From Dolomitihabitans soli (GTDB lineage: Bacteria; Actinomycetota; Actinomycetes; Streptosporangiales; Streptosporangiaceae), in contig NZ_JAKNTW010000013.1 in the NCBI RefSeq assembly GCF_022213955.1, positions 248,001 through 312,000 on the forward strand: 64,000 bases of DNA. The letters run 5' to 3'. The translations under genes and the position numbers were made by a program. This document shows positions 1 through 64,000 of the stretch, one piece after another; positions within the stretch are counted from its first letter, which is position 1, and every line of letters begins with the position of its first letter. The notes beneath the pieces were generated by a model that worked only from the letters and a program-made list of their open reading frames with translations, had not been told where the DNA came from and did no database searches.

Positions 1-609
1 CCTGTCCACGGGGTAGCCGAGGGCCCGCGCCCGCGCCGAGTTGTCCCGGACCGCCAGCAGCACCCTGCCGAACGGCGAGCGCACGATCCGCCACGCCAGC
101 CAGAGCCCCGCCAGCACCAGCGGCAGCCCGAAGTAGTAGAAGACAAACGGATCCGACAGATCCAGCCCGAACAGCTCCCTGGGCACCCCCTGCAGGCCGT
201 TCTCCCCGCCGGTCAGCCCACGCCACTGGTTGGCCACGAAGTAGACCATCTGCGCGAACGCCAGGGTCACCATCGCGAAGTAGATCCCGGTCCGCCGCAC
301 CGACAGATACCCGATCGGTACGGCGAGCGCCGCCGCGAACACCCCGCCGCCGAGCACCGCCAACGGGAACGGCACCCCGGCGTGGATCGCGAGCAGCCCC
401 GCGACGTAGGCCGAGCTGCCCCAGAAGGCGGCGTGCCCGAACGACAGCAGCCCGGTGAACCCGAGCAGCAGGTCCACCGCCACGGCGAGGAGCGCCCAGC
501 AGGCGATGTCCATGGCCACGGGCGGGTAGACCAGCCAGGGCAGCACCAGCGCCACGACCAGCCCCGCGGCGAGCAGCAGGGGCCGCCCGGCGAGCCTTGC
601 GACGATCAC
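1..609 (-). CDS. livM: Branched-chain amino acid ABC transporter permease LivM (3' end off the left edge)
   Basis: Inner-membrane permease of a LivFGHMK-type importer for branched-chain or related amino acids. The visible N-terminal ~203 residues hold several hydrophobic helices and the segment DLLLGFTGLLSFGHAAFWG, typical of LivM, where the G-F-T/N-x-G-x-x-S-x-G-H pattern is conserved. The GTG start overlaps the livH stop as GTGA, so the two are translationally coupled, and this is the last gene seen of the operon reading leftward. The C-terminal third lies outside the window, so I cannot tell whether an ATPase domain is fused to it. Family assignment is secure; the exact substrate is not. 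Confidence 0.93.
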   Translation of the reverse strand, partial: MIVARLAGRPLLLAAGLVVALVLPWLVYPPVAMDIACWALLAVAVDLLLGFTGLLSFGHAAFWGSSAYVAGLLAIHAGVPFPLAVLGGGVFAAALAVPIGYLSVRRTGIYFAMVTLAFAQMVYFVANQWRGLTGGENGLQGVPRELFGLDLSDPFVFYYFGLPLVLAGLWLAWRIVRSPFGRVLLAVRDNSARARALGYPVDR

Positions 610-1460
610 GTGAGGGCCTCCTCGCGGCCGAACAGGCCCGCAGGCCGCCACAGCAGCACAGCGGCCATCAGGATGAACACCAGCGTCTGGGAGAGCGCGG
701 GCACATAGAGGTTGCCGAGCGAGCCGACGACCCCGATCAGGAACCCGGCGAGCACCGAGCCGAACGTCGAGCCCAGCCCGCCGATCACCACGACCGCGAA
801 GACCGTGATGATGAGGTCGGCGCCCATCAGCGGGTTGACCGCCCGCATCGGCGCGGCCAGCACCCCGGCCAGTCCGGCGAGGGCGACGCCGAACCCGAAC
901 ACCGGGGTCACCCAGCGGCCCACGTCGATGCCGAAGGCCCTGGTCAGCTCGGGCCGCTCGGTCGCCGCTCGGACGATCATGCCGACCCTGGTCCGGGACA
1001 GGACGAACCACACGGCCAGGCAGACGACGATCGAGCAGCCGAGCACGAAGACCTGGTAGGCCGGGTACTCGAACAGGCCCAGGTCGAGGGTGGCCGAGAT
1101 GGGCGGCGGATAGGGCTGCGACTGCACGCCGTACTCGCGTTTGAGCAGGTCCTGGAGGATCAGGGTGAGGCCGAAGGTGAGCAGGAAGTTGTACAGCGGG
1201 TCGAGGTCGGCCAGGCGGCGGATCAGCAGCCGTTCGAGGATCACCCCGAACAGGCCGAGGGCGAGCGGGACCAGCACGAGGGCGAGCCAGAAATTGACGC
1301 CGGCCTCGGTGAGCAGGATGTAGGCGCCGAACGCGCCCAGCATGTAGAAGGCGCCGTGGGCGAAGTTGACCACGCCGAGCATCCCGAAGATGACGGCGAG
1401 GCCGAGCGCGAGCAGCGCGTAGAACGATCCGCTGACCAGGCCGTTGAACACCTGTTGCAC
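606..1460 (-). CDS. livH: Branched-chain amino acid ABC transporter permease LivH
   Basis: A 284-residue multi-pass permease, the usual LivH length, with about eight hydrophobic segments and the family pattern GVVNFAHGAFYMLGAF near residues 29-44. It forms the membrane channel with LivM and is powered by LivF and LivG. It starts at an ATG 18 bases after the binding-protein gene and ends in a GTGA overlap with livM, so it sits inside one minus-strand operon (livG-F-K-H-M). Nothing looks broken. The substrate could be branched-chain amino acids, short amides or urea; sequence alone does not decide. Confidence 0.94.
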   Translation of the reverse strand: MQQVFNGLVSGSFYALLALGLAVIFGMLGVVNFAHGAFYMLGAFGAYILLTEAGVNFWLALVLVPLALGLFGVILERLLIRRLADLDPLYNFLLTFGLTLILQDLLKREYGVQSQPYPPPISATLDLGLFEYPAYQVFVLGCSIVVCLAVWFVLSRTRVGMIVRAATERPELTRAFGIDVGRWVTPVFGFGVALAGLAGVLAAPMRAVNPLMGADLIITVFAVVVIGGLGSTFGSVLAGFLIGVVGSLGNLYVPALSQTLVFILMAAVLLWRPAGLFGREEALT

Positions 1461-1478
1461 GGCAGCCTCCGCCTGTTC

Positions 1479-2720
1479 CTAGAACTTGCAGGTGTTCTCG
1501 GCGAGGGGCTTGAACGCCTCGGCCGCGGGAATGGTCTTAATGATCTTCTCGTAGTCCCACTCCTCGGTGACCTCGCTCTTCGCCTTGACCTGGGCCAGGT
1601 AGACGTCGTGGATCATCCGGTGATCCTCGGCCCTGACCTTGCCGTTCTTGGCGAAGACGTCCTCGAAGGCGTGGTTCTCCAGCGTCTTGACGACCGCGTC
1701 GGAGTCGTCGGTGCCGGCCCGCTGGACCGCCTGGAGATACTGCATGGCGGCGGAGTAGTTGGCGGCGTGCGCGAACGTGGGCCTGGCGCCGGTCCGCTGC
1801 TTGAACTTGTCGGCCCAGGCGCGGTTCTCCGGAGACTCGTTCCAGTACCAGGCGTCGGTGAACTTGGTGCCCTCGAACGCCGCCACGCCGAGGGAGTGGA
1901 TGTCGGTGATGAACATCAGCCCGACCGCCAGGTCGACCCCCTTGTCGCGCAGCTTGAACTCGTTGTACTGCTTGACCAGGTTGACCAGGTCGCCGCCCGC
2001 CTGCATGGTGCCGAGCACCGCCGGTTTGGGGTTCATCCCCGGCGCCTTCAGCAGGAAGGTGGAGAAGTTGTCGTTGGGGAAGGGCGTCGGGTCCTTCGCC
2101 AGCACCTTGCCGCCCGCCTTGGAGATCGCCGCCGTGAAGCTCTTCTCCATGTCCTGGCCGAAGGCGTAGTCGGGGTAGACGATGTACCAGTCCTTGGCCC
2201 CTTCGGCCGTCACGGTCGTGCCGGTGCCGTTGGCCAGCATGTAGGTGTCGTAGGCCCAGTGGAACGTGTACTTGTTGCACTGCGCGCCGGTCAGCTCGGT
2301 GGTCGCGGCGCCGACGTTGATGTAGAGCTTCTTCTTCGCCTTCGCCTGCCCCGCCACGGCCAGCGCGGCCGAGGAGGTGGGCACGTCGAGGATGATGTCC
2401 GCCTGCTGGCGGTCGTAGAGCTCCTGGGCCTTGGAGTTGGCCACGTCGGGCTTGTTCTGGTGGTCGGCGGTGACCACGTCGATCTCCTTGGCCACGGCCT
2501 TGTCGCCGTGTTCGGCCTTGAAGTCCTCGATGGCCATGGTGACGGCCGTGACGCTGTTCTTGCCCGACAGGTCGGCGTAGACGCCCGACTGGTCGTTCAG
2601 CACGGCCAGTGTGATCTTGCCGTTGCTGATCTTCTCGTCGCCACCGCCGGGCCCGCCGCCGCACCCGGCAGCCACCACCGCGATTCCCGCCGCCAGCGCG
2701 GCCGTACGGCTAACGCCCAT
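1479..2720 (-). CDS. livK: Branched-chain amino acid ABC transporter substrate-binding lipoprotein
   Basis: Extracytoplasmic solute-binding protein (periplasmic-binding type I, Leu/Ile/Val family) feeding LivHM. The signal peptide ends in a lipobox, VVAAGC, so it should be lipid-anchored on the outer face of the membrane. I start it at the second in-frame ATG (2720) because AAGGAG lies six bases upstream of it. An upstream ATG at 2735 overlaps the livF stop as ATGA and would add five residues; it cannot be excluded. At about 413 residues the length is normal. Ligand class is inferred from the operon; such proteins also bind amides or other small solutes. Confidence 0.92.
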   Translation of the reverse strand: MGVSRTAALAAGIAVVAAGCGGGPGGGDEKISNGKITLAVLNDQSGVYADLSGKNSVTAVTMAIEDFKAEHGDKAVAKEIDVVTADHQNKPDVANSKAQELYDRQQADIILDVPTSSAALAVAGQAKAKKKLYINVGAATTELTGAQCNKYTFHWAYDTYMLANGTGTTVTAEGAKDWYIVYPDYAFGQDMEKSFTAAISKAGGKVLAKDPTPFPNDNFSTFLLKAPGMNPKPAVLGTMQAGGDLVNLVKQYNEFKLRDKGVDLAVGLMFITDIHSLGVAAFEGTKFTDAWYWNESPENRAWADKFKQRTGARPTFAHAANYSAAMQYLQAVQRAGTDDSDAVVKTLENHAFEDVFAKNGKVRAEDHRMIHDVYLAQVKAKSEVTEEWDYEKIIKTIPAAEAFKPLAENTCKF

Positions 2721-2731
2721 GGGTTGCTCCT

Positions 2732-3424
2732 TCATATTCCTAGGTATTCGAGAAGCTCGTGTTCACGTGCCCTGACCTGGGCGTTGTCCAGCGATTCGAC
2801 GACCCGGCCCTCGGCCAGCAGGTAGTGCCTGTCGGCCACGGTGACCGCGAAGTGCACGTTCTGCTCGATGAGCAGGACCGTCACGCCCTGGGTTTTGATC
2901 TCCCGCAGGATGTCGCCGATCTGCTGGACCAGCAGCGGCGAGAGCCCTTCCGTCGGTTCGTCGCAGAGCAGCAGCCGGGAGCCCATCCGCAGCACCCGCG
3001 CCATCGCGAGCATCTGCTGCTCGCCTCCGGAGAGCTTGGTGCCGGGGAAGCGCCGGCGCTCGGCCAGCCGGGGGAACGCCTCGTAGACCCGTTTCAGCGA
3101 CCACGGGTCCGGCCCGACCACGGGGGGCAGCAACAGGTTCTCCTCGACGCTGAGCGACGCGAAGATCCCCCGGTCGTCCTGGACCCAGCCGAGCCCGAGC
3201 CTGGCCCGCCGGTGCACGGGGAGCGCGGGCAGCGCGGCGCCCTCGAACTCGACCGTGCCGGTGAGCTGCTTGTGCAGTCCCATCACACAGCGCAGCAGAG
3301 TCGTCTTGCCGGCGCCGTTCCTGCCCACCAGGGTCACCACCTCCCCCGGTTCGACCGCCAGCGAGACCTCGCGCAGGGCCTGGGCCTCGCCGTACCAGGC
3401 GGACAGGCGGTCAATGCGCAGCAT
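2732..3424 (-). CDS. livF: Branched-chain amino acid ABC transporter ATPase LivF
   Basis: Cytoplasmic ABC ATPase of 230 residues, the usual LivF size. It shows Walker A GRNGAGKTT (~34-42), the signature LSGGEQQ, Walker B LLLCDEP and a switch histidine region in LLIEQNVHFA. It pairs with LivG to drive LivHM. Its ATG lies inside the 3' end of livG (14-base overlap) and its stop overlaps the upstream ATG of the binding-protein gene, both signs of coupling. Confident at family level. Confidence 0.95.
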   Translation of the reverse strand: MLRIDRLSAWYGEAQALREVSLAVEPGEVVTLVGRNGAGKTTLLRCVMGLHKQLTGTVEFEGAALPALPVHRRARLGLGWVQDDRGIFASLSVEENLLLPPVVGPDPWSLKRVYEAFPRLAERRRFPGTKLSGGEQQMLAMARVLRMGSRLLLCDEPTEGLSPLLVQQIGDILREIKTQGVTVLLIEQNVHFAVTVADRHYLLAEGRVVESLDNAQVRAREHELLEYLGI

Positions 3425-4169
3425 CGGCGTCTCCCAGATAGGCGGCGATCACCCGGGGGTCGGCTCTCACCTGCTCGTAGGGGCCCTCGACGAGGACCTT
3501 GCCGAACTGGAGCACCGTCACCGTGTCGGCCAGCGCCCCCACGACCTGCATGTTGTGCTCCACCAGCACCACGGTCCTGCCCGCCCGCACCCGTTGGATC
3601 AGCTCGACCGTGCGCGCCACGTCCTCCATGCCCATGCCGGCCGTCGGCTCGTCCAGCAGCAGCACCTTCGGGTCCAGGGCCAGCGCGAGAGCCAGCTCCA
3701 GGGCGCGCTTCCTGCCGTAGGCGAGGCTGTCGGCGGGCTGCTCGGCCTGCTCGGTCAGGCCGACCTCGGCGAGCAGTTCGAGCGCCCGGTCGCGGAACCG
3801 GTGCAGGACCTTGTCCGACCGCCAGAAGCGCCAGCCGAGCGAGGTGGCGCTCTGCAGGGCCAGCTCGACGTGCTCACGCGGGGTCATCTGGGCGAACAGG
3901 CTGGTGATCTGGAAAGATCTGGCGAGGCCGAGCCTGGCCACCCGCTCGGGGGGATACCCGGTGATGTCCCTGCCGGCGGCCACGATGCGCCCGGCCGTGG
4001 GCTTGTGGAAGCCGGTGAGCAGGTGGAACAGGGTCGTCTTGCCCGCTCCGTTGGGACCGACGAGGGCGTGCACGGACCCGTCGGCCACGTCAAGGCCGAC
4101 CTCGTCGACGGCGCGGAAGCCCCTGAACTCCTTGACGAGGCCCTCGGCGCTCAGGATGGAGCCACTCAC
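3411..4169 (-). CDS. livG: Branched-chain amino acid ABC transporter ATPase LivG
   Basis: Cytoplasmic ABC ATPase of 252 residues. Walker A is GPNGAGKTT, Walker B is VLLLDEPTAGM, and the signature region reads LAYGRKRALE, a LivG-type variant of LSxGxxR. The C-terminal extension ending RVIAAYLGDAD matches the LivG pattern in which xxIxAYLG closes the domain. It is the first gene of the liv operon; the GTG start has no strong Shine-Dalgarno. The 220 bases upstream should carry the operon promoter and hold a Crp-like dyad. Confidence 0.95.
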   Translation of the reverse strand: MSGSILSAEGLVKEFRGFRAVDEVGLDVADGSVHALVGPNGAGKTTLFHLLTGFHKPTAGRIVAAGRDITGYPPERVARLGLARSFQITSLFAQMTPREHVELALQSATSLGWRFWRSDKVLHRFRDRALELLAEVGLTEQAEQPADSLAYGRKRALELALALALDPKVLLLDEPTAGMGMEDVARTVELIQRVRAGRTVVLVEHNMQVVGALADTVTVLQFGKVLVEGPYEQVRADPRVIAAYLGDADAAH

Positions 4170-4300
4170 CGCGTGTCTCGCCGGAACGGTCGCAAGTCTC
4201 GCTCCTTTGTGCGTTCCTTCATGTGACCGGGAACGCTAGGACACGCCTTGACCGCGAGCTATGTGGACCGAGCACACATTTGGTCAGACCCGAGAGTCGG

Positions 4301-4316
4301 TGTGGCACACGTCACA
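4301..4316. promoter_or_regulatory. Crp-like dyad upstream of the liv operon
   Basis: The sequence TGTGG-N6-TCACA contains GTG-N6-GTCAC, which fits the GTG-N6-GNCAC consensus I recall for actinobacterial Crp. It lies about 130 bases upstream of the livG start, inside the 223-base gap between livG and the convergently placed end of the glycosyltransferase gene. Regulation of the liv operon by Crp is an inference from the motif and its position only. Confidence 0.4.
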
Positions 4317-4392
4317 CGCTCTGGCCACCGCGTCCACAGCGGGCCACCGGTTCATGTAGGTGATCTACACACTTCGGTGGGCGACCAGAAGC

Positions 4393-6363
4393 TCAGAGCC
4401 GGTAACGCGACTTCCCCGCCCGTGCCAGGCGCACGAGGTGGCGGGCGCCCGGCACCTGGGCGGCGGCGCGGTGGAAGACCGAGCGGCGGGGCTCCAACGC
4501 CGGTTCCACGGCCACCGAGGGCCGCACCATGATCCGCCGCCCCCGGTGCATCTCCAGCTCGAAGCGGAGCCCGACCTCGCGGCCGTCCGTGCGCAGCGAG
4601 GGCACCCAGGTCCCCGGGCCGAGGTAGCCGGCGGCGGGCATCCGGCGCATCGGCACCTTGGCCACCAGCTGACCGGCCATCTTGCCGGGAATGCCCGGTT
4701 CCACCAGCCCTGGGACGCAGATCTCCCGGGAACCGTTGCGCAACGTCAGCTCGACCGGCGGCCCCCCGCTCGGCGGCACGTACGGCACCGGCACGACGAT
4801 GAAGACGTGCCCGTCACGCCGGGCGGTGGAGGCGCCCAGCGACACCAGCGCGATCGACTCGGCGAAGCTCTTCGGCTCGACGCACACGCCCAGTTCGCCG
4901 TCGTCGGTCCAGCACGGGACGACGAGCCGCCGGGGATGGTCGGCCACCACTCCCACGCAGTTCAGCGGCTTCCTGACCCGGCCGATCCGGGTACGGGCCT
5001 GGTAGGCGCCGCTGTACAGGCGCACGTGCACCTCCCACAGGCCGCGGGGCAGCGGGTGGCCGCCGGCGGCGGTGCCGACGTCGAGGCGGACGTCGCCGAC
5101 GAGCTGGACGCGGGCGTCGCGGCCCTCCCCGCGGGAGACGATCTCGCTGGTGGCGGGCAGCACGTGCGTCGCGCCGGACTCCGTGTGCCGGAGGTAGACG
5201 TTCAGGCGGGCCATGGCCACGTCCTCGGTCACGTCGGTGAGCGAGGGGCACAGCACGGAGTCCGCGATCGGCAGCGGCGGACGCCAGTACAACCGGTCGT
5301 CCTCGGCGGTGAACGTGATCGGCCTGCCGTCCGGCCCGACGATCTCGGCGTCTATGGCGAGGGTGAGCACGCCGTCGTCCCAGCGCACCTCGTCGAGGTG
5401 CGCGCGCAGGCCGGTGCCGCGGGACAGCCCGGCCAGGATGACGAGCTGGTCCAGGCGGCCCGCGCGGAGCAGGGCCGCGACCGCGCGCAGGTGGACGGGG
5501 AGCATCGGGTCCAGGCGGGTGGGGAAGCGTTCGAGCGCCAGCTCGCGCATGGCGCGGTAGAGCACCGCCCGGTCCTGCGAGGACGACACGAACCTGGCGC
5601 CGATGAAGGGGCGCAGCACCGCGGCGCGGAGCCAGTGCGCGTAGATGCGGTCTCGCTGCCTCCCAGGCTGCGTGTGCCGGTCGATGACGTCCAGCAGGGC
5701 CCGGAGTTCCCTCGCGGTCGCCGCGGGCTCCTGAGAGGAACGTCGGCGTTCTCCCACCCGGCAGCAGACGTGGTCGGCGAGCACCGCGACCACCTTGGCG
5801 GCCAGGTACGCCTGCATGACGAACGCCTGCTCCGCCAGCGGCCCCGAGTGCTCGGCGAACCGCAGCCCGTGAGCGTCGAGGAACGCCTTGCGGAAGAGCT
5901 TGTGCGGGGTGAGCTGGGTCAGCAGGCGGTCGCGCAGGATGTCGGCCCGCTCCCGGTTGGCGTAGAACGCGGTGGCCGGCGCGCCGTTGTCGCGGACCAG
6001 CTTGCCGACCAGCACGTCGGCCTCGGCGGCGACGGCCCGCGCGTGCATCCGGTGCAGCGCCTCGCGGTCCAGCCGGTCGTGCTGGTCAAGCAGGTAGACG
6101 TACTCGCCGACCGCCGCCGCGAGGCCGGCGTTCCTGCCGCGCATCGGCGAGCCCGTCGGTTCCAGGTGCAGGATCCGCACGTTGGGCCGGGTGCTCGCGA
6201 TGACGTCGAGCCGTTCTGCGGTGCCGTCGGCCGACCCGTCGTCCGCGAAGATCACTTCGTACTCGTCCGGCGGCAGCGACTGCTCAAGGAGCGACCGGAT
6301 ACCCGCATCCGCGCCTCCCCCGGGATTACGCACCGGCATGATCACGCTGACCTTCACACCCAT
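4393..6363 (-). CDS. Glycosyltransferase family 2 protein with long C-terminal region
   Basis: A 656-residue protein with an N-terminal GT-A fold domain: VSVIMPVRNPGG at ~5-16, then VIFADDGSADGT for nucleotide-sugar binding and YVYLLDQHDRLD as the DxD-like metal site (here DQHD). The ~400-residue remainder is beta-rich and resembles the C-terminal part of teichoic-acid type glycosyltransferases such as TarS or TarP. A role in decorating a wall or surface polymer is likely; donor and acceptor are unknown. It is monocistronic, and no transmembrane helix is evident, so it is probably cytoplasmic or peripheral. Confidence 0.85.
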   Translation of the reverse strand: MGVKVSVIMPVRNPGGGADAGIRSLLEQSLPPDEYEVIFADDGSADGTAERLDVIASTRPNVRILHLEPTGSPMRGRNAGLAAAVGEYVYLLDQHDRLDREALHRMHARAVAAEADVLVGKLVRDNGAPATAFYANRERADILRDRLLTQLTPHKLFRKAFLDAHGLRFAEHSGPLAEQAFVMQAYLAAKVVAVLADHVCCRVGERRRSSQEPAATARELRALLDVIDRHTQPGRQRDRIYAHWLRAAVLRPFIGARFVSSSQDRAVLYRAMRELALERFPTRLDPMLPVHLRAVAALLRAGRLDQLVILAGLSRGTGLRAHLDEVRWDDGVLTLAIDAEIVGPDGRPITFTAEDDRLYWRPPLPIADSVLCPSLTDVTEDVAMARLNVYLRHTESGATHVLPATSEIVSRGEGRDARVQLVGDVRLDVGTAAGGHPLPRGLWEVHVRLYSGAYQARTRIGRVRKPLNCVGVVADHPRRLVVPCWTDDGELGVCVEPKSFAESIALVSLGASTARRDGHVFIVVPVPYVPPSGGPPVELTLRNGSREICVPGLVEPGIPGKMAGQLVAKVPMRRMPAAGYLGPGTWVPSLRTDGREVGLRFELEMHRGRRIMVRPSVAVEPALEPRRSVFHRAAAQVPGARHLVRLARAGKSRYRL

Positions 6364-6434
6364 GTGTGCCAGCGTGCGGCGTCAACCGGGGAGACGCACT
6401 CGGACTTGCCGATTCAGGACGGAATCGCGGCCTC

Positions 6435-7163
6435 TCAATACCAGCCCTTGGCCATGGAGTGGGCCCAGGCGCCGCAGGGCGTCTTGTAGCGGCCCGCTAT
6501 GTAGCCGAGACCCCACTTGATCTGGGTGGCGGGGTTCGTCTGCCAGTCGGCGCCCGCACTGGCCATCTTGCCCCCGGGCAGCGCCTGGGGAATCCCGTAG
6601 GCACCGCTACTGGGGTTCATCGCCCGTTCGTTCCAGGTGCTCTCCTTCATCCAGAGCCGCTCCAGGCAGCCCCACTCGGAGTCCCCCCACCCGCGGGCGG
6701 AGAGCATCTCCTTGGCCACGGCCTTGTTGCTGCCGGGGTCGGGGTCGCTGCCCGGCGGGAAGTTCTTCGGCAGGAAGCCGTCGCCGCCCGGAGCCTGCGT
6801 GGGGATCACGACGGCGTTGAGCCCCTTGCGGTCCCTGCCCTCGACGAGCGCGTCCTTCTTCATCGCCTGTACGGCCTGCTCCTTGAGCGCGTCGGCGGCC
6901 GGGTCGGGGGCGTAGGGATCGCCGCTCATGAGGCTCGCCCAGTCGGCCAGCGTCAACGGGTCGGCGGGCGTGTTGGCGTTCTGGACGGCGGTGTAGGCGG
7001 TGAAGCCGCCGCCCCCGACCAGGACCACCAGGGTGACCCCGAAGATGATCACTCGCTTGGGAGTGAGCCACGAGGAACCGCCGGAGGAACGGCGAGGACT
7101 ACGGCGACGGGCACGCTGGCCCTGCGGCGCGGAGCGCTCTCTCAACTGCGGACGGGAACTCAC
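6435..7163 (-). CDS. Membrane-anchored lytic-transglycosylase-like protein
   Basis: A 242-residue protein. A basic N-terminal cytoplasmic stretch (~1-35) is followed by one membrane anchor (RVIIFGVTLVVLVGGGGF), a linker, and a C-terminal ~90-residue domain containing MKESTWNERAMNPSSGAYG and IPQALPGGKMA. The ES...NP..GAYG..Q pattern is that of soluble lytic transglycosylase and aggregation-promoting-factor-like domains, with the E of KESTW as the candidate catalytic residue. It ends WAHSMAKGWY, typical of these small actinobacterial wall hydrolases. It should act on peptidoglycan outside the cell. Its 5' region is shared with the two-component operon on the other strand. Confidence 0.86.
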   Translation of the reverse strand: MSSRPQLRERSAPQGQRARRRSPRRSSGGSSWLTPKRVIIFGVTLVVLVGGGGFTAYTAVQNANTPADPLTLADWASLMSGDPYAPDPAADALKEQAVQAMKKDALVEGRDRKGLNAVVIPTQAPGGDGFLPKNFPPGSDPDPGSNKAVAKEMLSARGWGDSEWGCLERLWMKESTWNERAMNPSSGAYGIPQALPGGKMASAGADWQTNPATQIKWGLGYIAGRYKTPCGAWAHSMAKGWY

Positions 7164-7301
7164 GACCTATGAGCTTGCCGTGAACAGGGGGGTGCTCCGC
7201 AACCGAATCGCGATTCTCGGTTGGCTTGAGGCATGAATCCCGTTTACCAGTAGATGGCGTGATCAGGGATAAGCCTGGTAGTGCGCCTGTTTCGGATGAG
7301 G

Positions 7302-7317
7302 TGTGATGTTGGTCACA
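7302..7317. promoter_or_regulatory. Perfect TGTGA-N6-TCACA dyad (Crp-type site)
   Basis: TGTGATGTTGGTCACA has perfect five-base arms around a six-base spacer, identical to the core CRP consensus and to GTG-N6-GNCAC. It lies mid-way in the 289-base divergent gap between the transglycosylase-like gene (minus) and the response regulator gene (plus), ~140 bases from each. Either or both could be controlled. The site is visible; the regulator is inferred. Confidence 0.5.
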
Positions 7318-7405
7318 ACTATGGAGGTCCGCCCCTCGCGCCCCCGCAGCAAAGGGAGGACCTACTTCAGCCTTGTGGTGCCACGTGCCGGTTGGATGGG
7401 TGCCG

Positions 7406-7423
7406 TGTCACAGTTTCGTGACA
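7406..7423. promoter_or_regulatory. TGTCAC-N6-GTGACA inverted repeat upstream of the response regulator
   Basis: A perfect six-base inverted repeat with a six-base spacer, 30 bases before the response regulator start and so likely over its promoter. It could be an autoregulatory or repressor site. OmpR-family regulators more often bind direct repeats, so a third regulator is also possible. A separate 12-bp palindrome, GAATCGCGATTC, lies in the same gap near 7203-7214. Confidence 0.4.
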
Positions 7424-7452
7424 TAAGGGGATTCATCGGACAGTGCACAATA

Positions 7453-8136
7453 ATGTGCCGCGTGGCTGGCATCCTCCTGGTGGAAGACGATCCCTCGGTC
7501 CGCACGGGTCTCGAGCTCGCGCTCACCCGGCAGGGCCATTCCGTCACGGCCTTCTCCACCGGCGAGGAGGCGCTCGACCACATCCGCGCCCGGCGTCCGG
7601 AGATCGTGATCCTCGACGTGATGCTGCCCGGCATCGACGGCGTGGAGGTGTGCCGCCGCATCCGCAGACTGGACCAGCTCCCGGTGATCCTGCTCACCGC
7701 GCGGGGCGACGACCTCGACGTCGTGGTGGGCCTGGAGGCTGGGGCGGACGACTACGTGGTCAAGCCGGTCGAGCCGCGGGTCCTCGACGCGCGGATCCGG
7801 GCGGTGCTGCGCCGCGTCGAGTCCGCGTCCTCCGACCGGATCTCGTTCGGCGACCTGGTCATCGACCGGGGCGCGCTGAAGGTGACCCAAGCCGGGCGTG
7901 AGATCCACCTGACGCCGACCGAACTGCGGCTGCTGCTCGAACTCGTCCGGCATCCCGGCCAGGTGCTCAACCGCAGATACCTGCTGCGCGTCGTCTGGGA
8001 CCACTCCCACGTCGCCGACTCGCGACTGGTCGACGCCTGCGTGCAACGGGTCCGGGCCAAGATCGAGCCGGTGCCCGCCGAGCCGGTGTTCATCCACACC
8101 GTGCGCGGGTTCGGGTACCGCTTCAGCCCGCCGTGA
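7453..8136 (+). CDS. OmpR-family response regulator
   Basis: DNA-binding response regulator of about 227 residues. The receiver domain carries acidic residues VEDD near the start, the phospho-acceptor Asp in VILDVMLPGIDGVEV, then LLTARGDD and DYVVKPVEP (switch Lys). The C-terminal winged helix has the OmpR pattern HLTPTELRLLLEL and ends RGFGYRFSPP. I start at ATG 7453, just before RVAGILLVEDD; a longer frame reaches 7303 but runs through the operator-like dyads, so it is unlikely. The stop overlaps the kinase GTG. It resembles CseB-like regulators, without proof of orthology. Confidence 0.9.
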   Translation: MCRVAGILLVEDDPSVRTGLELALTRQGHSVTAFSTGEEALDHIRARRPEIVILDVMLPGIDGVEVCRRIRRLDQLPVILLTARGDDLDVVVGLEAGADDYVVKPVEPRVLDARIRAVLRRVESASSDRISFGDLVIDRGALKVTQAGREIHLTPTELRLLLELVRHPGQVLNRRYLLRVVWDHSHVADSRLVDACVQRVRAKIEPVPAEPVFIHTVRGFGYRFSPP

Positions 8137-9557
8137 AGCCGCTCAGGCGGATGCCGACCGGGCTGCGCACCCGTCTGGTGATCACCTTCACCCTGGTGGC
8201 CGTCACCGCGTCCGCGCTGGTCGCCGGGATCGGCTACCAGCTCGTCAGGAACGCCCTGATCAACCGCACCGAACGGGCCGCCCTGTCCGACGTCACGCGC
8301 ACCCTGGAGCAGATCACGGTGCCCATGGGCGACCTCTGGCCGGGTGAACTGCCGCCCACCAGCGAGGAACTGGCCGAGGTGCAGAAGACGCTCGGCGGGC
8401 CCGGCCGCGAGGTCATCGTCCGCTACCAGAGCACCGTCTACCCCGACCGCAACCTGCGGATGGACGACGTGCCCGGCGAGATGCAGGGCCAGGCGCTGCG
8501 CCGGCTGGTCACCCAGCGGGCGGTCATCGACGGCCAGGTCTGGCTGGTCATCGGCACCCAGCCGCACCGGACCGCGCGCGACGGCACCATCCAGCCGACC
8601 GGTATGACGGTGTTCGTGTTCGTCTCCCTCGTCGAGGAACAGCGACTGCTCGCCGACCTGCGCGAAGGACTCGCCCAGGCGGGCGCGATCACGCTGATCA
8701 TCGGGCTCACCGGGGCCCTGCTGTCGGCCCGGCGAGTGCTGCTGCCGGTACGCAGACTCGGCGCGGCGGCCCGCGCGCTGGGCGCCGGTCACCTCGACAC
8801 CCGGTTGCCCGTGCACGGCCGCGACGAGCTGGCCCGGCTCTCCGCGACCTTCAACGACACGGCCTCGGCCCTGGAGAAGAGCGTGAGCGAACTGCGATCC
8901 CTCGAAGCCATCTCCCGCCGTTTCGTCGCCGACGTCTCCCACGAACTGCGGACCCCGCTGACCGCGATGACAGCGGTGACCGACATGCTCAGGGAGGAGG
9001 CCGAGCGGCTGCCCGGGGCCCCCGCCGAGGCGGTCCACCTGGTACTGCACGAGATCGAACGGCTCCGCGTGCTGGTCGCGCACCTCATCGAGGCCAGTCA
9101 CATCGACGCCGGGACCGCCACGCTCCGCCTGGAGCACGTGCTCATCGCCGACGCGATCTGCGACTGCCTGGAGATGCGAGGGTGGAGTGACCAGGTGCGG
9201 GTGAACGTCTCCGAAGGACTGTCGATCTCCCTGGACCCACGCCGCTTCGACCTCATCGTGGCGAACCTGGTGGGCAACGCGCTGCGACACGGTGAGCCGC
9301 CGGTGATGGTCACCGCCCGCGGCACCGACAACGGGCTGGAGGTCAAGGTGCGCGACCATGGAAAGGGCATCCCGCCCGAGGCCATGCCCCATGTCTTCGA
9401 CCGCTTCTTCAAGGCCGAGGCGGGCCGTACGCGGAGTGACGGCAGCGGGCTCGGGCTGTCGATCGCCAGGGCCAACGCCCAGCTCCACGGCGGGACGATC
9501 TCGGTCAGGCGGCAGGAGCCCGGCACCCTCTTCACGGTCTGGCTGCCGCACTCGTGA
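8133..9557 (+). CDS. Membrane sensor histidine kinase (HAMP-HisKA-HATPase)
   Basis: A 474-residue kinase coupled to the response regulator by a GTGA overlap. It has an N-terminal transmembrane helix (~13-35), an extracytoplasmic sensor of ~140 residues, a second helix (AGAITLIIGLTGALLSA), a HAMP region, the H-box FVADVSHELRTPLTAMTAV with the phosphorylated His, and a HATPase domain with N, G1 and G2 boxes (VGNALRHG, VRDHGKGIP, GSGLGLSIA). The signal is probably envelope-related, as in Cse systems, because the next gene encodes a coupled lipoprotein. Confidence 0.91.
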   Translation: MKPLRRMPTGLRTRLVITFTLVAVTASALVAGIGYQLVRNALINRTERAALSDVTRTLEQITVPMGDLWPGELPPTSEELAEVQKTLGGPGREVIVRYQSTVYPDRNLRMDDVPGEMQGQALRRLVTQRAVIDGQVWLVIGTQPHRTARDGTIQPTGMTVFVFVSLVEEQRLLADLREGLAQAGAITLIIGLTGALLSARRVLLPVRRLGAAARALGAGHLDTRLPVHGRDELARLSATFNDTASALEKSVSELRSLEAISRRFVADVSHELRTPLTAMTAVTDMLREEAERLPGAPAEAVHLVLHEIERLRVLVAHLIEASHIDAGTATLRLEHVLIADAICDCLEMRGWSDQVRVNVSEGLSISLDPRRFDLIVANLVGNALRHGEPPVMVTARGTDNGLEVKVRDHGKGIPPEAMPHVFDRFFKAEAGRTRSDGSGLGLSIARANAQLHGGTISVRRQEPGTLFTVWLPHS

Positions 9558-10105
9558 GACGGTACGCCCGGATTCTGCTCGTGCTGCTGCTGGCCGTACC
9601 GATGGGGTGCGGGATAGAGCCCTCCGGAGTGCTGGACCGCGGCAGCGCGCCGGTGATCAGCGCCAACCCCACCTTCGTCACGGTCTACCTGCTGCGAGAG
9701 GGGCGGCTCGAACCGCGCAGGGTCTCGGCCGCGTCGAGCACGATCGAGGACATAGTGGACGCCCTGTTCAAGGCGAGCGAACCGCCCCCGCCGGGCCTGA
9801 AGTCGGGCCTGGCCGGCTTCACGCACGCCGACAGCCAGACCTCGCGGTACGGCCAGGCTGTGCGGAACGACCCCGAGGTGCCCGGCGGGCTGCGGCTGCA
9901 CGTCTTCGTGCGCGGCGACGGCGGGCTCAGCCGCGCCGCCCTCGCCCAGATCACCTGCACGACGATGGGGCTGCCCGAACGGCGGATCTGGGTCGTCCAG
10001 GTCACCCAGATCTCCAGCTCGACCGGGACCCCGCGAAGCTGGGGGGAGCACGTGTGCAGCGAGTTCCGCGATCTGGCCTCGCCGGACGACCGGCTCCCCC
10101 CGTGA
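9554..10105 (+). CDS. Lipoprotein with GerMN-like region, third gene of a two-component operon
   Basis: A 183-residue predicted lipoprotein with signal peptide and lipobox VPMGC (Cys ~19). The body contains VTVYLLREGRLEPRRVSA and a following helix-strand pattern like the GerMN/spore-germination fold used in LpqB-type accessory lipoproteins. It starts with GTG overlapping the kinase stop (GTGA), so it should be made with the kinase and may tune its sensing outside the membrane. The partner role is inferred from coupling. It converges on phoH with four bases between stops. Confidence 0.78.
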   Translation: MRRYARILLVLLLAVPMGCGIEPSGVLDRGSAPVISANPTFVTVYLLREGRLEPRRVSAASSTIEDIVDALFKASEPPPPGLKSGLAGFTHADSQTSRYGQAVRNDPEVPGGLRLHVFVRGDGGLSRAALAQITCTTMGLPERRIWVVQVTQISSSTGTPRSWGEHVCSEFRDLASPDDRLPP

Positions 10106-10109
10106 CCCG

Positions 10110-11450
10110 TCAGACCCCGATGTCCTCCAGCATCTCGGTCACCAGCGCGGCGATCGGCGAGCGCTCGGAACGGGTCAGCGTCACGTGCGCGAACAGCGGA
10201 TGCCCCTTGAGCTTCTCCACCACCGCGACCACTCCGTCGTGCCGGCCCACCCGGAGGTTGTCACGCTGGGCGATGTCGTGGGTGAGCACCACCCGGGAGT
10301 TCGCGCCGATCCGGGAGAGCACGGTGAGCAGCACGCCGCGCTCCAGCGACTGGGCCTCGTCCACGATCACGAACGCGTCGTGCAGCGAACGGCCGCGGAT
10401 GTGGGTGAGCGGCAGCACCTCCAGCATGCCGCGTTCGAGGACCTCCTCGATCACCTCAGGCGTGGTCACCGCGCCCAGCGTGTCGTAGACGGCCTGGGCC
10501 CACGGGCCCATCTTCTCGTTCTCCGAACCGGGGAGGTAGCCGAGGTCCTGGCCGCCCACGGCGTACAGCGGGCGGAAGACGACCACCTTGCGGTGCTGGC
10601 GGCGCTCCAGGACCGCCTCCAGGCCCGCGCACAGGGCCAGCGCGGACTTGCCCGTGCCGGCCCGGCCGCCCATGGACACGATCCCGACCTCGGGGTCCAT
10701 GAGCAGGTCGAGCGCGATGCGCTGCTCGGCGGAGCGGCCGTGCAGTCCGAAGACCTCGCGGTCGCCGCGCACCAGCCGCACGGACTTGTCGGGCAGCATC
10801 CGGCCGAGGGCGGACCCCTGGCTCGACAGCAGCCGCAGACCGGTGTGGCAGGGCAGTTCCCTGGCCTCCTCCAGATCGGCCGTGCCGTGCTCGAAGAGGG
10901 ACGCGACGTCCTCGGTCGTCACCTGGACCTCGGCCATGCCGGTCCAGCCGGACTCGACGACCAGCTCCGCGAGGTACTCCTCGGCGACGAGGCCGATCGA
11001 TGCGGCCTTCACCCGCATCGGCAGATCCTTCGACACCAGCACCACTTCACAGCCCTCCGCGGCCAGCGAGCGGGCCACGGTGAGGATGCGGCTGTCGTTG
11101 TCGCCCAGCCGGAAACCGACCGGCAGGATCGACGGGTCGCTGTGGTTGAGCTCCACCCTTATCGTGCCCTCGCCGACCGGCATGGGCTCGTCCAGCCTGC
11201 CGTGCGTGATCCGCAGATCATCGAGGTAACGGAGGGCCTTACGGGCGAAGTACCCCAGCTCGGGGTGGTGCCGCTTGGCCTCCAGCTCTGTGATCACGAC
11301 GATCGGCAGAACCACCTCGTGCTCGGCGAACCTGGTCATTGCCGCCGGGTCGGCGAGCAGGACCGAGGTGTCGAGCACGTAAGTCCGCCGCTTGGCACGG
11401 CGGCGGGACGGTGATTTGCGTGAGGATGGGTTACTCGAGGACACTGCCAC
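10110..11450 (-). CDS. PhoH2-type protein: PIN domain plus PhoH ATPase
   Basis: A 446-residue two-domain protein. The N-terminal PIN nuclease domain (~22-150) shows [13 protein letters not shown] and the acidic set [13 protein letters not shown]. The C-terminal PhoH ATPase has Walker [13 protein letters not shown] and Walker [12 protein letters not shown]. Such PIN-PhoH fusions (PhoH2) are described as RNA-unwinding, RNA-cleaving enzymes in mycobacteria. It is preceded by GGGAG five bases before the GTG. The upstream 267 bases contain its promoter; nothing else could be identified there. No antitoxin-like gene (phoAT) is visible immediately upstream. Confidence 0.93.
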
Positions 11451-11717
11451 GCGTTCTCCCCCGGGCGCCAGTGGGATGGACGCCCTGACCAGATGAGGTG
11501 GGATGCGGACCGGACCCGGAACTGCGCTCGGACCATGCCGAGACGGCGCCGAATTCCGGCCCCCCTCAACAGGTGGTTGCGCAAAGGCGGGCCCTCTCCG
11601 GAGTAGGCGGACTCTGCCCGCCTGCCTCCTACGGTACGTCCTGAATACCCGGTCCCCAATACGTCAAGCCTGTCCGAAAGGGGGTGTTCACGTGCCGTTT
11701 CCAGCGCGCATACCGTC

Positions 11718-12479
11718 TCAGGTGCCGTACCGCCTGTGCCGCGCGGCATAGGATCGCAGCGCCCGCAGGAAGTCGACCCTGCGGAAATCCGGCCAGTAGG
11801 CCTCGCAGAAGTAGAACTCCGAGTGGGCGCTCTGCCAGAGCAGGAATCCGGAGAGTCGCTGCTCCCCCGAGGTCCGGATGACCAGATCCGGGTCGGGCAG
11901 GCCGCGCGTGTAGAGATGCTCCGCGATGTGCTCCACATCGAGGACCTCGACGAGGTCCTCGATGCTCGCCCCCTTGCTGGCGTGCTCCTGGAGGAGAGAG
12001 CGCACCGCATCAGCGATCTCACGTCTTCCTCCATACCCAACTGCAACGTTCACAATCAGCCCGGGTCGGTGCGATGTGGCTTCTTTAGCATCTTTCAGGA
12101 CACGAGCTGTGTGATCGGGCAGCAGATCAAGGGCTCCCATGGGGTTGATGTGCCAGTCGTCGGCGACCAGCTCCTGCACCACATCTTCGATGATCTTCAT
12201 CAACGGCTCGATCTCGCCCTTGGGACGAGTGAGGTTGTCGCTGGACAGCATCCAGATGGTGACGATCTCGACGCCCGCCTCGCGGCACCACGCCACCAAC
12301 TCGGCGATCTTGTCCGCGCCCTTGCGATGCCCGCGGGCCACGTCGGCCATGCCCATCGAACGCGCCCAGCGGCGGTTGCCGTCGATGATGACGCCGACGT
12401 GCCTGGGAATCATGTCGCGGCGAAGCTTCACCTCCAGCCGGCGTTCGTACAGACGGTAGGCCACGTCGCGGACGCCCAT
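11718..12479 (-). CDS. uppS: Isoprenyl transferase (cis-prenyltransferase, UppS family)
   Basis: A 253-residue cytosolic cis-prenyltransferase that condenses isopentenyl diphosphate onto an allylic diphosphate to give polyprenyl carriers for wall synthesis. Diagnostic motifs are HVGVIIDGNRRWA (catalytic Asp of DGNRRWA, ~27-39), DNLTRP, YGGRREI, and the C-terminal DLVIRTSGEQRLSGFLLWQ and EFYFCEAYWPDF. The ATG is preceded by GGAGG at good spacing. Product chain length (undeca-, deca- or shorter) cannot be told from sequence alone; actinobacteria often carry more than one paralog. Confidence 0.94.
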   Translation of the reverse strand: MGVRDVAYRLYERRLEVKLRRDMIPRHVGVIIDGNRRWARSMGMADVARGHRKGADKIAELVAWCREAGVEIVTIWMLSSDNLTRPKGEIEPLMKIIEDVVQELVADDWHINPMGALDLLPDHTARVLKDAKEATSHRPGLIVNVAVGYGGRREIADAVRSLLQEHASKGASIEDLVEVLDVEHIAEHLYTRGLPDPDLVIRTSGEQRLSGFLLWQSAHSEFYFCEAYWPDFRRVDFLRALRSYAARHRRYGT

Positions 12480-12525
12480 CGAATCCTCCCTCCGGCCGGT
12501 GCCATGCCCGGACCACAGGCAATTA

Positions 12526-13101
12526 TCACCGCCTTCTGGAGGTGCCTGCCCCCTCTACGGGGTTCCTGCCGCGTTCCCGCACAGGTTCTCCACATCCTTC
12601 GCCCAGGCAGCGCTCGACCTCCGTGACGAGTTCGCCGAGAAACTCACCCAGTTGCGCCGAGGTGAGTACGGCACGCAGCCCGAGCCCGCCCGCACCCCAC
12701 GCCTCGACGATCGCCCGCCTGGTGAGCCGCCATTCCCCCGGCGCCGGACGGTCCCGCGCCTGGATCCAGATCGGCCGGGTCCGCAGCAGGCAGCGCAGCT
12801 CGCCGCCACCCGCCACATCGGCCCGCTCACGGCACCTGAACGCGAACAACTCCGTCTCCGGCCCCTCCCCGGGAAAACGGTCGTCCGGATCGACCCAGCA
12901 CCCGCCCTGCTCGGCCCGCGCCGCCGCCACCCCCAGCGCCAGCCGCGCCAGAACCCACCCGCACCGCTCCCCCACCATCCCGTACGGCGTGCCGTCCCGG
13001 CGAAGCTCAAGAACGACCTCGTACGGCACGCCGACGCTGTCCGTACAGGTCAGCGGAGTAACGGTCAGATATGACCCGTCCACGCAGCGAAGTCCCCCCA
13101 T
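12526..13101 (-). CDS. Hypothetical protein downstream of the MNIO locus
   Basis: About 191 residues, no family recognised. Starts at ATG 13101 (MGGLRCVDGSYLTVTP); the open frame continues upstream through a 7-bp tandem repeat, which I do not believe is coding. It contains seven cysteines spread along the chain, no signal peptide and no membrane helix. The first half looks alpha/beta (YEVVLELRRDGTPYGMVGE); the C-terminal part looks helical (QLGEFLGELVTEVERCLGE). Same strand as the MNIO operon but separated from it by a 236-base gap, so co-transcription is uncertain. Codon use fits its neighbours. Confidence 0.6.
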   Translation of the reverse strand: MGGLRCVDGSYLTVTPLTCTDSVGVPYEVVLELRRDGTPYGMVGERCGWVLARLALGVAAARAEQGGCWVDPDDRFPGEGPETELFAFRCRERADVAGGGELRCLLRTRPIWIQARDRPAPGEWRLTRRAIVEAWGAGGLGLRAVLTSAQLGEFLGELVTEVERCLGEGCGEPVRERGRNPVEGAGTSRRR

Positions 13102-13200
13102 GCCTGTGAGGTATCCCCGGCGGACCCACTCAAACTCCGGCCGGCGATGACGCCGCAGACGGAGGGCCGGAGTCGTTCCGTCCAGCCGATTCCGATCCGC

Positions 13201-13268
13201 CCGCCGCCCGCCGCCCGCCGCCCGCCGCCCGCCGCCCGCCGCCCGCCGCCCGCCGCCCGCCGCCCGCG
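13201..13268. repeat. 7-bp tandem repeat (CCGCCGC, nine copies plus partial)
   Basis: Nine exact copies of CCGCCGC followed by a partial copy, all G or C, in the gap between the downstream Gly/Cys-tail protein and the hypothetical gene. Because 7 is not a multiple of 3, copy-number changes shift frame; the open frame running through it repeats R-R-A-A-G-G-G every 21 bases. It may be a slippage hotspot. The rest of this 236-base gap shows no other feature. Confidence 0.9.
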
Positions 13269-13337
13269 ACGAGTTTGCCCGTATGGAGACGCTCGGGGAG
13301 CCGGCCGAAGAACCGGCGCGGTCATCGTCGCGGAAAC

Positions 13338-14333
13338 CTAGCTGCCGCCACACCCTCCGCCGCAACCCCCGCCACAGCCACCACCACCGCCGCCCCCGCC
13401 ACCGGACCCTCCGTCGGAGCCCCCGCCGCCGTAGTCGCCCCCGCCGTAGCCACCCCCGCCGTAGGAGTCGCCTCCCACCGAACCACCGCCGCAGGCACCC
13501 GTCGCGCAGCCCGAACCGCCCGCCACGGCGTTCTTCTTCTCTTCTGCGTCGAGTTGGTCGGCCAATTCGTTGTCACCGGCCTCGCTCAGGCCGTACAGCG
13601 CGACGGGAAAGCCCACGGCGGCCGAGAGACCCGCGCCGGCGGGCACCGGGCCGCCCCTGAGGTGGACGCGCTGGGCCACCGCCAGCTCCTCGCGGCCGGC
13701 GAGGGTGACGACGTTGCGCAGGCCGCGGCGGAGGCGGCGGCCGGCGATCAGGCCGACGACGCCCATGCCGCCCGCGACCGCCACCGCGGCGAAGGAGAGG
13801 ACGTTGACGACCGCGGGCCCCACGGCGACCAGCGCCACCATGCCCGCGGCGAGCACGACGGCCCCGGCCGAGACGATCCTGAGCCTGGCCACCAGGCGGG
13901 ACGTCGGCACGAAGCTGCCGTCGGGAACGAGCAGCCCTCTGCCCGTGAGGTGATAGCGCAGCCCGTGGATCGCGGGGCTGTCGGCCAGCTCGCGGCGGAG
14001 GTCGCCGGCGGAGCAACCGCCCGGACGGGCGGCGACGGCGTCGAGCACCGCCTGCTCCACCGCCTCCGCCGAGGAAGGCGCCCCGTGCACCGGGTTGATC
14101 GCGCCGCCGCGGGAGACCCGGATCGCACCCGATCTGGCGAGCACCGCGAGCGCGGTGTTGATCGCCCGCCGCGGACCGCCCGCGAGGTAGGCGAGCGGGT
14201 AGGGGCCGAGTTGGCCGGCACGTCCGATGGCACTGAGCGAACGCACCCTGCGGTACTCCCGCCGTGCCTCGGCTCTCGTCGATCCGACCAGAGCCGCGGC
14301 CAGCGCACCAAGGATGAGAAAGACGAACTCCAC
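13338..14333 (-). CDS. TIGR04222-type membrane protein with Gly/Cys-rich C-terminal tail (paralog B)
   Basis: A 331-residue protein of the TIGR04222 type. It has an N-terminal membrane helix (~2-17), a cytoplasmic region with [14 protein letters not shown] then RVSRGGAINPVHG, two central helices (~147-195), and a long tail from ~270. The tail holds C-A-T-G-A-C (Cys ~276 and 281), Gly/Ser/Tyr repeats, and a terminus with three evenly spaced Cys (CGGGCGGGCGGS, ~320, 324, 328). It starts at GTG 14333 with GGGAGG four bases upstream and follows the MNIO partner gene by 45 bases. I infer it is a substrate of the MNIO oxidase; its function is unknown. Confidence 0.85.
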   Translation of the reverse strand: MEFVFLILGALAAALVGSTRAEARREYRRVRSLSAIGRAGQLGPYPLAYLAGGPRRAINTALAVLARSGAIRVSRGGAINPVHGAPSSAEAVEQAVLDAVAARPGGCSAGDLRRELADSPAIHGLRYHLTGRGLLVPDGSFVPTSRLVARLRIVSAGAVVLAAGMVALVAVGPAVVNVLSFAAVAVAGGMGVVGLIAGRRLRRGLRNVVTLAGREELAVAQRVHLRGGPVPAGAGLSAAVGFPVALYGLSEAGDNELADQLDAEEKKNAVAGGSGCATGACGGGSVGGDSYGGGGYGGGDYGGGGSDGGSGGGGGGGGGCGGGCGGGCGGS

Positions 14334-14378
14334 TCCGCCTCCCGGGGGGAAGGAGGGGGCCGTGATGGGCCCCGTCTG

Positions 14379-14987
14379 CTATGTAGACGCGCGCCGGGCC
14401 CGCCGAGTTTCCCGCACGCGCGACCAGAATCCGCGACGGCGGGGAGCGGGCGGTTCGGCGGGCCCGGGAGCGAGCCAGTCGGCGAAGGCACGGGCGTCGG
14501 CACGGGAGCCGCCCGGCGGTTTGGGCCGGCCCTCGGCGTACGACGCGAAGAGTGCGGGGAACTCGCCGCCGAGGGAGCCGACCAGGTCCGGCGCGCTCAG
14601 CGCCACCAGCCCGCGCCGCTTCGCGATCAGGGAGGCCGCCTGGATCGCGAGCCGCCGCTCGTCGAAGCCGACCGGCCCGGGACCACCGGCCACCAGCGCC
14701 GCCAGCAACTCCCGCTGCGCCGCGGCCAGCCTCGCCCGCGCGTCCGGCGGGCCGCCCTCACCGACGTCGGGCACGAGACCTCGCGTCTCTGAGGCCGGCG
14801 AACCGCCCCCGCCAGGTCCAGCCACCGGACCTCGCCTCCCTGCCTCGGTCGAACTCGACGAACCGCTCCCCCCAGGCCCAGCCACCGGACCTCGCCCGCC
14901 CGACGCGGTCGAACCCAGCGAGCCGGCCTCAGCCACCGGACCTCGCCCATCTGACGCGGTCGAACTCAGTGAGCCGGCCTCAGTCAT
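14379..14987 (-). CDS. Probable MNIO partner protein (SCO6045-like C-terminal domain) with repetitive N terminus
   Basis: A 202-residue protein. Residues ~1-80 are low-complexity Gly/Ser/Pro repeats built on E-A-G-S-L-x-S-T-A-S-x-G-R-G-P-V-A (17 residues), encoded by the 51/60-bp repeats described separately. Residues ~82-180 form a compact helical domain (ARLAAAQRELLAALVAGG, AIQAASLIAKRRGLVALS, PDLVGSLGGEFPALFASYA), like the small proteins encoded beside DUF692 in Streptomyces (recalled as SCO6045-like). MNIO partners usually bind the precursor and present it to the oxidase. The start could lie further in, for example a GTG in RGLVPDVGEGG; ATG 14987 is the first in frame. Confidence 0.72.
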   Translation of the reverse strand: MTEAGSLSSTASDGRGPVAEAGSLGSTASGGRGPVAGPGGSGSSSSTEAGRRGPVAGPGGGGSPASETRGLVPDVGEGGPPDARARLAAAQRELLAALVAGGPGPVGFDERRLAIQAASLIAKRRGLVALSAPDLVGSLGGEFPALFASYAEGRPKPPGGSRADARAFADWLAPGPAEPPAPRRRGFWSRVRETRRARRAST

Positions 14988-15063
14988 CGGGCATCACCCG
15001 TCTGACGCGGTCGGACTCGGCAAGCCGGCTTCAGCCACCGGACACCACCCGCCTCACGCGGTC
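14780..15063. repeat. Tandem repeat array seeded by the 3' end of the MNIO gene (51- and 60-bp periods)
   Basis: On the minus strand, units begin with GACCGCGTC followed by a version of GGTCCGGTGGCTGA. The element complementary to GACCGCGT lies at 15055-15063 (inside the MNIO gene), 15004-15012, 14953-14961, 14902-14910 and 14842-14850, with one more degraded copy towards 14780. Spacing is therefore 51, 51, 51, 60 and about 60 bases. The first unit encodes the MNIO C terminus [10 protein letters not shown] and stop; the others are read in another frame as the N terminus of the next protein. Periods are multiples of 3, so copy changes keep that frame. Confidence 0.85.
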
Positions 15064-15840
15064 CAGCTCGGCGGCCAGGGCGGCGTCGCTCGGGTAGGCG
15101 TCGTCCCACTCCAGCAGCACGCCCGGCGGGCGGGTGCGGGCGCACAACTCGGCGAGCAGGTCGAGCACGTCCGGCGGCACCGACGCCGTGTGGGTGTCGT
15201 GCCAGACGCCCTCGTGCAGGTGCCCGCCGGCCACGTGCACGTAGGCGAGCGCGTCGAGCGGCAGACCGTCGAGCGCCTCGCGGGCGTCCAGCCCCAGGTT
15301 GACCTGGTTGGTATAGAGGTTGGCCACGTCGATCAGCAGCCCGACCCCGGTTCGTTCGACCAGTTCGCCCAGGAACTGCGCCTCGGTCAGCTCGTCGCCG
15401 GGCCAGCCGAACAGCGCGGCCACGTTCTCCAGCGCCAGGGGCACCGGCAGGGCCGCCTGCGCCTGCCGTACGTTCTGCACGATGACCGACAGCGCGTCGC
15501 GGGTGCGCGGGACGGGCAGCAGGTGCCCGGCCTCCATGCCGCCCGCGCGTACGAACGCGAGGTGCTCGCTGACCAGTGGCGCGTCCAGCGCCCGCGCGCA
15601 CGCCGCCAGGTGCGCGAGGCCCTCGGGCGCGGGCGGTTCGGCGCCGCCGAGGCCGAGCCCCACTCCGTGCGGGATGACGGGGATCCCCTTCGAGCGCAGC
15701 ACACGCAGGGATTCGGGCAGGCGGGCAGGGCGGAGACTCTCGGCGATGACCTCCACGAACTCCACACCCGGCAGCCGCTCCACGGTCAGGTCGATCTCGG
15801 CGCGCCAGCCGATGCCGATCCCGAGCTCCTCGGCCGTCAC
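15031..15840 (-). CDS. DUF692 multinuclear non-heme iron oxidase (MNIO)
   Basis: A 269-residue TIM-barrel enzyme of the DUF692/MbnB/TglH family, which uses an iron cluster and O2 to modify Cys (or other) residues of ribosomal peptides. It opens [12 protein letters not shown]. Expected metal-ligand positions are all present: H58 in IPHGVGLG, E92-H93 in VSEHLAF, E138 in [10 protein letters not shown]171 and N174 in [13 protein letters not shown]202 and H207 in [13 protein letters not shown]215 and H217 in WHDTHTA, E244 in LLEWDD. The GTG start overlaps the stop of the upstream TIGR04222 gene (GTGA); a longer frame upstream only reads its Gly tail out of frame. Confidence 0.93.
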
Positions 15841-16880
15841 CCCCCACCACCGCCTCCGCCGCCGCACCCGCCGCCGCCACCCCCGCCGCATCCCCCTATA
15901 CCGCCGCCCCTGGACCAATTGCCGGAGCCTCCGGAACCTCCCGAGCCGCCGCGAAACCAACCGCGAAACCAACCGCCTGAGCCGGTTCCTGCCGCGTCTC
16001 GGGCCGGGTAGTCCTCGCCCGAGGAGCCCAGCCAGGCGCCGTCCGCGTACGCGCCGTCGTACGAGCCCGTGTAGGAGCCGCAGTGACCGGGAGCGCAGGA
16101 ACTCGCGCGGTCATGGCTGTGCGCGGGAGTACGGGCGTCCGTGCGCAGCGCGTCGGCGAGGTCGCGGTCGGGCAGCCTGGTCAGCCCGCGCAGCGCCACG
16201 GGGACGAGATCGGTCGTGCTCCGCGCCGCGCCGTCGGCCGTCAGGGTGCCCGCGCCCGCCCGCGCGAGCAGCGCGCGGCCCGCCGCCGACACCGGGGTGG
16301 CCAGCCGCCCACGCAGCCAGTACGCGCACGCCAGGGCCGTCGCCAGGGCCGCCACCGCGATGACCAGTGGCACCACGTACACGCCGCCGGTCATGCTGAG
16401 GACGGCGACCATCGCCGCCGGCACGGCGAGGCCCTTGAGCACCCCGATCGTGCGGCGGACGCGGTGCGTCTCCGCGGGCGACAGCAGGAGCCGTTCACCG
16501 GCCAGCCGCTTGGCGATCTGCTGGATCGGGATCTGCGCGCCGGCCCGGCGCCGGATCCGCGCGGCCGGCTGACCGCGCCTCCTCATCCGCACGACTTGGT
16601 ACACCGCGTGCTCCACGGGCAGCCCGCGGTCGGGCGTGAACCCTTGGACCGGCCGTACCGTGCCGTCACGGGCGACCCGGACGGCGTCCTGCCCGATCAG
16701 GGACACCATCGCCGTGTTGACCGTCCGCCGTGGGCCGCCCGCGAGGTAGGCCGCCTCGTAGAGGTCGAGGGACCGGTCCGCCCGGGGTCTGGCCCAGATC
16801 AGCGAGACGCCGAACCACGCTGCGATGAGCGCCACCGGGAGCAGCAGCGTCAGGGAGACCGAGTAGAGCACCACATCCAA
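15837..16880 (-). CDS. TIGR04222-type membrane protein with Gly/Cys-rich C-terminal tail (paralog A)
   Basis: A 347-residue paralog of the protein at 13338-14333. It has an N-terminal membrane helix (~4-30), [14 protein letters not shown] and [13 protein letters not shown], two central helices (~145-190), then a tail with C-A-P-G-H-C (Cys ~262 and 267), aromatic/Gly spacers ([24 protein letters not shown]) and a terminal poly-Gly run with two Cys (~331 and 339). The TTG start is chosen because AGGAGG lies six bases upstream. It is the first gene of the operon and is coupled to the MNIO gene by a GTGA overlap, which makes it a strong candidate substrate. Confidence 0.85.
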
Positions 16881-17012
16881 TGTCCGCCTCCTGGGGAGGA
16901 GGGAGCCTCAAACGCGCCCCTTCATCACGTCTGACGCTCAGTGTGGCGGAAAGGTTTCGCCCGCGCGCTCCGGCCTCGTGGGCGAAGCCGGAGCGGGCGG
17001 GCGGTGGTCAGA

Positions 17013-18806
17013 TCAGGCCAGGCGGCCGAACAACGCGTTGTACTCGTCCCACAGCTCCTTGGGCAGGCGGTCGCCGAAGGTCTCGAAGTGACCGGGGATC
17101 AGCGACGCCTCCTCCCGCCAGATCTCCGGGTCGACGGACAGCAGCGTCCGGAGGTCCTCCGGCGACAGGTCGAGGCCGTCGGTGTCGAGCTCGGCGGGCA
17201 GCAGCCCGATGGGCGTCCGTACGGCTTCCGCCGTGCCGTTGAGGCGCTCGACGATCCACTTGAGCACCCGGCTGTTCTCGCCGAAGCCGGGCCACAGGAA
17301 CGTGCCGTCGGCGCCCTTGCGGAACCAGTTCACGTAGTAGATGCGCGGCAGGCGGGCTCCCGGCCGCTTGCCCATCGCGATCCAGTGAGCGAAGTAGTCG
17401 CCCATGTTGTAGCCGCAGAACGGCAGCATCGCGAACGGGTCGCGGCGCAGCTCGCCGACCTTGCCCTCGGCGGCCGCGGTCTTCTCCGACGCCACGTTGG
17501 CGCCGAGGAAGACCCCGTGCTGCCAGCTCAGCGACTCGGTGACCAGAGGTACCGCGCTCGCGCGCCGGCCGCCGAACAGGATCGCCGAGATGGGCACGCC
17601 CGCGGGATCCTGCCATTCCGGCGCGATCGTCGGGCACTGCCCGGCGGGTGTGGTGAAGCGGGCGTTGGGATGCGCGGCCGGCTCGTCCGAGGCGGGAGTC
17701 CAGGAACGACCCTTCCAGTCGGTCAGGTGCGCGGGCGGCTCGTCGGTCATGCCCTCCCACCACACGTCGCCGTCGTCGGTGAGCGCGACGTTGGTGAAGA
17801 TGCTGTTGCCCCAGAGCGTCCTGATCGCGTTGGCGTTGGTCGTCTCGCCGGTGCCGGGCGCGACGCCGAAGAACCCGGCCTCCGGGTTGATCGCCCGCAG
17901 CCGGCCGTCCGGTCCGAACCGCATCCAGGCGATGTCGTCGCCGATCGTCTCGACCTTCCAGCCGGGGATCGTCGGTTCCAGCATGGCCAGGTTGGTCTTG
18001 CCGCACGCGCTGGGGAAGGCCGCCGCCACGTAGCGGGCCTCGCCGTCGGGCGGGGTGAGTTTGAGGATGAGCATGTGCTCGGCCAGCCAGCCCTCGTCAC
18101 GGGCCATCACGCTGGCGATGCGCAGCGCGTAGCACTTCTTGCCGAGCAGCGCGTTGCCGCCGTAGCCGGAGCCGTAGGACCAGATCTCGCGGGTCTCGGG
18201 GAAGTGGCTGATGTACTTGGTCGTGCTGCACGGCCACGGCACGTCCGACTGGCCGGGTTCGAGCGGGGCGCCGACCGAGTGCACGGCCCTGACGAAATCG
18301 CCGCGCTCCTCGATGAGCCGCAGCGCGCGCTCACCCATCCGCGTCATGATCCGCATCGACACCGCGACGTACGGCGAGTCGGTGATCTCGACGCCGAGCT
18401 GGGAGATGTCGCCGCCGAGCGGTCCCATGCAGAACGGCACGACGTACATCGTGCGGCCCTGCATGCAGCCCTCGAACAGGCCGTCGAAGGTGCGGCGCAT
18501 CTCGGCGGGATCGACCCAGTGGTTGGTCGGCCCCGCGTCCTCCTCCTTCACCGAGCAGATGAAGGTGCGGTCCTCGACCCGGGCCACGTCGGAGGGGTCG
18601 GAGGCAGCGTGAAAGCTGTTCTGCCGCTTGGCGAGGCGGGTGAACGTGCCCTGCTCCACCAGCAGGTTCGTCAGGCGGGTCCACTCCGCTTCCGAACCGT
18701 CGCACCATTCGACGCGGTCGGGCCGGGTCAGATCGGCGATCTGGCGGACCCACTCGATCAGCTCCGCGTGGACGGTCGGGGCGGGCGCCTCAACAGAAAC
18801 GGACAC
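17013..18806 (-). CDS. pckG: Phosphoenolpyruvate carboxykinase (GTP)
   Basis: Cytosolic GTP-dependent PEPCK, converting oxaloacetate plus GTP to PEP, GDP and CO2 in gluconeogenesis. About 597 residues, normal for the family. Visible motifs include the P-loop kinase-1 region [13 protein letters not shown], metal-binding GDDIAWM, the family stretch [14 protein letters not shown] and [21 protein letters not shown] start at GTG 18806 because AAGGAG is eight bases upstream; the GTG two codons earlier is only two bases from it. The long upstream region carries DasR-like operator sequences. Confidence 0.96.
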
Positions 18807-18868
18807 AGTCACGGCTCCTTTACTCTCTCAGGGCCAAAACATCATCAACGACCGATCCACTCGAAATC

Positions 18869-18888
18869 CAATTGGCGTAGACCAGTCG
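18869..18888. promoter_or_regulatory. DasR/GntR-like operator upstream of pckG
   Basis: CAATTGG-CGTAGA-CCAGTCG. The left arm is identical to that of the dyad in front of nanE (57703-57722) and the N6 spacing is the same. On the minus strand the 16-base core matches 13 of 16 positions of the DasR consensus ACTGGTCTAGACCACT. It lies about 63 bases upstream of the pckG start, a plausible operator position. Confidence 0.4.
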
Positions 18889-19070
18889 AAAGGCCCTCCC
18901 GGATGCCTTAGAACATCTGGGGCGCTCATTTCAACATGGTTCCCGACAAGTAAATTCGGTGGTCGCCGAGACGCATCTCCCGTACCTCCTGACGAGGTCA
19001 GCACGGGTGGCGGCACAACGATCCAGAGAGAGTACCCAGCTGCGGCCGACTTAAAGAATGTCGTGCGTGC

Positions 19071-19128
19071 AGTGGTTTAGGCCATTCCAAGAGGTCTAAA
19101 CCAATCGCCGGTAAGGTTTAGTCCAGTG
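19071..19128. promoter_or_regulatory. Cluster of three DasR-like half-palindromes
   Basis: Three imperfect sites follow each other: AGTGGTTTAGGCCATT (19071-19086), AGAGGTCTAAACCAAT (19090-19105) and TAAGGTTTAGTCCAGT (about 19113-19128). They match about 13, 13 and 11 of 16 positions of the consensus A-[GC]-TGGTCTAGACCA-[GC]-T. They lie about 265-320 bases upstream of pckG and just past the stop of the gene at 19210. Confidence 0.35.
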
Positions 19129-19209
19129 AAACCACCGGAATCCCTGCGCACACGGGGAACGGCGCCCGCACGACGTACGGCGAGACGCGGGCGGCGCCTC
19201 GCCGTACGT

Positions 19210-19737
19210 TCAGGAATTGATGTCGGGACCGGCCGCCCTGACGCGGTCGACGTGCTGCAGCGCGTCACGCAATTCCGCCAGCCAGGTATCGGTGTGCCGG
19301 CCCACGAGACGCACGCACCACGCCAATGCGTCGCTGCGACTGCGTGCCACTCCCGCGGCCACCAGGGTGTCGAGAACCTGGCGCTCCGATTGCCGCAAAC
19401 GGGTCATTACGGGCACCGAGAGTGTGGTGAACATCACGGTCTCGCCGCCGGACGCGACACCCCACGAAACCTTGCGGCGGAACTTGTGCTCCACCTCGCG
19501 CGCGATCTCGATGCGCTGTTCGCGCGTCTCCTCACGGAACCGGCGGATGAGCCCATCCACGGCCGCGGCCCGCTCGGCGTCGGGCGCACCCTCGGCCAAC
19601 CGGGGCTCGGGCAACGCGCCGACGAGGGTGATCTCCTCACGGTCGAGGACGATCTCCGGCGGCGCGGCGAACCAGTCTCCCGGCAGGCGGCCGGTGAACC
19701 ATCCCCGCAACTGAACGACTGCTTCTTCGCTTTCCAT
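19210..19737 (-). CDS. Hypothetical actinobacterial protein, possible ribbon-helix-helix-like C terminus
   Basis: A 175-residue soluble protein. The first half includes a charged helix (IRRFREETREQRIEIAREVEHKF) and VSWGVASGGETVMFTTLSVPV. The C-terminal part, VLDTLVAAGVARSRSDALAWCVRLVGRH, has the spacing of a ribbon-helix-helix second helix, so DNA binding is possible but not shown. The ATG directly abuts an AT-rich palindrome, TGTAAT-N4-ATTACA, which suggests autoregulation and a leaderless or nearly leaderless transcript. Function unknown. Confidence 0.72.
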   Translation of the reverse strand: MESEEAVVQLRGWFTGRLPGDWFAAPPEIVLDREEITLVGALPEPRLAEGAPDAERAAAVDGLIRRFREETREQRIEIAREVEHKFRRKVSWGVASGGETVMFTTLSVPVMTRLRQSERQVLDTLVAAGVARSRSDALAWCVRLVGRHTDTWLAELRDALQHVDRVRAAGPDINS

Positions 19738-19752
19738 GTAATTTAGATTACA
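19737..19752. promoter_or_regulatory. AT-rich palindrome TGTAAT-TTAG-ATTACA at a start codon
   Basis: A 16-base dyad with perfect six-base arms touching the ATG of the minus-strand gene at 19737. It is conspicuously AT-rich in this GC-rich chromosome. A regulator bound here would block transcription or initiation of that gene, so an operator is the simplest reading; the -10 element may be embedded in it. Confidence 0.5.
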
Positions 19753-19887
19753 CCTCTGCTGGGCAAAGGCCAGTACTCCTCCTCTACGGCATGCGTCGTG
19801 CGCTAACTGTCAGCGGTTCAGCCGGCGTGACCTGCGGGGACCCGGTGACCGCACCGGAACGGACCACACGGAACTGACCCGATCAGG

Positions 19888-21120
19888 TCAGCGGGCGCGG
19901 GCGGCGACCTGCGGGCTCACCCGGATCACGCCCGCCAGGTTCCTGGTGCCGACGGGCGCGATCTTGACGACGTCGCCGGTGCGCGGCGCGTGCAGCATCT
20001 TGCCGTCGCCCCAGTAGATGGCCACATGCGAGATGTAGCCGGGATTCGTCGGATCGTGCCGCCAGAACAGCAGGTCGCCCGGCTGGGCCTGGGCGAGCGG
20101 CACCTGCGGGCCGGTGACGAACTGCTGGTGGGTCACCCGCGGCATCCGCACCCCCGCCTGCGCGTAGGCCCACTGGACGAGCCCGGAGCAGTCGAACGTG
20201 TCGGGCCCCTCCGCCCCCCAGACGTACGGCCGGCCGAGCTTGGAGATGGCGGCCTTCAACGCGGTCTCCACCTGCGGCACCGACATCAGCGAGCCGGTCG
20301 GCCAGGTGGCGCGGGGCTGCGTCTGCGTCCGGCCCTTCGGGGGCGGCGGGGTGAGCACCGGGTTCATGGTGGCGATCTGCGTCCCCTTGGGCAGCACCCG
20401 TAGCAGCGCGGCGCGCAACTTGGTGGTGTCCTTCTTCGGGGCGCTGATCACCAGCGCGTTGTTCTGCGGGATGCCGAGCGTCCTGGCCGTCGGGCGGGAG
20501 ACCACGGCGTCGATCGAACCCATGCCCATCGTGGCGTAGGCGCCGATGCGCAGGGTGCGTCCGGCGGTGCCCACGGTCCTGCCCAGGGTCAGCCCGCCGT
20601 CGTTGCCGAGCACGAACGAGACCGCCACGTCACCGGCCGCCACGTTGCTCCACAGCGCGTCGGACTTGGCGGTGGGGCTCGGCGTGTAGGCCCGGAAGGT
20701 CGACGGGTCGACGCCGAGCGTCTGGACCCGCTTGCCGTCGAGCATCACCTCGGCGGCGTCGGCGAGCTCCACCGCCTTGACGCCCTTCACCTTGGCGACC
20801 CTGGCGAGGGACGCCTTGGTCAGCGGCCGGCGCGCCACGACGAACAGGTGCGGCTTCCTGAGCTCGCCCAGCGGCTCGACGACCCGCGACGGGGCGGCCT
20901 CGGCGACGTAGCCGCTGCTCACCCGTTGCGGGGCCCGCTGCACGGTGGCGACGACCCGCCCGTCGTCGCGCGGGGTCAGATTGTTCAGGACCATCAGGTC
21001 GGCGGCGAGCACCCCGACCGCCAGGACGGCGATGACCGGGACGGCCCGCCGCGCCAGCCGGGAGCGCCGGGGCGGGGGTGGCGGCGGGGGCGGAAACGGA
21101 TGGGGAACGACGAAGGTCAT
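19888..21120 (-). CDS. NlpC/P60 peptidoglycan endopeptidase, membrane-anchored
   Basis: About 410 residues. A Pro-rich cytoplasmic N terminus is followed by one signal-anchor helix (AVPVIAVLAVGVLAADLMV), a ~240-residue extracytoplasmic region of unknown fold, and a C-terminal NlpC/P60 domain (~295-400). Catalytic residues are visible: Cys in DTFDCSGLVQWAY, His in YISHVAIYWGDG and a third polar residue in MLHAPRTGD. Such enzymes cut D-Glu-mDAP bonds in wall peptides. Start set at ATG 21120 (GAGGG seven bases upstream) rather than a GTG at 21168 with no ribosome site. Confidence 0.91.
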   Translation of the reverse strand: MTFVVPHPFPPPPPPPPRRSRLARRAVPVIAVLAVGVLAADLMVLNNLTPRDDGRVVATVQRAPQRVSSGYVAEAAPSRVVEPLGELRKPHLFVVARRPLTKASLARVAKVKGVKAVELADAAEVMLDGKRVQTLGVDPSTFRAYTPSPTAKSDALWSNVAAGDVAVSFVLGNDGGLTLGRTVGTAGRTLRIGAYATMGMGSIDAVVSRPTARTLGIPQNNALVISAPKKDTTKLRAALLRVLPKGTQIATMNPVLTPPPPKGRTQTQPRATWPTGSLMSVPQVETALKAAISKLGRPYVWGAEGPDTFDCSGLVQWAYAQAGVRMPRVTHQQFVTGPQVPLAQAQPGDLLFWRHDPTNPGYISHVAIYWGDGKMLHAPRTGDVVKIAPVGTRNLAGVIRVSPQVAARAR

Positions 21121-21259
21121 GCGCGCGCCCTCGTCGAGCACGACACCACCCCCTCCGCCCGCTTGCACGCGGTCCGACCCGATTCCGCCATATGAGAATG
21201 CCGCACTTCAGGATCGATGTGCACGTCTTCCCGGCAAAAAACTTTACCCGGTCATGACA

Positions 21260-21291
21260 ATCCGCCGCGGCCTTGGCGACACGCGGCGGAT
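21260..21291 (-). terminator. Hairpin downstream of greA
   Basis: ATCCGCCGCG and CGCGGCGGAT form a ten-pair perfect stem with a 12-base loop, 17 bases after the greA stop. No T run follows on the minus strand, so it may be a weak or actinobacterial-type terminator. Confidence 0.6.
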
Positions 21292-21307
21292 CAATCGGAC
21301 ATCGCCC

Positions 21308-21808
21308 TCAGTTACCGACGTACGGCACCGCCTCGAGGACCTCCACCGTGTTCTGGCGGCCGTTCGGCATGGTGTAGGTCGCCCTCTCGCCGATCTTCTT
21401 GCCGTTGATCGCCGAGCCCAGTGGGGACCTCGGCGAGTAGACGTCGATCGGGGCGCCGCTCTCCTCCCGGGACGCGAGCAGGAAGGTGACCTCCTCCTCG
21501 TCGCCGGCGAACCGGATGGTGACCGTCATGCCGGGGCCGACCACGCCTTCGGTGCGTGGCGCCTCGCCCACCTTGGCGTTGTCGAGCAGCTGGCGAAGCT
21601 GGAGGATGCGGCCCTCCATCTTGCCCTGCTCCTCCTTCGCGGCGTGGTAGCCACCGTTCTCGCGCAGGTCGCCCTCTTCACGGGCGGCCTCGATCTTCTT
21701 GGCGATGTCGGTGCGCCCCGGGCCCGAAAGGTACTCCAGCTCCGCCTTCAAGCGGTCGTACGCCTCCTGGGTCAACCAGGTGACGTTCTCGTCGTGGGAG
21801 TCGGCCAC
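21308..21808 (-). CDS. greA: Transcription elongation factor GreA
   Basis: A 166-residue Gre factor that rescues backtracked RNA polymerase by stimulating transcript cleavage. The N-terminal coiled coil carries the acidic tip motif (EGDLRENGGYHAAKEEQ, ~46-62), and the C-terminal FKBP-like domain has VTFLLAS and SPRSPLGSAINGKKIGE. GTG start. The neighbourhood greA, DUF4307 gene, mca is a familiar order in actinobacterial chromosomes. Confidence 0.96.
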   Translation of the reverse strand: MADSHDENVTWLTQEAYDRLKAELEYLSGPGRTDIAKKIEAAREEGDLRENGGYHAAKEEQGKMEGRILQLRQLLDNAKVGEAPRTEGVVGPGMTVTIRFAGDEEEVTFLLASREESGAPIDVYSPRSPLGSAINGKKIGERATYTMPNGRQNTVEVLEAVPYVGN

Positions 21809-21921
21809 GGGTTCTCCTTGCTTCCTCGTACTGGGGGCATTGCTCTCGGTGATGCGCTGGGCACGCTCGAATTTCGAAAGGCTAACAAGTTAACGGCCCG
21901 AGCGCTTCCCCAAATGTCTCA

Positions 21922-22350
21922 CTATACGAGATAGCAGTAGTGCACGTGAACCGATGTTGCCTGGGCCGTGGTGTCCAGGCGATCAGTACGCACGACATAT
22001 GCCTCACCAGCGGGAATGTTGACCTCTCGGGTGCCCACCTCGATGTGATTCGTATCTGTGGCGCGCAGGCGGCAAAGGGCCGCTCGACCGGAAGGCTTGT
22101 GTATCTCATAGGTTATCTCAGCCGAGCTGCCACTGCCCGCCTTGAAGGCGATCACCTGGTCGATCACCTCGGTCTCGCCCTTCGAGGCCCACATGACATA
22201 CCCCCACCCACCGGCCACGATCGCCACGAGCACCCCGATCACGAGGTGGACGACGAACCTCCCGCGGCGCTGCGGACGGTCGGGGAAGTCGTCAGGGGTG
22301 CCGAGCACAGGGCTGTACGGCCGGCCTGTCTCGGCCTCGCTGGTGGCCAT
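21922..22350 (-). CDS. DUF4307 family membrane protein
   Basis: A 142-residue protein with a cytoplasmic N terminus, one membrane helix (FVVHLVIGVLVAIVAGGWGYVMWA, ~34-57) and an extracytoplasmic beta-rich domain ending VHVHYCYLV. It matches the small DUF4307 family found next to mca and greA in actinobacteria. Start at ATG 22350 with AGGGAG eight bases upstream; the frame extends to 22557 without a ribosome site. Divergent from mca. No function is established. Confidence 0.85.
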   Translation of the reverse strand: MATSEAETGRPYSPVLGTPDDFPDRPQRRGRFVVHLVIGVLVAIVAGGWGYVMWASKGETEVIDQVIAFKAGSGSSAEITYEIHKPSGRAALCRLRATDTNHIEVGTREVNIPAGEAYVVRTDRLDTTAQATSVHVHYCYLV

Positions 22351-22483
22351 GGTGGAATCTCCCTGCACGTCTTCGGCGTTATCCGAGACAATTGTCTCTC
22401 GCGGGGGTCCTGCCCTCGCCACCGCCCAAGAGAAACCGGCCTCTCTCGCCGAGGTCTTGTCCAACTGCAAGGAGACCACGCCC

Positions 22484-23368
22484 GTGAGTGCTGAACTGAG
22501 GCTGATGGCAGTCCATGCGCACCCCGACGACGAGTCCAGCAAAGGCGCCGCCGCCATGGCGCGCTACGTCGCCGAGGGCGTTGACGTGCTGGTCTGCACG
22601 CTCACAGGTGGCGAGCGCGGCTCGATCTTGAACCCGAAGATGGATCGCCCCGAGGTGCTCGCCAACATCGGCGAGGTGCGCCGCGGCGAGATGGACCGCG
22701 CCCGCGAGATCCTCGGGGTCTCGCAGCGATTCATGGGTTTCATCGACTCCGGGCTGCCCGAGGACGAGAACGAGGCGCTGCCGGAGGAGTCCTTCGCGGT
22801 GCAGTCCCTCGAAGTGGCGTCCGCCCCGCTCGTGGCGGCGGTGCGGGAGTTCCGGCCGCACGTGATCCTGACCTATGACGACGACGGCGGTTACCCCCAC
22901 CCCGACCACGTGATGACGAACCGGGTCTCGGTCGAGGCGTTCGACGCGGCGGGCGACCCCGACCGCTACCCCGGCACCGGCGACCCGTGGCAGCCGCTCA
23001 AGCTCTACTACCAGATGGGCTTCACCAAGGCCCGGTTCGAGGCGCTGCACGAGGCGATGAACGACCGCGGCCTCGGCTCGCCGTACTCCGACTGGATCGC
23101 GCGCTGGGAGGACCGCCCGGAGAAGTGGCCCGTCACCACGCGCGTCCCGTGCGCCGACTACTTCGCGGTCCGTGACGAGGCGCTGCTGGCCCACGCCACG
23201 CAGGTCGACCCCGACGGCTTCTGGTTCGTGTGCCCGCGCGACGTGCAGATGGAGATCTGGCCGACGGAGGACTTCCACCTCGCCCGGTCGCTGGTCGACA
23301 CCACGCTGCCCGAGGACGACCTGTTCGCCGGGATCCACGCCGACGAGGTCTCCCCCGCCTGCCACTGA
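22484..23368 (+). CDS. mca: Mycothiol S-conjugate amidase
   Basis: A 294-residue zinc amidase of the PIG-L/LmbE fold that cleaves mycothiol S-conjugates to mercapturic acids and GlcN-inositol in detoxification. Zinc-site motifs are MAVHAHPDDESSKG near the N terminus and GGYPHPDHVMTN in mid-protein. The GTG start has AAGGAG nine bases upstream, and the frame upstream of it is antisense to the DUF4307 gene. The length and the WPTEDFHLARS segment favour Mca over the deacetylase MshB. It is direct evidence for mycothiol metabolism, hence an actinobacterium. Confidence 0.94.
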   Translation: MSAELRLMAVHAHPDDESSKGAAAMARYVAEGVDVLVCTLTGGERGSILNPKMDRPEVLANIGEVRRGEMDRAREILGVSQRFMGFIDSGLPEDENEALPEESFAVQSLEVASAPLVAAVREFRPHVILTYDDDGGYPHPDHVMTNRVSVEAFDAAGDPDRYPGTGDPWQPLKLYYQMGFTKARFEALHEAMNDRGLGSPYSDWIARWEDRPEKWPVTTRVPCADYFAVRDEALLAHATQVDPDGFWFVCPRDVQMEIWPTEDFHLARSLVDTTLPEDDLFAGIHADEVSPACH

Positions 23369-23403
23369 CGCGACCGCCGGGGGTGGGTGGCAGACTGGGT
23401 CAT

Positions 23404-23610
23404 GTGACTGTATTCGCCATGCCCGTCGGGGACGTCAGCCCAGGTCTGCTGGGGTTCCTCGTCGTCGCCGCGATGGGCTTCGCGCTGTTCCTGCTCGTCA
23501 AGTCGATGAACAAGCAGATCTCCAAGATCGAGGTGCCCAGCGAGGCCGACCTCGCCAAGGAAGACCGGGAACACGGCGAGAAGTCCCGCGAGCCCAACGG
23601 CGCCCATTGA
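23404..23610 (+). CDS. Small single-pass membrane protein after mca
   Basis: A 68-residue protein: short N terminus, one membrane helix (GLLGFLVVAAMGFALFLLVKSM), then a charged cytoplasmic tail (ISKIEVPSEADLAKEDREHGEK). Such small proteins often follow mca in actinobacteria. The GTG at 23404 lies seven bases after CAGACT, which suits a leaderless transcript; ATG 23419 is the alternative. Its stop overlaps the ATG of the next gene by one base. Function unknown. Confidence 0.75.
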   Translation: MTVFAMPVGDVSPGLLGFLVVAAMGFALFLLVKSMNKQISKIEVPSEADLAKEDREHGEKSREPNGAH

Positions 23611-23933
23611 TGGCCCTCGATCCGGACGAGGAGTTCATCGAGGTCGCCGACCGCCGCGAGGCGTCGCGCTTCGAGGTCTCGGTGGACGGCGATCTGGCCG
23701 GTTTCGCGGACTACCGGCTGCGACCCGGCAAGATCGTCTTCACCCACGCCGAGATCGACCCCCGCTTCGAAGGCCGCGGCCTGGGGGGCCGGCTGGTCGC
23801 CGCCGCCCTCGACGCCAGCCGTACGGCGGGCCTGTCCGTCGCGCCCGTCTGCCCCTTCGTCGCGAGCTACATCAAGCGCCACCCCGACTACCTCGACCTC
23901 GTCGCCCCCGACTACCGCGACTCGGTGACCTGA
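23610..23933 (+). CDS. GNAT-family N-acetyltransferase, YidJ/Gtn type
   Basis: A 107-residue short GNAT protein (N-acetyltransferase domain of the 90-110 residue class). It contains the acetyl-CoA-binding loop RFEGRGLGGRLVAAALDA (R-x-x-G-x-G/A) and VAPVCPFVASYIKRHPDYLDLV, the conserved C-P-F...Y/H...P-x-Y motif of this group. Its ATG shares one base with the stop of the preceding gene (TGATG), so the two are translated together. Substrate unknown. Confidence 0.88.
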   Translation: MALDPDEEFIEVADRREASRFEVSVDGDLAGFADYRLRPGKIVFTHAEIDPRFEGRGLGGRLVAAALDASRTAGLSVAPVCPFVASYIKRHPDYLDLVAPDYRDSVT

Positions 23934-23960
23934 CCCACCCGGGCCATCACTCCCCCGGGC

Positions 23961-25106
23961 TCACTCGGGCGAGGCCCAGGCGCGTTCCAGCGCCTTCGGG
24001 AGGCCCCACCAGCCGAGCGGCGTCAGCACCTCGTCCTTGTCGACGATGCCCAGCTCGGTCCAGAGCGGGATGACCGAGGTGAACAACATCTCGGTGGCCT
24101 CGATGTCCTCCGGGTCGTCGATCTCGACCTCGATCTCCTCCGACTCCGCGATGAACCGGGCCACCCGCTCGGCGGAGGCGAGGACTCCCGGGCCGCGCCG
24201 CGCCAGCGCGGCCACCGCGGCCAGCCAGTCGGCGTAGTGGATGGCGCACAGCGCGGCGAGGATGGAGTCCTCGTGACTGAGCTCACCCTCCAGATCGGTG
24301 AACTCCTCCAGCGTGTCGTCCTCCTCCGACAGGTCGGAGATCGGTCCGGCCACGCCCGCCGCGACCGCCAGCCACAGGTCGGTGTCGTCGGCGGGCACCG
24401 CGTCCTCGAAGCCCGCGCACGCGCTGAGCACGTTGCCCGGATAGCCGGGGCAGGACAGCACCTCGCGCAGGCGCGCGGCGGCGGCGCCCAGCTCCCGCGC
24501 GGGGAACGGGGGCTCGGGCAGTTCGCCGACCACCCGCCGCAGCTCGTTGAGCGCGAACGCCTCCTCCTCGTCCATCGCGTCGAGGAGTTCCTTGTCCTGC
24601 TCGTCGGTGACCGCGAACATCGGCACCCGGCCGTCGGGGAGCGGCTCGACCAGCCAGCGCTCCTGCAGTTCCTCGTACGCCAGCCGCGAGGTGGGGTCCT
24701 CGAGCACGAGGGCGTCGGGATCGATCCGCCCCGCCGCCACCCGCTCCTCCAGGTAGGCCACCATGAGGTCGAACATCTCCGCGGCGACCTCGCCGCGCTC
24801 CTCCTCGTCGGGCCAGATGAAGAAGGTGCGGGTCAGCAGGATCGGCTCGGTGCCCGTCGCCTCCACCCAGTGCTGGACGTCGCCCACGGTGGCCGAACCC
24901 GCCTCGATCGCGCCGAGCGTCGCCTTCGCCGAATCCCAGAACGCGACGGAGAGCGGATTCCCCGCGCCCAGCATCGCGCGACGGAGGTCGGGCAGGGCGA
25001 CGAGCGCCACTCCTGACGGCACGGCCAGCAGCGCACGCGCCACATCCCTGCGGGTCAGCGCATTGGAGGAGCGACCGGCGTGCGCACAGACAAAGTCTAG
25101 ATCCAC
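23961..25106 (-). CDS. Hypothetical protein of about 381 residues
   Basis: Acidic, largely helical soluble protein without a recognised family. It has an N-terminal segment with ALTRRDVARALLAVPSGVALVALPDLRRAM, a middle with many acidic stretches (WPDEEERGEVAAEMFDLMVAYLEERV), and a C-terminal EEIEVEIDDPEDIEATEMLF. I start it at GTG 25106: TAGTCT lies eight bases upstream, so it should be leaderless, divergent from the yyaL gene. The frame is open for another ~600 codons upstream, but that part is antisense to yyaL and has no coding signal of its own. Confidence 0.72.
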   Translation of the reverse strand: MDLDFVCAHAGRSSNALTRRDVARALLAVPSGVALVALPDLRRAMLGAGNPLSVAFWDSAKATLGAIEAGSATVGDVQHWVEATGTEPILLTRTFFIWPDEEERGEVAAEMFDLMVAYLEERVAAGRIDPDALVLEDPTSRLAYEELQERWLVEPLPDGRVPMFAVTDEQDKELLDAMDEEEAFALNELRRVVGELPEPPFPARELGAAAARLREVLSCPGYPGNVLSACAGFEDAVPADDTDLWLAVAAGVAGPISDLSEEDDTLEEFTDLEGELSHEDSILAALCAIHYADWLAAVAALARRGPGVLASAERVARFIAESEEIEVEIDDPEDIEATEMLFTSVIPLWTELGIVDKDEVLTPLGWWGLPKALERAWASPE

Positions 25107-25114
25107 ACAACCTG

Positions 25115-25175
25115 AGACTACGCCTGTACGGCCCGCACCACACCCCCAGGGCGACGCGGGCCACGCGGATAGGCT
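25115..25175. promoter_or_regulatory. Divergent leaderless promoters
   Basis: On the minus strand TAGTCT (25120-25115) precedes the GTG at 25106 by eight bases. On the plus strand TAGGCT (25170-25175) precedes the GTG at 25182 by six bases. Both -10 boxes place the transcription start at or next to the start codon, and neither gene has a Shine-Dalgarno sequence. Confidence 0.5.
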
Positions 25176-25181
25176 GGGAAC

Positions 25182-27146
<1,965 letters not shown>

Positions 27147-27328
27147 CCGATCTTCCCGTTCTTTACCTACCTGTAGGCATGCTGTGAACTCCGCCGTCGA
27201 CGCGGGTTGGGCCCGGATGATGTGCTACGACTGGGACCGAACTGTGTGCTGAGTGAGGAACTGGTCGTTTGATGCCTTTCCGCGCAGACACAGTGAAATC
27301 GGAAATCATCGCAGAGAAGGCACGGTGT

Positions 27329-28492
27329 ATGCGGATCTTGGTGCTCGGCGCTGACGGTTATCTCGGTTGGCCCACGGCCCTTCACCTGTCACAAGCCGGT
27401 CATGACGTCGCCGTCGCGGACAACTTCGTCCGCCGGCAGTACGACTTCGAGCTGGGCATCGACAGCCTGGTGCCGATCGAGTCGCTCCAGACCCGGGTCG
27501 CGGCGTGGCGGGAACTGACCGGGAAGCCGATCGAGACGTTCGTGGGCGATCTGACCGACGCGGACTTCACTTATCAGATGATCCGCGACTTCCGCCCAGA
27601 AGCCGTGGTCCACTTCGCGGAGCAGCGTGCCGCGCCGTACTCCATGATCGACCGTAAGCACGCGGTCTACACGCAGGTCAACAACGTGGTCGGCACGCTC
27701 AACGTGCTCTACGCGATCGCCGAGATCGACCCGGACATCCACCTCGTCAAGCTCGGCACGATGGGCGAGTACGGCACGCCCAACATCGACATCGAGGAGG
27801 GCTGGCTGGAGCTGGAGTACAAGGGCCGCAAGGACCGGGTGCTCTATCCCAAGCGGCCGGGGTCGTTCTACCACCTGTCCAAGGTGCACGACAGCCACAA
27901 CATGGAGTTCGCCTGCCGGATCTGGGGGCTTCGCGCCACCGACCTCAACCAGGGTGTCGTCTACGGCCAGCAGACCCCGGAGACCGCGCTCGACGACCGG
28001 CTGGCGACCCGGTTCGACTACGACTCCGTCTTCGGCACGGTGCTGAACCGCTTCGTCGTGCAGGCGGTCCTCGGCCACCCCCTGACGGTCTACGGCAACG
28101 GCAGCCAGACCCGGGGGATCATCGACATCCGCGACACGGTGCGCTGCATCCAGCTCGCCTGCGAGAATCCCGCGGACCCCGGCGAGTTCCGGGTGTTCAA
28201 CCAGATGACCGAGTCGATGTCGGTCGCGGGCATCGCCGAGGTGGTCGCCGAGCACTTCCCCGGTGAGAGCACCGTCGACCACCTCGCCAACCCCCGCGTC
28301 GAGCGCGAGAACCACTACTACAACGTGACGCACACCGGTCTGGTGGAGCTCGGCCTGACGCCGCACCTGCTCTCGGACACGCTCATCACGTCGCTGTTCG
28401 ACATCACCAAGCGCTACGCGGAACGGGTTGACCTGGGCGCGATGCAGCCGAGCATCGACTGGCGCGGCGCGCGTGCCGGGGCGCCCCGGTGA
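27329..28492 (+). CDS. NAD-dependent UDP-sulfoquinovose-synthase-like enzyme (SQD1/SqdB family)
   Basis: A 387-residue extended SDR. It has the NAD site LVLGADGYLGWPTALHL, the catalytic Tyr-x3-Lys in YHLSKVHDS, and the signature KLGTMGEYGTPNIDIEEG, which in SQD1 precedes the active site for adding sulfite to UDP-glucose. AGAAGG lies eight bases before ATG 27329; the longer frame from 27269 lacks a site. The next gene starts in a GTGA overlap. UDP-sulfoquinovose formation is inferred from family; a UDP-sugar epimerase role without sulfite remains possible. Confidence 0.84.
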   Translation: MRILVLGADGYLGWPTALHLSQAGHDVAVADNFVRRQYDFELGIDSLVPIESLQTRVAAWRELTGKPIETFVGDLTDADFTYQMIRDFRPEAVVHFAEQRAAPYSMIDRKHAVYTQVNNVVGTLNVLYAIAEIDPDIHLVKLGTMGEYGTPNIDIEEGWLELEYKGRKDRVLYPKRPGSFYHLSKVHDSHNMEFACRIWGLRATDLNQGVVYGQQTPETALDDRLATRFDYDSVFGTVLNRFVVQAVLGHPLTVYGNGSQTRGIIDIRDTVRCIQLACENPADPGEFRVFNQMTESMSVAGIAEVVAEHFPGESTVDHLANPRVERENHYYNVTHTGLVELGLTPHLLSDTLITSLFDITKRYAERVDLGAMQPSIDWRGARAGAPR

Positions 28493-29238
28493 GCCAGGAG
28501 GAGGGCGCGTTCGCGCGCGCCACCGGGCGGACGGCCGAGAGCGAGGACGGCGGACCCGACAAGCCCCGCTACCGGCGCTACCAGTACGACCTGATCGCCC
28601 CGCACTGCGGGGGCAGCGTGCTGGAGGTGGGCGCGGGGCTGGGCGAGTTCGCGGCGCAGTTCACCGGCAAGGAACGGCTGGTCGTCTCCGACGTCGATCC
28701 CGACGCCGTCGAGGTCCTGAAGACCCGGTTCGCCGGGCGGCACGAGGTCGAGACCGTCCAGTTCGACCTCGGCGCGGGCGCGTGCCTGGAACGCCCGGTC
28801 GACTCGGCGGTGGCGATCAACGTCCTCGAACACTTCGAGGACGACGCCGGGATCCTCACCCTGCTCGCCCGCTCGGTACGGCCCGGCGGCACGATCGTCC
28901 TGTGGGTGCCCGCCTACCAGGCGCTGTACGGCGACTTCGACCGCCGGGTCGGGCACTTCCGCCGCTACACGCCCGCCACCCTGCGCGACGCCGCCGTACG
29001 GGCCGGGCTGCGCGTCGAGTCGGCCCGGCCGGTCAACCTGCTCGGCGGCCTCGCCTGGTGGGCGGCGGTCCGCCTGGGCCGGGCCGGCACGCCCAAGGCC
29101 GGGGCCGTCGGCGTCTACGACCGCTTCATCGTGCCCACGACCAGGGTGCTCGACCGCATCCTGCCGATCCCCTTCGGACAGTCCGTGGTGGGGGTCATCC
29201 GCGTCCCGCACGACCACCGGCCCGCCGACCGTGACTGA
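28489..29238 (+). CDS. Class I SAM-dependent methyltransferase
   Basis: A 249-residue soluble methyltransferase. The SAM-binding glycine loop is VLEVGAGLGEFAAQF (~43-57), followed by LVVSDVDPDAVE and VAINVLEHFEDD, the usual motif I to III order, then YTPATLRDAAVRAGL. Its GTG overlaps the stop of the SqdB-like gene (GTGA) and it overlaps GtrA by eight bases, so it belongs to the glycan cluster and may methylate a sugar or lipid intermediate. Substrate unknown. Confidence 0.88.
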   Translation: MSQEEGAFARATGRTAESEDGGPDKPRYRRYQYDLIAPHCGGSVLEVGAGLGEFAAQFTGKERLVVSDVDPDAVEVLKTRFAGRHEVETVQFDLGAGACLERPVDSAVAINVLEHFEDDAGILTLLARSVRPGGTIVLWVPAYQALYGDFDRRVGHFRRYTPATLRDAAVRAGLRVESARPVNLLGGLAWWAAVRLGRAGTPKAGAVGVYDRFIVPTTRVLDRILPIPFGQSVVGVIRVPHDHRPADRD

Positions 29239-29803
29239 TCTTCGCCACCTGATCCGGGGATCCGTTCCCCGGATCTTCACGCGGTACGCGATCGGGTCCG
29301 TGGTGGCGGCCGTGGTGACCGAGGCGGTCCTGCTGGTGACCTACGGGTTCGGCCTGCTCGGCCCGCAGGCCGCCTCCGTCGCGGCGTGGGCGTGCGGGGC
29401 GACGGTGAACTACGTGCTCAACCGCCGGTGGGCCTGGCGCCGCACCGGCCGGGCGAAGCCGCTCCGCGAGCTACTGCCGTACTGGCTGGCCGCGCTGGCC
29501 AGTCTCGGCGTGTCCACCTGGGCGACCGGGGCGGCCGACCGGCTCGCCACCACCCTCTTCGTGTCGGACGGCCCGCGGGTGGCCTTCGTCGGAGCGGTCT
29601 TCCTCGGCGTCTACGGGGTGCTGTTCATCGCGAAGTTCGCGCTCTTCCACTACTTCGTCTTCGCCGACCGGCCCGGTGCGGACACCGACCCGGAAACCGG
29701 CGCTGAACCCGGCACTGAGACCGGTGCCGACATCGGTGCCGACATCGGTGCCGGGGAGGATCGGCGTTCCCGCCACCAGGTTCCCAGGACGACCCGGGAG
29801 TAG
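29231..29803 (+). CDS. GtrA-family membrane protein
   Basis: A 190-residue protein with four membrane helices in the GtrA fold (~16-140), including YAIGSVVAAVVTEAVLLVTYG, NYVLNRRWAWRR and FIAKFALFHYFVF. GtrA proteins are thought to move or present polyprenyl-linked sugars across the membrane. The last ~40 residues are a repetitive hydrophilic tail (ETGADIGADIGAG) that is antisense to the end of the GT2 gene at 29650; stops are convergent with a 154-base overlap. Confidence 0.88.
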   Translation: MTDLRHLIRGSVPRIFTRYAIGSVVAAVVTEAVLLVTYGFGLLGPQAASVAAWACGATVNYVLNRRWAWRRTGRAKPLRELLPYWLAALASLGVSTWATGAADRLATTLFVSDGPRVAFVGAVFLGVYGVLFIAKFALFHYFVFADRPGADTDPETGAEPGTETGADIGADIGAGEDRRSRHQVPRTTRE

Positions 29804-30528
29804 CGGTAGCCGTAGACGAGGTTGCCGCCCTTCTTGGTGCTCCCGGCGGCCCGCAGCCGCATGGTCGCCGGGACCTCCACGATCCGGTAACCCCGCGCGA
29901 TCACCCCGATGAGCAACTCGGACGACTGGTACTGCGGTTGCCGGAGCTCGACGGCCCCGGTGACCTCCGCGCGCATCGCCCGCAGGCCGAAGGAGGTGTC
30001 GGTGACCCGCTGGCCGGTCAGCCGGCTGATCAGCCACGCGAACACGTGCACGCCGAGACGCCTGACCAGGTCATGGGTCTCCTGGCGGCCGAGCAGCCGG
30101 GAACCGGTGGCGAAGTCGGCCTCTCCCCGCGTCACCGGCTCCAGCACCCGCCGCATGTCCGCGGGGTCGTACTGGCCGTCGGCGTCGGTGGTCACGATGT
30201 AGGACGCGCCGCCGGCGCGGGCGATGCGGTAACCCAGGCGCAGCGCCGCGCCCTGCCCCCGGTTCACCGGGACGTCGCAGACCAGCGCCCCGGCACGGCG
30301 GGCCACGGCGGCGGTGTCGTCACTCGCGCCGTCCACGACCACGATGGTCGCCGTCTCCAGCCCGTCGATCAGGGCCGGGATCTCCTTGAGGACCGCGCCG
30401 ATGCCCTGTTCCTCGTTGTAGGCGGCGATGACGATCGCGATCGGCGGCAGGTCGCCGCCGTGCTCGGCGGTGAACGCCGCCAGGGCCGCGTCGTCGATGT
30501 CGTGCCGCGTCACGTCGGAGGTGCTCAT
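29650..30528 (-). CDS. Glycosyltransferase family 2 (polyprenyl-phosphate sugar transferase type)
   Basis: About 292 residues with a GT-A domain: IAIVIAAYNEEQGI, VVVDGASDDT and the metal motif TTDADGQYD, close to dolichyl-phosphate-mannose-synthase-like enzymes that load a sugar on polyprenyl phosphate. The C-terminal ~40 residues (S-A-P-M repeats) are low complexity and overlap the GtrA tail on the other strand. ATG 30528 overlaps the epimerase stop (ATGA). A natural pair with GtrA. Confidence 0.9.
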   Translation of the reverse strand: MSTSDVTRHDIDDAALAAFTAEHGGDLPPIAIVIAAYNEEQGIGAVLKEIPALIDGLETATIVVVDGASDDTAAVARRAGALVCDVPVNRGQGAALRLGYRIARAGGASYIVTTDADGQYDPADMRRVLEPVTRGEADFATGSRLLGRQETHDLVRRLGVHVFAWLISRLTGQRVTDTSFGLRAMRAEVTGAVELRQPQYQSSELLIGVIARGYRIVEVPATMRLRAAGSTKKGGNLVYGYRYSRVVLGTWWRERRSSPAPMSAPMSAPVSVPGSAPVSGSVSAPGRSAKTK

Positions 30529-31451
30529 TCCGCGGCCTCGCCTGTCTGCTCCGCGAACTCCGGCCACACGGTGGCCATCCCGTCGGTCAGCTCGTAGCGG
30601 GGCCCGTAGCCGAGCGACCTGGCATGGGAGATGTCGAGCACGACCGCCGGCATCTCGCCCGCCTTGGCCGCCACCCGCTCGACCGGGATGGGCGCCCCGG
30701 TGACCTCGCGGGCCGCCTCGATGAGGTCGTTGACGCTCACCGAGTGACCCGACCCGACGACCACCGGCCCGCTGACGCCGGTGCGCCAGGCGAGCAGGAC
30801 GGCCTGGACGATGTCGTCGACGTGGACGTAGTCGCGCAACTGGGTGCCGTCGCCGTACACCTGGACGCCGGTGCCGCCGGCCGCGGCCCGCATCAGCCGG
30901 GGCACGAAGCTGTCCTTGTGCCGCATCCCCGGGCCGTAGACGTTCGCGAAGCGCAGCGCGCAGGCCTGCATGCCGTACACCCCTGAGTAGGCGCTGAGCA
31001 GCATCTCGGCCGCCGCCTTCGTCGCGCCGTAGGGGGTGAGCGGGCGCAGCGGCAGCTGTTCGCCGATCGGGGTGCCGCCCACGTCGCCGGTCACCGCGTT
31101 GGTCGACGCGAGGACGAACCGGGGCACCTTGTGCTCCCTGGCCAGCTCCAGCAGGCCGGCGGTCACCTCGACGTTGACCTGGTAGGTGCCGGCCGGGTCC
31201 TCGACCGAGCGGAGCACCGAGGTCACGGCGGCGAGGTGGATCACGGCGTCGAGGCCGTCCGAGACGGCGGCGCGCCGTACCTCGGGGTCACGCAGGTCGC
31301 CCACGACGCTGCGGACGGCGGCGGCGGGATGCGCGGAAAGGTCGGCCACCACGACCTCGGCACCCGCCGCGAGCAGGGCGGCGACGACGCGCCTCCCGAT
31401 GAAACCCGACCCTCCGGTGACCAGCACCCGGGCCCCGTCAAGCTCCGGCAT
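30525..31451 (-). CDS. NAD-dependent epimerase/dehydratase (UDP-sugar 4-epimerase-like)
   Basis: A 308-residue extended SDR: NAD motif VLVTGGSGFIGRRVVAAL (~9-26), catalytic Tyr-x3-Lys in TPYGATKAAAEM, substrate motifs LRFANVYGPGMRH and DYVHVDDIVQAVL. Closest in look to bacterial UDP-glucose or nucleotide-sugar 4-epimerases. ATG 31451 has AGGGAG seven bases upstream. Coupled by ATGA to the GT2 gene, so it probably supplies that enzyme's sugar nucleotide. Confidence 0.89.
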   Translation of the reverse strand: MPELDGARVLVTGGSGFIGRRVVAALLAAGAEVVVADLSAHPAAAVRSVVGDLRDPEVRRAAVSDGLDAVIHLAAVTSVLRSVEDPAGTYQVNVEVTAGLLELAREHKVPRFVLASTNAVTGDVGGTPIGEQLPLRPLTPYGATKAAAEMLLSAYSGVYGMQACALRFANVYGPGMRHKDSFVPRLMRAAAGGTGVQVYGDGTQLRDYVHVDDIVQAVLLAWRTGVSGPVVVGSGHSVSVNDLIEAAREVTGAPIPVERVAAKAGEMPAVVLDISHARSLGYGPRYELTDGMATVWPEFAEQTGEAAE

Positions 31452-31634
31452 GCACGTCTCCCTCTCCACCGGCTTGCCCTTCGACCATATCGGCCATGAG
31501 CGGATCATCGTTCGAGCGGGTCAGGTGTGGAGAGCACATGAACAGGGACCTTACCGCTGATCCCGTACGCTACGGTTTTCGACCGAGACGCACCGACCGG
31601 CACCTATGGGCACCGACGAGACGAGAGGGCGGCT

Positions 31635-32879
31635 GTGACCCCTGTACTGACGATGGGGCTGCCGCTGCTGGCCGGCTTGGCGCTCGCACTGGTGGCCGGA
31701 CGCCGGGGATGGGCGCCGCCGCTGTGGGTCGCGCTGGGCGTCGGTACGGTCCTGCGACTCGTGCTCATGGCGGTGGCGGCGCAGGACCCCGTCCAGGCGT
31801 ACGACTTCGACCAGGATTTCCGGCAGGCGGCCGACACCGTGCTCGACGGCCGGAACCCGGCCATGCACATGCGTGAGGGAGGCTGGCACTTCCTGCCGCT
31901 GCTCGCCTACGTGCTGGCCGCCCAGCGGGAACTGGGCGAGTTGCTGGGACTGTCCTGGAACGTGGTCGGCCGGATCGTCCCCGTCCTCGCCGACCTCGCG
32001 CTCATCCCGCTGGTGGCCAAGCTGGCCACCGAGCGCCGCTCGCTGCGCGCCTTCCAGTACGCCTGCGCGCCCCTGGGCATCATGGTGAGCAGCGTCCACG
32101 GCCAGTTCCCGCCGCTCACCCTGCTCCTCGGCGTGGCCGCGCTGGTGGCGGCCCGCGGCAACCGCGTCCACCTCGCGGGCCTGCTCATCGGTCTCTCGGT
32201 GACCTGCACCAACTGGTCGGCCCTGCTCATCCCCGGCGTACTGCTGGCCGTGCCCGGGGTGCGGAACCGGCTGGCCGTGCTCGGGTGGACGGCGGCGGTT
32301 CCCGCGGTGTTCCTGCTCAGCAGCACGGTCGTCCTCGACACGCGGATCGAGCAGCTGCCCGACCTGGTGCGGGCGATCCTGTCCACCCGGCCGGTGGCGG
32401 GCGACTGGGGCTGGACCGCCCTGGCCACCGGAGGCATCCAGACCGTCTCCCCCGTCCTCGGGCAGATCGGCATGCCGGTGCTCGTCATCGGGCTGCTCGC
32501 GGCGGGCTGGTGGTGGCGGCGGGCGGACCCGGTCGATCTGACGCTCGTGCTGCTGCTCGTCTTCCTCATCGTGACCTACCGGCTCGGCGCGCAGTACCTC
32601 ATGTGGCCGATGCCCTACCTCATCGCCAGGGTCACCCGCGGCACCTGGCCGGCCGTCATCACCGCCGGTCTGTGGGCCGCGGTCGGCTACCTGCGCCCGT
32701 ACGAGCTCCTGGGCGTCGGCTGGTGGCACGCCCACATCTGGTGGGCGTTCTCCTCGTTCCTGGTCATCCCATTCCTGATCCTCGCGCTGCCGTGGCAACG
32801 GCGGATCGCCCCCGCCGCGCCCGAGGCCGGCCCGGCGGCATCCCCGGAGGAACGTCCACCCGCGTCGATGCGGAGCTGA
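31635..32879 (+). CDS. GT-C type integral membrane glycosyltransferase (DUF2029/GT87-like)
   Basis: A 414-residue protein with roughly 10-11 hydrophobic helices. The first extracytoplasmic loop has YDFDQDFRQAADTVLDG, an acidic motif in the position of the catalytic Asp of GT-C enzymes that use polyprenyl-phosphate sugars. Divergent from the epimerase gene. It could receive the sugar loaded by the neighbouring GT2. AGAGGG precedes the GTG. The 143 bases after it contain two related ~23-bp direct repeats (near 32932-32978), otherwise nothing. Confidence 0.82.
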   Translation: MTPVLTMGLPLLAGLALALVAGRRGWAPPLWVALGVGTVLRLVLMAVAAQDPVQAYDFDQDFRQAADTVLDGRNPAMHMREGGWHFLPLLAYVLAAQRELGELLGLSWNVVGRIVPVLADLALIPLVAKLATERRSLRAFQYACAPLGIMVSSVHGQFPPLTLLLGVAALVAARGNRVHLAGLLIGLSVTCTNWSALLIPGVLLAVPGVRNRLAVLGWTAAVPAVFLLSSTVVLDTRIEQLPDLVRAILSTRPVAGDWGWTALATGGIQTVSPVLGQIGMPVLVIGLLAAGWWWRRADPVDLTLVLLLVFLIVTYRLGAQYLMWPMPYLIARVTRGTWPAVITAGLWAAVGYLRPYELLGVGWWHAHIWWAFSSFLVIPFLILALPWQRRIAPAAPEAGPAASPEERPPASMRS

Positions 32880-33022
32880 CCACCCCGGCAGGACACGGCC
32901 GGCGGACGACAGCAGGCCGGTCTCGTCAGGTCGGCGCTCTCGACGGACGGCGTCGGCGCTCAGCCGACGGACGGCGAGCGACCGGTCGCGTCAGTCAGCT
33001 GCCCCTCAAGCGGCCCGTTGGG

Positions 33023-35182
33023 TCAGTTGGCGGGCGGCTGGAGGTCGGTGGGGCGGTCCGGCGCTGTGGGCTGCGGCGCCTCCGGGCCGGCGTCGGGCGG
33101 GCCGGTGTCCGGCGGTCCCGTGTCGGGCGGGGGCGTCACGTCGGGGGACTCCGGGCCGTCGTCACCGTCGGGCGGGCCGTCGGTGGGCTCCTCGCTGGGG
33201 ATCGGCGGCGTCTCCGGGACGGTCTCCGTCGGCTGCGGGTCCGGGACGACGGGGATCTCCTGGCCGTCGTCGCCGTCGTTCCAGGAGTCGTCGGGCCGGT
33301 CGTCGCCGTAGGTCTCGCCGTAGCCGCGGTTGGACGGCTCGGGGAAGGTCTTGACGGGCTTGCCCGCCATCGCCTCGGTCATGAACGCCTGCCAGACCCG
33401 GGCCGGCAGGCTGCCGCCGGACAGCTCGCCGTACCCGGGGATGACCACGGGCTTGTTGTCGGCGCGGAACATGTTGACGGCGGTGGCGAGCTGCGGGGTG
33501 TATCCCGCGAACCAGACGGCGGCCGACTCGTCGGTGGTGCCGGTCTTGCCGGCGGCGGGGCGGTCGTAGAGCCGGGCGGCGGTGCCGGTGCCGCCCTCCA
33601 CGACGGAGGTCATGGCGTAGGTGGCGTCGATGGCGGCCTGCTCGCCGAAGGCGCGGGCGCCCGCCGTGGAGATCTCGGTGGTCTTGCCGGACGCGTCGGT
33701 CACCGAACGGATCACGTGCGCCTCGTGGTGCATGCCGTTCGCCGCGAAGGTGGCGTAGCCGGACGCCTGCTGGACCGCGCTGACCGAGGCGACGCCGAGC
33801 GGGAACGTCGCGGCGCTCTTGTGCGGCGCGAGCTGCGGCCCGGGGATGCCGGCGGCCTGGGCGAGCGCGGCGACCTTGTCCAGGCCGACCTTCTGGCCGA
33901 GGTCGACGAAGGCGGTGTTCACCGAGCTGCGGGTGGCGGTGACCAGGTTGACCATGCCGTAGGACGTGCCGCCCGAGTTGGGGATCGGGGTGGAGGCGAC
34001 CCGCATGGGCGAGTTGCCGTTGACCCTGGTGTCCAGGCCGTAGCCGTTCTCCAGCGCGGCGGCCAGGGTGTACGGCTTGAACGTGGAGCCCGCCTGGACC
34101 TTGGCGGAGAAGGCGTTGTCGTACTGCGAGGACTTGTAGCGCCCGCCGTAGAAGGCGACCACCTCGCCGGTCGCGGGATCGACGGCGGCCAGGCCGGTGC
34201 GCACCTTCTTCGGCGTGCCGTCCGGCACGACGGAGGTGACGGCCTTCTCGGCGGCGGCCATCAGCTTCTTGTCGAAGGTCGTGGTGACGCGCAGCCCGTC
34301 CTGGTTGATGTCCTCGTCGCTGTAGCCGCGCCGGTTCAGCTCGGCCCGCACCTGGTCGAACATGTAGCTCTCCTGGCCCTTGGGGACCAGCGGGTTGACG
34401 GGCTTGTCGAGCTTGGGGAAGCGCTGCTCGGCGGCTTCCGCGGGGGTCAGCGCGCCGGTCTGCACCATGGCGTCGACCACCGACTTCCACCGTTCGCGCG
34501 CGGCGACGAGGTCGCCTCCCCTGGGTACGGCGAAGCGGGAGGGCTGCTGGATGACGGCCGCGAGGTAGGCGCCCTGGGAGATGGTGAGGTCGGCCACGTC
34601 CTTGCCGAAGTAGGCGTCGGCGGCGGCCTGGATGCCGTTGGCGTTGCGCCCGAAGTAGATCGTGTTGAGGTACTGCTGGAGCACCCAGTTCTTGGACTTC
34701 GACTGGTCGACCTTCAGCGAGACCATGATCTCTTTGAACTTGCGGGTGATCGACCGCTCCTGGCTGAGCCCGCTGTAGTAGTTGCGGACCATCTGCTGGG
34801 TGATCGTGGAGCCGCCCTGGACCTGGTTGCCGCTGACCGTGGACCACACGGCGCGGGCCGTACCGGTGAAGGAGACGCCCGTGTCCTGGTAGAAGGTGCG
34901 GTTCTCGGCGGCGATCACGGCCTCGCGGACGTGCTGGGGGACCTGGTCGAGCTTGACGCTCTTGCGGTTGACGCCCTGCTTGGCGAGCACGGTCTTGCCG
35001 TCTCGGTAGTAGATCACCGACCCCTGGGCGGTGGCCTCCTTCTGGGCCGCGTCCGGGATGGGGGTCATCGCCCAGGCCACGCCGAACAGCGCGATCAGCG
35101 CGGCGGTCGCCGCGCCCACCCCGATGAGCGCATAACGGAGCAGCCGTCGCTTCCGCACGTCGCTCTTCTCGTTGCTCCGCAC
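33023..35182 (-). CDS. Class A penicillin-binding protein
   Basis: Bifunctional wall synthase of ~719 residues. After one membrane anchor (YALIGVGAATAALIALFGVAWA) comes a GT51 glycosyltransferase domain with VIAAENRTFYQDTG and GGSTITQQMVRNYY, then a transpeptidase with Ser-x-x-Lys in GSTFKPYTLA, Ser-x-Asn in TRSSVNTAF and Lys-Thr-Gly in GKTGTTDES. The last ~100 residues are Pro/Asp-rich and disordered, with P-P-D-T-G repeats. The start is uncertain: GTG 35182 is preferred over TTG 35221; neither has a clear ribosome site. Confidence 0.93.
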   Translation of the reverse strand: MRSNEKSDVRKRRLLRYALIGVGAATAALIALFGVAWAMTPIPDAAQKEATAQGSVIYYRDGKTVLAKQGVNRKSVKLDQVPQHVREAVIAAENRTFYQDTGVSFTGTARAVWSTVSGNQVQGGSTITQQMVRNYYSGLSQERSITRKFKEIMVSLKVDQSKSKNWVLQQYLNTIYFGRNANGIQAAADAYFGKDVADLTISQGAYLAAVIQQPSRFAVPRGGDLVAARERWKSVVDAMVQTGALTPAEAAEQRFPKLDKPVNPLVPKGQESYMFDQVRAELNRRGYSDEDINQDGLRVTTTFDKKLMAAAEKAVTSVVPDGTPKKVRTGLAAVDPATGEVVAFYGGRYKSSQYDNAFSAKVQAGSTFKPYTLAAALENGYGLDTRVNGNSPMRVASTPIPNSGGTSYGMVNLVTATRSSVNTAFVDLGQKVGLDKVAALAQAAGIPGPQLAPHKSAATFPLGVASVSAVQQASGYATFAANGMHHEAHVIRSVTDASGKTTEISTAGARAFGEQAAIDATYAMTSVVEGGTGTAARLYDRPAAGKTGTTDESAAVWFAGYTPQLATAVNMFRADNKPVVIPGYGELSGGSLPARVWQAFMTEAMAGKPVKTFPEPSNRGYGETYGDDRPDDSWNDGDDGQEIPVVPDPQPTETVPETPPIPSEEPTDGPPDGDDGPESPDVTPPPDTGPPDTGPPDAGPEAPQPTAPDRPTDLQPPAN

Positions 35183-35380
35183 ACGCCCCCCCGACCGCCC
35201 GACACCGTCAACCCCCGTCAACTGGGCGGACGTTCAGGGTAAACGATCGATAACGATGCTCGGTCCTCACCTGCGATGGTACGTCGAGCACAGCCCCTGT
35301 CGAGGGACATCCGCGACTCAAGGCACTACTCGGCATGGGTGGGGCGTGTCGCGGTCTATCACCTGATCATTCCCAGGTGG

Positions 35381-35440
35381 GCGACCAGTGCGGCGACCAG
35401 TGCGGCGACCAGTGCGGCGACCAGTGCGGCGACTAGTGCG
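35381..35440. repeat. 12-bp tandem repeat at the 3' end of the Lrp gene
   Basis: Four exact copies of GCGACCAGTGCG (35381-35428) and a fifth with one change, GCGACTAGTGCG (35429-35440). On the minus strand that one change turns TGG into TAG and supplies the stop of the Lrp-family gene. Without it the frame would run on as P-H-W-S repeats for about 16 residues. The rest of the PBP-Lrp gap shows nothing else. Confidence 0.9.
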
Positions 35441-35912
35441 GCGGCTGGCGGGGAACCTCCGCGACCAGCGGGAGGACGCGGTAGGGGACGGGCGTGTCGA
35501 GGGCGATCACCGAGGAGGTCCTGACGACGCCCCGGACGTCGACGATCTGGTCGATGACCCGTTGCAGGTCGGCGTTGCTCCTGGCGACCACGCGGGCCAG
35601 CATGTCGCCGCTCCCGGTGATGGTGTGGACCTCCAGGACCTCGGGGATGGCGGCGAGCTGGTCGGCCACCGGCTCGTGCCCGCTGACCTGGCGGATCTCC
35701 AGGGTGACGAACGCGGTCACGTCGTAGCCGAGCGCGCCGGGGTCGACCTCGGGGCCGAACCCGGTGATCACCCCGCGCGCGACCATCCGGTCGAGCCGCG
35801 CCTGCACGGTGCCCCGCGCCACGTTGAGCCTGCGCGAGCACTCCAGGACGCCGAGCCGCGGCTCCCCGGCGAGCAGCTCGACCAGCCGTGCGTCCAGCGG
35901 ATCAATCGTCAT
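35433..35912 (-). CDS. Lrp/AsnC-family transcriptional regulator
   Basis: A 159-residue regulator with an N-terminal helix-turn-helix (DARLVELLAGEPRLGVLECSRRLNVARGTVQARLDRM, beginning at residue 6) and a C-terminal RAM/ligand domain (VTAFVTLEI, VHTITGSGDMLARVV). Divergent from hppD across 102 bases, so it probably controls that gene in response to an amino acid such as tyrosine or a derivative. ATG 35912 is preferred to a start at 35963. Its stop lies inside a 12-bp tandem repeat. Confidence 0.9.
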   Translation of the reverse strand: MTIDPLDARLVELLAGEPRLGVLECSRRLNVARGTVQARLDRMVARGVITGFGPEVDPGALGYDVTAFVTLEIRQVSGHEPVADQLAAIPEVLEVHTITGSGDMLARVVARSNADLQRVIDQIVDVRGVVRTSSVIALDTPVPYRVLPLVAEVPRQPPH

Positions 35913-35999
35913 GGTGCACAGGATTCCCCATCCGCTTCTGACCTCATTGAGCATATTGTCCACTCATTTTAGTGTCTGTTGCGCAAAACGGTTGCCTGA

Positions 36000-37115
<1,116 letters not shown>

Positions 37116-37172
37116 ACAGCTTTTAACGCGAAACGGGCTTTGCGTCGCCCAGCGCGCGGCGATCACACCTCC

Positions 37173-37724
37173 ATGGGATCACCGAGCGAGCCGCACGACC
37201 CGCCTGACTGGTCCCCGCCACCCGGGAGTGGCGGGGCGGCGTACGGCGTGCCGCCGACGCACGGCCCCACGTACGGCGGGCCTCCCCCGGATCACGGCGA
37301 GTGGGCCCTGCCCCTGTCCGGACGCTGGCGGCGGCTGTTCGCCGGTCTCATCGACATCGTGATCGTGGCGATCCTCACGTCGCCTCTCTCCTACAACGTG
37401 GTCAGGTACACGGACGAAGGAATCGAGCGGATCAGCGTCTCCCACGGCCTCCTGTCCGCGCTGGTCGCCTTCCTCTACTACTGGCTGCTGCACGCCTTCT
37501 GGAACGGCCAGACGGTCGGCAAGAAGATCATCGGCATCCGGGTCGTCCAGGAGCGCGACGGCCGGAAGATCGACGTCGGGCAGGCCGCGATCCGGGAAGC
37601 CGTGATGGTCGTGCTCATCTGGCTGTGCTGTCTCGGCATCATCGACGTCGCCTGGATTCTGTTCGATCCGCGTCGGCAGGCCTTGCACGACAAAGCCGCC
37701 AAGACTCTGGTGATAGACGCCTGA
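37173..37724 (+). CDS. RDD family membrane protein
   Basis: A 183-residue protein with a Pro/Gly-rich cytoplasmic N terminus, then an RDD domain: RRLFAGLIDIVIVAILTSPL (the Arg-Asp-Asp-like motif here reads LIDIV), a second helix (LLSALVAFLYYWLLHAFW), NGQTVGKKIIGIRVV and a last helix pair ending DPRRQALHDKAAKTLV. Probably three helices. RDD proteins have been linked to ion exchange or stress but most are uncharacterised. ATG 37173 has no ribosome site. Confidence 0.87.
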   Translation: MGSPSEPHDPPDWSPPPGSGGAAYGVPPTHGPTYGGPPPDHGEWALPLSGRWRRLFAGLIDIVIVAILTSPLSYNVVRYTDEGIERISVSHGLLSALVAFLYYWLLHAFWNGQTVGKKIIGIRVVQERDGRKIDVGQAAIREAVMVVLIWLCCLGIIDVAWILFDPRRQALHDKAAKTLVIDA

Positions 37725-37801
37725 CCAGCCGCGATGTCACGTAGGCTGCCTTGCGACGGCTCTGCGGGGACCCCTCGGGCCGGAAAGGAGACTTGCGGCA
37801 T

Positions 37802-39226
37802 ATGCGGCTCGGCCGGGTCACCCTCGCGGTGTCCACCACGCTCGTCGGCGTCATCGCCTGCGCCCCGTCCAGCGGCGAGGCGAAGCCCACGTCGGCTCCC
37901 GCGCCCGTAGAGGCGGCCCACGGCACGGCGGGGGCGATCGGCATCGGCGACCCCGACTTCCCCAAGGACGGCAACGGCGGCTACGACGTCGACCGCTACC
38001 GGCTGAAACTGGGCTACGACCCGGGCACCAAGCAGCTCGACGCGGTGGCCGTCGTCGAGGCGAAAGCCGCACAGGATCTGTCGAGTCTCAACTTCGACCT
38101 GGCGGGGCTCGACGTCACGAAGGTGAAGGTCGACGGCGCCGCCGCCACCTTCGTCAGGGAGGGCGACGAGCTGACCGTCACCCCCGCGAAGACCGTCAAG
38201 GACAAGGCCGCCTTCTCCGTGGAGGTGGCGTACGGCGGGCAGCCCGAGCCGGTGCGCGACAGGAACAACCTGGGCGTCTACGGGTTCATCCCGACCTCCG
38301 ACGGCGCGTTCGTCACCTGCGAGCCCAACGGTGCGAAGACCTGGTTCCCCGCCAACGACCACCCCGCTGACAAGGCCGCCTTCGACTTCGAGATCACCGT
38401 GCCCGAGGGGGTCACCGCACTGGCCAACGGCGAGATGACCGGCAAGCCCCGCACCAGCGGCGGCAAGACGACCTTCAACTGGCGCGAGAGCCACCCGATG
38501 GTGACCTATCTGGCGACGATGACGCTGGGCCGGTTCGAGCTGCGCCAGGGCAAGACCCCGGGCGGGGTGCCCAACCTCGCCGCGACCGACCCGAAGTTCC
38601 GCAGCTCGCTGAACAAGGTCTACACGAAGTCCGGCAAGATCACCGACTACTGGAGCACGGTCTTCGGGCCCTACCCGTTCTCCTCGACCGGCGGCGTGGT
38701 CGACGACTTCAGCGCCGGCTACGCGCTGGAGAACCAGACCAAGCCGATGTACGGCGGCTTCGACCCCGACGAGGGCATCATCGCCCACGAGCTGGCGCAC
38801 CAGTGGTTCGGCGACAGCCTGAGCATCAAGCGGTGGAAGGATCTCTGGCTCAACGAGGGCTTCGCGACCTACGCCGAGTGGCTGTGGTCGGAGCACACCG
38901 GCGACCGCACGGCCGAGCAGATCTTCAAGGGTCACTACGCCTCGACGGAGAGCCCGATGTGGGCCTACCCGCCGGGCCGGGCGAAGCCCGACGACCTGTT
39001 CAACAGCTCCGTCTACACGCGGGGCGGCATGACCCTGCACGCGCTGCGCCAGCGCATCGGCGACGACACGTTCTTCAAGCTGCTGCGCACCTGGGCCCAC
39101 GACAACAAGTACGGCCACGTCACCACGGACGACTTCGTCGCGCTGTCGGAGAAGCTCTCCGGCAAGCAGCTCGACGACCTCTTCGACGCCTGGTTGTTCC
39201 AGCCGAAGCGGCCCACCACCTGGTAG
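37802..39226 (+). CDS. M1-family zinc metallopeptidase, lipoprotein
   Basis: A 474-residue secreted aminopeptidase-like protein. Signal peptide with lipobox-like VIAC (Cys ~20), N-terminal beta domain, then the catalytic domain: GYALENQ (substrate-binding G-x-x-E-N variant), zinc motif HELAHQWFGDS with the third ligand Glu in LWLNEGFATY. AAGGAG lies 11 bases before ATG 37802. It lacks the long C-terminal helical domain of PepN and resembles the short actinobacterial M1 group. It acts outside the cell; its stop is one base from the convergent ilvA stop. Confidence 0.92.
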   Translation: MRLGRVTLAVSTTLVGVIACAPSSGEAKPTSAPAPVEAAHGTAGAIGIGDPDFPKDGNGGYDVDRYRLKLGYDPGTKQLDAVAVVEAKAAQDLSSLNFDLAGLDVTKVKVDGAAATFVREGDELTVTPAKTVKDKAAFSVEVAYGGQPEPVRDRNNLGVYGFIPTSDGAFVTCEPNGAKTWFPANDHPADKAAFDFEITVPEGVTALANGEMTGKPRTSGGKTTFNWRESHPMVTYLATMTLGRFELRQGKTPGGVPNLAATDPKFRSSLNKVYTKSGKITDYWSTVFGPYPFSSTGGVVDDFSAGYALENQTKPMYGGFDPDEGIIAHELAHQWFGDSLSIKRWKDLWLNEGFATYAEWLWSEHTGDRTAEQIFKGHYASTESPMWAYPPGRAKPDDLFNSSVYTRGGMTLHALRQRIGDDTFFKLLRTWAHDNKYGHVTTDDFVALSEKLSGKQLDDLFDAWLFQPKRPTTW

Positions 39227-39227
39227 G

Positions 39228-40442
39228 TCAGCCGAAGATGAGCTTGTAGCCGTCTCTGCGCAGCGCGCCGAGCACCTCGTCGCAGTGGCCGGGGCCCTTG
39301 GTCTCCAGTTGCAGCAGGACCTCGACCTCGTCCAGGTGCAGCCGGGAGCCGACCCGCTCGTGCACGATCTCCAGCACGTTGGCGCCCAGTTCGGCGAGCC
39401 TGGCCAGCAGCGTCGCCAGCGCTCCCGGCCGGTCGGGCAGCCGGATCCGGAAGCCGAGGTAGCGCCCCGCCGCCGCCAGGCCGTGCCGCAGCACCTTCGA
39501 CAGCAGCAGCGGGTCGATGTTGCCGCCGGAGAGCACCGCGACGACCGGCGGCTCGAAGGCGTGTGGCTGCGCGAGCACCGCCGCCACCGCCGCGACCCCG
39601 GCGGGCTCGACGACGAGCTTGCAGCGTTCGAGCATGAGCACCAGGGCCTGCGAGATCTCCTCCTCCGAGACCGTCACGACGCTGTCGACCAGGTAGTGGA
39701 TCAGCTCGAACGGGAGGTCGCCCGGCTTCCCGACGGCGATCCCGTCGGCCACGGTCGGGGCGGGCTCGACCATGAGAGGATGCCCGGCGGCGAGCGAGGC
39801 CGGATAGGCGGCGGCCCGCTCGGCCTGCACGCCCACGATCCGTACCCCCGGCCGCAGCGACTTCACCGCCAGCGCCACCCCGGCGGCGAGCCCGCCGCCG
39901 CCGATCGGCAGCACGATCGTGCCGACCTCGGGAAGCTGCTCCAGGATCTCCAGCCCGATCGTGCCCTGACCGGCGATCACGTGCGGATGGTCGAACGGGT
40001 GGATGAAGACGGCCCCCGTCTGCTCCGCGTGCTCCCTGGCCGCCGCCAGCGCGACGTCGACCGTGTGCCCTTCGAACATCACGTCCGCGCCGTACGCCCG
40101 GGTCGCCGCGATCTTGGGCAGCGGCGCCCCCACCGGCATGTAGACCGTCGACTTGGCCCCCACCAGCCCGGCCCCCAGCGCGACCCCCTGGGCGTGGTTG
40201 CCCGCGCTGGCGGCCACCACTCCCCTGGCCCGCTCCTCGTCGGTCAGCTTCGCGATCCGGACGTAGGCGCCCCGCACCTTGAACGACCCGGCCCGCTGGA
40301 GGTTCTCGCACTTGAGGAAGACGGGCCCGCCGACGAGTTCCGACAGGACGCGTGAGGCCAGCACCGGGGTCGAGACGATCACGTCGGTGAGGAGCTCCCG
40401 AGCGGCGACCACGTCGTCATACGTCACTTCTGGCTCCGCCAT
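39228..40442 (-). CDS. ilvA: Threonine ammonia-lyase with C-terminal ACT domain
   Basis: A 404-residue PLP enzyme deaminating threonine to 2-oxobutyrate. The PLP Lys lies in RAGSFKVRGAY (~50-60), the phosphate-binding glycine loop in LPIGGGGLAAG, and SGGNIDP is present. Residues ~330-404 form a single ACT domain (GFRIRLPDRPGALATLLARL), the arrangement of catabolic-type and actinobacterial enzymes. It may feed isoleucine synthesis. Convergent with the M1 peptidase gene. Confidence 0.94.
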   Translation of the reverse strand: MAEPEVTYDDVVAARELLTDVIVSTPVLASRVLSELVGGPVFLKCENLQRAGSFKVRGAYVRIAKLTDEERARGVVAASAGNHAQGVALGAGLVGAKSTVYMPVGAPLPKIAATRAYGADVMFEGHTVDVALAAAREHAEQTGAVFIHPFDHPHVIAGQGTIGLEILEQLPEVGTIVLPIGGGGLAAGVALAVKSLRPGVRIVGVQAERAAAYPASLAAGHPLMVEPAPTVADGIAVGKPGDLPFELIHYLVDSVVTVSEEEISQALVLMLERCKLVVEPAGVAAVAAVLAQPHAFEPPVVAVLSGGNIDPLLLSKVLRHGLAAAGRYLGFRIRLPDRPGALATLLARLAELGANVLEIVHERVGSRLHLDEVEVLLQLETKGPGHCDEVLGALRRDGYKLIFG

Positions 40443-40468
40443 TACTCCAGTCTTTCACCTCATCGGAG

Positions 40469-41662
40469 TCAGGGGCTGTACGGGTGCGCGCCGCCGACGG
40501 AGAAGACCAGGATGGAGGCGGTGAAGCCGTGCACGTGGTTCTGGCCGCCGACGGGCCCGACCTCTCCCGCGGCGAAGAACCCGGCGACCCCGATGGGGCC
40601 GAGCGTGTCGCGCAGGGCGAGGGCGTCGTGGTCGGCGCTGCCGAACATGGACGAGCCGCGGCCGTTGCAGGAGAAGAGCAGCGCCCCGTCCACCCGGCCG
40701 AAGGACTCGCGGTGCGCGTCGAGCAGCTCGTACAGGTCCTCGTCGGCGGTCTCCGCGTCGCGCACCTGGAACCTGACCGTGCGGCCGATCTCCACCATGT
40801 CGCCGATCGCCACGGCCTCCCGCTCGGGGTCGATGCCGAGCACGCCGCGGATCAGGAAGTCGCCGCGCTCGTGGCGTTCGGCGTACTCGTCGATGGCCAG
40901 GCCGATCTGCAGCCCCGAGGCGACCAGTTCGCGGTCGTCCTCCTCCAGGGCGCTGACGATCTCCTCCAGCCGGGCGAGGGCGGGCTGGCCGGCGAGTTCG
41001 AGCAGGAGGTTCTCCTCCACCCCGGTGACCACCATCGTCGGGCCGATCGGGCGGCAGCCCTGGCTGACCACCGTGCTCACCGCGATGGGCCCGCTGAGCA
41101 TCACGCCGATCGCGCCCTCGGTGTAGACCTCGCCGTCGGCGAACAGCCGCACGGAGCCCCTGCCCTGGAGCCCGTTGGCGAGGCCGCCGATGAGCGGCAG
41201 GTTGCCGAGCACCTCCGCGGAGTGCTCGACGAAGGCGTCGGTGGGGAAGCTGTAGGGGTCGGCGAGGATGACCGCGACCCGGTCGTCGTGGCCGCGCTCG
41301 GGCAGGCCGACCACCACGAAGCGGTCCTCGGACCGCAGGGTCTCCAGCGCGAACGGGGTGACCCGGGTGCCGTCGAGGGTCGCCGCCCACGCGCTCACCG
41401 AGGGGTTCAGCTCGACGCCCCGCGCGTCGCCGATCACTCCCGTGGCGCTGCACCCGATCACGTGCGCGCCGGGCGCCATCTGCATGGCCCGCTGACCCGC
41501 CCTCGTGACATCGTCGGGGTCGTCGCCGCAGATGAAGAAGCAGACCAGATCGGCGGGCCCGCTGAGCCCGGTGAGGGCCTGGCCGATCGCCGACTCGGCC
41601 GAGGTGACCAGGTCGGGGCCAACGGCGAGGCCGTCGGCGAAGCGGCTCGTCAGCAGTGCCAC
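40469..41662 (-). CDS. FIST domain signal-transduction protein
   Basis: About 397 residues with FIST-N (~1-210) and FIST-C (~215-397) domains. Characteristic segments are GAHVIGCSATGVIGDARGVE, LIGGLANGLQGRGSVRLF and, in FIST-C, GALLFSCNGRGSSMFG and GVAGFFAAGEVGPVGGQNHVHGFT. FIST modules are believed to sense small ligands such as amino acids. This one carries no output domain, so any signalling partner is encoded elsewhere. Start GTG 41662 has GGAGG about eight bases upstream. Divergent from the AAA+ gene. Confidence 0.9.
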   Translation of the reverse strand: MALLTSRFADGLAVGPDLVTSAESAIGQALTGLSGPADLVCFFICGDDPDDVTRAGQRAMQMAPGAHVIGCSATGVIGDARGVELNPSVSAWAATLDGTRVTPFALETLRSEDRFVVVGLPERGHDDRVAVILADPYSFPTDAFVEHSAEVLGNLPLIGGLANGLQGRGSVRLFADGEVYTEGAIGVMLSGPIAVSTVVSQGCRPIGPTMVVTGVEENLLLELAGQPALARLEEIVSALEEDDRELVASGLQIGLAIDEYAERHERGDFLIRGVLGIDPEREAVAIGDMVEIGRTVRFQVRDAETADEDLYELLDAHRESFGRVDGALLFSCNGRGSSMFGSADHDALALRDTLGPIGVAGFFAAGEVGPVGGQNHVHGFTASILVFSVGGAHPYSP

Positions 41663-41823
41663 GCGTATCGCCTCCCATTGTGATGAGCTGTCCCCTTGGC
41701 CCGATTCTCCCCACTGTGGGGACAAGCACGCCCCCCAAGCGCAACGCGATAGTCAAGATCCGAAGTACCTGGTCTCCAGATTCGGGCTGCCGGATACGCC
41801 ACCGGGGACGTAGTCTCGAACCC

Positions 41824-43233
41824 GTGCATCAAATCCCAGAGCTCCATACTCTGCGTGAGTTGCGCCAGAGCGGCCATATCCACCGCACGGTGAAGGCTGA
41901 GATCCGCGAGAACCTGCTGGCCCGGCTCCGTGCCGGCGAGCCGAGGTTCCCCGGGATCGTCGGCTTCGACGCCACCGTGCTGCCGCATCTGGAGCGCGCC
42001 CTGCTGGCCGGGCATGACCTGGTCCTCCTGGGCGAGCGCGGACAGGGCAAGACCCGATTGATCCGCACCGTGACCGGGCTGCTCGACGAGTGGACCCCGG
42101 TCGTCGAGGGCTGCGAGATCAACGACCATCCCTACGCCCCCGCCTGCGTACGCTGCCGCAGGCTGGCCGAGAGCGAGGGCGATGACCTGCCCGTCGCCTG
42201 GAAGCACCGCGACGAACGGTACGGCGAGAAGCTCGCCACGCCCGACACCTCGGTCGGCGACCTGATCGGCGACGTCGACCCCATCAAGATCGCTGAAGGG
42301 CGCACCCTCGGCGACCCGGAGACGGTCCACTACGGGCTGGTGCCGCGCAGCAACCGCGGCGTCTTCTCGGTCAACGAGCTGCCCGACCTCGCCGAGCGGA
42401 TCCAGGTCTCGCTGCTCAACGTCCTTGAGGAACGTGACATCCAGGTCCGCGGCTACAACCTGCGGCTGCCGCTGGACATCCTGCTGATCGCCAGCGCCAA
42501 CCCGGAGGACTACACCAACCGCGGCCGCATCATCACGCCGCTGAAGGACCGGTTCGGCGCCGAGGTCCGCACCCACTACCCGCTCGACATGGCGGCCGAG
42601 CTGACCCTGATCAAGCAGGAGGCCGCGCTCGGCTGGGACGGCCTGGGCGCCGACCTGCCCGAACACCTCGTCGAGGTGATCGCCAGATTCACCCGCCTGG
42701 TGCGCGAGTCCACCGCGGTGGACGCCCGCTCCGGCGTCTCGGCCCGGTTCGCCATCGCCGCCGCCGAGACCGCCGCCGCCTCCGCCGTACGGCGTGCGGC
42801 GCTGACCGGGGAGGAGCGCGCGGTGACCCGCGTGTGCGACCTGCCCGGGGTGGTGCACACGCTGCGCGGCAAGGTCGAGTTCGAGGTCAGCGAGGAGGGG
42901 CGGGAGACCGAGGTCCTGGCCCATCTGCTGCGCCGGGCCGTGGCCGAGACGTACCGGAACACGCTGGGCGGGCTGGATCTGGCTCCGCTGCTGGCCAGGT
43001 TCGACGAGGGCGTCCAGGTCGAGTCCGGCGAGCTGGTCGCGGCGGGTGAGCTGCTGCGCAGGATCGGGCCGGTCAACGGGTTGTCGAAGATCATGTCGCA
43101 GCTCGGCCTGGGCGACGGCGACGAGTCGCCCGGACACGCCGCCGCGGCGCTGGAGTTCGCCCTGGAGGGCCTGTATCTCATGCGCCGCCTGTCCAAGGAC
43201 GACGTCGACGGCGCGGCGGTCTACCGAACCTGA
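41824..43233 (+). CDS. Magnesium-chelatase-like AAA+ ATPase
   Basis: A 469-residue AAA+ protein of the ChlI/MoxR class. Walker A is LLGERGQGKTRLIRTV, Walker B-like VFSVNELPDLAER, sensor 1 LLIASANPEDYTNRG, arginine finger region LKDRFGAEVRTHYPLD. It pairs with the VWA protein that follows by 40 bases, as in chelatase or MoxR-VWA chaperone pairs that remodel or insert metal into partner proteins; no third chelatase subunit is nearby, so cobalt or magnesium chelation is not implied. GTG with TAGTCT seven bases upstream: likely leaderless. Confidence 0.9.
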   Translation: MHQIPELHTLRELRQSGHIHRTVKAEIRENLLARLRAGEPRFPGIVGFDATVLPHLERALLAGHDLVLLGERGQGKTRLIRTVTGLLDEWTPVVEGCEINDHPYAPACVRCRRLAESEGDDLPVAWKHRDERYGEKLATPDTSVGDLIGDVDPIKIAEGRTLGDPETVHYGLVPRSNRGVFSVNELPDLAERIQVSLLNVLEERDIQVRGYNLRLPLDILLIASANPEDYTNRGRIITPLKDRFGAEVRTHYPLDMAAELTLIKQEAALGWDGLGADLPEHLVEVIARFTRLVRESTAVDARSGVSARFAIAAAETAAASAVRRAALTGEERAVTRVCDLPGVVHTLRGKVEFEVSEEGRETEVLAHLLRRAVAETYRNTLGGLDLAPLLARFDEGVQVESGELVAAGELLRRIGPVNGLSKIMSQLGLGDGDESPGHAAAALEFALEGLYLMRRLSKDDVDGAAVYRT

Positions 43234-43273
43234 CCGTCCGTCCACGGCTGGGTCTTACTAGGGAGTGCACAAA

Positions 43274-45223
43274 ATGACCGGCTATCGCTACGGGGAGTAC
43301 CACGACGGGCCCGACCCGCTGGCTCCGCCGTACGACGTGCGGTCCGCGCTGGATGAGATGGGCGACGCGATCCTGTCCGGCTCGACGCCCGTGCACGCCC
43401 TCCGCGACCTGCTCAAGCGCGGCCTGCCGGACGCGCCCGACCGGCGAGGGCTCGACGACCTGCTGCGCGAGGTACGGCGGCGCAGGCGTGAGCTGCGGGA
43501 GCAGGGGCGGCTCGACGGCACCCTGGAACGCGCCAGGGAGCTGCTGGACAAGGCGCTCGGCCAGGAGCGCGCGGCGCTGTTCCCCGACACGTCCGACGAC
43601 GCCCGGCTGCGGGAGTCGGAGCTGGAGATGCTGTCCGCCGACACGGCGACCGCGATCGGTGAGCTGAGCGACTACCAGTGGCGTTCCCCGGCGGCCAGGG
43701 CGACCTTCGAGGAGCTGCGCGACCTGCTCAGGCGGGAGGTCCTCGACAGCCAGTTCCGCGGCCTGCGCGAGGCCCTCGCCAACCCGGACGCCGAGGCCAT
43801 GGAGCGGGTCCGGCGGATGATGGACGCGCTGAACGAGATGCTCGACCGGGACACGCGCGGGGAACACACCCAAGAAGATTTCGACCGCTTTATGGGTGAT
43901 TTTGGGGATATGTTTCCGGAGCGGCCGCGCAACCTCGACGAACTCGTCGACGCGCTCGCCCGGCGCGCCGCCGCGACCCAGCGGATGCTCGCCTCGCTGA
44001 CCGCCAAGCAGCGCGAGGAGCTCTCCGGGCTCATCGACCAGACGCTCGCCGACTCGGGGCTGTCCGACCAGATGCGCCGCCTCGGCGAGGCCCTGCACGC
44101 CCGCCGTCCCGACCTGGCCTGGAGCACACCCGAACGCCTCACCGGCGAGAACCCGATGGGCATGGGCGACGCCGTCACCGCCCTTGAGGAGCTCTCCGAC
44201 CTCAGCCGCCTGGAGGCCGCGCTCCGCCAGGACTACCCGGGCGCCCGCCTCGACGACGTCGACGAGGCCGCGATCCGCCGCGCGCTCGGCCGCTCGGCCG
44301 TCGACGACCTGTCGGCGCTCAAGCAGATCGAACGCGAGCTGGAACAACAGGGCTACCTGTTGCGCAAACGCGGCAAGCTGGAGCTCACCCCCAAGGCCGT
44401 CAGGCGGCTCGGCGAGACCGCGCTGCGCCGGGTCTTCTCCTCGCTCGACGCGGGCCGCCGCGGCGACCACGACCAGCGCGACGCGGGCGCGGCGGGCGAG
44501 CTCACCGGCTCCTCCCGCCCCTGGCGCTTCGGTGACGAACAGCCCATCGACGTGGTCCGCACGCTGGTCAACGGGGTCCGCCGGGGCCGCGAAGGCAAGG
44601 GTGTGCGCCTGTCGGTCGACGACTTCGAGGTCGCCGAGACCGAGCGCCGCACGGCCGCCGCGGTCTGCCTGCTGGTCGACCTGTCCTACTCGATGGCCCT
44701 GCGCGGCACCTGGGCCGCCGCCAAGCAGACGGCTCTCGCGCTCCAGGCCCTGGTCGCCACGAAGTTCCCGCAGGACGCGGTCCAGATCGTGGGCTTCTCC
44801 AACTACGCCCGCGTGCTCCAGCCCGACGAACTGGCCGGGCTCGACTGGGACATGGTCCAGGGCACCAACCTGCACCACGCGCTGCTGATCGCGGGCCGGC
44901 ACCTCGACCGGCACCCCGACTTCGAACCCGTCGTGCTGGTCGTCACGGACGGCGAGCCGACCGCCCACCTGCTGCGCAACGGCAGGTCCGCCTTCGAGTG
45001 GCCGCCCTCCCCGGAGACCCTGGAACTCACCCTGGCCGAGGTCGACAAGATGACGCGCAGGCGTGCCACGCTCAACGTCTTCATGCTCGCGGGCGACGAG
45101 CGGCTCAAGGAGTTCGTGGACGAGGTGGCCCGCCGCAACGGCGGCCGCGTCTTCTCCGCCAGCGCCGACCGCCTCGGCGAGTACGTCGTCAGCGACTTCC
45201 TCCGCGCCCGACGGGCGAGGTGA
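43274..45223 (+). CDS. VWA-domain protein, partner of the AAA+ ATPase
   Basis: A 649-residue soluble protein: long helical N-terminal region with many charged coiled-coil-like segments, then a C-terminal von Willebrand A domain (~460-640) with a MIDAS motif VCLLVDLSYSMALRG (D-x-S-x-S variant), GTNLHHAL (Thr) and LVVTDGEPTAH (Asp). Start ATG 43274 with AGGGAG nine bases upstream. Operon partner of the AAA+ gene. Its target is unknown. Confidence 0.9.
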   Translation: MTGYRYGEYHDGPDPLAPPYDVRSALDEMGDAILSGSTPVHALRDLLKRGLPDAPDRRGLDDLLREVRRRRRELREQGRLDGTLERARELLDKALGQERAALFPDTSDDARLRESELEMLSADTATAIGELSDYQWRSPAARATFEELRDLLRREVLDSQFRGLREALANPDAEAMERVRRMMDALNEMLDRDTRGEHTQEDFDRFMGDFGDMFPERPRNLDELVDALARRAAATQRMLASLTAKQREELSGLIDQTLADSGLSDQMRRLGEALHARRPDLAWSTPERLTGENPMGMGDAVTALEELSDLSRLEAALRQDYPGARLDDVDEAAIRRALGRSAVDDLSALKQIERELEQQGYLLRKRGKLELTPKAVRRLGETALRRVFSSLDAGRRGDHDQRDAGAAGELTGSSRPWRFGDEQPIDVVRTLVNGVRRGREGKGVRLSVDDFEVAETERRTAAAVCLLVDLSYSMALRGTWAAAKQTALALQALVATKFPQDAVQIVGFSNYARVLQPDELAGLDWDMVQGTNLHHALLIAGRHLDRHPDFEPVVLVVTDGEPTAHLLRNGRSAFEWPPSPETLELTLAEVDKMTRRRATLNVFMLAGDERLKEFVDEVARRNGGRVFSASADRLGEYVVSDFLRARRAR

Positions 45224-45502
45224 GGGGTCAGCCGTACGGCAAGCCTGGTTTTCGCTGCTCGCCGTTGGCGGCTGGGGTCTGTGGGACAGCGCTTCTCGGG
45301 TGTGGGTCGCGGGTCGCCGTTTCGGCTGGCATGCCGGACATCTGCTTCGGTTTGACCACACCTGCGCACCGCGCACTGAGTGCGCGACCCCAGCCCCCAC
45401 TCGACCATCCGCCACGGGTCACCATCCCGCACATCGAGCCGGTCGGCGGCGAAGACTGACCGGCGAATCATTGCAGGAGCACGACCTCGTTCAACCCGGG
45501 GG
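45224..45502. other. 279-base gap after the VWA gene
   Basis: No gene found. A small hairpin, GCGCAC-TGA-GTGCGC (45371-45385), could help terminate the AAA+/VWA transcript. No other structure seen. Confidence 0.5.
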
Positions 45503-45928
45503 TCAGGCGGTGACGAGGCGGGCGTAGCCGAGCAGGCCGCTGTCGAAGCCGTCGTTGAAGTGCCGGTAGGAGCGGTAGAGCGGGCGCATCGCCGTACCTC
45601 CGCCGGCCCGGACCTCGGCGAGCAGCCGGGCGACGATCTCGGGGCGCGGCAGCACCCCGCCGCCCAGGTAGCGGACGCCGTCGAGGACGGTGCGCACGCC
45701 CTGCTCGCCCGAGACGAAGGCGCCCACCCGCCAGCCCGACTCCTCGTCCCACAGCAGCGTGGCGTCGCCGGCCAGCCGGAGAGTGGCGTCACGGGGGTCG
45801 CACGGGTCGTCCCACCAGTCGAGGACCTCCACGCCGCCCGCGGCGAGCGCCTCGGCGACCCGGCGGACATAGGCCACCGGCATGCGGAACCACTCGGCTG
45901 TGTACGGCTCAGGCAGATTGTGCTTCAC
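45503..45928 (-). CDS. Hypothetical soluble protein (possibly DUF6292-like)
   Basis: About 141 residues. Features: EWFRMPVAYVRRVAEALAAGGVEVLDWWDDP, a strand-rich middle (ATLRLAGDATLLWDEESGWRVGAFVSG) and a helical PRPEIVARLLAEVR end, which together recall the actinobacterial DUF6292 family; I am not certain. Start at GTG 45928 because AAGGGAG lies upstream at usable spacing; an earlier GTG (45940) sits on top of that site. Monocistronic. Role unknown. Confidence 0.72.
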   Translation of the reverse strand: MKHNLPEPYTAEWFRMPVAYVRRVAEALAAGGVEVLDWWDDPCDPRDATLRLAGDATLLWDEESGWRVGAFVSGEQGVRTVLDGVRYLGGGVLPRPEIVARLLAEVRAGGGTAMRPLYRSYRHFNDGFDSGLLGYARLVTA

Positions 45929-46189
45929 GGCTATCTGCACTCCCTTGTGCGACTGCGAAAGACGGCGTTACGCCACGAATCACCTGGATACCAGAGCAGG
46001 CCACGCCGGTCGCAGGGACCGGGAAACCTTTTTCGATTCGACGCCATCCCCTTTAGGGAGGCCGGGCTTCCGTCGGCGTGCCCAAGTTCGTCCCTTCGCG
46101 GGACAACTTATTCGCTTGCCGTGCCGTCTAACCAAGACAGACGATGTTCGGACAGAGACCGACCGCGAGCCGAAAGGGGTGAAGCTGGG

Positions 46190-46324
46190 ATGATCGCGGC
46201 AATAGTGATTCTAGTGATGATTCTCGTCGCATGTGTCTCTTATGAGCTATGCCTCGGCTCGCTCTCACGCGAACGTGAGGTGACCGACCAAGAGGCCGCC
46301 GACGACCAGGCCGTCGCAGACTAG
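46190..46324 (+). CDS. 44-residue single-pass membrane peptide
   Basis: ATG 46190, one strongly hydrophobic helix (MIAAIVILVMILVACVSYE), then an acidic tail (REREVTDQEAADDQAVAD). AAAGGGG and GCTGGG precede the ATG. A perfect terminator hairpin follows 18 bases after the stop, supporting it as an independent transcript. No family recognised. Being short, it is less certain than longer genes. Confidence 0.6.
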   Translation: MIAAIVILVMILVACVSYELCLGSLSREREVTDQEAADDQAVAD

Positions 46325-46342
46325 CGCCTCCCGCGGCGCAAC

Positions 46343-46370
46343 AGCCTCCCGGTGAGATCACCGGGAGGCT
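46343..46370 (+). terminator. Strong inverted repeat / terminator
   Basis: AGCCTCCCGGTGA and TCACCGGGAGGCT form a perfect 13-base inverted repeat with two central bases, between the 44-residue gene and the next membrane-protein gene. No T run follows. Confidence 0.75.
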
Positions 46371-46382
46371 ACTCTCTGGCCC

Positions 46383-46802
46383 ATGTCTACTCTGCTGCTC
46401 TGGTTGCACATCGCCTTCGCGATCTTCGCCCTCGGGCCGGTCACGGCCGTCACGATGGCCACGCCGAGATACATCCGGGCGAAGGACGTCGGCGTCCTGC
46501 GCTACCTCCACCGCAGCACCCGGATCTTCGGGCTGCTCTCCCTCGGCGTGTTCCTGTTCGGGCTGCTGCTCGGCGGCAGGGACCTCGCCAAGCCGTACCT
46601 CTCGGTGTCGATGACGCTGTTCATCGTGGCCGCCATCCTGCTCGTCATCATCGACAGGGACCAGAGCACCGCGATCAGGGCGCTGTCCACCGAGACCGAG
46701 GGCGACGACGCCAAGGTGCAGACCGGCCGCGTCGCCACCCTCTCCGGTGTGGTCACCCTGCTCTTCCTGGTGATCCTGGTGCTGATGGTGATGTTCGACT
46801 AG
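46383..46802 (+). CDS. DUF2269-like integral membrane protein
   Basis: A 139-residue protein with four membrane helices (LLLWLHIAFAIFALGPVTAV, IFGLLSLGVFLFGLLLGG, LSVSMTLFIVAAILLVIID, TLSGVVTLLFLVILVLMVM). The first helix carries a His in WLHIAFA as in the DUF2269/CopD-like small membrane proteins, where it may bind heme or metal. ATG start without a clear ribosome site. Its stop overlaps the convergent cystathionine gamma-synthase stop by four bases. Function unknown. Confidence 0.8.
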   Translation: MSTLLLWLHIAFAIFALGPVTAVTMATPRYIRAKDVGVLRYLHRSTRIFGLLSLGVFLFGLLLGGRDLAKPYLSVSMTLFIVAAILLVIIDRDQSTAIRALSTETEGDDAKVQTGRVATLSGVVTLLFLVILVLMVMFD

Positions 46803-47935
46803 AGGGCGCGGGTGAGGTCGGCGAGGAGGTCGTCGATGGATTCGATGCCGACCGAGAGGCGGACGAGGTCGCCCGGAACCTCCAGCGGGGAGCCCGCGGC
46901 CGAGGCGTGGGTCATCCGGCCGGGATGCTCGATCAGCGACTCGACCCCGCCGAGCGACTCGCCCAGGGTGAAGAGCCGCGTCCGGTCACAGATCGCGACG
47001 GCCTCCTCCTCGCCACCCGCCACCTGGAAGGACACCATCCCGCCGAAACGCTTCATCTGCTTGGCCGCGATCTCGTGCCCGGGGTGCCCCGGCAGGCCGG
47101 GATAGAGCACGCGCGTCACCCGGGGATGGGCCGACAACAGCTCGACGACGCGTTCGGCGTTGTCGCAGTGACGGTCCATCCGGACGCCCAGCGTCTTGAT
47201 CCCGCGCAGGGTCAGCCAGGCGTCGAACGGCCCGGCGATCGAGCCCATCGCGTTCTGGTGATAGGCCAGCTCCTCGCCGAGCCCCGCGTCCGCGGCCACC
47301 AGGGCCCCGCCCACCACGTCGGAGTGCCCGCCCACGTACTTGGTCGTCGAGTGCACCACGACGTCGGCGCCGAGGGCCAGCGGCTGCTGGAGGTACGGCG
47401 AGGCGAAGGTGTTGTCCACGACCAGCAGCGCGCCCGACTCACGGGCCAGCGTCGCCAGCCCGGCGATGTCCGCGATGCCCAGCAGCGGGTTGGTCGGCGT
47501 CTCGACCCAGATCACCTTCGTCTCCGGCCGCACCGCCGCGCGCACCGCCGCGAGATCGGCCAGCTGCACCGGGTCGTAGGCCAGCCCCCAGCCCTTCAGT
47601 ACCTTCGCGAACAGCCTGAACGTGCCGCCGTACGCGTCGCCGGGAATCAGCACGTGGTCGCCCGGACGGCACACCGTGCGGAGCAACGTGTCCTCCGCCG
47701 CGAGCCCCGAGGCGAACGCCAGCCCCCTGACCCCGCCCTCGATCGCCGCCAGGCACTCCTCCAGCGCGGTCCTGGTCGGATTCGCCGACCGGCTGTACTC
47801 ATATCCCGCCCGCAGCCCGCCGACCCCGTCCTGCTTGTACGTGGAGGTGGCGTAGATGGGCGGCACGACCGCGCCCGTGCTCGGGTCAGGCTCCTGACCT
47901 GCGTGGATGGCCAGCGTCTCGAAACCATTGCTCAT
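46799..47935 (-). CDS. Cystathionine gamma-synthase / gamma-lyase family enzyme
   Basis: A 378-residue fold-type I PLP enzyme. PLP Lys is in VVHSTTKYVGGHSDVVGG; other signatures are GYEYSRSANPTR, PTNPLLGIADI and the C-terminal ESLGGVESLIEHPGRMTHAS. Annotated in actinobacteria as cystathionine gamma-synthase, but gamma-lyase activity in reverse transsulfuration is equally possible, especially with a cystathionine beta-synthase gene 2 kb away on the same strand. ATG 47935 chosen; longer frame has no site. Confidence 0.92.
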   Translation of the reverse strand: MSNGFETLAIHAGQEPDPSTGAVVPPIYATSTYKQDGVGGLRAGYEYSRSANPTRTALEECLAAIEGGVRGLAFASGLAAEDTLLRTVCRPGDHVLIPGDAYGGTFRLFAKVLKGWGLAYDPVQLADLAAVRAAVRPETKVIWVETPTNPLLGIADIAGLATLARESGALLVVDNTFASPYLQQPLALGADVVVHSTTKYVGGHSDVVGGALVAADAGLGEELAYHQNAMGSIAGPFDAWLTLRGIKTLGVRMDRHCDNAERVVELLSAHPRVTRVLYPGLPGHPGHEIAAKQMKRFGGMVSFQVAGGEEEAVAICDRTRLFTLGESLGGVESLIEHPGRMTHASAAGSPLEVPGDLVRLSVGIESIDDLLADLTRAL

Positions 47936-48046
47936 GCGGCCCACGCTACCGCGCGCCACCCGGCGCTCTGCTCCCAGACGCCCCTCCGCCAACCCCGGAA
48001 CGGCCTTCACCGACCCCTCCGGCCCAGCTCCCCGGCAGCGTACGCC

Positions 48047-48241
48047 TCATGCGGCCGAAGAGCGGCGGTCCTCATGAATCGGCAACCGGACGATGTCCGC
48101 CTCCCGCTCGCCGAGGTACCGTCCGCTCGGACCGGCCGCGGGCCCGCCGTTGATCCGTGAGAGCAGCACCTGGTCGGCCATCGCGCAGAGCACCGCGACC
48201 ACCATCCCCAGTCCGAGTACCACGATCCCGATCACCGTCAT
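48047..48241 (-). CDS. Small single-pass membrane protein
   Basis: A 64-residue protein with an N-terminal helix (VIGIVVLGLGMVVAVLCAMA) and a short charged tail ending HEDRRSSAA. ATG 48241 has AAGGGAG six bases upstream. It lies between the cystathionine gamma-synthase gene (same strand) and a divergent histidine kinase gene. No family recognised. Confidence 0.62.
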   Translation of the reverse strand: MTVIGIVVLGLGMVVAVLCAMADQVLLSRINGGPAAGPSGRYLGEREADIVRLPIHEDRRSSAA

Positions 48242-48379
48242 ATCCCTCTCCCTTCCGACACCTTCGAGCATCGTCGGAAAGGGCCCACCGGCGCCTCCGC
48301 TGAAGGACCGGTTCAAGAGGGTACGGCTCGGCCGAACGGTCGATCCCGGCAGTCATCCCCTCGACCTAGGCTCATTGCC

Positions 48380-49522
48380 GTGGGAGACACGCACCGGATG
48401 GTCTACTGGATCCAGCGGCTCAGCGAGATAGCGCTGATCGGCTGGCTGGGCGTGCTGCTCCTGATGGACCTGGCGATCGCCCTGTCGTCGAAGACGGGCA
48501 ACCCGCTGGCCTTCCTGTGCGGATCCGCCGGGATCATCGCGGTGCTGCTCAGACGCAGGTTCAGGGTGCAGGGGTTCGTGCTGCTCCTCGGGCTGTCGGC
48601 GCTGATCTCCGTGGTGATGGGCAGCGTGGACGCCCGCCTGCTCGCGCCGGGGCTCGCCGAGACCGGGTCCATCCTGATCCTCACCATCGGCGTACTGCGC
48701 TGGGTGGAGCCGGTCGGCCGGGCGGCGCTGCTCACCGGCGCCTCGATCGTGGCCCTGCTGATGGCGGCGGGCACCCGCTCCGGGGAGGGCGCCGGGCTGG
48801 CGGTCGGTTTCCTGGTCCTGACGGCCTGGGTCGTCGCGGCGAGCGTCGGCGCCTACCTCCGCTTCCAGCAGGAGCGCCGCACCCACGCCGTGCACGCCGT
48901 ACGGCGGGCGGAACGGCTGGAGCTGGCCAGGGAACTGCACGACCTCGTCGCCCACCACATCACCGGGATCGTGGTGCAGGCCCAGGCGGCGCGCACCGTC
49001 GCCGAGCAGAAGCCCGAGGCGGTCACGCCCGCGCTGGACGCGATCGCGACCGCCGGGGCCGACGCGCTCACCTCGATGCGGCGACTGGTCACCGTGCTGC
49101 GCGAGCAGGACCAGGCCGCCCGCACGCCCGGATCGACGCTGAGCGAGCTGCGCACACTGGTGGAGCGCTTCTCCGCAGACGGGCCCCAGGTGGGGTTCGA
49201 GGTGGGTCAGGGGCTCGACGACGACACCCTCCCGCCCGAGGCCATGACGACCCTGCACCGGGTCCTCCAGGAGTGCCTGACGAACATCCGCAGGCACTCC
49301 CCCGGCACCGGCTGGGTGCAGGCCGATCTGCGCCTCATCGAAGGCTGGGTACGGCTCCGCGTGCGTAACCACGGCTCGGGATCCGACGCCAGACTCTCCC
49401 GCCTCGGCGGCGGATTCGGCCTGGTAGGCATGGCCGAACGCGTAGAAGCACTCGGCGGCCGCCTAATCGCCGGCCCCACCTCGGACGGCACCTGGGAAGT
49501 CACAGTGGAAATTCCGTGCTGA
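48380..49522 (+). CDS. Orphan sensor histidine kinase (HisKA_3/NarL type)
   Basis: A 380-residue kinase with four to five N-terminal membrane helices and no obvious large external domain, then a HisKA_3 dimerisation helix with the phospho-His in LARELHDLVAHHITGIVVQ and a HATPase domain (LTNIRRHS, VRNHGSG, GFGLVGMAERVEALGG). DesK/LiaS-like. Such kinases nearly always precede a LuxR-type response regulator, but here a duplicated repeat follows and no regulator gene is present. TAGGCT lies seven bases before the GTG: leaderless. Confidence 0.9.
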   Translation: MGDTHRMVYWIQRLSEIALIGWLGVLLLMDLAIALSSKTGNPLAFLCGSAGIIAVLLRRRFRVQGFVLLLGLSALISVVMGSVDARLLAPGLAETGSILILTIGVLRWVEPVGRAALLTGASIVALLMAAGTRSGEGAGLAVGFLVLTAWVVAASVGAYLRFQQERRTHAVHAVRRAERLELARELHDLVAHHITGIVVQAQAARTVAEQKPEAVTPALDAIATAGADALTSMRRLVTVLREQDQAARTPGSTLSELRTLVERFSADGPQVGFEVGQGLDDDTLPPEAMTTLHRVLQECLTNIRRHSPGTGWVQADLRLIEGWVRLRVRNHGSGSDARLSRLGGGFGLVGMAERVEALGGRLIAGPTSDGTWEVTVEIPC

Positions 49523-49523
49523 T

Positions 49524-49746
49524 TGCGACGCTGCGCGTCGCGGTTCGGGCGCTCACACCCGGCGGCTTCCCTCGTCGCTCATCCGCTCCTACGTCGCTCC
49601 TTCACTCCTCAGTCCAGCCACCGGCGCGCCCTGTTTGATGCGACGCTGCGCGTCGCGGTTCGGGCGCTCACACCCGGCGGCTTCCCTCGTCGCTCATCCG
49701 CTCCTACGTCGCTCCTTCACTCCTCAGTCCAGCCACCGGCGCGCCC
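49524..49746. repeat. Two perfect 108-bp direct repeats separated by 7 bp
   Basis: Copies at 49524-49631 and 49639-49746 are identical by eye; the 7-base spacer is TGTTTGA. Each copy contains a short hairpin, GCGACGC-TGC-GCGTCGC. The open frames reading through them have no independent coding support. The sequence looks like a dispersed intergenic repeat family rather than a gene. Confidence 0.92.
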
Positions 49747-49751
49747 GAACG

Positions 49752-49784
49752 AGACCCTTGGCTCGCTTGGCGAGCCTTGGGTCG
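49752..49784. terminator. Imperfect long hairpin between kinase and CBS genes
   Basis: GGCTCGC-TTG-GCGAGCC (49760-49776) is a perfect seven-pair stem, extended outward with two mismatches to GACCC/GGGTC. It lies between the 108-bp repeats and the cystathionine beta-synthase stop, a suitable place for a bidirectional terminator. Confidence 0.6.
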
Positions 49785-49796
49785 GGTGGGGGGATG

Positions 49797-51167
49797 TTAG
49801 TGGTTGGTGAGGAAGGCTAGGAGGTCTTGGCGGGTGAGGAGGCCGATGGGCTTGCCGTCGTCGAGGACTACGGCGGCGTCGGCCTTCTCCAGGGCCTCGA
49901 CGGCGCCGGAGACGGGCTCGCCCGCGCCGATCATCGGGAGCGGCTGCGACATGTGGCCCTCGATCGGGTCCTCGGCTCGGACCTTGCCCCGGTAGAGGGC
50001 GTCGAGCAGGTCGCGTTCCACGATGGAGCCGACGACCTCGGCGGCCATCACCGGGGGTTCCTCCTTCATCACCGGAAGCTGCGACACGCCGTACTCGCGC
50101 ATGATCGAGATGGCGGTGCTGACGGACTCGTGCGGGTGGGTGTGCACGAACTCGGGCAGCCCGGTGTTCTTCCGCAGGAGCACGTCACGGACCAGCCCTT
50201 CCTCGCTGGGGCTGGTCAGGAAGCCGTAGTCGGCCATCCAGTCGTCGTTGAAGATCTTCGACAGGTAGCCCCGGCCGCCGTCGGGCAGCAGCACGACCAC
50301 GACGTCGCCCGGCGCGGCGGCCGCCGCCACCCGTGCCGCCGCGACCACGGCCATCCCGCAGGAGCCGCCCACCAGCAGGGCCTCCTCGCGGGCCAGCCGG
50401 CGGGTCATGCCGAAGGAGTCCTTGTCGGAGACCGCGATGATCTCGTCGCAGATCGTGGTGTCGTAGGTCTCCGGCCAGATGTCCTCGCCGACGCCCTCCA
50501 CCAGGTACGGCCTGCCGGTGCCGCCCGAGTAGACGGAGCCCTCCGGGTCGGCGCCGATGATCCTGACCCGACCGTCGGAGATCTCTTTGAGGTAGCGCCC
50601 GGTGCCGCTGACCGTGCCTCCGGTGCCGATGCCGGCGACGAAGTGGGTGATGCGGCCCTCGGTCTGCTCCCAGATCTCCGGGCCGGTCGTCTGGTAGTGG
50701 GCGGCCGGGTTCTCCGGGTTCGCGTACTGGTCGGGCTTCCACGCGTTCGGCACTTCGCGGGCCAGCCGGTCGGAGACCGAGTAGTAGGAGTCGGGATGGT
50801 CGGGTGAGACGGCCGTCGGGCAGACGACCACGTCCGCGCCGTACGCCCGGAGCACCGCGACCTTGTCCTGGGCGACCTTGTCGGGCACCACGAACAGGCA
50901 GCGGTAGCCCTTCTTCTGGGCGACGATGGCCAGGCCGACGCCGGTGTTGCCGGAGGTGGGCTCGACGATCGTGCCGCCCGGCCGCAGCGCCCCCGAGCGC
51001 TCAGCGGCCTCGATCATGGGCAGGGCGATGCGGTCCTTCACCGACCCCCCGGGATTGAAGTACTCCACCTTGGCGAGCACCTCGGCGGGCAGCCCGGCGG
51101 TCACCTTGTGCAGCCGAACGAGCGGGGTGTCTCCCATCAGCTCGATCAGCGAGTCATACACGCGCAC
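49797..51167 (-). CDS. cbs: Cystathionine beta-synthase with C-terminal CBS pair
   Basis: A 456-residue enzyme condensing homocysteine with serine in reverse transsulfuration. PLP Lys in FNPGGSVKDRIAL; the Asn loop EPTSGNTGVGLA; phosphate loop GIGTGGTVSGTGRYLKE. Residues ~335-456 form two CBS motifs (HESVSTAISIMREYGVSQLPV; PIGLLTRQDLLAFL), which may bind a nucleotide. Start set at GTG 51167 (MRVYDSLIEL), the usual N terminus; the frame extends to TTG 51179. Confidence 0.93.
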   Translation of the reverse strand: MRVYDSLIELMGDTPLVRLHKVTAGLPAEVLAKVEYFNPGGSVKDRIALPMIEAAERSGALRPGGTIVEPTSGNTGVGLAIVAQKKGYRCLFVVPDKVAQDKVAVLRAYGADVVVCPTAVSPDHPDSYYSVSDRLAREVPNAWKPDQYANPENPAAHYQTTGPEIWEQTEGRITHFVAGIGTGGTVSGTGRYLKEISDGRVRIIGADPEGSVYSGGTGRPYLVEGVGEDIWPETYDTTICDEIIAVSDKDSFGMTRRLAREEALLVGGSCGMAVVAAARVAAAAAPGDVVVVLLPDGGRGYLSKIFNDDWMADYGFLTSPSEEGLVRDVLLRKNTGLPEFVHTHPHESVSTAISIMREYGVSQLPVMKEEPPVMAAEVVGSIVERDLLDALYRGKVRAEDPIEGHMSQPLPMIGAGEPVSGAVEALEKADAAVVLDDGKPIGLLTRQDLLAFLTNH

Positions 51168-51298
51168 TGTGAGGTCCAATCACCTTGTTTATCGGGCTTT
51201 GTCAGCGTGTTCGAGGCCGTAATCCCCAGCGGGTGGATGAGACTCGGCTAGTTTCACCTCAAACGCTACCGTCGCGAGACGACGAGGGGGCGCTACTG

Positions 51299-52279
51299 GT
51301 GTTCTGGACTCCTGGAGTGGCGCGTGCGGCACGGCGAATCGCGACCGCCGCGGCATACGGCGGGGGCGGACTGACCGCGATCGGGGCGGCGACCTACGGC
51401 CTGTTGCTCGCCGAGGGAATGCTCGCACGCAAGCTCGTCGGACTGCCGCACGGCATGGACGGACCACCCTCCGACGGCCTCTACGGCGGCGGCGACGGCG
51501 AGCCGATCCGGCTGGTGATGCTCGGCGACTCCACCTCGGTGGGCCTGGGGCTGACCGACCCCGGTGAGACCCCGGGCGTGTTGCTCGCCTGCGGACTGTC
51601 GGCGGTGGCCGAGCGTCCCTGCCGGCTGGACGTGTTCGGTCAGTCGGGTGCCGCGTCCGCCGAACTGGCCGCGCAGGTGGACCGGGCACTCGACGCACGG
51701 CCTGACATAGCGGTCATCTTCGTCGGCGCCAACGACGTCACCACGCAGACCCGCCCGCCGCTCGCTGTACGCCATCTGCAGAAGGCGGTGCGGCGGTTAC
51801 ACGAGGCGGGGGCGGAGGTCGTCGTGGGCACCTGTCCCGATCTCGGCACGGTGCGCCCGATCAGGCAGCCGCTGCGCTGGGTGACCCGACGGTGGTGCAG
51901 GGAACTGGCCGCGGCGCAGACCATCGCGGTCGTGGAGGCGGGCGGGCGGACCGTGGCGTTCGCCGACCTGCTGGGGCCGGAATTCGCTACAAACCCGGGC
52001 GAAATGTTCGGACCCGATCGATATCACCCATCTGCCAGAGGTTACCAACAGGCTGCTTACGCGGTGCTACCGTCTGTATGCGCCGCGTTGGGGCTGTGGC
52101 CTGAGCCTGTGCCTCGGCGCGGCGAGGGATCGAAATCGATTTACCTTGCGGCGGCTCTGGCCGCGGAGGAGCCCGGCGCCCAGGTCACCGAGACCCGCGT
52201 GGCCGGACAGGCGGTCGGCCCGCACGGACGATGGGTCACGCTGCTTCGGCGGCGGTCAGGGGCGTCTGACGACGCCTGA
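51299..52279 (+). CDS. SGNH/GDSL hydrolase, membrane-anchored or secreted
   Basis: A 326-residue protein. An N-terminal hydrophobic segment (IATAAAYGGGGLTAIGAATYGLLLAEG) is a signal or anchor; then the SGNH blocks follow: nucleophile Ser in VMLGDSTSVGLGL, Gly/Asn in VIFVGANDVT, and Asp/His in GPDRYHPSARGYQQAA. Probably an esterase or lipase facing outside. GTG 51299 is chosen for AGGGGG eight bases upstream. Divergent from cbs. The substrate is unknown. Confidence 0.88.
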   Translation: MFWTPGVARAARRIATAAAYGGGGLTAIGAATYGLLLAEGMLARKLVGLPHGMDGPPSDGLYGGGDGEPIRLVMLGDSTSVGLGLTDPGETPGVLLACGLSAVAERPCRLDVFGQSGAASAELAAQVDRALDARPDIAVIFVGANDVTTQTRPPLAVRHLQKAVRRLHEAGAEVVVGTCPDLGTVRPIRQPLRWVTRRWCRELAAAQTIAVVEAGGRTVAFADLLGPEFATNPGEMFGPDRYHPSARGYQQAAYAVLPSVCAALGLWPEPVPRRGEGSKSIYLAAALAAEEPGAQVTETRVAGQAVGPHGRWVTLLRRRSGASDDA

Positions 52280-52332
52280 TCGCGGTTACCCTCCGCACCG
52301 GGGTCGTCACGTCTCGTCCCCATTGGAGTGGA

Positions 52333-53694
52333 ATGCCCGTGATCCGACCGCACGCGAAACCTGCCCTGGTGCTGATCGGCACGCTGACCCTGGCCGGCTG
52401 CTCCGGCAGCGACGCGGCCACCGAGAAGGCCCCGCCGCCCGTCCTGGCCTGGCACAACACGCAGGTCAACGCCGTCAGCCGGACCACTGTGGCGGCGGGG
52501 TTCCTCACCGCCACCACGATGGGGCCCGGCGGCACGCTCGAAACCTTCGCCGCGGACCTCGCCTCCGGCAAGAAGCTGTGGGCCCACCCCGCCACCATGG
52601 CCGGACGCCTGCCCGGCATGGGCGTCCCGCCGCCCGCGCTCATCCCGTCGGGAAAGGCCGAGGCGGTGGTGGCCGCCCTTGATCCCGCGAAGAAGGGCCG
52701 ATGGAACGCCACGCTGCTGGCCCGCGACGCCCGCACCGGCGAGGAGCGGTGGCGCAGGGGGATCCACTCGACCTTCGGCCCCCAGCGCTGCGGGCCGTAC
52801 GTCTGCCTGTCCGAGCACACCGCGCTGGCCACCGCCCGGGTCGTCGTGCTCGACGCGGCGACCGGCGAGACGGCCTGGCAGCTTCCCGGCATCGCCGAGG
52901 TCCAGTGGTCCGACGAGAACCGCGTGGTCCTGCTCAGGCTCGCCAAGCATCCGGTGCTGGAGGCGTACGAGCTCAAGACGGGCAAGATCGTCTGGCAGCA
53001 GCCCGTCGAGCAGGCGCTCGGGAAGGGGGTGGACATGTCGGGCGGCTGGTCCTTCGGAGCCACCGCCGACAACCTGGTCGGTTACGTCGCGCCGTACACC
53101 GATCCGGGCACCAAGAAGGTCTCGACCTTCGGGGTCTTCTCGCTCAAGCTCTCCGACGGCTCGGTCAACTGGATGCGCCCGTCGGTCGTCCGCGTCTATC
53201 CCAGCGGCAGCCCCGGCTTCGCCCCGGTGGTGCGCCCGGTCGACGACAAGGGGCAGTACGGCGGATTCGCCAGGCTCGATCCCGACACCGGCCGGGTCAT
53301 CGGCCAGATCGGCGCCACCGACGTGCCCGGGTCCGGATGGTGGCTGGCCTTCCCCTCCCAGATGGAGCGGGTCGGCTTCCTCAAGCACGGCAGCTCCGGC
53401 AGCTCCTTCGACCTGGCCAGCGGCAAGCCGACGACCACCGAGGGACAGCAGGGCTGGTCGTTCTGCGTCACCGACCCCAAGGCGCTCCCCCTCAAGGGCC
53501 AGGCTCCGGGGTTCTACTCCGTCGCCGCGCTGTGCGAGTACGACCTCGCCAGGGGCAAGCGGGCGGACGGCACGGCCACGCCCCCGGAGTGGTTCACCGG
53601 CAGCCAGGAGGGCTGGCGGGTGTGGCGTGACGAGAAGGGCGCGCTGCACGGAATCAGGGACGGCGCCGCCAACGCTCCGGGCATGTACGGCTGA
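52333..53694 (+). CDS. PQQ-like beta-propeller lipoprotein
   Basis: A 453-residue predicted lipoprotein with lipobox LAGC (Cys ~22). The body has repeated blades of the PQQ-binding-like (WD40-like) type, seen as phrases such as ARTGEERWRRGI, AATGETAWQLPG, LKTGKIVWQQPV and DPDTGRVIGQIG. Some such proteins (BamB-like) scaffold other proteins; no catalytic site is evident. It follows the SGNH hydrolase by 53 bases with its own GGAG ribosome site. Extracytoplasmic. Confidence 0.85.
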   Translation: MPVIRPHAKPALVLIGTLTLAGCSGSDAATEKAPPPVLAWHNTQVNAVSRTTVAAGFLTATTMGPGGTLETFAADLASGKKLWAHPATMAGRLPGMGVPPPALIPSGKAEAVVAALDPAKKGRWNATLLARDARTGEERWRRGIHSTFGPQRCGPYVCLSEHTALATARVVVLDAATGETAWQLPGIAEVQWSDENRVVLLRLAKHPVLEAYELKTGKIVWQQPVEQALGKGVDMSGGWSFGATADNLVGYVAPYTDPGTKKVSTFGVFSLKLSDGSVNWMRPSVVRVYPSGSPGFAPVVRPVDDKGQYGGFARLDPDTGRVIGQIGATDVPGSGWWLAFPSQMERVGFLKHGSSGSSFDLASGKPTTTEGQQGWSFCVTDPKALPLKGQAPGFYSVAALCEYDLARGKRADGTATPPEWFTGSQEGWRVWRDEKGALHGIRDGAANAPGMYG

Positions 53695-53805
53695 CCTGCC
53701 GATTACAGTACAAAGTTCTGTTTTTCGCCCCCCAGGTCATGGCGGACGCCCTACAGCGGAGTAATCTCCCCGTCAGGAGCGCTGAACAGAACCCAGGAGA
53801 GCCAC

Positions 53806-55023
53806 ATGCCCGAGGCAGTAATCGTCGCAACAGCACGTTCGCCGATCGGCCGCGCCTTCAAGGGGTCGCTCACGGACATCCGTCCCGACGACCTTGCCGC
53901 CCAGATGATCCAGGCGGCCCTGGCCAAGGTCCCCCAACTCGATCCCGCGGAGATCGACGACCTCATGCTCGGCTGCGGCCTGCCGGGCGGCGAGCAGGGT
54001 TTCAACATGGGCCGGGTGGTGGCCGTGATGCTCGGCCTTGACGGCGTGCCCGGCACGACCGTGACCCGCTACTGTTCCTCATCCCTGCAGACCACCCGGA
54101 TGGCCTTCCACGCGATCAAGGCGGGCGAGGGAGACGTGTTCATCTCGGCCGGGGTCGAGTGCGTCTCACGTTTCGCCAAGGGCAACTCCGACTCGTGGCC
54201 CGAGACCCACAACTCGATCTTCGGCGACGCCCGTGCGCGCACCCTCAAGCTGGCCGAGGGCGGCCAGACCTGGCAGGACCCCCGCGACGACGACCAGCTC
54301 CCCGACGTCTACGTCGCGATGGGCCAGACCGCGGAGAACGTGGCCGGCATCCGGGGCATCTCACGCAAGGAACAGGACGAGTTCGGCGTGCGGTCGCAGA
54401 ATCTCGCGGAGAAGTCGCTCGGCAACGGGTTCTGGGAGCAGGACATCACCCCTGCCACCCTGCCCTCCGGCGCCGTCGTCAGCAAGGACGACGGCCCCCG
54501 GCCCGGCACCACCTACGAGGCGGTGGCCGGGCTCAAGCCGGTGTTCCGCCCCGACGGCACCGTGACCGCCGGCAACTGCTGCGCCCTCAACGACGGGGCC
54601 GCCGCGGTGGTCGTGATGAGCGACACCAAGGCCGCCGAGCTGGGGCTCACCCCGCTGGCCAGGATCGTGTCCACGGGCGTCACCGGTCTGTCGCCGGAAA
54701 TCATGGGCCTGGGCCCGGTGGAGGCCACCAGGCAGGCGCTCGCCAGGGCCGGCATGTCGATCGACGACATCGACCTGGTCGAGATCAACGAGGCGTTCGC
54801 CGCCCAGGTGATCCCCTCCTACCGGGAGCTGGGCATCGAGCTCGACCGCCTCAACGTCAACGGCGGCGCCATCGCGGTCGGCCACCCCTTCGGCAGCACC
54901 GGCGCCCGGATCACCTCCACCCTGATCAACAGCCTCCGCTTCCACGACAAGTCCATCGGGCTTGAGACCATGTGCGTGGGCGGCGGCCAGGGCATGGCCA
55001 TGATCCTCGAACGCCTGAACTGA
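53806..55023 (+). CDS. Thiolase (acetyl-CoA C-acetyltransferase)
   Basis: A 405-residue thiolase. The nucleophilic Cys is in [12 protein letters not shown] (~88-90), then [17 protein letters not shown] (catalytic His) and CVGGGQGMA (second Cys). It should cleave or condense acyl-CoAs in beta-oxidation or acetoacetyl-CoA formation. Good ribosome site AGGAGAG before the ATG. Monocistronic; the preceding 110 bases are comparatively AT-rich and should hold its promoter. Confidence 0.94.
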
Positions 55024-55065
55024 CCCGTCAGGCCGGCGTCCCATCCGGACGCCGGCCGTACCCGG

Positions 55066-55476
55066 TCAGCCGTGGAGGTCGGGGCCCGCCCTGGTGGGGG
55101 TGATCTTCATGATGACCCGGCGGTCGCGTTCCATGACGGCGCGGTAGTCGTCCCAGTCGGGGTGCTCGCCGGAGATGCGGCGGTAGTAGTCGACGAGTGG
55201 CTCCATCGCCTCGGGGAGACCGACGATCTCGGCGGTGCCCTCGATCTGGATCCAGTCGCCGAAGAACCCGTCGGTGAACACGCAGACCGCCACCTGGGGG
55301 TCCCGCCGGGCGTTGCGCGTCTTGGCGGCCGTCTCACGGGTGCTGATCACGATGTGACCGTCGTCGTCGATCCCGGTCGTCACCGGTGACAGCTGCGGAC
55401 GGCCGTCCGCGTGCCGGGTCAGCAGCACCGCCCGATGGTTGCCTCTGACGAACTCTCGTGCCTTGTCCAGATCCAT
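55066..55476 (-). CDS. PPOX-class F420-dependent oxidoreductase-like protein
   Basis: A 136-residue split-barrel flavin/F420-binding protein. Typical segments: [47 protein letters not shown] and [13 protein letters not shown]. Members in actinobacteria reduce diverse substrates with F420 or bind FMN or heme; the exact reaction is unknown. ATG 55476 chosen ([13 protein letters not shown]); the longer frame to 55515 has no site. Convergent with the thiolase gene. Confidence 0.88.
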
Positions 55477-55545
55477 GAGCCCATCATGCTCCAGACAGGC
55501 GCACGCCCGCGCCACCGGTGGGTGGGCGCGGGCGCGTCGCTACGA

Positions 55546-55770
55546 CTACATGCGGTGGTGGCGCTGCCGCTCATGCTCGCGAACGATCGCGGCGGCGTAG
55601 CCGTGGGTTAGCCCGTGTTCGTCTGCGAGCCAGTTGGCCCGTTCATCGCAGCGTAGGAACGACGGGCCGTTGTCGATGGCTTGAAACCACTCTGGGAGTG
55701 CGCGTCCCGTTATCGTGGGGACTCTGGCAATGAGCTTGATCTGCGTCTCCGGTGAGTGGTTCAACGACAT
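55546..55770 (-). CDS. DUF4287 domain protein
   Basis: A 74-residue protein matching the DUF4287 pattern: SPETQIKLIARVPTITGRALPEWF then ANWLADEHGLTHGYAAAIVREHE. Found alone or with DUF5655 in many bacteria; helical, soluble, function not established. ATG 55770 with GGAGG five bases upstream. The 200 bases upstream, up to the terminator at 55937, show no other gene. Confidence 0.85.
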   Translation of the reverse strand: MSLNHSPETQIKLIARVPTITGRALPEWFQAIDNGPSFLRCDERANWLADEHGLTHGYAAAIVREHERQRHHRM

Positions 55771-55936
55771 GGGCACCTCCACGGATGGGCTCCTTTGCTC
55801 GACACTGCAACAACACCGGCCGATTGGCAAGAGCTGACCGGCCAGTTCTCTCTTACGTGACGTAGATCATTCGTCGCGCAGGGTTGTTGGTCCAGCATGT
55901 GCCTTGCCGTACCCACGTATCGGCCAAGACATGCGA

Positions 55937-55961
55937 AAGGCCCCGCCATAAGCGGGGCCTT
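55937..55961 (-). terminator. Rho-independent terminator of the Bax-inhibitor-like gene
   Basis: AAGGCCCCGC and GCGGGGCCTT form a perfect ten-pair stem with a five-base loop, ending in TTTC on the minus strand, 13 bases after the stop at 55975. Confidence 0.85.
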
Positions 55962-55974
55962 GTCACATGACCTG

Positions 55975-56757
55975 CTAGTCGTTGCCCGAGAAGTAGCTGA
56001 CGAAGCGCAGCACCTCCAGGTAGATCCAGACCAGGCTGAGGGTGAGCCCGAAGGCGCACTGCCAGGCGAACTTCTCCGGTGCGCCCTGCGCCACGGCCTG
56101 CTCGACCATGTCGAAGTCGAGGAGCAGGAAGAAGCAGCCGAGCAGGATCATCGCGGCGCTGAAGATCCAGCCGAGCGGGCTGTCGGTGCGGATGCCGATG
56201 CCGCCGTCGACGAAGAACCCGGCGACCAGGTTGATCAGCATCAGGCCGATCGCGGCGATGGCCGCGGCGCCGACGAAGCGCACCAGCTTCGGCGTGACCC
56301 TGATGATCTTCAGCGAGTGGACGGCCAGCACCCCGCCGAAGGCGAGGGCCGTACCGAGCACCGCCTGGATCACGACGCCGTTGTAGAAGCTCTCGTACGT
56401 GTGGCTGAGCGCGCCCACGAAGACGCCGTAGAACAGCGCGTAGCCGAGGATCAGCACGGGGCTGGTGCTCTGCTTGAACGACGCGATCAGGGCGAGCACG
56501 ACGCCGACCAGCGCGAAGACCACCGCGATGCCCAGGGGCACGTTGAGCACCCACGCGGCGGCGGCCGCCACCACCAGGGTGCCCAGGGTCATGAACCCGC
56601 GCACGACGACGTCGTCGATCGTCATCTGCCGCTGGGCCGGGGGGGCGTACGACGGGGCGTCATACATGTTCTGGAGCTGGTCAGAGCTCGGAGTCGGCCC
56701 GCCCCAGGCCTGCTGGCCCTGGCGTTTCCGACTGAAAACGGGGTTCTTGCTCTCCAT
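55975..56757 (-). CDS. Bax inhibitor-1/YccA family membrane protein
   Basis: A 260-residue protein: cytoplasmic N terminus of ~45 residues with Tyr/Pro, then seven membrane helices. The family signature is seen in GYALFYGVFVGALSHTYE and LLLDFDMVEQAVAQGAPEKFAWQCAFGL, ending YLEVLRFVSYFSGND. The acidic pair used as a pH-dependent Ca2+ gate in BsYetJ may correspond to Asp in DFDM and the terminal Asp. Ion-leak function is inferred from the family. Confidence 0.92.
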   Translation of the reverse strand: MESKNPVFSRKRQGQQAWGGPTPSSDQLQNMYDAPSYAPPAQRQMTIDDVVVRGFMTLGTLVVAAAAAWVLNVPLGIAVVFALVGVVLALIASFKQSTSPVLILGYALFYGVFVGALSHTYESFYNGVVIQAVLGTALAFGGVLAVHSLKIIRVTPKLVRFVGAAAIAAIGLMLINLVAGFFVDGGIGIRTDSPLGWIFSAAMILLGCFFLLLDFDMVEQAVAQGAPEKFAWQCAFGLTLSLVWIYLEVLRFVSYFSGND

Positions 56758-56937
56758 CGATTGCCTCCACCTTGCGACCTACGTGATCAGAGTAGTAGAT
56801 CGGGCATCACAGGGCCGTATCATGCCGGTATCTAAATCTGTCTGGGGAGACAACGACCGGTCAGCCTTCTCAGTTCCCGAAGCATCCCACGGGAACGCCC
56901 GTACGCCGAGGGGGAGCCGGCCCGTTCGCCGGATCGC

Positions 56938-57639
56938 TCACGCCTCCGAGCGGAGCACGGTGATCTCGTAGGAGTAACGGTCGCCACGATAGAGCGACCT
57001 GGCCACCTCCACCGCCCTGCCACGCTGGTCGTAGGCGGTCCGCTCGACGAGCATGGCGGGTGAGAAGGGGGCGGCGGCCAACTCCCCGGCCTCCTCCGGG
57101 TCGAGCACGGTGGCCCTGATCGTCTGGTCCGCCCGTTCGAGCCGGATCCGGTGCTCCCGTTCCAGCAGGTCGTAGAGGGAGACGTCGGCGGCGAGGCCGA
57201 GCAGGCCCGGCGCGATGGACACGGGCACGCACGACTCCTCCAGGCACATGGGCTCGCCGTCGGCGGTGCTCACCCGGCGCAGGCGGGTGACGGGCTCGGC
57301 CGGGCTGATCCCCAGCGCGTAGCCGACCCCGGCCCCGGCCGGGACCTCGGCCGCCGCCAGCAGGCGAGAGCCCGGAGTCAGCCCCCGGCTGCGCATGTCC
57401 TGGCTGAACGAGGTCAGCTCGATGGTCTTGGCGATGCGCTCGCGGCTGACGAACGTGCCCGAGCCCTGCACCCGGTATACCAGCCGGTCGGTCTCCAGCC
57501 GGTCGAAGGCGCGGCGGACGGTGAGCCTGCTGACCTCGAACAACTCGGCCAGGTCGCGCTCGGTGGGCAGCTTCGCCCCCGGCCCCAGCCGCTCGACGAG
57601 GGCCATCAGGTGATCCTTCAGCTGACCCGTCTTGGTCAT
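56938..57639 (-). CDS. GntR/HutC-family regulator (DasR/NagR-like)
   Basis: A 233-residue regulator: winged helix with TERDLAELFEVSRLTVRRAFDRLE and the wing YRVQGSGTFVSRERI, then a UTRA ligand domain (TRLRRVSTADGEPMCLEES; RADQTIRATVLDPEEAG). DasR-type proteins bind GlcN-6-P or GlcNAc-6-P. It is divergent from nanE with one dyad (CAATTGG-N6-CCAATTG) in the 85-base spacer, the expected arrangement for local autoregulation. The start ATG 57639 is placed at the domain boundary; the frame extends much further upstream, antisense to nanE. Confidence 0.9.
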   Translation of the reverse strand: MTKTGQLKDHLMALVERLGPGAKLPTERDLAELFEVSRLTVRRAFDRLETDRLVYRVQGSGTFVSRERIAKTIELTSFSQDMRSRGLTPGSRLLAAAEVPAGAGVGYALGISPAEPVTRLRRVSTADGEPMCLEESCVPVSIAPGLLGLAADVSLYDLLEREHRIRLERADQTIRATVLDPEEAGELAAAPFSPAMLVERTAYDQRGRAVEVARSLYRGDRYSYEITVLRSEA

Positions 57640-57687
57640 CCCAATTCCCGTGATCTGCGCATCGCCGTACCAGCTTACAGCGGGGGT

Positions 57688-57722
57688 TTGACGCTCGTTC
57701 GCCAATTGGGCTATACCAATTG
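57688..57722 (+). promoter_or_regulatory. nanE promoter with embedded GntR operator
   Basis: TTGACG (57688-57693), an 18-base spacer and TATACC (57712-57717) form a good sigma-70-like promoter. The perfect dyad CAATTGG-GCTATA-CCAATTG (57703-57722) overlaps its -10 box. TATACC is seven bases before the nanE GTG, so the transcript should be leaderless. Confidence 0.65.
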
Positions 57723-57724
57723 AC

Positions 57725-58468
57725 GTGAATCTGACAGCCAGGATGGCGGGCGGCCTCGTGATCAGTTGCCAGGCCCCCGACGGGCATCCGCTGCGCCGTA
57801 CCCCGGTCATCGCCCTGCTCGCCCGGTGCGCCGAGGAGGGCGGGGCCGCGGGTGTGCGGGTCAACGGCCCCGAGGACGTCCGCGCGGTCAGGGCGGCGGT
57901 GGGGCTGCCGATCATCGGCCTGGCCAAGGTCCCGCGGGAGAGCGCCCGGCCGCTCATCACACCGGGGTACGAGCTTGCCGCCCGGCTGGTCGAGGCCGGG
58001 GCCGACATGGTGGCCCTGGAGGCGACCGCGGAGGTGACCGGCGACCCGCGGGAGACGATCGAACGGGTCAGGACCCGTCTCGGCGTGCCGGTCATGGCCG
58101 ACGTCTCCACCCTCGGCGAAGGGCTCGCGGCCTGGGAGTGGGGCGCGGAACTGGTGTCCACGACCCTGTCCGGCTACACCCCCTACACCGCCACCCCCGC
58201 CACCCCCGCCACCCCCGGCACCCCCGGCACCCCCGGCACCCCCGGCACCCCCGGCGATGAGCCTGACCTCGATCTGGTCGCCCGGCTCGCCGCCCACGAC
58301 GTCCGCACCGTGGCCGAGGGCCGCCTGCGTACCGCCGAACACCTGGCCGCCGCCTTCGAACGCGGCGCCTGGGCCGTGGTCGTGGGCGGCGCGGCGACCG
58401 ACCCGCTCGCGATCACCCGCCGGCTCGTCCGCAGCACACCCGCCGCACAACGGGTCCAGGCGACGTGA
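57725..58468 (+). CDS. nanE: Putative N-acylglucosamine-6-phosphate 2-epimerase
   Basis: A 247-residue TIM-barrel of the NanE family, interconverting ManNAc-6-P and GlcNAc-6-P. Conserved pieces are GGLVISCQAP, GVRVNGPEDVRAVRAAV, PIIGLAKVPRE, MVALEATAE, VMADVSTLGEGL, TTLSGYTPY and AEGRLRTAEH. A loop after TTLSGYTPY is expanded by Thr-Pro-Ala/Gly triplets from a 9-bp tandem repeat, not present in typical members. The gene begins with a leaderless GTG and is followed by a ROK gene; both suit amino-sugar catabolism under the GntR regulator. Confidence 0.86.
   Translation: MNLTARMAGGLVISCQAPDGHPLRRTPVIALLARCAEEGGAAGVRVNGPEDVRAVRAAVGLPIIGLAKVPRESARPLITPGYELAARLVEAGADMVALEATAEVTGDPRETIERVRTRLGVPVMADVSTLGEGLAAWEWGAELVSTTLSGYTPYTATPATPATPGTPGTPGTPGTPGDEPDLDLVARLAAHDVRTVAEGRLRTAEHLAAAFERGAWAVVVGGAATDPLAITRRLVRSTPAAQRVQAT
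58190..58255. repeat. 9-bp tandem repeat within nanE
   Basis: Repeats of ACCCCCGCC and ACCCCCGGC encode Thr-Pro-Ala and Thr-Pro-Gly. About seven units are seen. Period is a multiple of 3, so copy changes alter loop length without frameshift. Confidence 0.9.
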
Positions 58469-58565
58469 CGACCACGACCACCAAGGACGGGACAAACCAG
58501 CCGATACGGGGGATCACAGGCATGAGGCAGGTCCGCCAGAACCAGGATCGGCCGGTGAGGGCGTG

Positions 58566-59599
58566 ATGACGGGCACGAGCGCGACCCGGCCGACGGAGAC
58601 GGAGACGGGGACAGGGACAGGGACGGAGACGCGGACGGGGACAGGGACAGGCGCGACGGTCGTCATCGGCGTCGACCTCGGCGGTACCAAGACGGCGGCC
58701 GGTGTCGTGACCCTCGACGGCCGTCTCCTCCACTCGGCCCACCTCCCCACTCCCGCCGCCTCCGGAGCCGCCGCGGTCCTGTCCCAGGCGGTACGGCTGG
58801 CCGCCGCCGAGGCCGCCTGGGCCGGCGAGGCGGGCCTGCGACCGGTGGCCTGCGGCGTCGGGAGCGCGGGCACCGTCGACGCCCGGGGCGAGGTCAGCCA
58901 TGCCACCACCGCGCTCCCCGGCTGGCGCGGCACCCCGCTGCGCGCCGCCTTCACCGCCGCCCTGGACCTCCCCGTCAGGGTGCTCAACGACGTGCACGCC
59001 TGGGCGCTCGGCGAGGCCCGCCTCGGCGCCGCCCTGCACAGCCGGACCGCCCTGGTCGTCACCGTCGGCACCGGGATCGGCGGTGCGCTCGTCGTGGACG
59101 GCGAGTTGGTCCCGGGCCGTACGGGCACGGCGGGCGCCCTCGGGCACCTCCCCGTCCCCGCGCCAGGTCCGGCACGCCGCTGCCCCTGCGGTCGCACCGG
59201 CCACCTGGAGGCGTACGCCTCCGGTCCCGCGATCCTCGCCCGCCACCGCGAACTCGGCGGCGCCGGCGAGGACCTGGCGGACGTCGCCGGGCTGGCCGCG
59301 GCGGCGATCCCCGCGCCATCGCGGTGATCACGGAGGCGGCCGGCCTCCTCGGTCGCGCCCTCGGCGGCCTGGTGACCGTCTTCGACCCGGACGTCGTCGT
59401 GCTCGGCGGCGGGGTGACCGCCGTCGGCGACCTCCTGCTCGACCCCCTCACGCGGGCCGTGCGGGAGGAGGCGCTGCCGGGGCCGGACCAGGTCGTGATC
59501 CGGCCCCCGGCCCTCGGCCGGTTCGGCGGGGTGCTCGGGGCCGCCGCCGCCGCGATCGGAGAACGGCCGGACGAGGGGAAGGACCGCGGCCGGGAATGA
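58566..59599 (+). pseudogene. ROK-family sugar kinase, interrupted by a frameshift
   Basis: An N-terminal frame (58566-59327) carries the ROK ATP motif VVIGVDLGGTKTAAGVV, VLNDVHAWALGEAR, VTVGTGIGGALVVDGELV and a metal-type CPCGRTGHLE, and stops at 59327 after an atypical LAAAAIPAPSR. The missing C terminus continues in another frame: read as D-P-R-A-I-A-V-I-T-E-A-A-G followed by LGRALGGLVTVFDPDVVVLGGG, which is exactly ROK-like, to 59599. One base is missing near 59300-59308. The N terminus also has ~10 hexamer repeats (58594-58651) giving Glu/Thr/Gly repeats. A sequencing error or a real pseudogene are both possible. Confidence 0.8.
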
Positions 59600-59613
59600 T
59601 CGCCACTTGTGGT

Positions 59614-59629
59614 GCGGCCATTAGGCCGC
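59614..59629 (+). terminator. Hairpin after the ROK gene
   Basis: GCGGCC-ATTA-GGCCGC, a perfect six-pair stem with an ATTA loop, 15 bases after the ROK frame ends. The 250 bases between here and the tRNA hold no gene that I can support. Confidence 0.6.
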
Positions 59630-59882
59630 CCACCTCGATCTCGCCGGAAGCGATCTTCTCCGCCGTCGCACTGCGTCACAACACGGTTCCCGAAACGGTG
59701 CGTTCCGGCAGCGGTGAGCGACGAATTGATGACACTTCCGGTAACCGGATAACTATGTAACGAATTCGGCGCAACTGTGCGTAAAGGACTGCGCTTTAGT
59801 TCCGGACAACCGAACACATGCGAAACGGTCAGCTTCTACTTCACGCAGGTAGCGAACCGGTTACCGGTGGTTGACAGGGGGT

Positions 59883-59954
59883 GCCCCCGGCGGGACTCGA
59901 ACCCGCACTACAACCCTTTTAAGGGGTTTGCCTCTGCCATTGGGCTACGGGGGC
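59883..59954 (-). tRNA. tRNA with UAA anticodon (Leu by anticodon) but class I body
   Basis: A full 72-base cloverleaf on the minus strand: acceptor GCCCCCG/CGGGGGC, D arm GCCC..AGGC, anticodon stem AACCC/GGGTT around loop CTTAAAA (anticodon UAA, U33 present), five-base variable loop GTAGT, and T arm GCGGG-TTCGAGT-CCCGC. The next base is A and CCA is not encoded. True leucine tRNAs have a long variable arm; this one does not, so its amino acid identity is uncertain. TATGAT lies only six bases upstream, placing transcription start at about the mature 5' end. Confidence 0.85.
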
Positions 59955-60010
59955 GCCGTAATCATACGTAATAGACCACTCATAAGAGGAGCACAAGTTC
60001 GTATCAGGCG

Positions 60011-60580
60011 TCACACATGATGACGTAAGGGAGATTGCGGATGTCGCGCCCGGTGTACGGCACGAGCGGTGGGCATCCGGTCGAGGAAGAGAACGCCGTC
60101 GAGATGGTCGAGCTGATGCTGCAGGCAGCGGGCCTCGAACGCGTCCGTGTGAAACGTCAGTGATTCGCCGTCGCCGGGACGCTGGCCGGTGACGGTGATC
60201 CGGGTGGCCCGGCGGACCTCGCCGACGAGCCCGGGGACCGACAGGCAGCCCTCACGGGCGGTCTCCCAGCGGGCGGCCTGGGTGAGGCGCGGGTTGACCA
60301 GCACCAGCTCCCCCGCGCAGGAACGGGTCCTCGGGTGGCTGGAGACGTCGATGGCCAGCAGCCGCCAGCCCAGGCCGATCTGCGGCGCGGACACGCCGAG
60401 GCGGTCGTCGGCACGGCGCAGCGTGGCGAGGAGGTCGGCGGCGGCCTCGACCACCCGGGGATCGGCGGGATCGACGGGGGCCGCCATGGTGGTGAGCAGC
60501 GTGTGCGGCGCGTCGAGCACCTCGCGGGCCGTACCGGCCGGCGCGGTGGGCGCGGTCATCGGGGCGCGGGAGGGAGTCAC
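60011..60580 (-). CDS. Peptide deformylase-like protein with substituted catalytic residue
   Basis: A 189-residue PDF homologue. Motif 1 is GVSAPQIG (62-69; usual GxGxAAPQxG), motif 2 EGCLS (110-114) with the metal Cys, motif 3 HQLDH (155-159) where HExxH is expected: the catalytic Glu is Gln156. Metal ligands C112, H155 and H159 are kept. It starts by a GTGA overlap with the upstream ACT-protein gene. It may be inactive, impaired or altered in specificity. A 31-residue N-terminal extension precedes the fold. The tRNA gene follows on the same strand after 56 bases. Confidence 0.88.
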   Translation of the reverse strand: MTPSRAPMTAPTAPAGTAREVLDAPHTLLTTMAAPVDPADPRVVEAAADLLATLRRADDRLGVSAPQIGLGWRLLAIDVSSHPRTRSCAGELVLVNPRLTQAARWETAREGCLSVPGLVGEVRRATRITVTGQRPGDGESLTFHTDAFEARCLQHQLDHLDGVLFLDRMPTARAVHRARHPQSPLRHHV

Positions 60581-61131
60581 AGGAGCTCCGGCACGGCGGG
60601 GCGGAAGGTGATCTCGGCGCCGAGTCCGGCGCCGACGGCGGCGAGACGGCGCATCAGGGCGGCCACGTCGACGTCGCCGGGGATCCGGACGTCGGCGATC
60701 AGCACGTAGAGATCACCGCTGAGACGGCTGTTCATGCCCGTGATCGTCCCACGTTCGCATGCCAGCACGCCGCTGACCGCAGAGATGATGCCGGGCCGGT
60801 CGGCGCCGTGCACGCTCAGCACGAACCCCACGCCGTCGTCGGCCTCGCCCGGCGAGGTGCGGGCGAAGGGCCGGAACCAGGCGCGCGGGGAGGGCGCCGG
60901 GTCACGCAGGCCGTCCATCTCGACCGTGGTGATGACCAGGTCAGGGCAGTGGTCGCGGAGTTTCTCGGCGGCGAGCGTGCCCGAGACCAGCAGTGTCATC
61001 ACCACGTAGTCGCCGAGCAGCGTCATCGTGGAGTCCTGGATGTTGGCTCCCTGCTCGGCGATCGCCCCGGAGACCTCCGAGATCACGCCGGGGCGGTCGA
61101 TGCCGAGCACGGTGACAGCGGACAGGCCCAT
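60577..61131 (-). CDS. Glycine-cleavage-regulator-like protein with two ACT domains
   Basis: A 184-residue protein with two ACT modules: residues ~3-75 (AVTVLGIDRPGVISEVSGAI) and ~100-175 (VLSVHGADRPGIISAVSGVL). Each carries the D-R-P-G-I/V-I amino-acid-binding loop. This is the GcvR-like architecture; a role in sensing an amino acid such as glycine or serine is inferred. It overlaps the deformylase-like gene by GTGA. ATG 61131 is preferred; two GTG codons lie just upstream. Confidence 0.85.
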   Translation of the reverse strand: MGLSAVTVLGIDRPGVISEVSGAIAEQGANIQDSTMTLLGDYVVMTLLVSGTLAAEKLRDHCPDLVITTVEMDGLRDPAPSPRAWFRPFARTSPGEADDGVGFVLSVHGADRPGIISAVSGVLACERGTITGMNSRLSGDLYVLIADVRIPGDVDVAALMRRLAAVGAGLGAEITFRPAVPELL

Positions 61132-61233
61132 GTTCACCACTCTCCGCCCTCTCCCAGCCTCTCGGGTGCCCTTCCGAGACGGGAGTACGGCCTCGCTCCT
61201 CCGTGCGGTGGAGGCGCGAAGCCGTACCCGGGC

Positions 61234-62562
61234 TCAACGCGGGCGGTTGCTCGCGACCGCGGCCCTGAACTCGTCACGCGGGCGGTGGATCTCGCCGAGC
61301 GAGATCGTCTCCCGCTTGAAGAACAGCGCGAGGGTCCAGTCCACGACCACACGGACCTTCCGGTTCAGCGTGGGCACCCGCGACAGATGGTAGGTGCGGT
61401 GCATGAACCATGCAGGGAATCCGCGAAGCTTGACCCCGTAGACGTTCGCCACGCCCTGGTGGAGGCCGAGTCCGGCGACCGATCCGACATACTTGTGACG
61501 GTAATCGACAAGTTCCTCCCCCTTGAGGGTCCGCACGATGTTGTCGGCGAGGACCTTGGCCTGCCGTACGGCGTGCTGGGCGTTGGGGGCGCAGAACTCG
61601 CCGGGGTTGGTCACGTCCGGGACGCCCGCGATGTCGCCGGCGGTGAAGGCGCCGGGCATGCCGACGACGGTCAGGCGGGTGGTGGCCTTGATCCGGCCGC
61701 GCTCGTCGACGGGCAGATCGGCGGCGCCCACGATCGGGCTGGGCTTGACTCCCGCGGTCCAGACGAGCGTCTCGGCCTCGAAGCGCTCGCCGTCGGAGAG
61801 CACCACGTTGCCGTCCACACACGACTCCAGACGGGTGTCGAGCCGTACGTCGATGCCGCGCTCGCGGAGCTGCTCCAGGGTCCACTTGCCCATCTCCGGG
61901 CCGACCTCGGGCAGCACCCGGTTGGTCGCCTCGACGAGGACCCAGCGCAGGTCGGCCGGGGTGATGTTGCGGTAGTAACGGGTGGAGTCCTTGGCCATGT
62001 CCTCCAGCTCGGCCAGCGCCTCGACGCCGGCGAACCCGGCGCCGACCACGACGAACGTGAGCGCCCTGCGGCGGATCTCCTCGTCGTCGGTCGACTCGGC
62101 CACGTCGAGCTGGTGCAGGACCCGGTTGCGCAGGCCGATGGCCTCGCCGATGGTCTTGAAGCCGATGCCGATGTCGGTGAGGCCGGGAATCGGCAGCGTG
62201 CGGGACACCGAGCCGGCCGCCATCACGATGAGGTCGTAGCCGACCTCGCGGGGGGAGCCCTCGGCCGGTTCGAACAGCACGGTCCGGCCCGCGTGGTTGA
62301 CCTTGGTGACCTTGCCGCTGAGGATGCGCACCTTGGGCAGGACTCTGCGCAGCGGGGCCACGACGTGCCGCGGCGACAGGTTGCCCGCCGCCGCCTCGGG
62401 AAGGAATGGCTGGTAGGTCATGTAGGACTGCGGATCGACCAGCGTGATCCGCACGCTCCCGTCACGCAACTGCCGGGCGAGCCGGCGCTGCAGTCGTAGC
62501 GCGGTGTAGAGGCCGACGTAGCCGCCGCCGACGATCAGGATGTGCTTCGACTCCGGGTTCAC
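61234..62562 (-). CDS. ndh: Type II NADH dehydrogenase (NDH-2)
   Basis: A 442-residue membrane-bound flavoprotein passing electrons from NADH to quinone without proton pumping. FAD motif ILIVGGGYVGLYTALRL near the start, NAD motif FVVVGAGFAGVEALAELED (~170-188), FAD site TAGDIAGVPDV. The C-terminal ~80 residues with amphipathic helices (AWFMHRTYHL; LNRKVRVVVDWTLALFF) give membrane attachment as in mycobacterial Ndh. GTG start. A Rex-type dyad lies 24 bases upstream, overlapping the likely transcription start. Confidence 0.94.
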   Translation of the reverse strand: MNPESKHILIVGGGYVGLYTALRLQRRLARQLRDGSVRITLVDPQSYMTYQPFLPEAAAGNLSPRHVVAPLRRVLPKVRILSGKVTKVNHAGRTVLFEPAEGSPREVGYDLIVMAAGSVSRTLPIPGLTDIGIGFKTIGEAIGLRNRVLHQLDVAESTDDEEIRRRALTFVVVGAGFAGVEALAELEDMAKDSTRYYRNITPADLRWVLVEATNRVLPEVGPEMGKWTLEQLRERGIDVRLDTRLESCVDGNVVLSDGERFEAETLVWTAGVKPSPIVGAADLPVDERGRIKATTRLTVVGMPGAFTAGDIAGVPDVTNPGEFCAPNAQHAVRQAKVLADNIVRTLKGEELVDYRHKYVGSVAGLGLHQGVANVYGVKLRGFPAWFMHRTYHLSRVPTLNRKVRVVVDWTLALFFKRETISLGEIHRPRDEFRAAVASNRPR

Positions 62563-62586
62563 CTTGGGTACCCATCTCTCGCATTG

Positions 62587-62606
62587 CTTGTGAAAGCATT
62601 CACAAG
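62587..62606 (-). promoter_or_regulatory. Rex-type operator over the ndh promoter
   Basis: CTTGTGAAAGCATTCACAAG is a 20-base dyad whose core TGTGAA-N4-TTCACA matches the Rex operator (recalled consensus TGTGAACNNNTTCACA). On the minus strand TAGGCT (62610-62605) abuts it, so the site covers the transcription start of ndh. Rex senses the NADH/NAD+ ratio, which makes biological sense here. Confidence 0.75.
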
Positions 62607-62732
62607 CCTATGCCACGAAGGATGATCGACTCCACTCGGGGTACTGCGAACTAGGTCACAAATTTCCCGCTATAGCAAGACAATCCGGGCTTTCAGCGAA
62701 ATATTGCTAGAACTTTATTCATATGACGTAGT

Positions 62733-63536
62733 TCACTCTGACGTGCCCGCCAGCTCGGCGGCCCTGGTGAAGACGTCGTCGAGCATCTGTTCGGTCACCC
62801 GTCCGGTGAAGGTGTTCTGCTGGCTCGGGTGGTAGCAGCCGAGCAGGGTCGCCGTCGCTCCGGCGCGGGAGAGCCGGACCTCGGCGCCGTGGCCGAAGGG
62901 CGGACGGCTGCGCGGCAGGTCGTACCCCGCCTGCCGGAGCGCCGGCCAGAGCGCCTGCCAGGCGAAGCCGCCGAGCGCCACCACCACCCGTACGCCGGGG
63001 GCGACCAGGTCGACCTCCCTGGCCAGCCACGGAAGGCAGGTGGCGCGTTCCTCGGGCGTCGGCTTGTTCGCGGGCGGCGCGCAGCGGACGGCGGCGAGCA
63101 CCCGGGCGCCGATCAGCCGCTGGCCGTCGCCCGCGTGCGTGCTCGTCGGGAGGGCCGCGAACCCGGTCCTGTGCAGCGAGGCGAACAGCCAGTCGCCGCT
63201 CCTGTCGCCGGTGAAGACGCGCCCGGTGCGGTTGCCGCCGTGCGCGGCCGGCGCGAGCCCCACCAGCAGGACGCGCGGCTCGTCCGCACCCCACCCGGGG
63301 GTCGGCCGCCCCCAGTAGGTCTCCTCCGCGAAGGCCCGCCGCTTGACCTCCGCGACCTCCTCCCGCCAGGCGACGAGCCTGGGGCAGGCCCGGCACACGG
63401 ACTCCCGCGCGGCGAGCTCGGCGACCGTACGGCTGGCGGCCGCGAGCCGTACGACGTCGGCGGGATCGTGCGCGACGGGCGTGTCCGGCTCGGCGGGGTC
63501 ACCGGGCCAGCCGGAGCCGGGAGGTACGAAGGTCAT
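62733..63536 (-). CDS. Uracil-DNA glycosylase, family 5 (UdgB-like)
   Basis: A 267-residue DNA-repair enzyme. The N-terminal Fe-S cysteines are in [15 protein letters not shown], followed by the active-site loop [20 protein letters not shown] (Ala in place of the Asp used by other families, typical of UdgB) and the C-terminal [13 protein letters not shown] with the minor-groove-reading His-Pro-Ser. Two further cysteines ([15 protein letters not shown]) complete the cluster. It removes uracil and other deaminated bases. ATG 63536 chosen. About 170 bases separate it from ndh upstream of the Rex site; nothing else there. Confidence 0.9.
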
Positions 63537-63619
63537 GGGCACGATCGTGCCAGGAACGACAGAGGCGCGGTGCCCGTGGTGGGCACCGCGCCTACGTCAC
63601 GAAACGCGACCGCTCAGGA

Positions 63620-64000
63620 TCAGGCGGTCGGGCAGGTGTGGGAGAACTCCTTGGTGGCGGAGACGGCGTTCGGGGAGAGGACCTCGAGCGTGACCTTCCC
63701 CGCGGTGGTCGGGAACTCGCCCGGCGTGGTGCTCATGGTCACCGGGATGTCGCCCGCCTTGTCGACCTTGACAGTGGTGTGGCCGTTGGGGACGCTGCCC
63801 CCGATCCTCCACTGGTAGGTCAGCGTGGTCGGACCGGTCACGGCGATGTCGGCCGAGACCTTGACGGCGGGGCCGGCCTTCGACCCGCACGTCGCGTTGT
63901 CGGGCGCGGTGCGCAGGTTGGAGATGGAAGCCGTCACGGCGGCGTCCTTGCACTTCACCTCGGTGGAGGCGACGTTGGAGGACGAGTTGTTCGGGCCGAC
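63620..64000 (-). CDS. Secreted-type protein with Ig-like/PKD-like C-terminal domain (5' end off the right edge)
   Basis: The visible 126 C-terminal residues are open to the window edge. They are beta-rich with Thr/Val/Ser and paired cysteines: STEVKCKDAAVTASIS, APDNATCGSKAG, and TKEFSHTCPTA at the end. VSADIAVTGPTTLTYQWRIGG is typical of PKD or bacterial Ig-like modules found in exported actinobacterial proteins. The N terminus, with any signal peptide or catalytic domain, lies outside the window, so the function cannot be named. Confidence 0.7.
   Translation of the reverse strand, partial: VGPNNSSSNVASTEVKCKDAAVTASISNLRTAPDNATCGSKAGPAVKVSADIAVTGPTTLTYQWRIGGSVPNGHTTVKVDKAGDIPVTMSTTPGEFPTTAGKVTLEVLSPNAVSATKEFSHTCPTA

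Follow-up and report, generated by a model that had tools for sequence, protein, structure and literature searches.

Organization of the locus

The window analysed here is a 64,000-nucleotide stretch of the Dolomitihabitans soli genome (contig NZ_JAKNTW010000013.1, positions 248,001 to 312,000), and the locus occupies a single run of four minus-strand genes coding for membrane protein A, a MNIO (DUF692) oxidase, a small partner protein and membrane protein B. This order was described in an earlier note on the same DNA, and both the DNA and the translations bear it out for all four genes. The GTGA overlap reported there between the first two genes is present, with the GTG start of the MNIO gene sitting in the stop of A. 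The genes and a repeat are as follows.

15837..16880, minus strand: protein A, TIGR04222 membrane protein (347 aa); TTG start behind AGGAGG; first gene of the operon
15031..15840, minus strand: MNIO (DUF692) oxidase (269 aa); GTG start, GTGA overlap with the stop of A
14875..15063, minus strand: 51-bp imperfect tandem repeat, 3.7 copies (Tandem Repeats Finder), covering the MNIO stop and the partner start region
14379..14987, minus strand: open reading frame of the partner, PME-type 2 / DUF2063-like; conserved domain at about 14460-14747; start uncertain, N-terminal part repeat-rich
13338..14333, minus strand: protein B, TIGR04222 membrane protein (331 aa); GTG start behind GGGAGG; last gene of the operon

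A whole-genome profile count finds a single MNIO gene and just two TIGR04222 genes in the 10.8 Mb genome, all of them within the operon. Fusion of the MNIO and partner genes was considered and rejected, since the long open reading frames that run over both are shifted by one frame relative to the MNIO and reflect overlapping genes in high-GC DNA.

The MNIO enzyme

The MNIO family comprises iron enzymes known for rebuilding cysteines into metal-binding rings. The enzyme of the window matches PF05114 over its whole length (2e-79; 267 bits, cut-off 25), and its solved relatives are 3bww, 8hci and 7dz9. The nine iron ligands of TglH (His71, His107, Glu151, Asp184, Asn187, His216, Asp229, His231 and Glu258; PMC10880893) have counterparts at H58, H93, E138, D171, N174, H202, D215, H217 and E244, all invariant in an alignment of 32 sequences; the expected metal ligands, which had been said to be complete, are thus kept at 9/9 positions. 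The enzyme scores below the equivalog cut-offs of both BufB (189 bits, cut-off 310) and HvfB (140 bits, cut-off 360), so its chemistry could differ, and the 5-thiooxazole product discussed below is an analogy across subfamilies.

The partner protein

The partner is encoded directly after the MNIO and by itself gives no Pfam match, hence carries no DUF2063 signature of its own; 11/63 of its relatives match PF09836 (DUF2063), with a best E value of 1.2e-4. Comparing the partner's sequence profile with solved structures gave no credible match. The structure model (pLDDT 89.5) has as its top PDB fold match MbnC (7dz9_C), the partner of MbnB, with a Foldseek E value of 6 and, on superposition, a Z score of 5.2 and an rmsd of 3.5 over 81 residues; the DUF2063 structure 3dee is absent among the fold matches. 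This modelled likeness is weak by score and telling by the identity of the match. The note had seen a partner-like helical protein at this position.

The window partner fits PME-type 2 as described in the main text of Antoine et al. 2025 (PMC12452194), where one example is a protein of 115 residues from Saccharothrix sp. NRRL B-16314. The same strain occurs in our set of named loci described below (L222), and its partner there is of about 115-residue length.

Membrane proteins A and B

Proteins A and B match TIGR04222 (NCBIfam) with 96.7 and 104.3 bits, respectively, against a cut-off of 43, and the 14-residue stretch AYLAGGPRR-x2-NTA was found in both, as had been claimed. A membrane anchor and two central helices had also been proposed; the central pair stands, and the total is corrected to three membrane helices, one of them N-terminal. 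The core model of B (pLDDT 93.4) shows a membrane helix near the N terminus, a central pair of membrane helices and, in the middle, a domain of winged-helix-like form, and the hydropathy profile of the TIGR04222 family has the same three-helix pattern. The helices of B, and the tails of both proteins, are placed as follows.

14277..14330, minus strand: membrane helix 1 of B (family hydropathy/charge profile; helix 2-32 of the model), with an Arg-rich stretch after it
13818..13877, minus strand: membrane helix 2 of B (hydropathy profile and core model)
13740..13796, minus strand: membrane helix 3 of B (hydropathy/charge profile and core model), with Arg-rich RRLRRGLR after it
15840..16100, minus strand: C-terminal tail of A, CAPGHCG ... 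CGGGGGGGCGGGGGGGG, 4 Cys (translation and tail statistics); proposed substrate region
13341..13535, minus strand: C-terminal tail of B, CATGACGGG ... CGGGCGGGCGGS, 5 Cys (translation and tail statistics); proposed substrate region

The Arg-rich RRLRRGLR after helix 3 of B would place the tail on the cytoplasmic side. Across the family, Lys plus Arg average 3.6, 3.1 and 3.2 in the three flanks predicted to be cytoplasmic and 0.06 and 0.8 in the two predicted to be outside, and the summed charge flanks favour a tail-in orientation for 84/84 proteins. This charge bias predicts that the N terminus faces out and that the middle domain and tail are cytoplasmic, where the MNIO would work, in disagreement with the periplasmic tail of PMC12452194 (main text). 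The middle domain gives weak matches to cytosolic helix-turn-helix (HTH) families, and TIGR04222 members also match DUF2207_C weakly. The top Foldseek matches of the TIGR04222 core are GOLPH3/Vps74 (E 0.04-0.35), with Z scores no better than those of unrelated helical chains; we rejected a kinship on this ground and keep the resemblance as a lead only.

The Cys-Gly tails

The tails of A and B have in common a CAxGxCG motif (CAPGHCG and CATGACG in the window) followed by Cys-Gly repeats. Operon copies of TIGR04222 proteins finish in stretches of Gly and Ser with Cys at regular places. When a Cys tail is defined by at least two Cys and at least 18 Gly plus Ser within the last 45 residues, it is present in 51/52 operon copies of TIGR04222 genes, compared with 1/56 copies from genomes without this MNIO subfamily. 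Counted per genome, the figures for Cys-Gly tails are 40/40 where this MNIO is present and 1/48 where it is absent; the single candidate (G005) has its Cys in a helix motif, CELAGDC, outside the Gly tail and was rejected, leaving 0/48 true cases. Of the last 30 residues, 11.8% are Cys in operon tails and 1.2% in 30 comparably Gly-rich tails of non-adjacent genes, and the Gly-rich tails of non-adjacent genes frequently end in Asp or Glu. A motif of the C-x-x-[GS]-x-C-G type is found in 36/52 operon copies, and 214 of the 248 operon-tail cysteines (86%) stand directly before Gly.

Four Cys-tailed TIGR04222 genes lie outside the operon (two in G050, one each in G111 and G093), all in genomes with the MNIO. 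Conversely, 19 of the 71 named loci with a Cys-tailed copy also contain a complete TIGR04222 paralogue that is tail-less, which suggests a companion subunit.

A tree of 127 core sequences groups the 35 genes of genomes lacking this MNIO in a single supported clade. Tail type and operon membership follow this one deep split, and an independent-pairs test, with only four usable pairs, was not significant. Fisher values therefore overstate independence, and after the tree they were dropped as independent evidence; the tail counts are to be read as a close association rather than as a series of independent gains.

Association across genomes

In the order sample of 121 genomes, TIGR04222 matches are present in 90 and MNIO genes in 44, with 45 MNIO loci. 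A same-strand TIGR04222 gene lies within 3 kb at 40/45 of these loci, with at least one upstream of the MNIO in all 40, and the partner domain, searched with a profile started from the window's partner, follows the MNIO at exactly those 40 loci and at 0/5 of the others. Three of the five enzymes without TIGR04222 score 364-370 bits to PF05114, and one of these, run against BufB, reached 368 bits, above the cut-off; the other two (the second copy of G084, and G090) score 236-238 bits to BufB. The note had called for a survey of co-occurrence and had named chance adjacency as the outcome that would speak against it; instead MNIO, partner and TIGR04222 genes are found together at 40 of the 45 loci, and the one MNIO and two TIGR04222 genes here are the sole copies in the D. 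soli genome.

A second set of 80 named actinomycete loci, from one scan, includes Streptosporangiaceae, Streptomycetaceae, Pseudonocardiaceae, Mycobacteriaceae, Micromonosporaceae and others. The partner is present in 77/80, the other three ending at contig ends, and TIGR04222 in 75/80, so that the partner looks universal in these loci. In several Streptomyces and Kitasatospora loci TIGR04222 stands last, after the MNIO and then the partner; most other loci begin with it. The module is thus kept while gene order changes, which argues against mere synteny.

Relationship to known MNIO systems

TIGR04222-MNIO loci with PME-type 2 partners were published by Antoine et al. 2025 (PMC12452194), whose main text proposes their Cys tails as substrates and, among MNIO-linked proteins that lack a signal peptide, gives TIGR04222 as the most numerous group (40% of these candidates). 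Systems of this kind, and the same hypothesis on their substrates, therefore date from 2025, and the locus in the window is a member, sharing the enzyme family, the Gly/Ser/Cys-tailed membrane protein family, the PME-type 2 partner and the substrate inference. The note's statement that this arrangement lacks a described product or role stands as regards product and role; the arrangement itself had been published. In the published account at least 10% of TIGR04222 clusters include the partner and many lack it, whereas here every complete locus examined has one. The constant partner, the co-segregation of tail and enzyme, the Cys-tailed copies outside the operon, the tail-less companions and the tail facing inward refine that picture; we did not find them in the passages of its main text that were consulted.

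Captophorins (bufferins, oxazolin and fontiphorin; PMC13097082) share the MNIO with a DUF2063-type partner and repeated Cys-Gly sites. They are small Sec-exported precursors (DUF2282, Buf_6/12Cys or EGKCG), whereas A and B are TIGR04222 membrane proteins of 331-347 aa; their partners are of the full DUF2063-RRE form (PME-type 1), for which the partner here is too short to hold the full RRE part, and their maturases are BufB/HvfB equivalogs, both of whose cut-offs the window MNIO falls below. By precursor type and by maturase, the locus thus lies outside this class. MbnB-MbnC and TglH-TglI have the same enzyme fold family, ligands and a helical partner, and differ in their short peptide precursors and other products. 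ChrH-subfamily systems, according to the abstract of PMC12636315, are a precedent for a large modified protein: the MNIO modifies the C-terminus of proteins larger than 30 kDa, and products are anchored in the membrane. They differ in MNIO subfamily, in having a conserved C-terminal motif, and in a lipoprotein anchor instead of the transmembrane helices seen here.

A proposed model for tail modification

Gene identity, the operon, its association across genomes, the partner, tail co-segregation and the predicted topology are supported by the comparisons above. The note had inferred that the Gly/Cys tails of A and B are the MNIO substrates, and this reading, made from sequence, is well supported by the co-segregation of tail and enzyme and by the constant partner. 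A preference for Cys-Gly dyads is known from FonBC-type enzymes, which make copper-binding 5-thiooxazoles and lower the mass by 4 Da for each Cys (PMC13097082), and we count the position of most operon-tail cysteines, before Gly, in favour of the substrate reading.

We consider it likely that the locus is a TIGR04222-MNIO-PME-type 2 modification system in which the cytosolic MNIO and its partner oxidise the tails of A and B into thiooxazole-type groups. The DUF2063-like partner would keep the MNIO, a tri-iron-type oxidase, at its target, and the enzyme would oxidise cysteines of the Gly/Cys tails while A and B remain in the membrane through their three helices. PME-type 1 MNIOs favour Cys-Gly dyads and form 5-thiooxazoles with 4 Da lost per Cys; by this analogy the CGG repeats would be turned into a row of thiooxazole-type groups, with the membrane protein left uncleaved. 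The modified tail, probably on the cytoplasmic face, may capture a soft metal, for instance copper, or take part in the response to oxidative stress. We infer the modification, its chemistry, the bound metal and the cellular role from these patterns. More tentatively, and with the odds rather against it, the product may be an intracellular counterpart of exported copper-binding RiPPs, uncleaved and membrane-tethered with several thiooxazole-type groups on its cytoplasmic tail; one MNIO would serve several proteins, including some encoded elsewhere, and the winged-helix-like domain of the substrate would perhaps provide the recognition otherwise given by the missing RRE. The strict link between Cys-Gly tail and enzyme, the constant partner and the predicted inward tail make protein-scale MNIO modification directly testable; if the 5-thiooxazole chemistry is true, a change of -4 Da per modified Cys and an absorbance near 305 nm are expected.

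The tails could be modified and nonetheless extracellular, with the MNIO acting before membrane crossing to give a surface-anchored chelator, as in the proposal of Antoine et al. The AlphaFold and topology reading in the main text of PMC12452194 points this way, and bufferins work in the periplasm. The charge flanks of all 84 proteins, and the weak likeness of the middle domain to cytosolic HTH families and to GOLPH3/Vps74, speak for the opposite side, and we regard an extracellular tail as rather unlikely. Less probable still is a reading in which the tails, as metal-binding or low-complexity segments, stay unmodified and the MNIO acts on a different substrate or on some other residue of the membrane proteins: Gly-rich, Cys-free TIGR04222 tails in genomes lacking MNIO allow for an enzyme-independent role, but Cys-Gly ends are confined to genomes with this MNIO, and their cysteines so largely precede Gly.

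Neighbouring genes and possible role

The flanking genes bear on whether the adjacency is inherited synteny only, with genes that do not work together. In the Streptosporangiaceae the locus stands fixed between the PEPCK gene and uppS/phoH genes, and in other families it often directly follows msrB (23 loci) or lies near hemQ-like (17) or hemG-like (14) genes, the hemG-like label being our own reading of the sequence. Such settled positions are what synteny would give, but the three parts are kept while neighbours and gene order vary between families, and Cys-tailed TIGR04222 copies outside the operon are found only with the enzyme; we judge synteny without shared function very improbable.

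Under the preferred reading of tail modification by the MNIO and its partner, inheritance in place with a maintenance role, in metal or oxidative stress, is more likely than an exported natural product, because the conserved neighbours are housekeeping genes. Among the flanking genes examined, none was recognised as a copper gene. SCO6045, changed about 3-fold in a study of the HbpS-SenS-SenR redox system (PMC4991794), may be a Streptomyces homologue from such a locus and is left out of the argument.

Repeats and the conserved downstream reading frame

The minus-strand operon, which comprises TIGR04222 membrane proteins, the MNIO (DUF692) oxidase and its PME-type 2/DUF2063-like partner, contains two imperfect tandem repeats where the MNIO gene (15031-15840) meets the partner ORF (14379-14987), and is followed directly downstream by a perfect one:

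14875-15063, 51-bp imperfect tandem repeat, 3.7 copies, spanning the MNIO gene end and the partner start
14799-14914, 60-bp imperfect tandem repeat, 1.9 copies, in the region of the MNIO end and partner start
13197-13267, 7-bp unit CCGCCCG, ten perfect copies, directly downstream of the operon and inside the ORF at 12526-13365

Several copies of the 51-bp and 60-bp repeats include a possible GTG start, and these are candidate starts for the partner. The ORF at 12526-13365 has no Pfam match; it is kept next to the operon in 24 of the 45 MNIO loci of the order sample and in 23 of the 80 named actinomycete loci.

Genes neighboring the module in other loci

In 14 loci (L220, L222, L235, L247 and ten more) there is a same-strand gene for a large subtilisin-like protein, located about 1.4-2.6 kb past the MNIO start, which could reflect either synteny or a processing protease. 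Among loci L217-L256, a gene for MsrB (SelR) precedes the module on the same strand in 23 (e.g. L220, L222 and L249), and others have, close by, genes for HemG-like proteins and for HemQ-like members of the chlorite dismutase family.

MNIO and TIGR04222 genes outside the module

Two MNIOs of the order, L066 (genome G084) and L069 (G090), are accompanied by neither TIGR04222 nor a module-type partner, and score 236-238 bits against the equivalog maturase model BufB, below its cut-off of 310 bits. The TIGR04222 genes from genomes lacking an MNIO (e.g. L164 and L158) form a separate TIGR04222 clade, many members of which have GGGGGGGD/E at the tail end and a CxFAxxCQ-like helix preceding the tail.

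Follow-up and report, generated by a model that had tools for sequence, protein, structure and literature searches.

Can the end of one gene, copied in tandem, become the beginning of the next, and what would then happen to the link between the two? The question is raised by a minus-strand row of four genes in the 64,000-nt stretch of DNA analysed here (the window), which belongs to a 10.8-Mb genome with family relatives in Streptosporangium, Nonomuraea, Herbidospora and similar genera. The row runs from a TIGR04222 membrane protein with a Gly/Cys-rich C-terminal tail (protein A, 15837..16880, −; NCBIfam TIGR04222, E 1.5e-27), which is a candidate MNIO substrate, through an MNIO (MbnB_TglH_ChrH) gene (15031..15840, −; its stop is the TGA at 15033-15031, and GTG 15840 is its assumed start) and a short partner ORF (14379..14987, −; 202 aa from ATG 14987) to a second TIGR04222 membrane protein with a Cys/Gly-rich tail (protein B, 13338..14333, −; NCBIfam TIGR04222, E 7.1e-30). 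The MNIO belongs to the DUF692 family, its match covering positions 1-262 of the 263 in the Pfam PF05114 profile (E 3.5e-79), and is predicted to carry out an iron-dependent modification of a precursor. An MNIO match is present in 134 of the 297 genomes of the bacterial family. By published context, the two TIGR04222 proteins that flank the MNIO-partner pair are likely MNIO substrates.

The partner opens with repeats, which are followed by a conserved domain from about 14744, placed with an HMM built from relatives. It lies directly after the MNIO gene in a TIGR04222 context and has no DUF2063 hit of its own, and thereby fits the PME-type 2 partners. In keeping with this, PF09836 (DUF2063) is matched by four of the 62 aligned partner relatives (best E 9.2e-5), but an hhalign comparison of the partner profile with two DUF2063 proteins was weak, with a probability of 6.8%, and searches with the partner returned no match among PDB sequences or plasmid records.

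The repeat array behind the MNIO gene

Two arrays were identified with Tandem Repeats Finder, one with a 51-nt period (14875-15063, 3.7 copies) and one with a 60-nt period (14799-14914, 1.9 copies), and a second repeat search recovered this set of copies. The junction has a self-match score of 80.5, whereas none of 100 dinucleotide shuffles scored above 12.5, so the array is not due to chance, and the copies are 57-84% identical in pairwise comparisons, which shows that they have diverged and are not an assembly duplicate. The repeated unit comprises ~39 nt from the very end of the MNIO gene, followed by its TGA and a further ~9 bases. It recurs downstream of the MNIO end at +51, +102 and +153 and then after a 60-nt unit. 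The donor unit (copy 0, 15022..15072, −), which consists of the MNIO 3′ end plus 9 nt, is followed on the same strand by copies 1 (14971..15021), 2 (14920..14970) and 3 (14869..14919) of 51 nt each, by a 60-nt copy 4 with a 9-nt insertion (14809..14868), and by a decayed copy 5 that contains SETRGLVPDVGE (14758..14808).

When the array is set out in rows of 51 nt, the MNIO frame displays the MNIO end and then AESDRVRRVMPDD*, TEFDRVRWARSGG* and AGFDRVGRARSGG(W), i.e. the MNIO C terminus can be read in the MNIO frame of every copy and the stop in the first three copies. The partner frame, which is +1 relative to that of MNIO, displays TEAGSLSSTASDGRGPVAEAGSLGSTASGGRGPVAGPGG... in the same rows, a series of Gly/Ser-rich repeats (...EAGSL-STASDGRGPVA...) that contain no Cys. 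The spacings of 51, 51, 51 and 60 nt all keep the reading frame, as in a coding minisatellite. These results bear out an earlier note on this DNA, which had described three spacings of 51 bases followed by one of about 60, both periods being multiples of three, and copies read out of the MNIO frame as Gly/Ser repeats of the next ORF.

The MNIO end (ELDRIRxAM..) is conserved in relatives, most of which have no repeats behind it, and the partner N terminus of the same relatives is hypervariable. The GC content of the repeats by MNIO-frame codon position is 0.67, 0.68 and 0.85, the highest value being that of the third position. In the partner frame, third-position GC is ~0.67 in the repeats as opposed to 0.93 in the partner domain, and the codon bias of the repeats is poor. 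Because its end is conserved in relatives that lack the repeats and because the copies keep the GC pattern of its frame, the MNIO gene is the donor, the direction proposed earlier. Copies 1 and 2 differ at 6, 0 and 3 sites by codon position, other pairs show no clear pattern, and the changes are few; over all linkers, the frames contain 11, 23 and 36 stops and are modestly separated. By sequence, then, the repeats descend from the MNIO 3′ end, whose codons are reused in another frame and form an open N-terminal part of the partner ORF.

The genome contains no further full copy of the array unit, just a 41-nt weak match. A transposon or other mobile repeat was ruled out as the source, since the unit is locus-specific and other lineages copy their own MNIO ends.

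The window contains several other tandem repeats. A perfect 7-nt repeat, CCGCCCG, is present in 10.1 copies at 13197-13267 on the 5′ side of a minus-strand ORF (12526-13365); because its unit length is not divisible by three, the repeat may be hypermutable. A 115-nt tandem duplication at 49524-49746 (1.9 copies, 100% identical) is apparently recent. Near-perfect short arrays at 35380-35443 (12 nt, 5.3 copies) and 58188-58255 (9 nt, 7.6 copies) both have unit lengths that are multiples of three.

Junction duplications in related genomes

Copies of the MNIO end with a score of at least 15 are found in the linkers of 8 of the 73 junctions that have linkers of 20-500 nt. The same score is reached by none of 73 pseudo-junctions inside MNIO, none of 106 TIGR04222>MNIO junctions, and none of 46 other overlapping junctions in the relatives' loci compared here and the window. 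Partner>TIGR04222 junctions reach it in four of 106 cases. Duplications across the partner stop codon are seen in loci L008, L141, L009 and L016, with shifts of 37, 31, 88 and 84 nt; shifts at the partner 3′ end are mostly not multiples of three.

Besides the 51-nt period of the window, the duplicated junctions have a 27-nt period shared by Streptosporangium canum and S. minutum, a 36-nt unit in L091 and its sister species L140 (the copy number differs between the two, and L140 alone is marginal), a 27/54-nt period in L146, a 24-nt period in Acrocarpospora catenulata (L022), a 33/66-nt period in L016, which is marginal with only 6 nt of MNIO included, and a frame-breaking 70-nt period in Herbidospora mongoliensis (L056). 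On the MNIO tree, junction duplication requires seven label changes, and MNIO-end duplications into the linker arose independently about seven times; the array of the window represents one of these recurrent events. The period is a multiple of three in all of these lineages except that of H. mongoliensis, i.e. in six of seven, and the chance of at least six of seven at one third each is ~0.007 (0.018 without L016).

At the position of the repeats, relatives have hypervariable low-complexity linkers of 0-150 residues, which in most of them are open from the overlap start, for up to 150 codons. Internal linker repeats that do not include the MNIO end occur in other species (e.g. L108, L109, L118, L019). 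The earlier suggestion of a flexible linker agrees with such linkers at the same place in relatives, and the repeat-encoded front end of the partner is probably floppy. The suggestion of a substrate mimic found no support, for the Cys-free repeats are unlike the Cys-rich TIGR04222 tails. The proposed duplication of the MNIO end stands, but its unit is better described as the stop/start junction than as the MNIO end alone.

Candidate starts and relay mini-ORFs

Among the relatives, 101 have a usable partner ORF; in 84 of these the predicted partner start is at −1 or −5 from the MNIO TGA, which corresponds to NTGA or NTGNNTGA. The MNIO stop of the window carries GTGGCTGA (15031..15038, −), the putative ancestral stop/start overlap, at a position that is also used in relatives and with a spacing of −8, one of the spacings of coupled pairs (−8, −4 or −1 nt). 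The GTGGCTGA start leads to a 14-codon ORF only, which is closed by a partner-frame TGA in copy 1 that the earlier note had overlooked; later copies have CGA there. Owing to this TGA, the longest possible product starts at ATG 14987, which is +43 nt from the MNIO stop, and not at the ancestral GTG.

Copies 1 to 5 each contribute one in-frame start candidate, namely ATG 14987 and GTG 14936, 14885, 14825 and 14774 (the last being the alternative start given in the earlier note), for which the predicted anti-SD pairing is −5.3, −8.7, −8.4, −12.4 and −9.5 kcal/mol, respectively. A product from ATG 14987 would include MTEAGSLSSTASDGR..., and products of a late start would begin VAGPGGGG or VPDVGEGG. 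As the strongest predicted pairing is that of GTG 14825 in copy 4, part of the repeat may be untranslated. Judged from the reading frames, the predicted partner start must lie in a copy, at ATG 14987 or at one of the later GTGs.

Loci whose partner frame is closed in the vicinity of the overlap frequently have a small ORF that spans the interval from the MNIO stop to the partner start. The window has two candidate relay mini-ORFs of this kind: mini-ORF 1, which is the 14-codon ORF described above (14994..15038, −), and the 5-codon VMPDD* (14980..14997, −), a fossil MNIO C terminus in copy 1 that is flanked by GTGA and ATGACTGA overlaps. The chain from MNIO to the partner would thus lead from GTGGCTGA through mini-ORF 1, GTGA and VMPDD* to ATGACTGA. 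Five Herbidospora species have a relay ORF of 18, 22 or 35 codons that extends from GTGGCTGA to ATGGATGA or ATGCATGA, and that of A. catenulata has 44 codons and extends from GTGA to ATGA. The 70-nt duplication of H. mongoliensis results in two successive ORFs with three −8 overlaps. Longer ORFs are also seen immediately behind the MNIO stop: Nonomuraea soli (L087) has an extra ORF of 173 codons between MNIO and the partner, with its ATG at −8, and the ORF in L141 is hydrophobic and 62 codons long.

Under a strict rule that limits spacings to −11, −8, −4 and −1, 61 of the 62 loci with linkers of at least 40 nt are connected (51 directly and 10 via mini-ORFs, leaving one unconnected) against ~24 expected (shuffles: 15.4, 8.8 and 37.8, respectively). 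Relays join 10 of the 11 loci that are not connected directly, compared to about one in five in shuffles. The −11 class was added post hoc, after inspection of the data; if just −8, −4 and −1 are allowed, L059 and L143 lose their connection, which persists in the window, in A. catenulata, in the five Herbidospora species and in H. mongoliensis. The direct loci are for the most part simply partner genes with an open linker, and so the coupling argument is carried by the relay loci. These are few, and the five Herbidospora species among them do not represent independent cases. A chain test with a loose distance rule was discarded because shuffles connect about equally often, the chains of the relay loci reaching the partner in 48-99% of them.

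Origin of the extension, its alternatives and known systems

We propose the following explanation. As the sequence shows, a unit that contains the MNIO stop together with the partner start overlapping it was duplicated in tandem several times, with the first copy leaving the MNIO gene intact. As the unit is a multiple of three, the extra copies enter the partner frame and form an N-terminal low-complexity extension, which consists of former MNIO codons in another frame and is presumably translated. Such growth would be tolerated at the junction because the partner starts with a hypervariable linker that precedes its DUF2063-like domain, and every copy brings along an additional start codon with its surroundings preserved. 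Comparison with the other copies points to a change of CGA into TGA that closed the original frame, and the start codon of a copy could then take over partner initiation. Mini-ORFs with canonical −8/−4 overlaps would keep the link between MNIO and the partner, so that termination-reinitiation coupling could persist. What we infer from sequence comparison is that the repeats are translated, that they serve as an inert linker and that translational coupling is under selection. We have considerable confidence in the explanation as a whole, i.e. in the combination of junction duplication, frame-keeping N-terminal extension, spare starts and mini-ORF coupling.

The repeats might instead be an untranslated spacer, a neutral minisatellite, with the partner starting at the late GTG 14825 or 14774. 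These GTGs have the better predicted SD pairing, the codon usage of the repeats is unlike that of the partner domain, and ATG 14987 is +43 nt away from the MNIO stop, a distance over which direct coupling should be weak (PMC10666635). However, the spacings of 51, 51 and 60 nt all keep the partner frame, which is open from ATG 14987, linkers of relatives are mostly open from the overlap start, and six of the seven independent duplications are multiples of three; we regard a silent spacer as rather unlikely. A more credible contender, although one we are inclined to doubt, is ordinary minisatellite slippage of the partner linker, in which the MNIO end was included as a neighbour and coupling is unselected. 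Internal linker repeats without the MNIO end speak for slippage, as do the gene-end duplications seen in 4 of 106 junctions at the 3′ end of the partner itself. It is compatible with the origin part of our explanation but not with the coupling part, against which stand the strict overlap chain kept in 61 of 62 loci and the H. mongoliensis duplication, which breaks the frame and yet leaves three successive −8 overlaps.

A sequence-specific role of the repeat, be it substrate mimicry or MNIO binding via a C-terminus-like peptide, would suit two proteins that are encoded together and presumably are partners, as well as repeats that are Gly/Ser-rich like the presumed substrate tails. Yet the out-of-frame copies do not encode the MNIO C-terminal peptide, the linkers of other lineages are unrelated in sequence and length, and the repeats carry no Cys, making such a role highly improbable.

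Read as a junction duplication, the locus is a directional bacterial example in which existing coding DNA, read in another frame, has come to supply an N-terminal protein segment, and related genera have independent replicates of it. It also suggests why the growth is tolerated, as a duplication over the overlap spares the upstream gene and supplies the downstream gene with extra starts. Whether MNIO-partner coupling is selected has natural tests in the relay mini-ORFs of Herbidospora, A. catenulata and the window. As a tentative generalization, duplication of stop/start junctions may be a recurrent route by which in-frame copies lengthen a protein and frame-breaking or mutated copies give rise to chains of relay ORFs, with coupling selected as the spacer grows.

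The window resembles the published MNIO-TIGR04222 clusters with PME-type 2 partners (PMC12452194), which have the same genes, namely an MNIO, a short partner that follows it and has no Pfam hit of its own, and TIGR04222 proteins with C-proximal Cys. The length of PME-type 2 proteins is described there as very heterogeneous, and the sections consulted make no mention of an N-terminal linker, repeats or junction duplication, all of which characterize the window. Termination-reinitiation is known at NTGA, TGATG and NTGNNTGA (PMC6728339; PMC10666635; PMC12548453), and the overlap of MNIO and the ancestral partner is likewise −8/−4 in most relatives. In overlapping stop/start pairs, of which −4, −1 and −8 overlaps are the commonest, coupling depends strongly on distance and is nearly lost by ~20-40 nt (PMC10666635), although other studies report a weaker distance dependence (reviewed in PMC12548453, from which the word 'duplication' is absent). 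Unlike in these known pairs, the overlap itself is here tandemly duplicated, giving rise to N-terminal extensions or mini-ORFs.

In Mycobacterium tuberculosis, the short PPE2 uORF relays translation downstream via an AUGA overlap, mainly by termination-reinitiation (PMC11260477). The PPE2 uORF is tied to a riboswitch, whereas the candidate relays of the window are located between two structural genes and derive from junction copies. Given the published distance dependence and this precedent, the relay reading of the mini-ORFs is plausible. A direct precedent for duplicated stop/start overlaps was not found in the open-access literature. Overprinting creates a new peptide from another frame of existing coding DNA, and coding minisatellites grow by whole repeat units. 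The repeat of the window differs from both in extending over the border between two genes and in containing stop as well as start signals.

Follow-up and report, generated by a model that had tools for sequence, protein, structure and literature searches.

A short-armed tRNA-Leu(UAA), probably a genuine leucine tRNA, at the bldA locus of Dolomitihabitans soli

Which amino acid, if any, is brought to UUA codons by a tRNA that carries the leucine anticodon UAA on a body without a long variable arm? The question is raised by a tRNA gene of Dolomitihabitans soli, located in a stretch of 64,000 nucleotides that was analysed as a whole and is here called the window (G000:C3:248001-312000), from a genome of 10.8 Mb that is 99.99% complete. 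The gene and its putative promoter element are the following:

59882-59954, minus strand: class I tRNA-Leu(UAA) of 73 nt, with variable loop GUAGU, anticodon loop CUUAAAA and A73, CCA not encoded (ARAGORN and Rfam)
59961-59966, minus strand: putative -10 promoter element TATGAT, 6 nt upstream of tRNA base 1 (read from the sequence)

The first-pass annotation had described the gene as a class I cloverleaf with a UAA anticodon, a five-base variable loop and A at the discriminator position, and this description is borne out by two programs. Indeed, ARAGORN calls a tRNA-Leu(taa) at 59880-59954 on the minus strand, and the covariance search that had been suggested as a check returns an end-to-end match to Rfam RF00005 on the same strand (59954-59882; 61.4 bits against a gathering score of 29; E 7.5e-11). 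The two agree on a complete cloverleaf with anticodon UAA, and ARAGORN and the Rfam alignment rule out both a hidden long arm and a different anticodon. In particular, the variable region measures 5 nt, whereas class II is defined by at least 10 nt forming an arm. The folding energy of the tRNA strand is -34.3 kcal/mol (z = -2.7). The lack of an encoded CCA was also correctly noted, as the genomic bases 3' of the tRNA read CC, but it is ordinary in this genome because CCA ends just 20 of the 63 tRNA records. Finally, since TATGAT lies 6 nt before base 1 and is found at the same place in most family homologues, the remark that the promoter appears leaderless holds as a prediction, the predicted transcription start coinciding with the 5' end of the tRNA or lying beside it.

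The gene is widely conserved. A homologue is present in 48 of 60 sampled relatives, with the fetched homologues reading UAA, and the best named match, in Nonomuraea gerenzanensis, is 95.9% identical over the tRNA. Across 137 distinct homologues, the cells of the acceptor, anticodon and T stems are paired in 99.4% of cases and most pairs of these stems show compensatory changes, which places the window tRNA far beyond chance. A73 and U48 are each found in 162 of 162 class I UAA homologues, neither position being set by any search pattern; for the D-arm bases, by contrast, part of the conservation seen among the homologues follows from those patterns themselves.

To what extent does the cell depend on this tRNA? 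All 57 tRNAs of the genome above the Rfam cut-off were typed by anticodon and class, and the window tRNA is the only one among them with a UAA anticodon and the sole reader of UUA. A normal class II tRNA-Leu(UAA), i.e., bldA, which the first-pass annotation had proposed to look for elsewhere, is not found among these 57 tRNAs, and, of the sub-threshold hits, the three that were read are not tRNAs. The same holds for the family of the organism, as a class II UAA pattern searched in 150 of its genomes gave 5 matches, none of them tRNA-like, while as a positive control the same pattern finds bldA-type genes in a Streptomyces-like family. The leucine tRNAs of the genome with anticodons CAA, GAG and CAG are class II, and those with UAG and UAA are class I. 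The tRNA-Leu(UAG), located at positions 54156-54229 of another contig (G000:C35), is 77 nt long with its CCA and is the sole UAG leucine tRNA of the genome; elsewhere in the family, the tRNA with this anticodon may belong to either class. A single LeuRS gene is present (C26:127618-130053), and UUA is rare in the genome (27 in 82,117 codons, or 0.33 per 1000 codons).

The first-pass annotation had taken a long variable arm to be a requirement for recognition of tRNA-Leu by LeuRS in bacteria, an assumption that does not survive what is known of E. coli, where leucine identity depends on A73, A15-U48, G18G19, A20a and tertiary pairs between the D and T loops, the variable arm being dispensable (review, PMC9976931). 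The window tRNA carries this set (A73, A14, the A15:U48 Levitt pair, G18G19 and A20a), which was established in E. coli and not with actinobacterial LeuRS, and which is common to all five leucine tRNAs of the genome. The body of the molecule also appears to be tied to leucine. A scan of viral contigs for the D-arm signature that placed no constraint on the anticodon recovered 124 tRNAs, and all 122 readable anticodons were those of leucine (UAA 50, UAG 34, CAA 25, AAG 6, GAG 6, CAG 1). Codon alignments point in the same direction. In 216 genes of the window contig compared with N. gerenzanensis, UUA aligns with Leu at 12 of 18 sites, against 22 of 38 for CUA, a direct test that comprises 18 sites only, UUA being rare. 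In other Actinomycetia with class I loci, 220 of the 367 UUA sites at these loci correspond to Leu in this genome, against 66% for other leucine codons. Five loci of low GC content make frequent use of UUA, and there 208 of 340 sites align with Leu, against 65%. No residue other than Leu is in excess at aligned UUA sites.

Altogether, with a probability of about 0.9, the window tRNA is a genuine leucine tRNA with a class I body at the bldA locus, serving to decode UUA and probably UUG as well. It would be transcribed from its own promoter starting at base 1, it would receive CCA from the CCA-adding enzyme, and the single ordinary LeuRS would charge it through A73, A14, A15:U48, G18G19 and A20a in the absence of a long arm. 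Judged from its sequence, this is an ordinary functional leucine tRNA for its lineage, of an unexpected structural class and little noticed.

The gene lies in a conserved neighbourhood, whose members are listed below from open reading frames and synteny, with names given by sequence resemblance:

53806-55023, plus strand: thiolase-like gene, far 3' flank of the conserved neighbourhood
55975-56757, minus strand: Bax1/YccA-like membrane protein gene, conserved, on the 3' side of the tRNA
60011-60580, minus strand: peptide deformylase-like gene (def), upstream of the tRNA
60577-61140, minus strand: ACT-domain (glycine-cleavage-regulator-like) gene
61234-62562, minus strand: NADH dehydrogenase (type II)-like gene; in relatives, no other gene is found close to the tRNA as often
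62733-63542, minus strand: uracil-DNA glycosylase-like gene

In 20-kb stretches read from class I and class II genomes, genes of class I, 74-79 nt long, and of class II, 83-89 nt long, occupy one locus on one strand, in the order mfd, mazG, eno, ftsB, DUF501, ppx, UDG and NDH, followed by ACT and def where these are present, and next by the tRNA, YccA/Bax1 and thiolase (again named by sequence resemblance). The class II genes at this locus include those of three genomes, G057, G113 and G207, whose designation as Streptomyces-like derives, among others, from the bldA-type sequence itself. A few loci lack the neighbourhood, e.g., L312, L315 and L346. As genes of both classes share the locus, the window gene is the counterpart of Streptomyces bldA by position, though it belongs to the other structural class. 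Synteny across families also rules out a mobile-element origin for the window copy, though comparable genes do occur on phages and plasmids. An apparent lineage-specific insert (56938-59599), lying between the tRNA and the YccA-like gene, contains, by sequence resemblance only, a GntR-type regulator on the minus strand and epimerase-like and ROK-family kinase-like genes on the plus strand, the ROK-like reading frame seeming split near 59324.

The comparison with bldA, the class II tRNA-Leu(UAA) of Streptomyces, reveals likeness of sequence and locus; the window tRNA is not known to have a developmental role. The two share the UAA anticodon, the condition of sole UUA reader, and the same neighbourhood and orientation, along with an acceptor starting with GCCC, the D-loop arrangement A14-A15..GG.A, A73 and U48. 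On the other hand, bldA-type tRNAs have a long variable arm (83-86 nt genes in Streptomyces-like loci), G9 and a GGNGG D-stem, whereas the window tRNA has a 5-nt loop, A9 and a GCCC/GGC D-stem. Thus, of the traits that characterize bldA, sole reading of UUA with a UAA anticodon and a conserved locus are present in the window tRNA and class II structure is absent.

A tRNA that works in translation might at the same time act as a developmental switch as bldA does in Streptomyces, a possibility that is compatible with the main reading and that we regard as improbable. It would fit with the locus shared with bldA-type genes, with the rarity of UUA and with what looks like a surplus of TTA within the first 50 codons of the 216 window-contig genes (17 against 4.1 expected), although this excess may stem from over-long calls of reading frames and CTT and CTA are likewise in excess near starts. 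TTA enrichment near gene starts has been reported for Streptomyces only, and Chandra and Chater saw no sign of a bldA switch beyond Streptomycineae (PMC4255298).

That the gene is a relic or has a role outside translation, as the first-pass annotation had envisaged alongside disuse, is less probable still. The model for such a fate would be tRNA-Other of Bacillus cereus, a pseudo-tRNA with a Trp anticodon (PMC3399842), and UUA is indeed very rare here; non-translational tRNA-like genes do exist. However, UUA codons are present in the genome and nothing else reads them, the stems covary, and UUA is common in conserved genes of low-GC relatives with the same tRNA type, as seen at the 340 sites of the five loci above. 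In addition, the cloverleaf is canonical and conserved, whereas tRNA-Other-like pseudo-tRNAs have an atypical structure.

The remaining proposal of the first-pass annotation, that a synthetase other than LeuRS charges the tRNA and UUA stands for another amino acid in the family, is hardly credible: the class I body and the sharing of A15, U48 and A73 by the five leucine tRNAs with one other tRNA of the genome, tRNA-Lys(UUU), could be taken in its favour, yet the leucine identity set, a body that occurs only with leucine anticodons and the alignment of UUA mainly with Leu make recoding very unlikely. Lysine determinants are absent from the anticodon UAA, and a class I LysRS, looked for in the genome, is not there. 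A link between class I LysRS and tRNA-Other was considered and dropped, as the former is missing from the genome and the latter has a Trp anticodon.

The window tRNA, taken as a genuine leucine tRNA, has many counterparts among Actinomycetia. A class I UAA pattern matched 200 of 394 genomes and a class II pattern 74, about 60 of them tRNA-like by hand count and 39 of these in one Streptomyces-like family; the patterns are not exhaustive, as about 134 genomes matched neither. There is no overlap, since none of the roughly 60 genomes with a tRNA-like class II match also matches the class I pattern. Named class I carriers include Mycobacterium, Nocardia, Rhodococcus, Gordonia, Corynebacterium, Arthrobacter, Microbacterium, Amycolatopsis, Streptosporangium, Actinomadura and Nanopelagicaceae, and both classes occur within families f11, f30 and f40. 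On the best tree of the locus, built from eno, ppx, DUF501 and mazG of 61 loci, the class labels need 8 changes, of which well-supported branches force at least 3; with class II constrained to one clade the AU test gives p = 0.09, so that a single switch is disfavoured, not formally rejected. Most likely, the two classes switched several times in situ at the bldA locus. With few exceptions, class I members have A9 and the GCCC/GGC D-stem in common, a pattern that suggests replacement by a single short-armed lineage and not independent losses of the arm on several occasions. Two forms may be intermediates between the classes: a tRNA-Leu(UAA) at the same locus in family f28 (L336 16983-17060, genome G119), whose variable region has 9 nt and whose D arm differs (GGCC..GAGCC), and one with an 8-nt variable region (L353, genome G048).

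Short-armed leucine tRNAs have been met in other settings. Human mitochondrial tRNA-Leu(UUR) is likewise a UUR leucine tRNA without the long arm, with identity via A73 and A14 (PMC9976931), but it is organellar, of unrelated origin and weakly structured, whereas the window tRNA is a stable bacterial chromosomal one. Among bacteria, a tRNA-Leu(TAG) with a short variable loop has been reported from a tRNA cluster of Mycobacterium mucogenicum (PMC6582537); there it is an extra, cluster-borne isoacceptor beside the normal long-armed one, while the short form of the window is the only copy. For M. tuberculosis, a paper that does not treat short forms, anticodons or charging attributes long variable loops to tRNA-Leu-2, -3 and -5 and thus, by implication, not to -1 and -4 (PMC11541572). 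According to a 2023 review, tRNA-Leu is long-armed everywhere except in animal mitochondria, a statement contradicted by short-armed UUA readers in a large share of Actinomycetia, mycobacteria included. In the full-text literature searched, which leaves subscription journals mostly outside, no paper was found that presents class I tRNA-Leu(UAA) as the norm among actinobacteria or as the counterpart of bldA by position. What is unexpected is the wide spread of the short form, together with the locus that it shares with bldA-type genes. These tRNAs offer a natural test of what a bacterial LeuRS needs, and they may be misfiled by isotype models or tRNA-seq pipelines that expect a long arm. bldA itself is recast, as a differently built tRNA stands at the same locus in most relatives of Streptomyces.

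Similar genes are also carried by phages. The Streptomyces phages CeilingFan (L360 401-475) and Genie2 (L367 394-467) encode a class I tRNA-Leu(UAA), while their hosts rely on class II bldA, and Cronobacter phage S13 has short tRNA-Leu genes with UAA and CAA. These tRNAs of actinobacteriophages and T4-like phages resemble the window tRNA in having the same or a similar D-arm, leucine anticodons, a short loop and A73; they differ in that they lie on phage genomes, frequently in the company of further tRNA genes, that their body also occurs with several leucine anticodons other than UAA, and that the host retains its own class II tRNAs. A phage-encoded class I reader of UUA might allow UUA to be translated regardless of the timing of host bldA. 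An array of 27 tRNA genes in 4 kb was also observed on a plasmid of Paenibacillus thiaminolyticus (L369, NZ_CP106993.1, 2652-6720); they are absent from the gene table of the plasmid, which omits RNA genes.

Within the family of D. soli, the class I tRNA-Leu(UAA) occurs in a further variant, as C33 replaces the near-universal U33 (loop CCTAAAA) in about 75 of 150 genomes, at loci that include L023, L025, L027-L030, L032, L034, L035, L037 and L038. In 400 kb of the one C33 genome tested (G021), TTA beyond the first 50 codons occurs once in 77,633 codons, compared with 39 in 224,432 codons of three stretches with U33 that resemble it in GC3 and in the use of CTA (p about 2e-4), which gives the impression of a UUA codon falling out of use there. 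A fuller scenario can be given roughly even odds, namely that the bldA locus switched between class II and class I several times in situ with its flanking genes kept, probably through replacement by a distinct short-armed lineage also found in phages, and that where this tRNA gained C33, UUA has almost gone and the codon is heading to unassigned. Separately, one genome of family f15 (G052:C1) has four class II tRNA-Leu(UAA)-like matches, which is unusual for a rare-codon tRNA.
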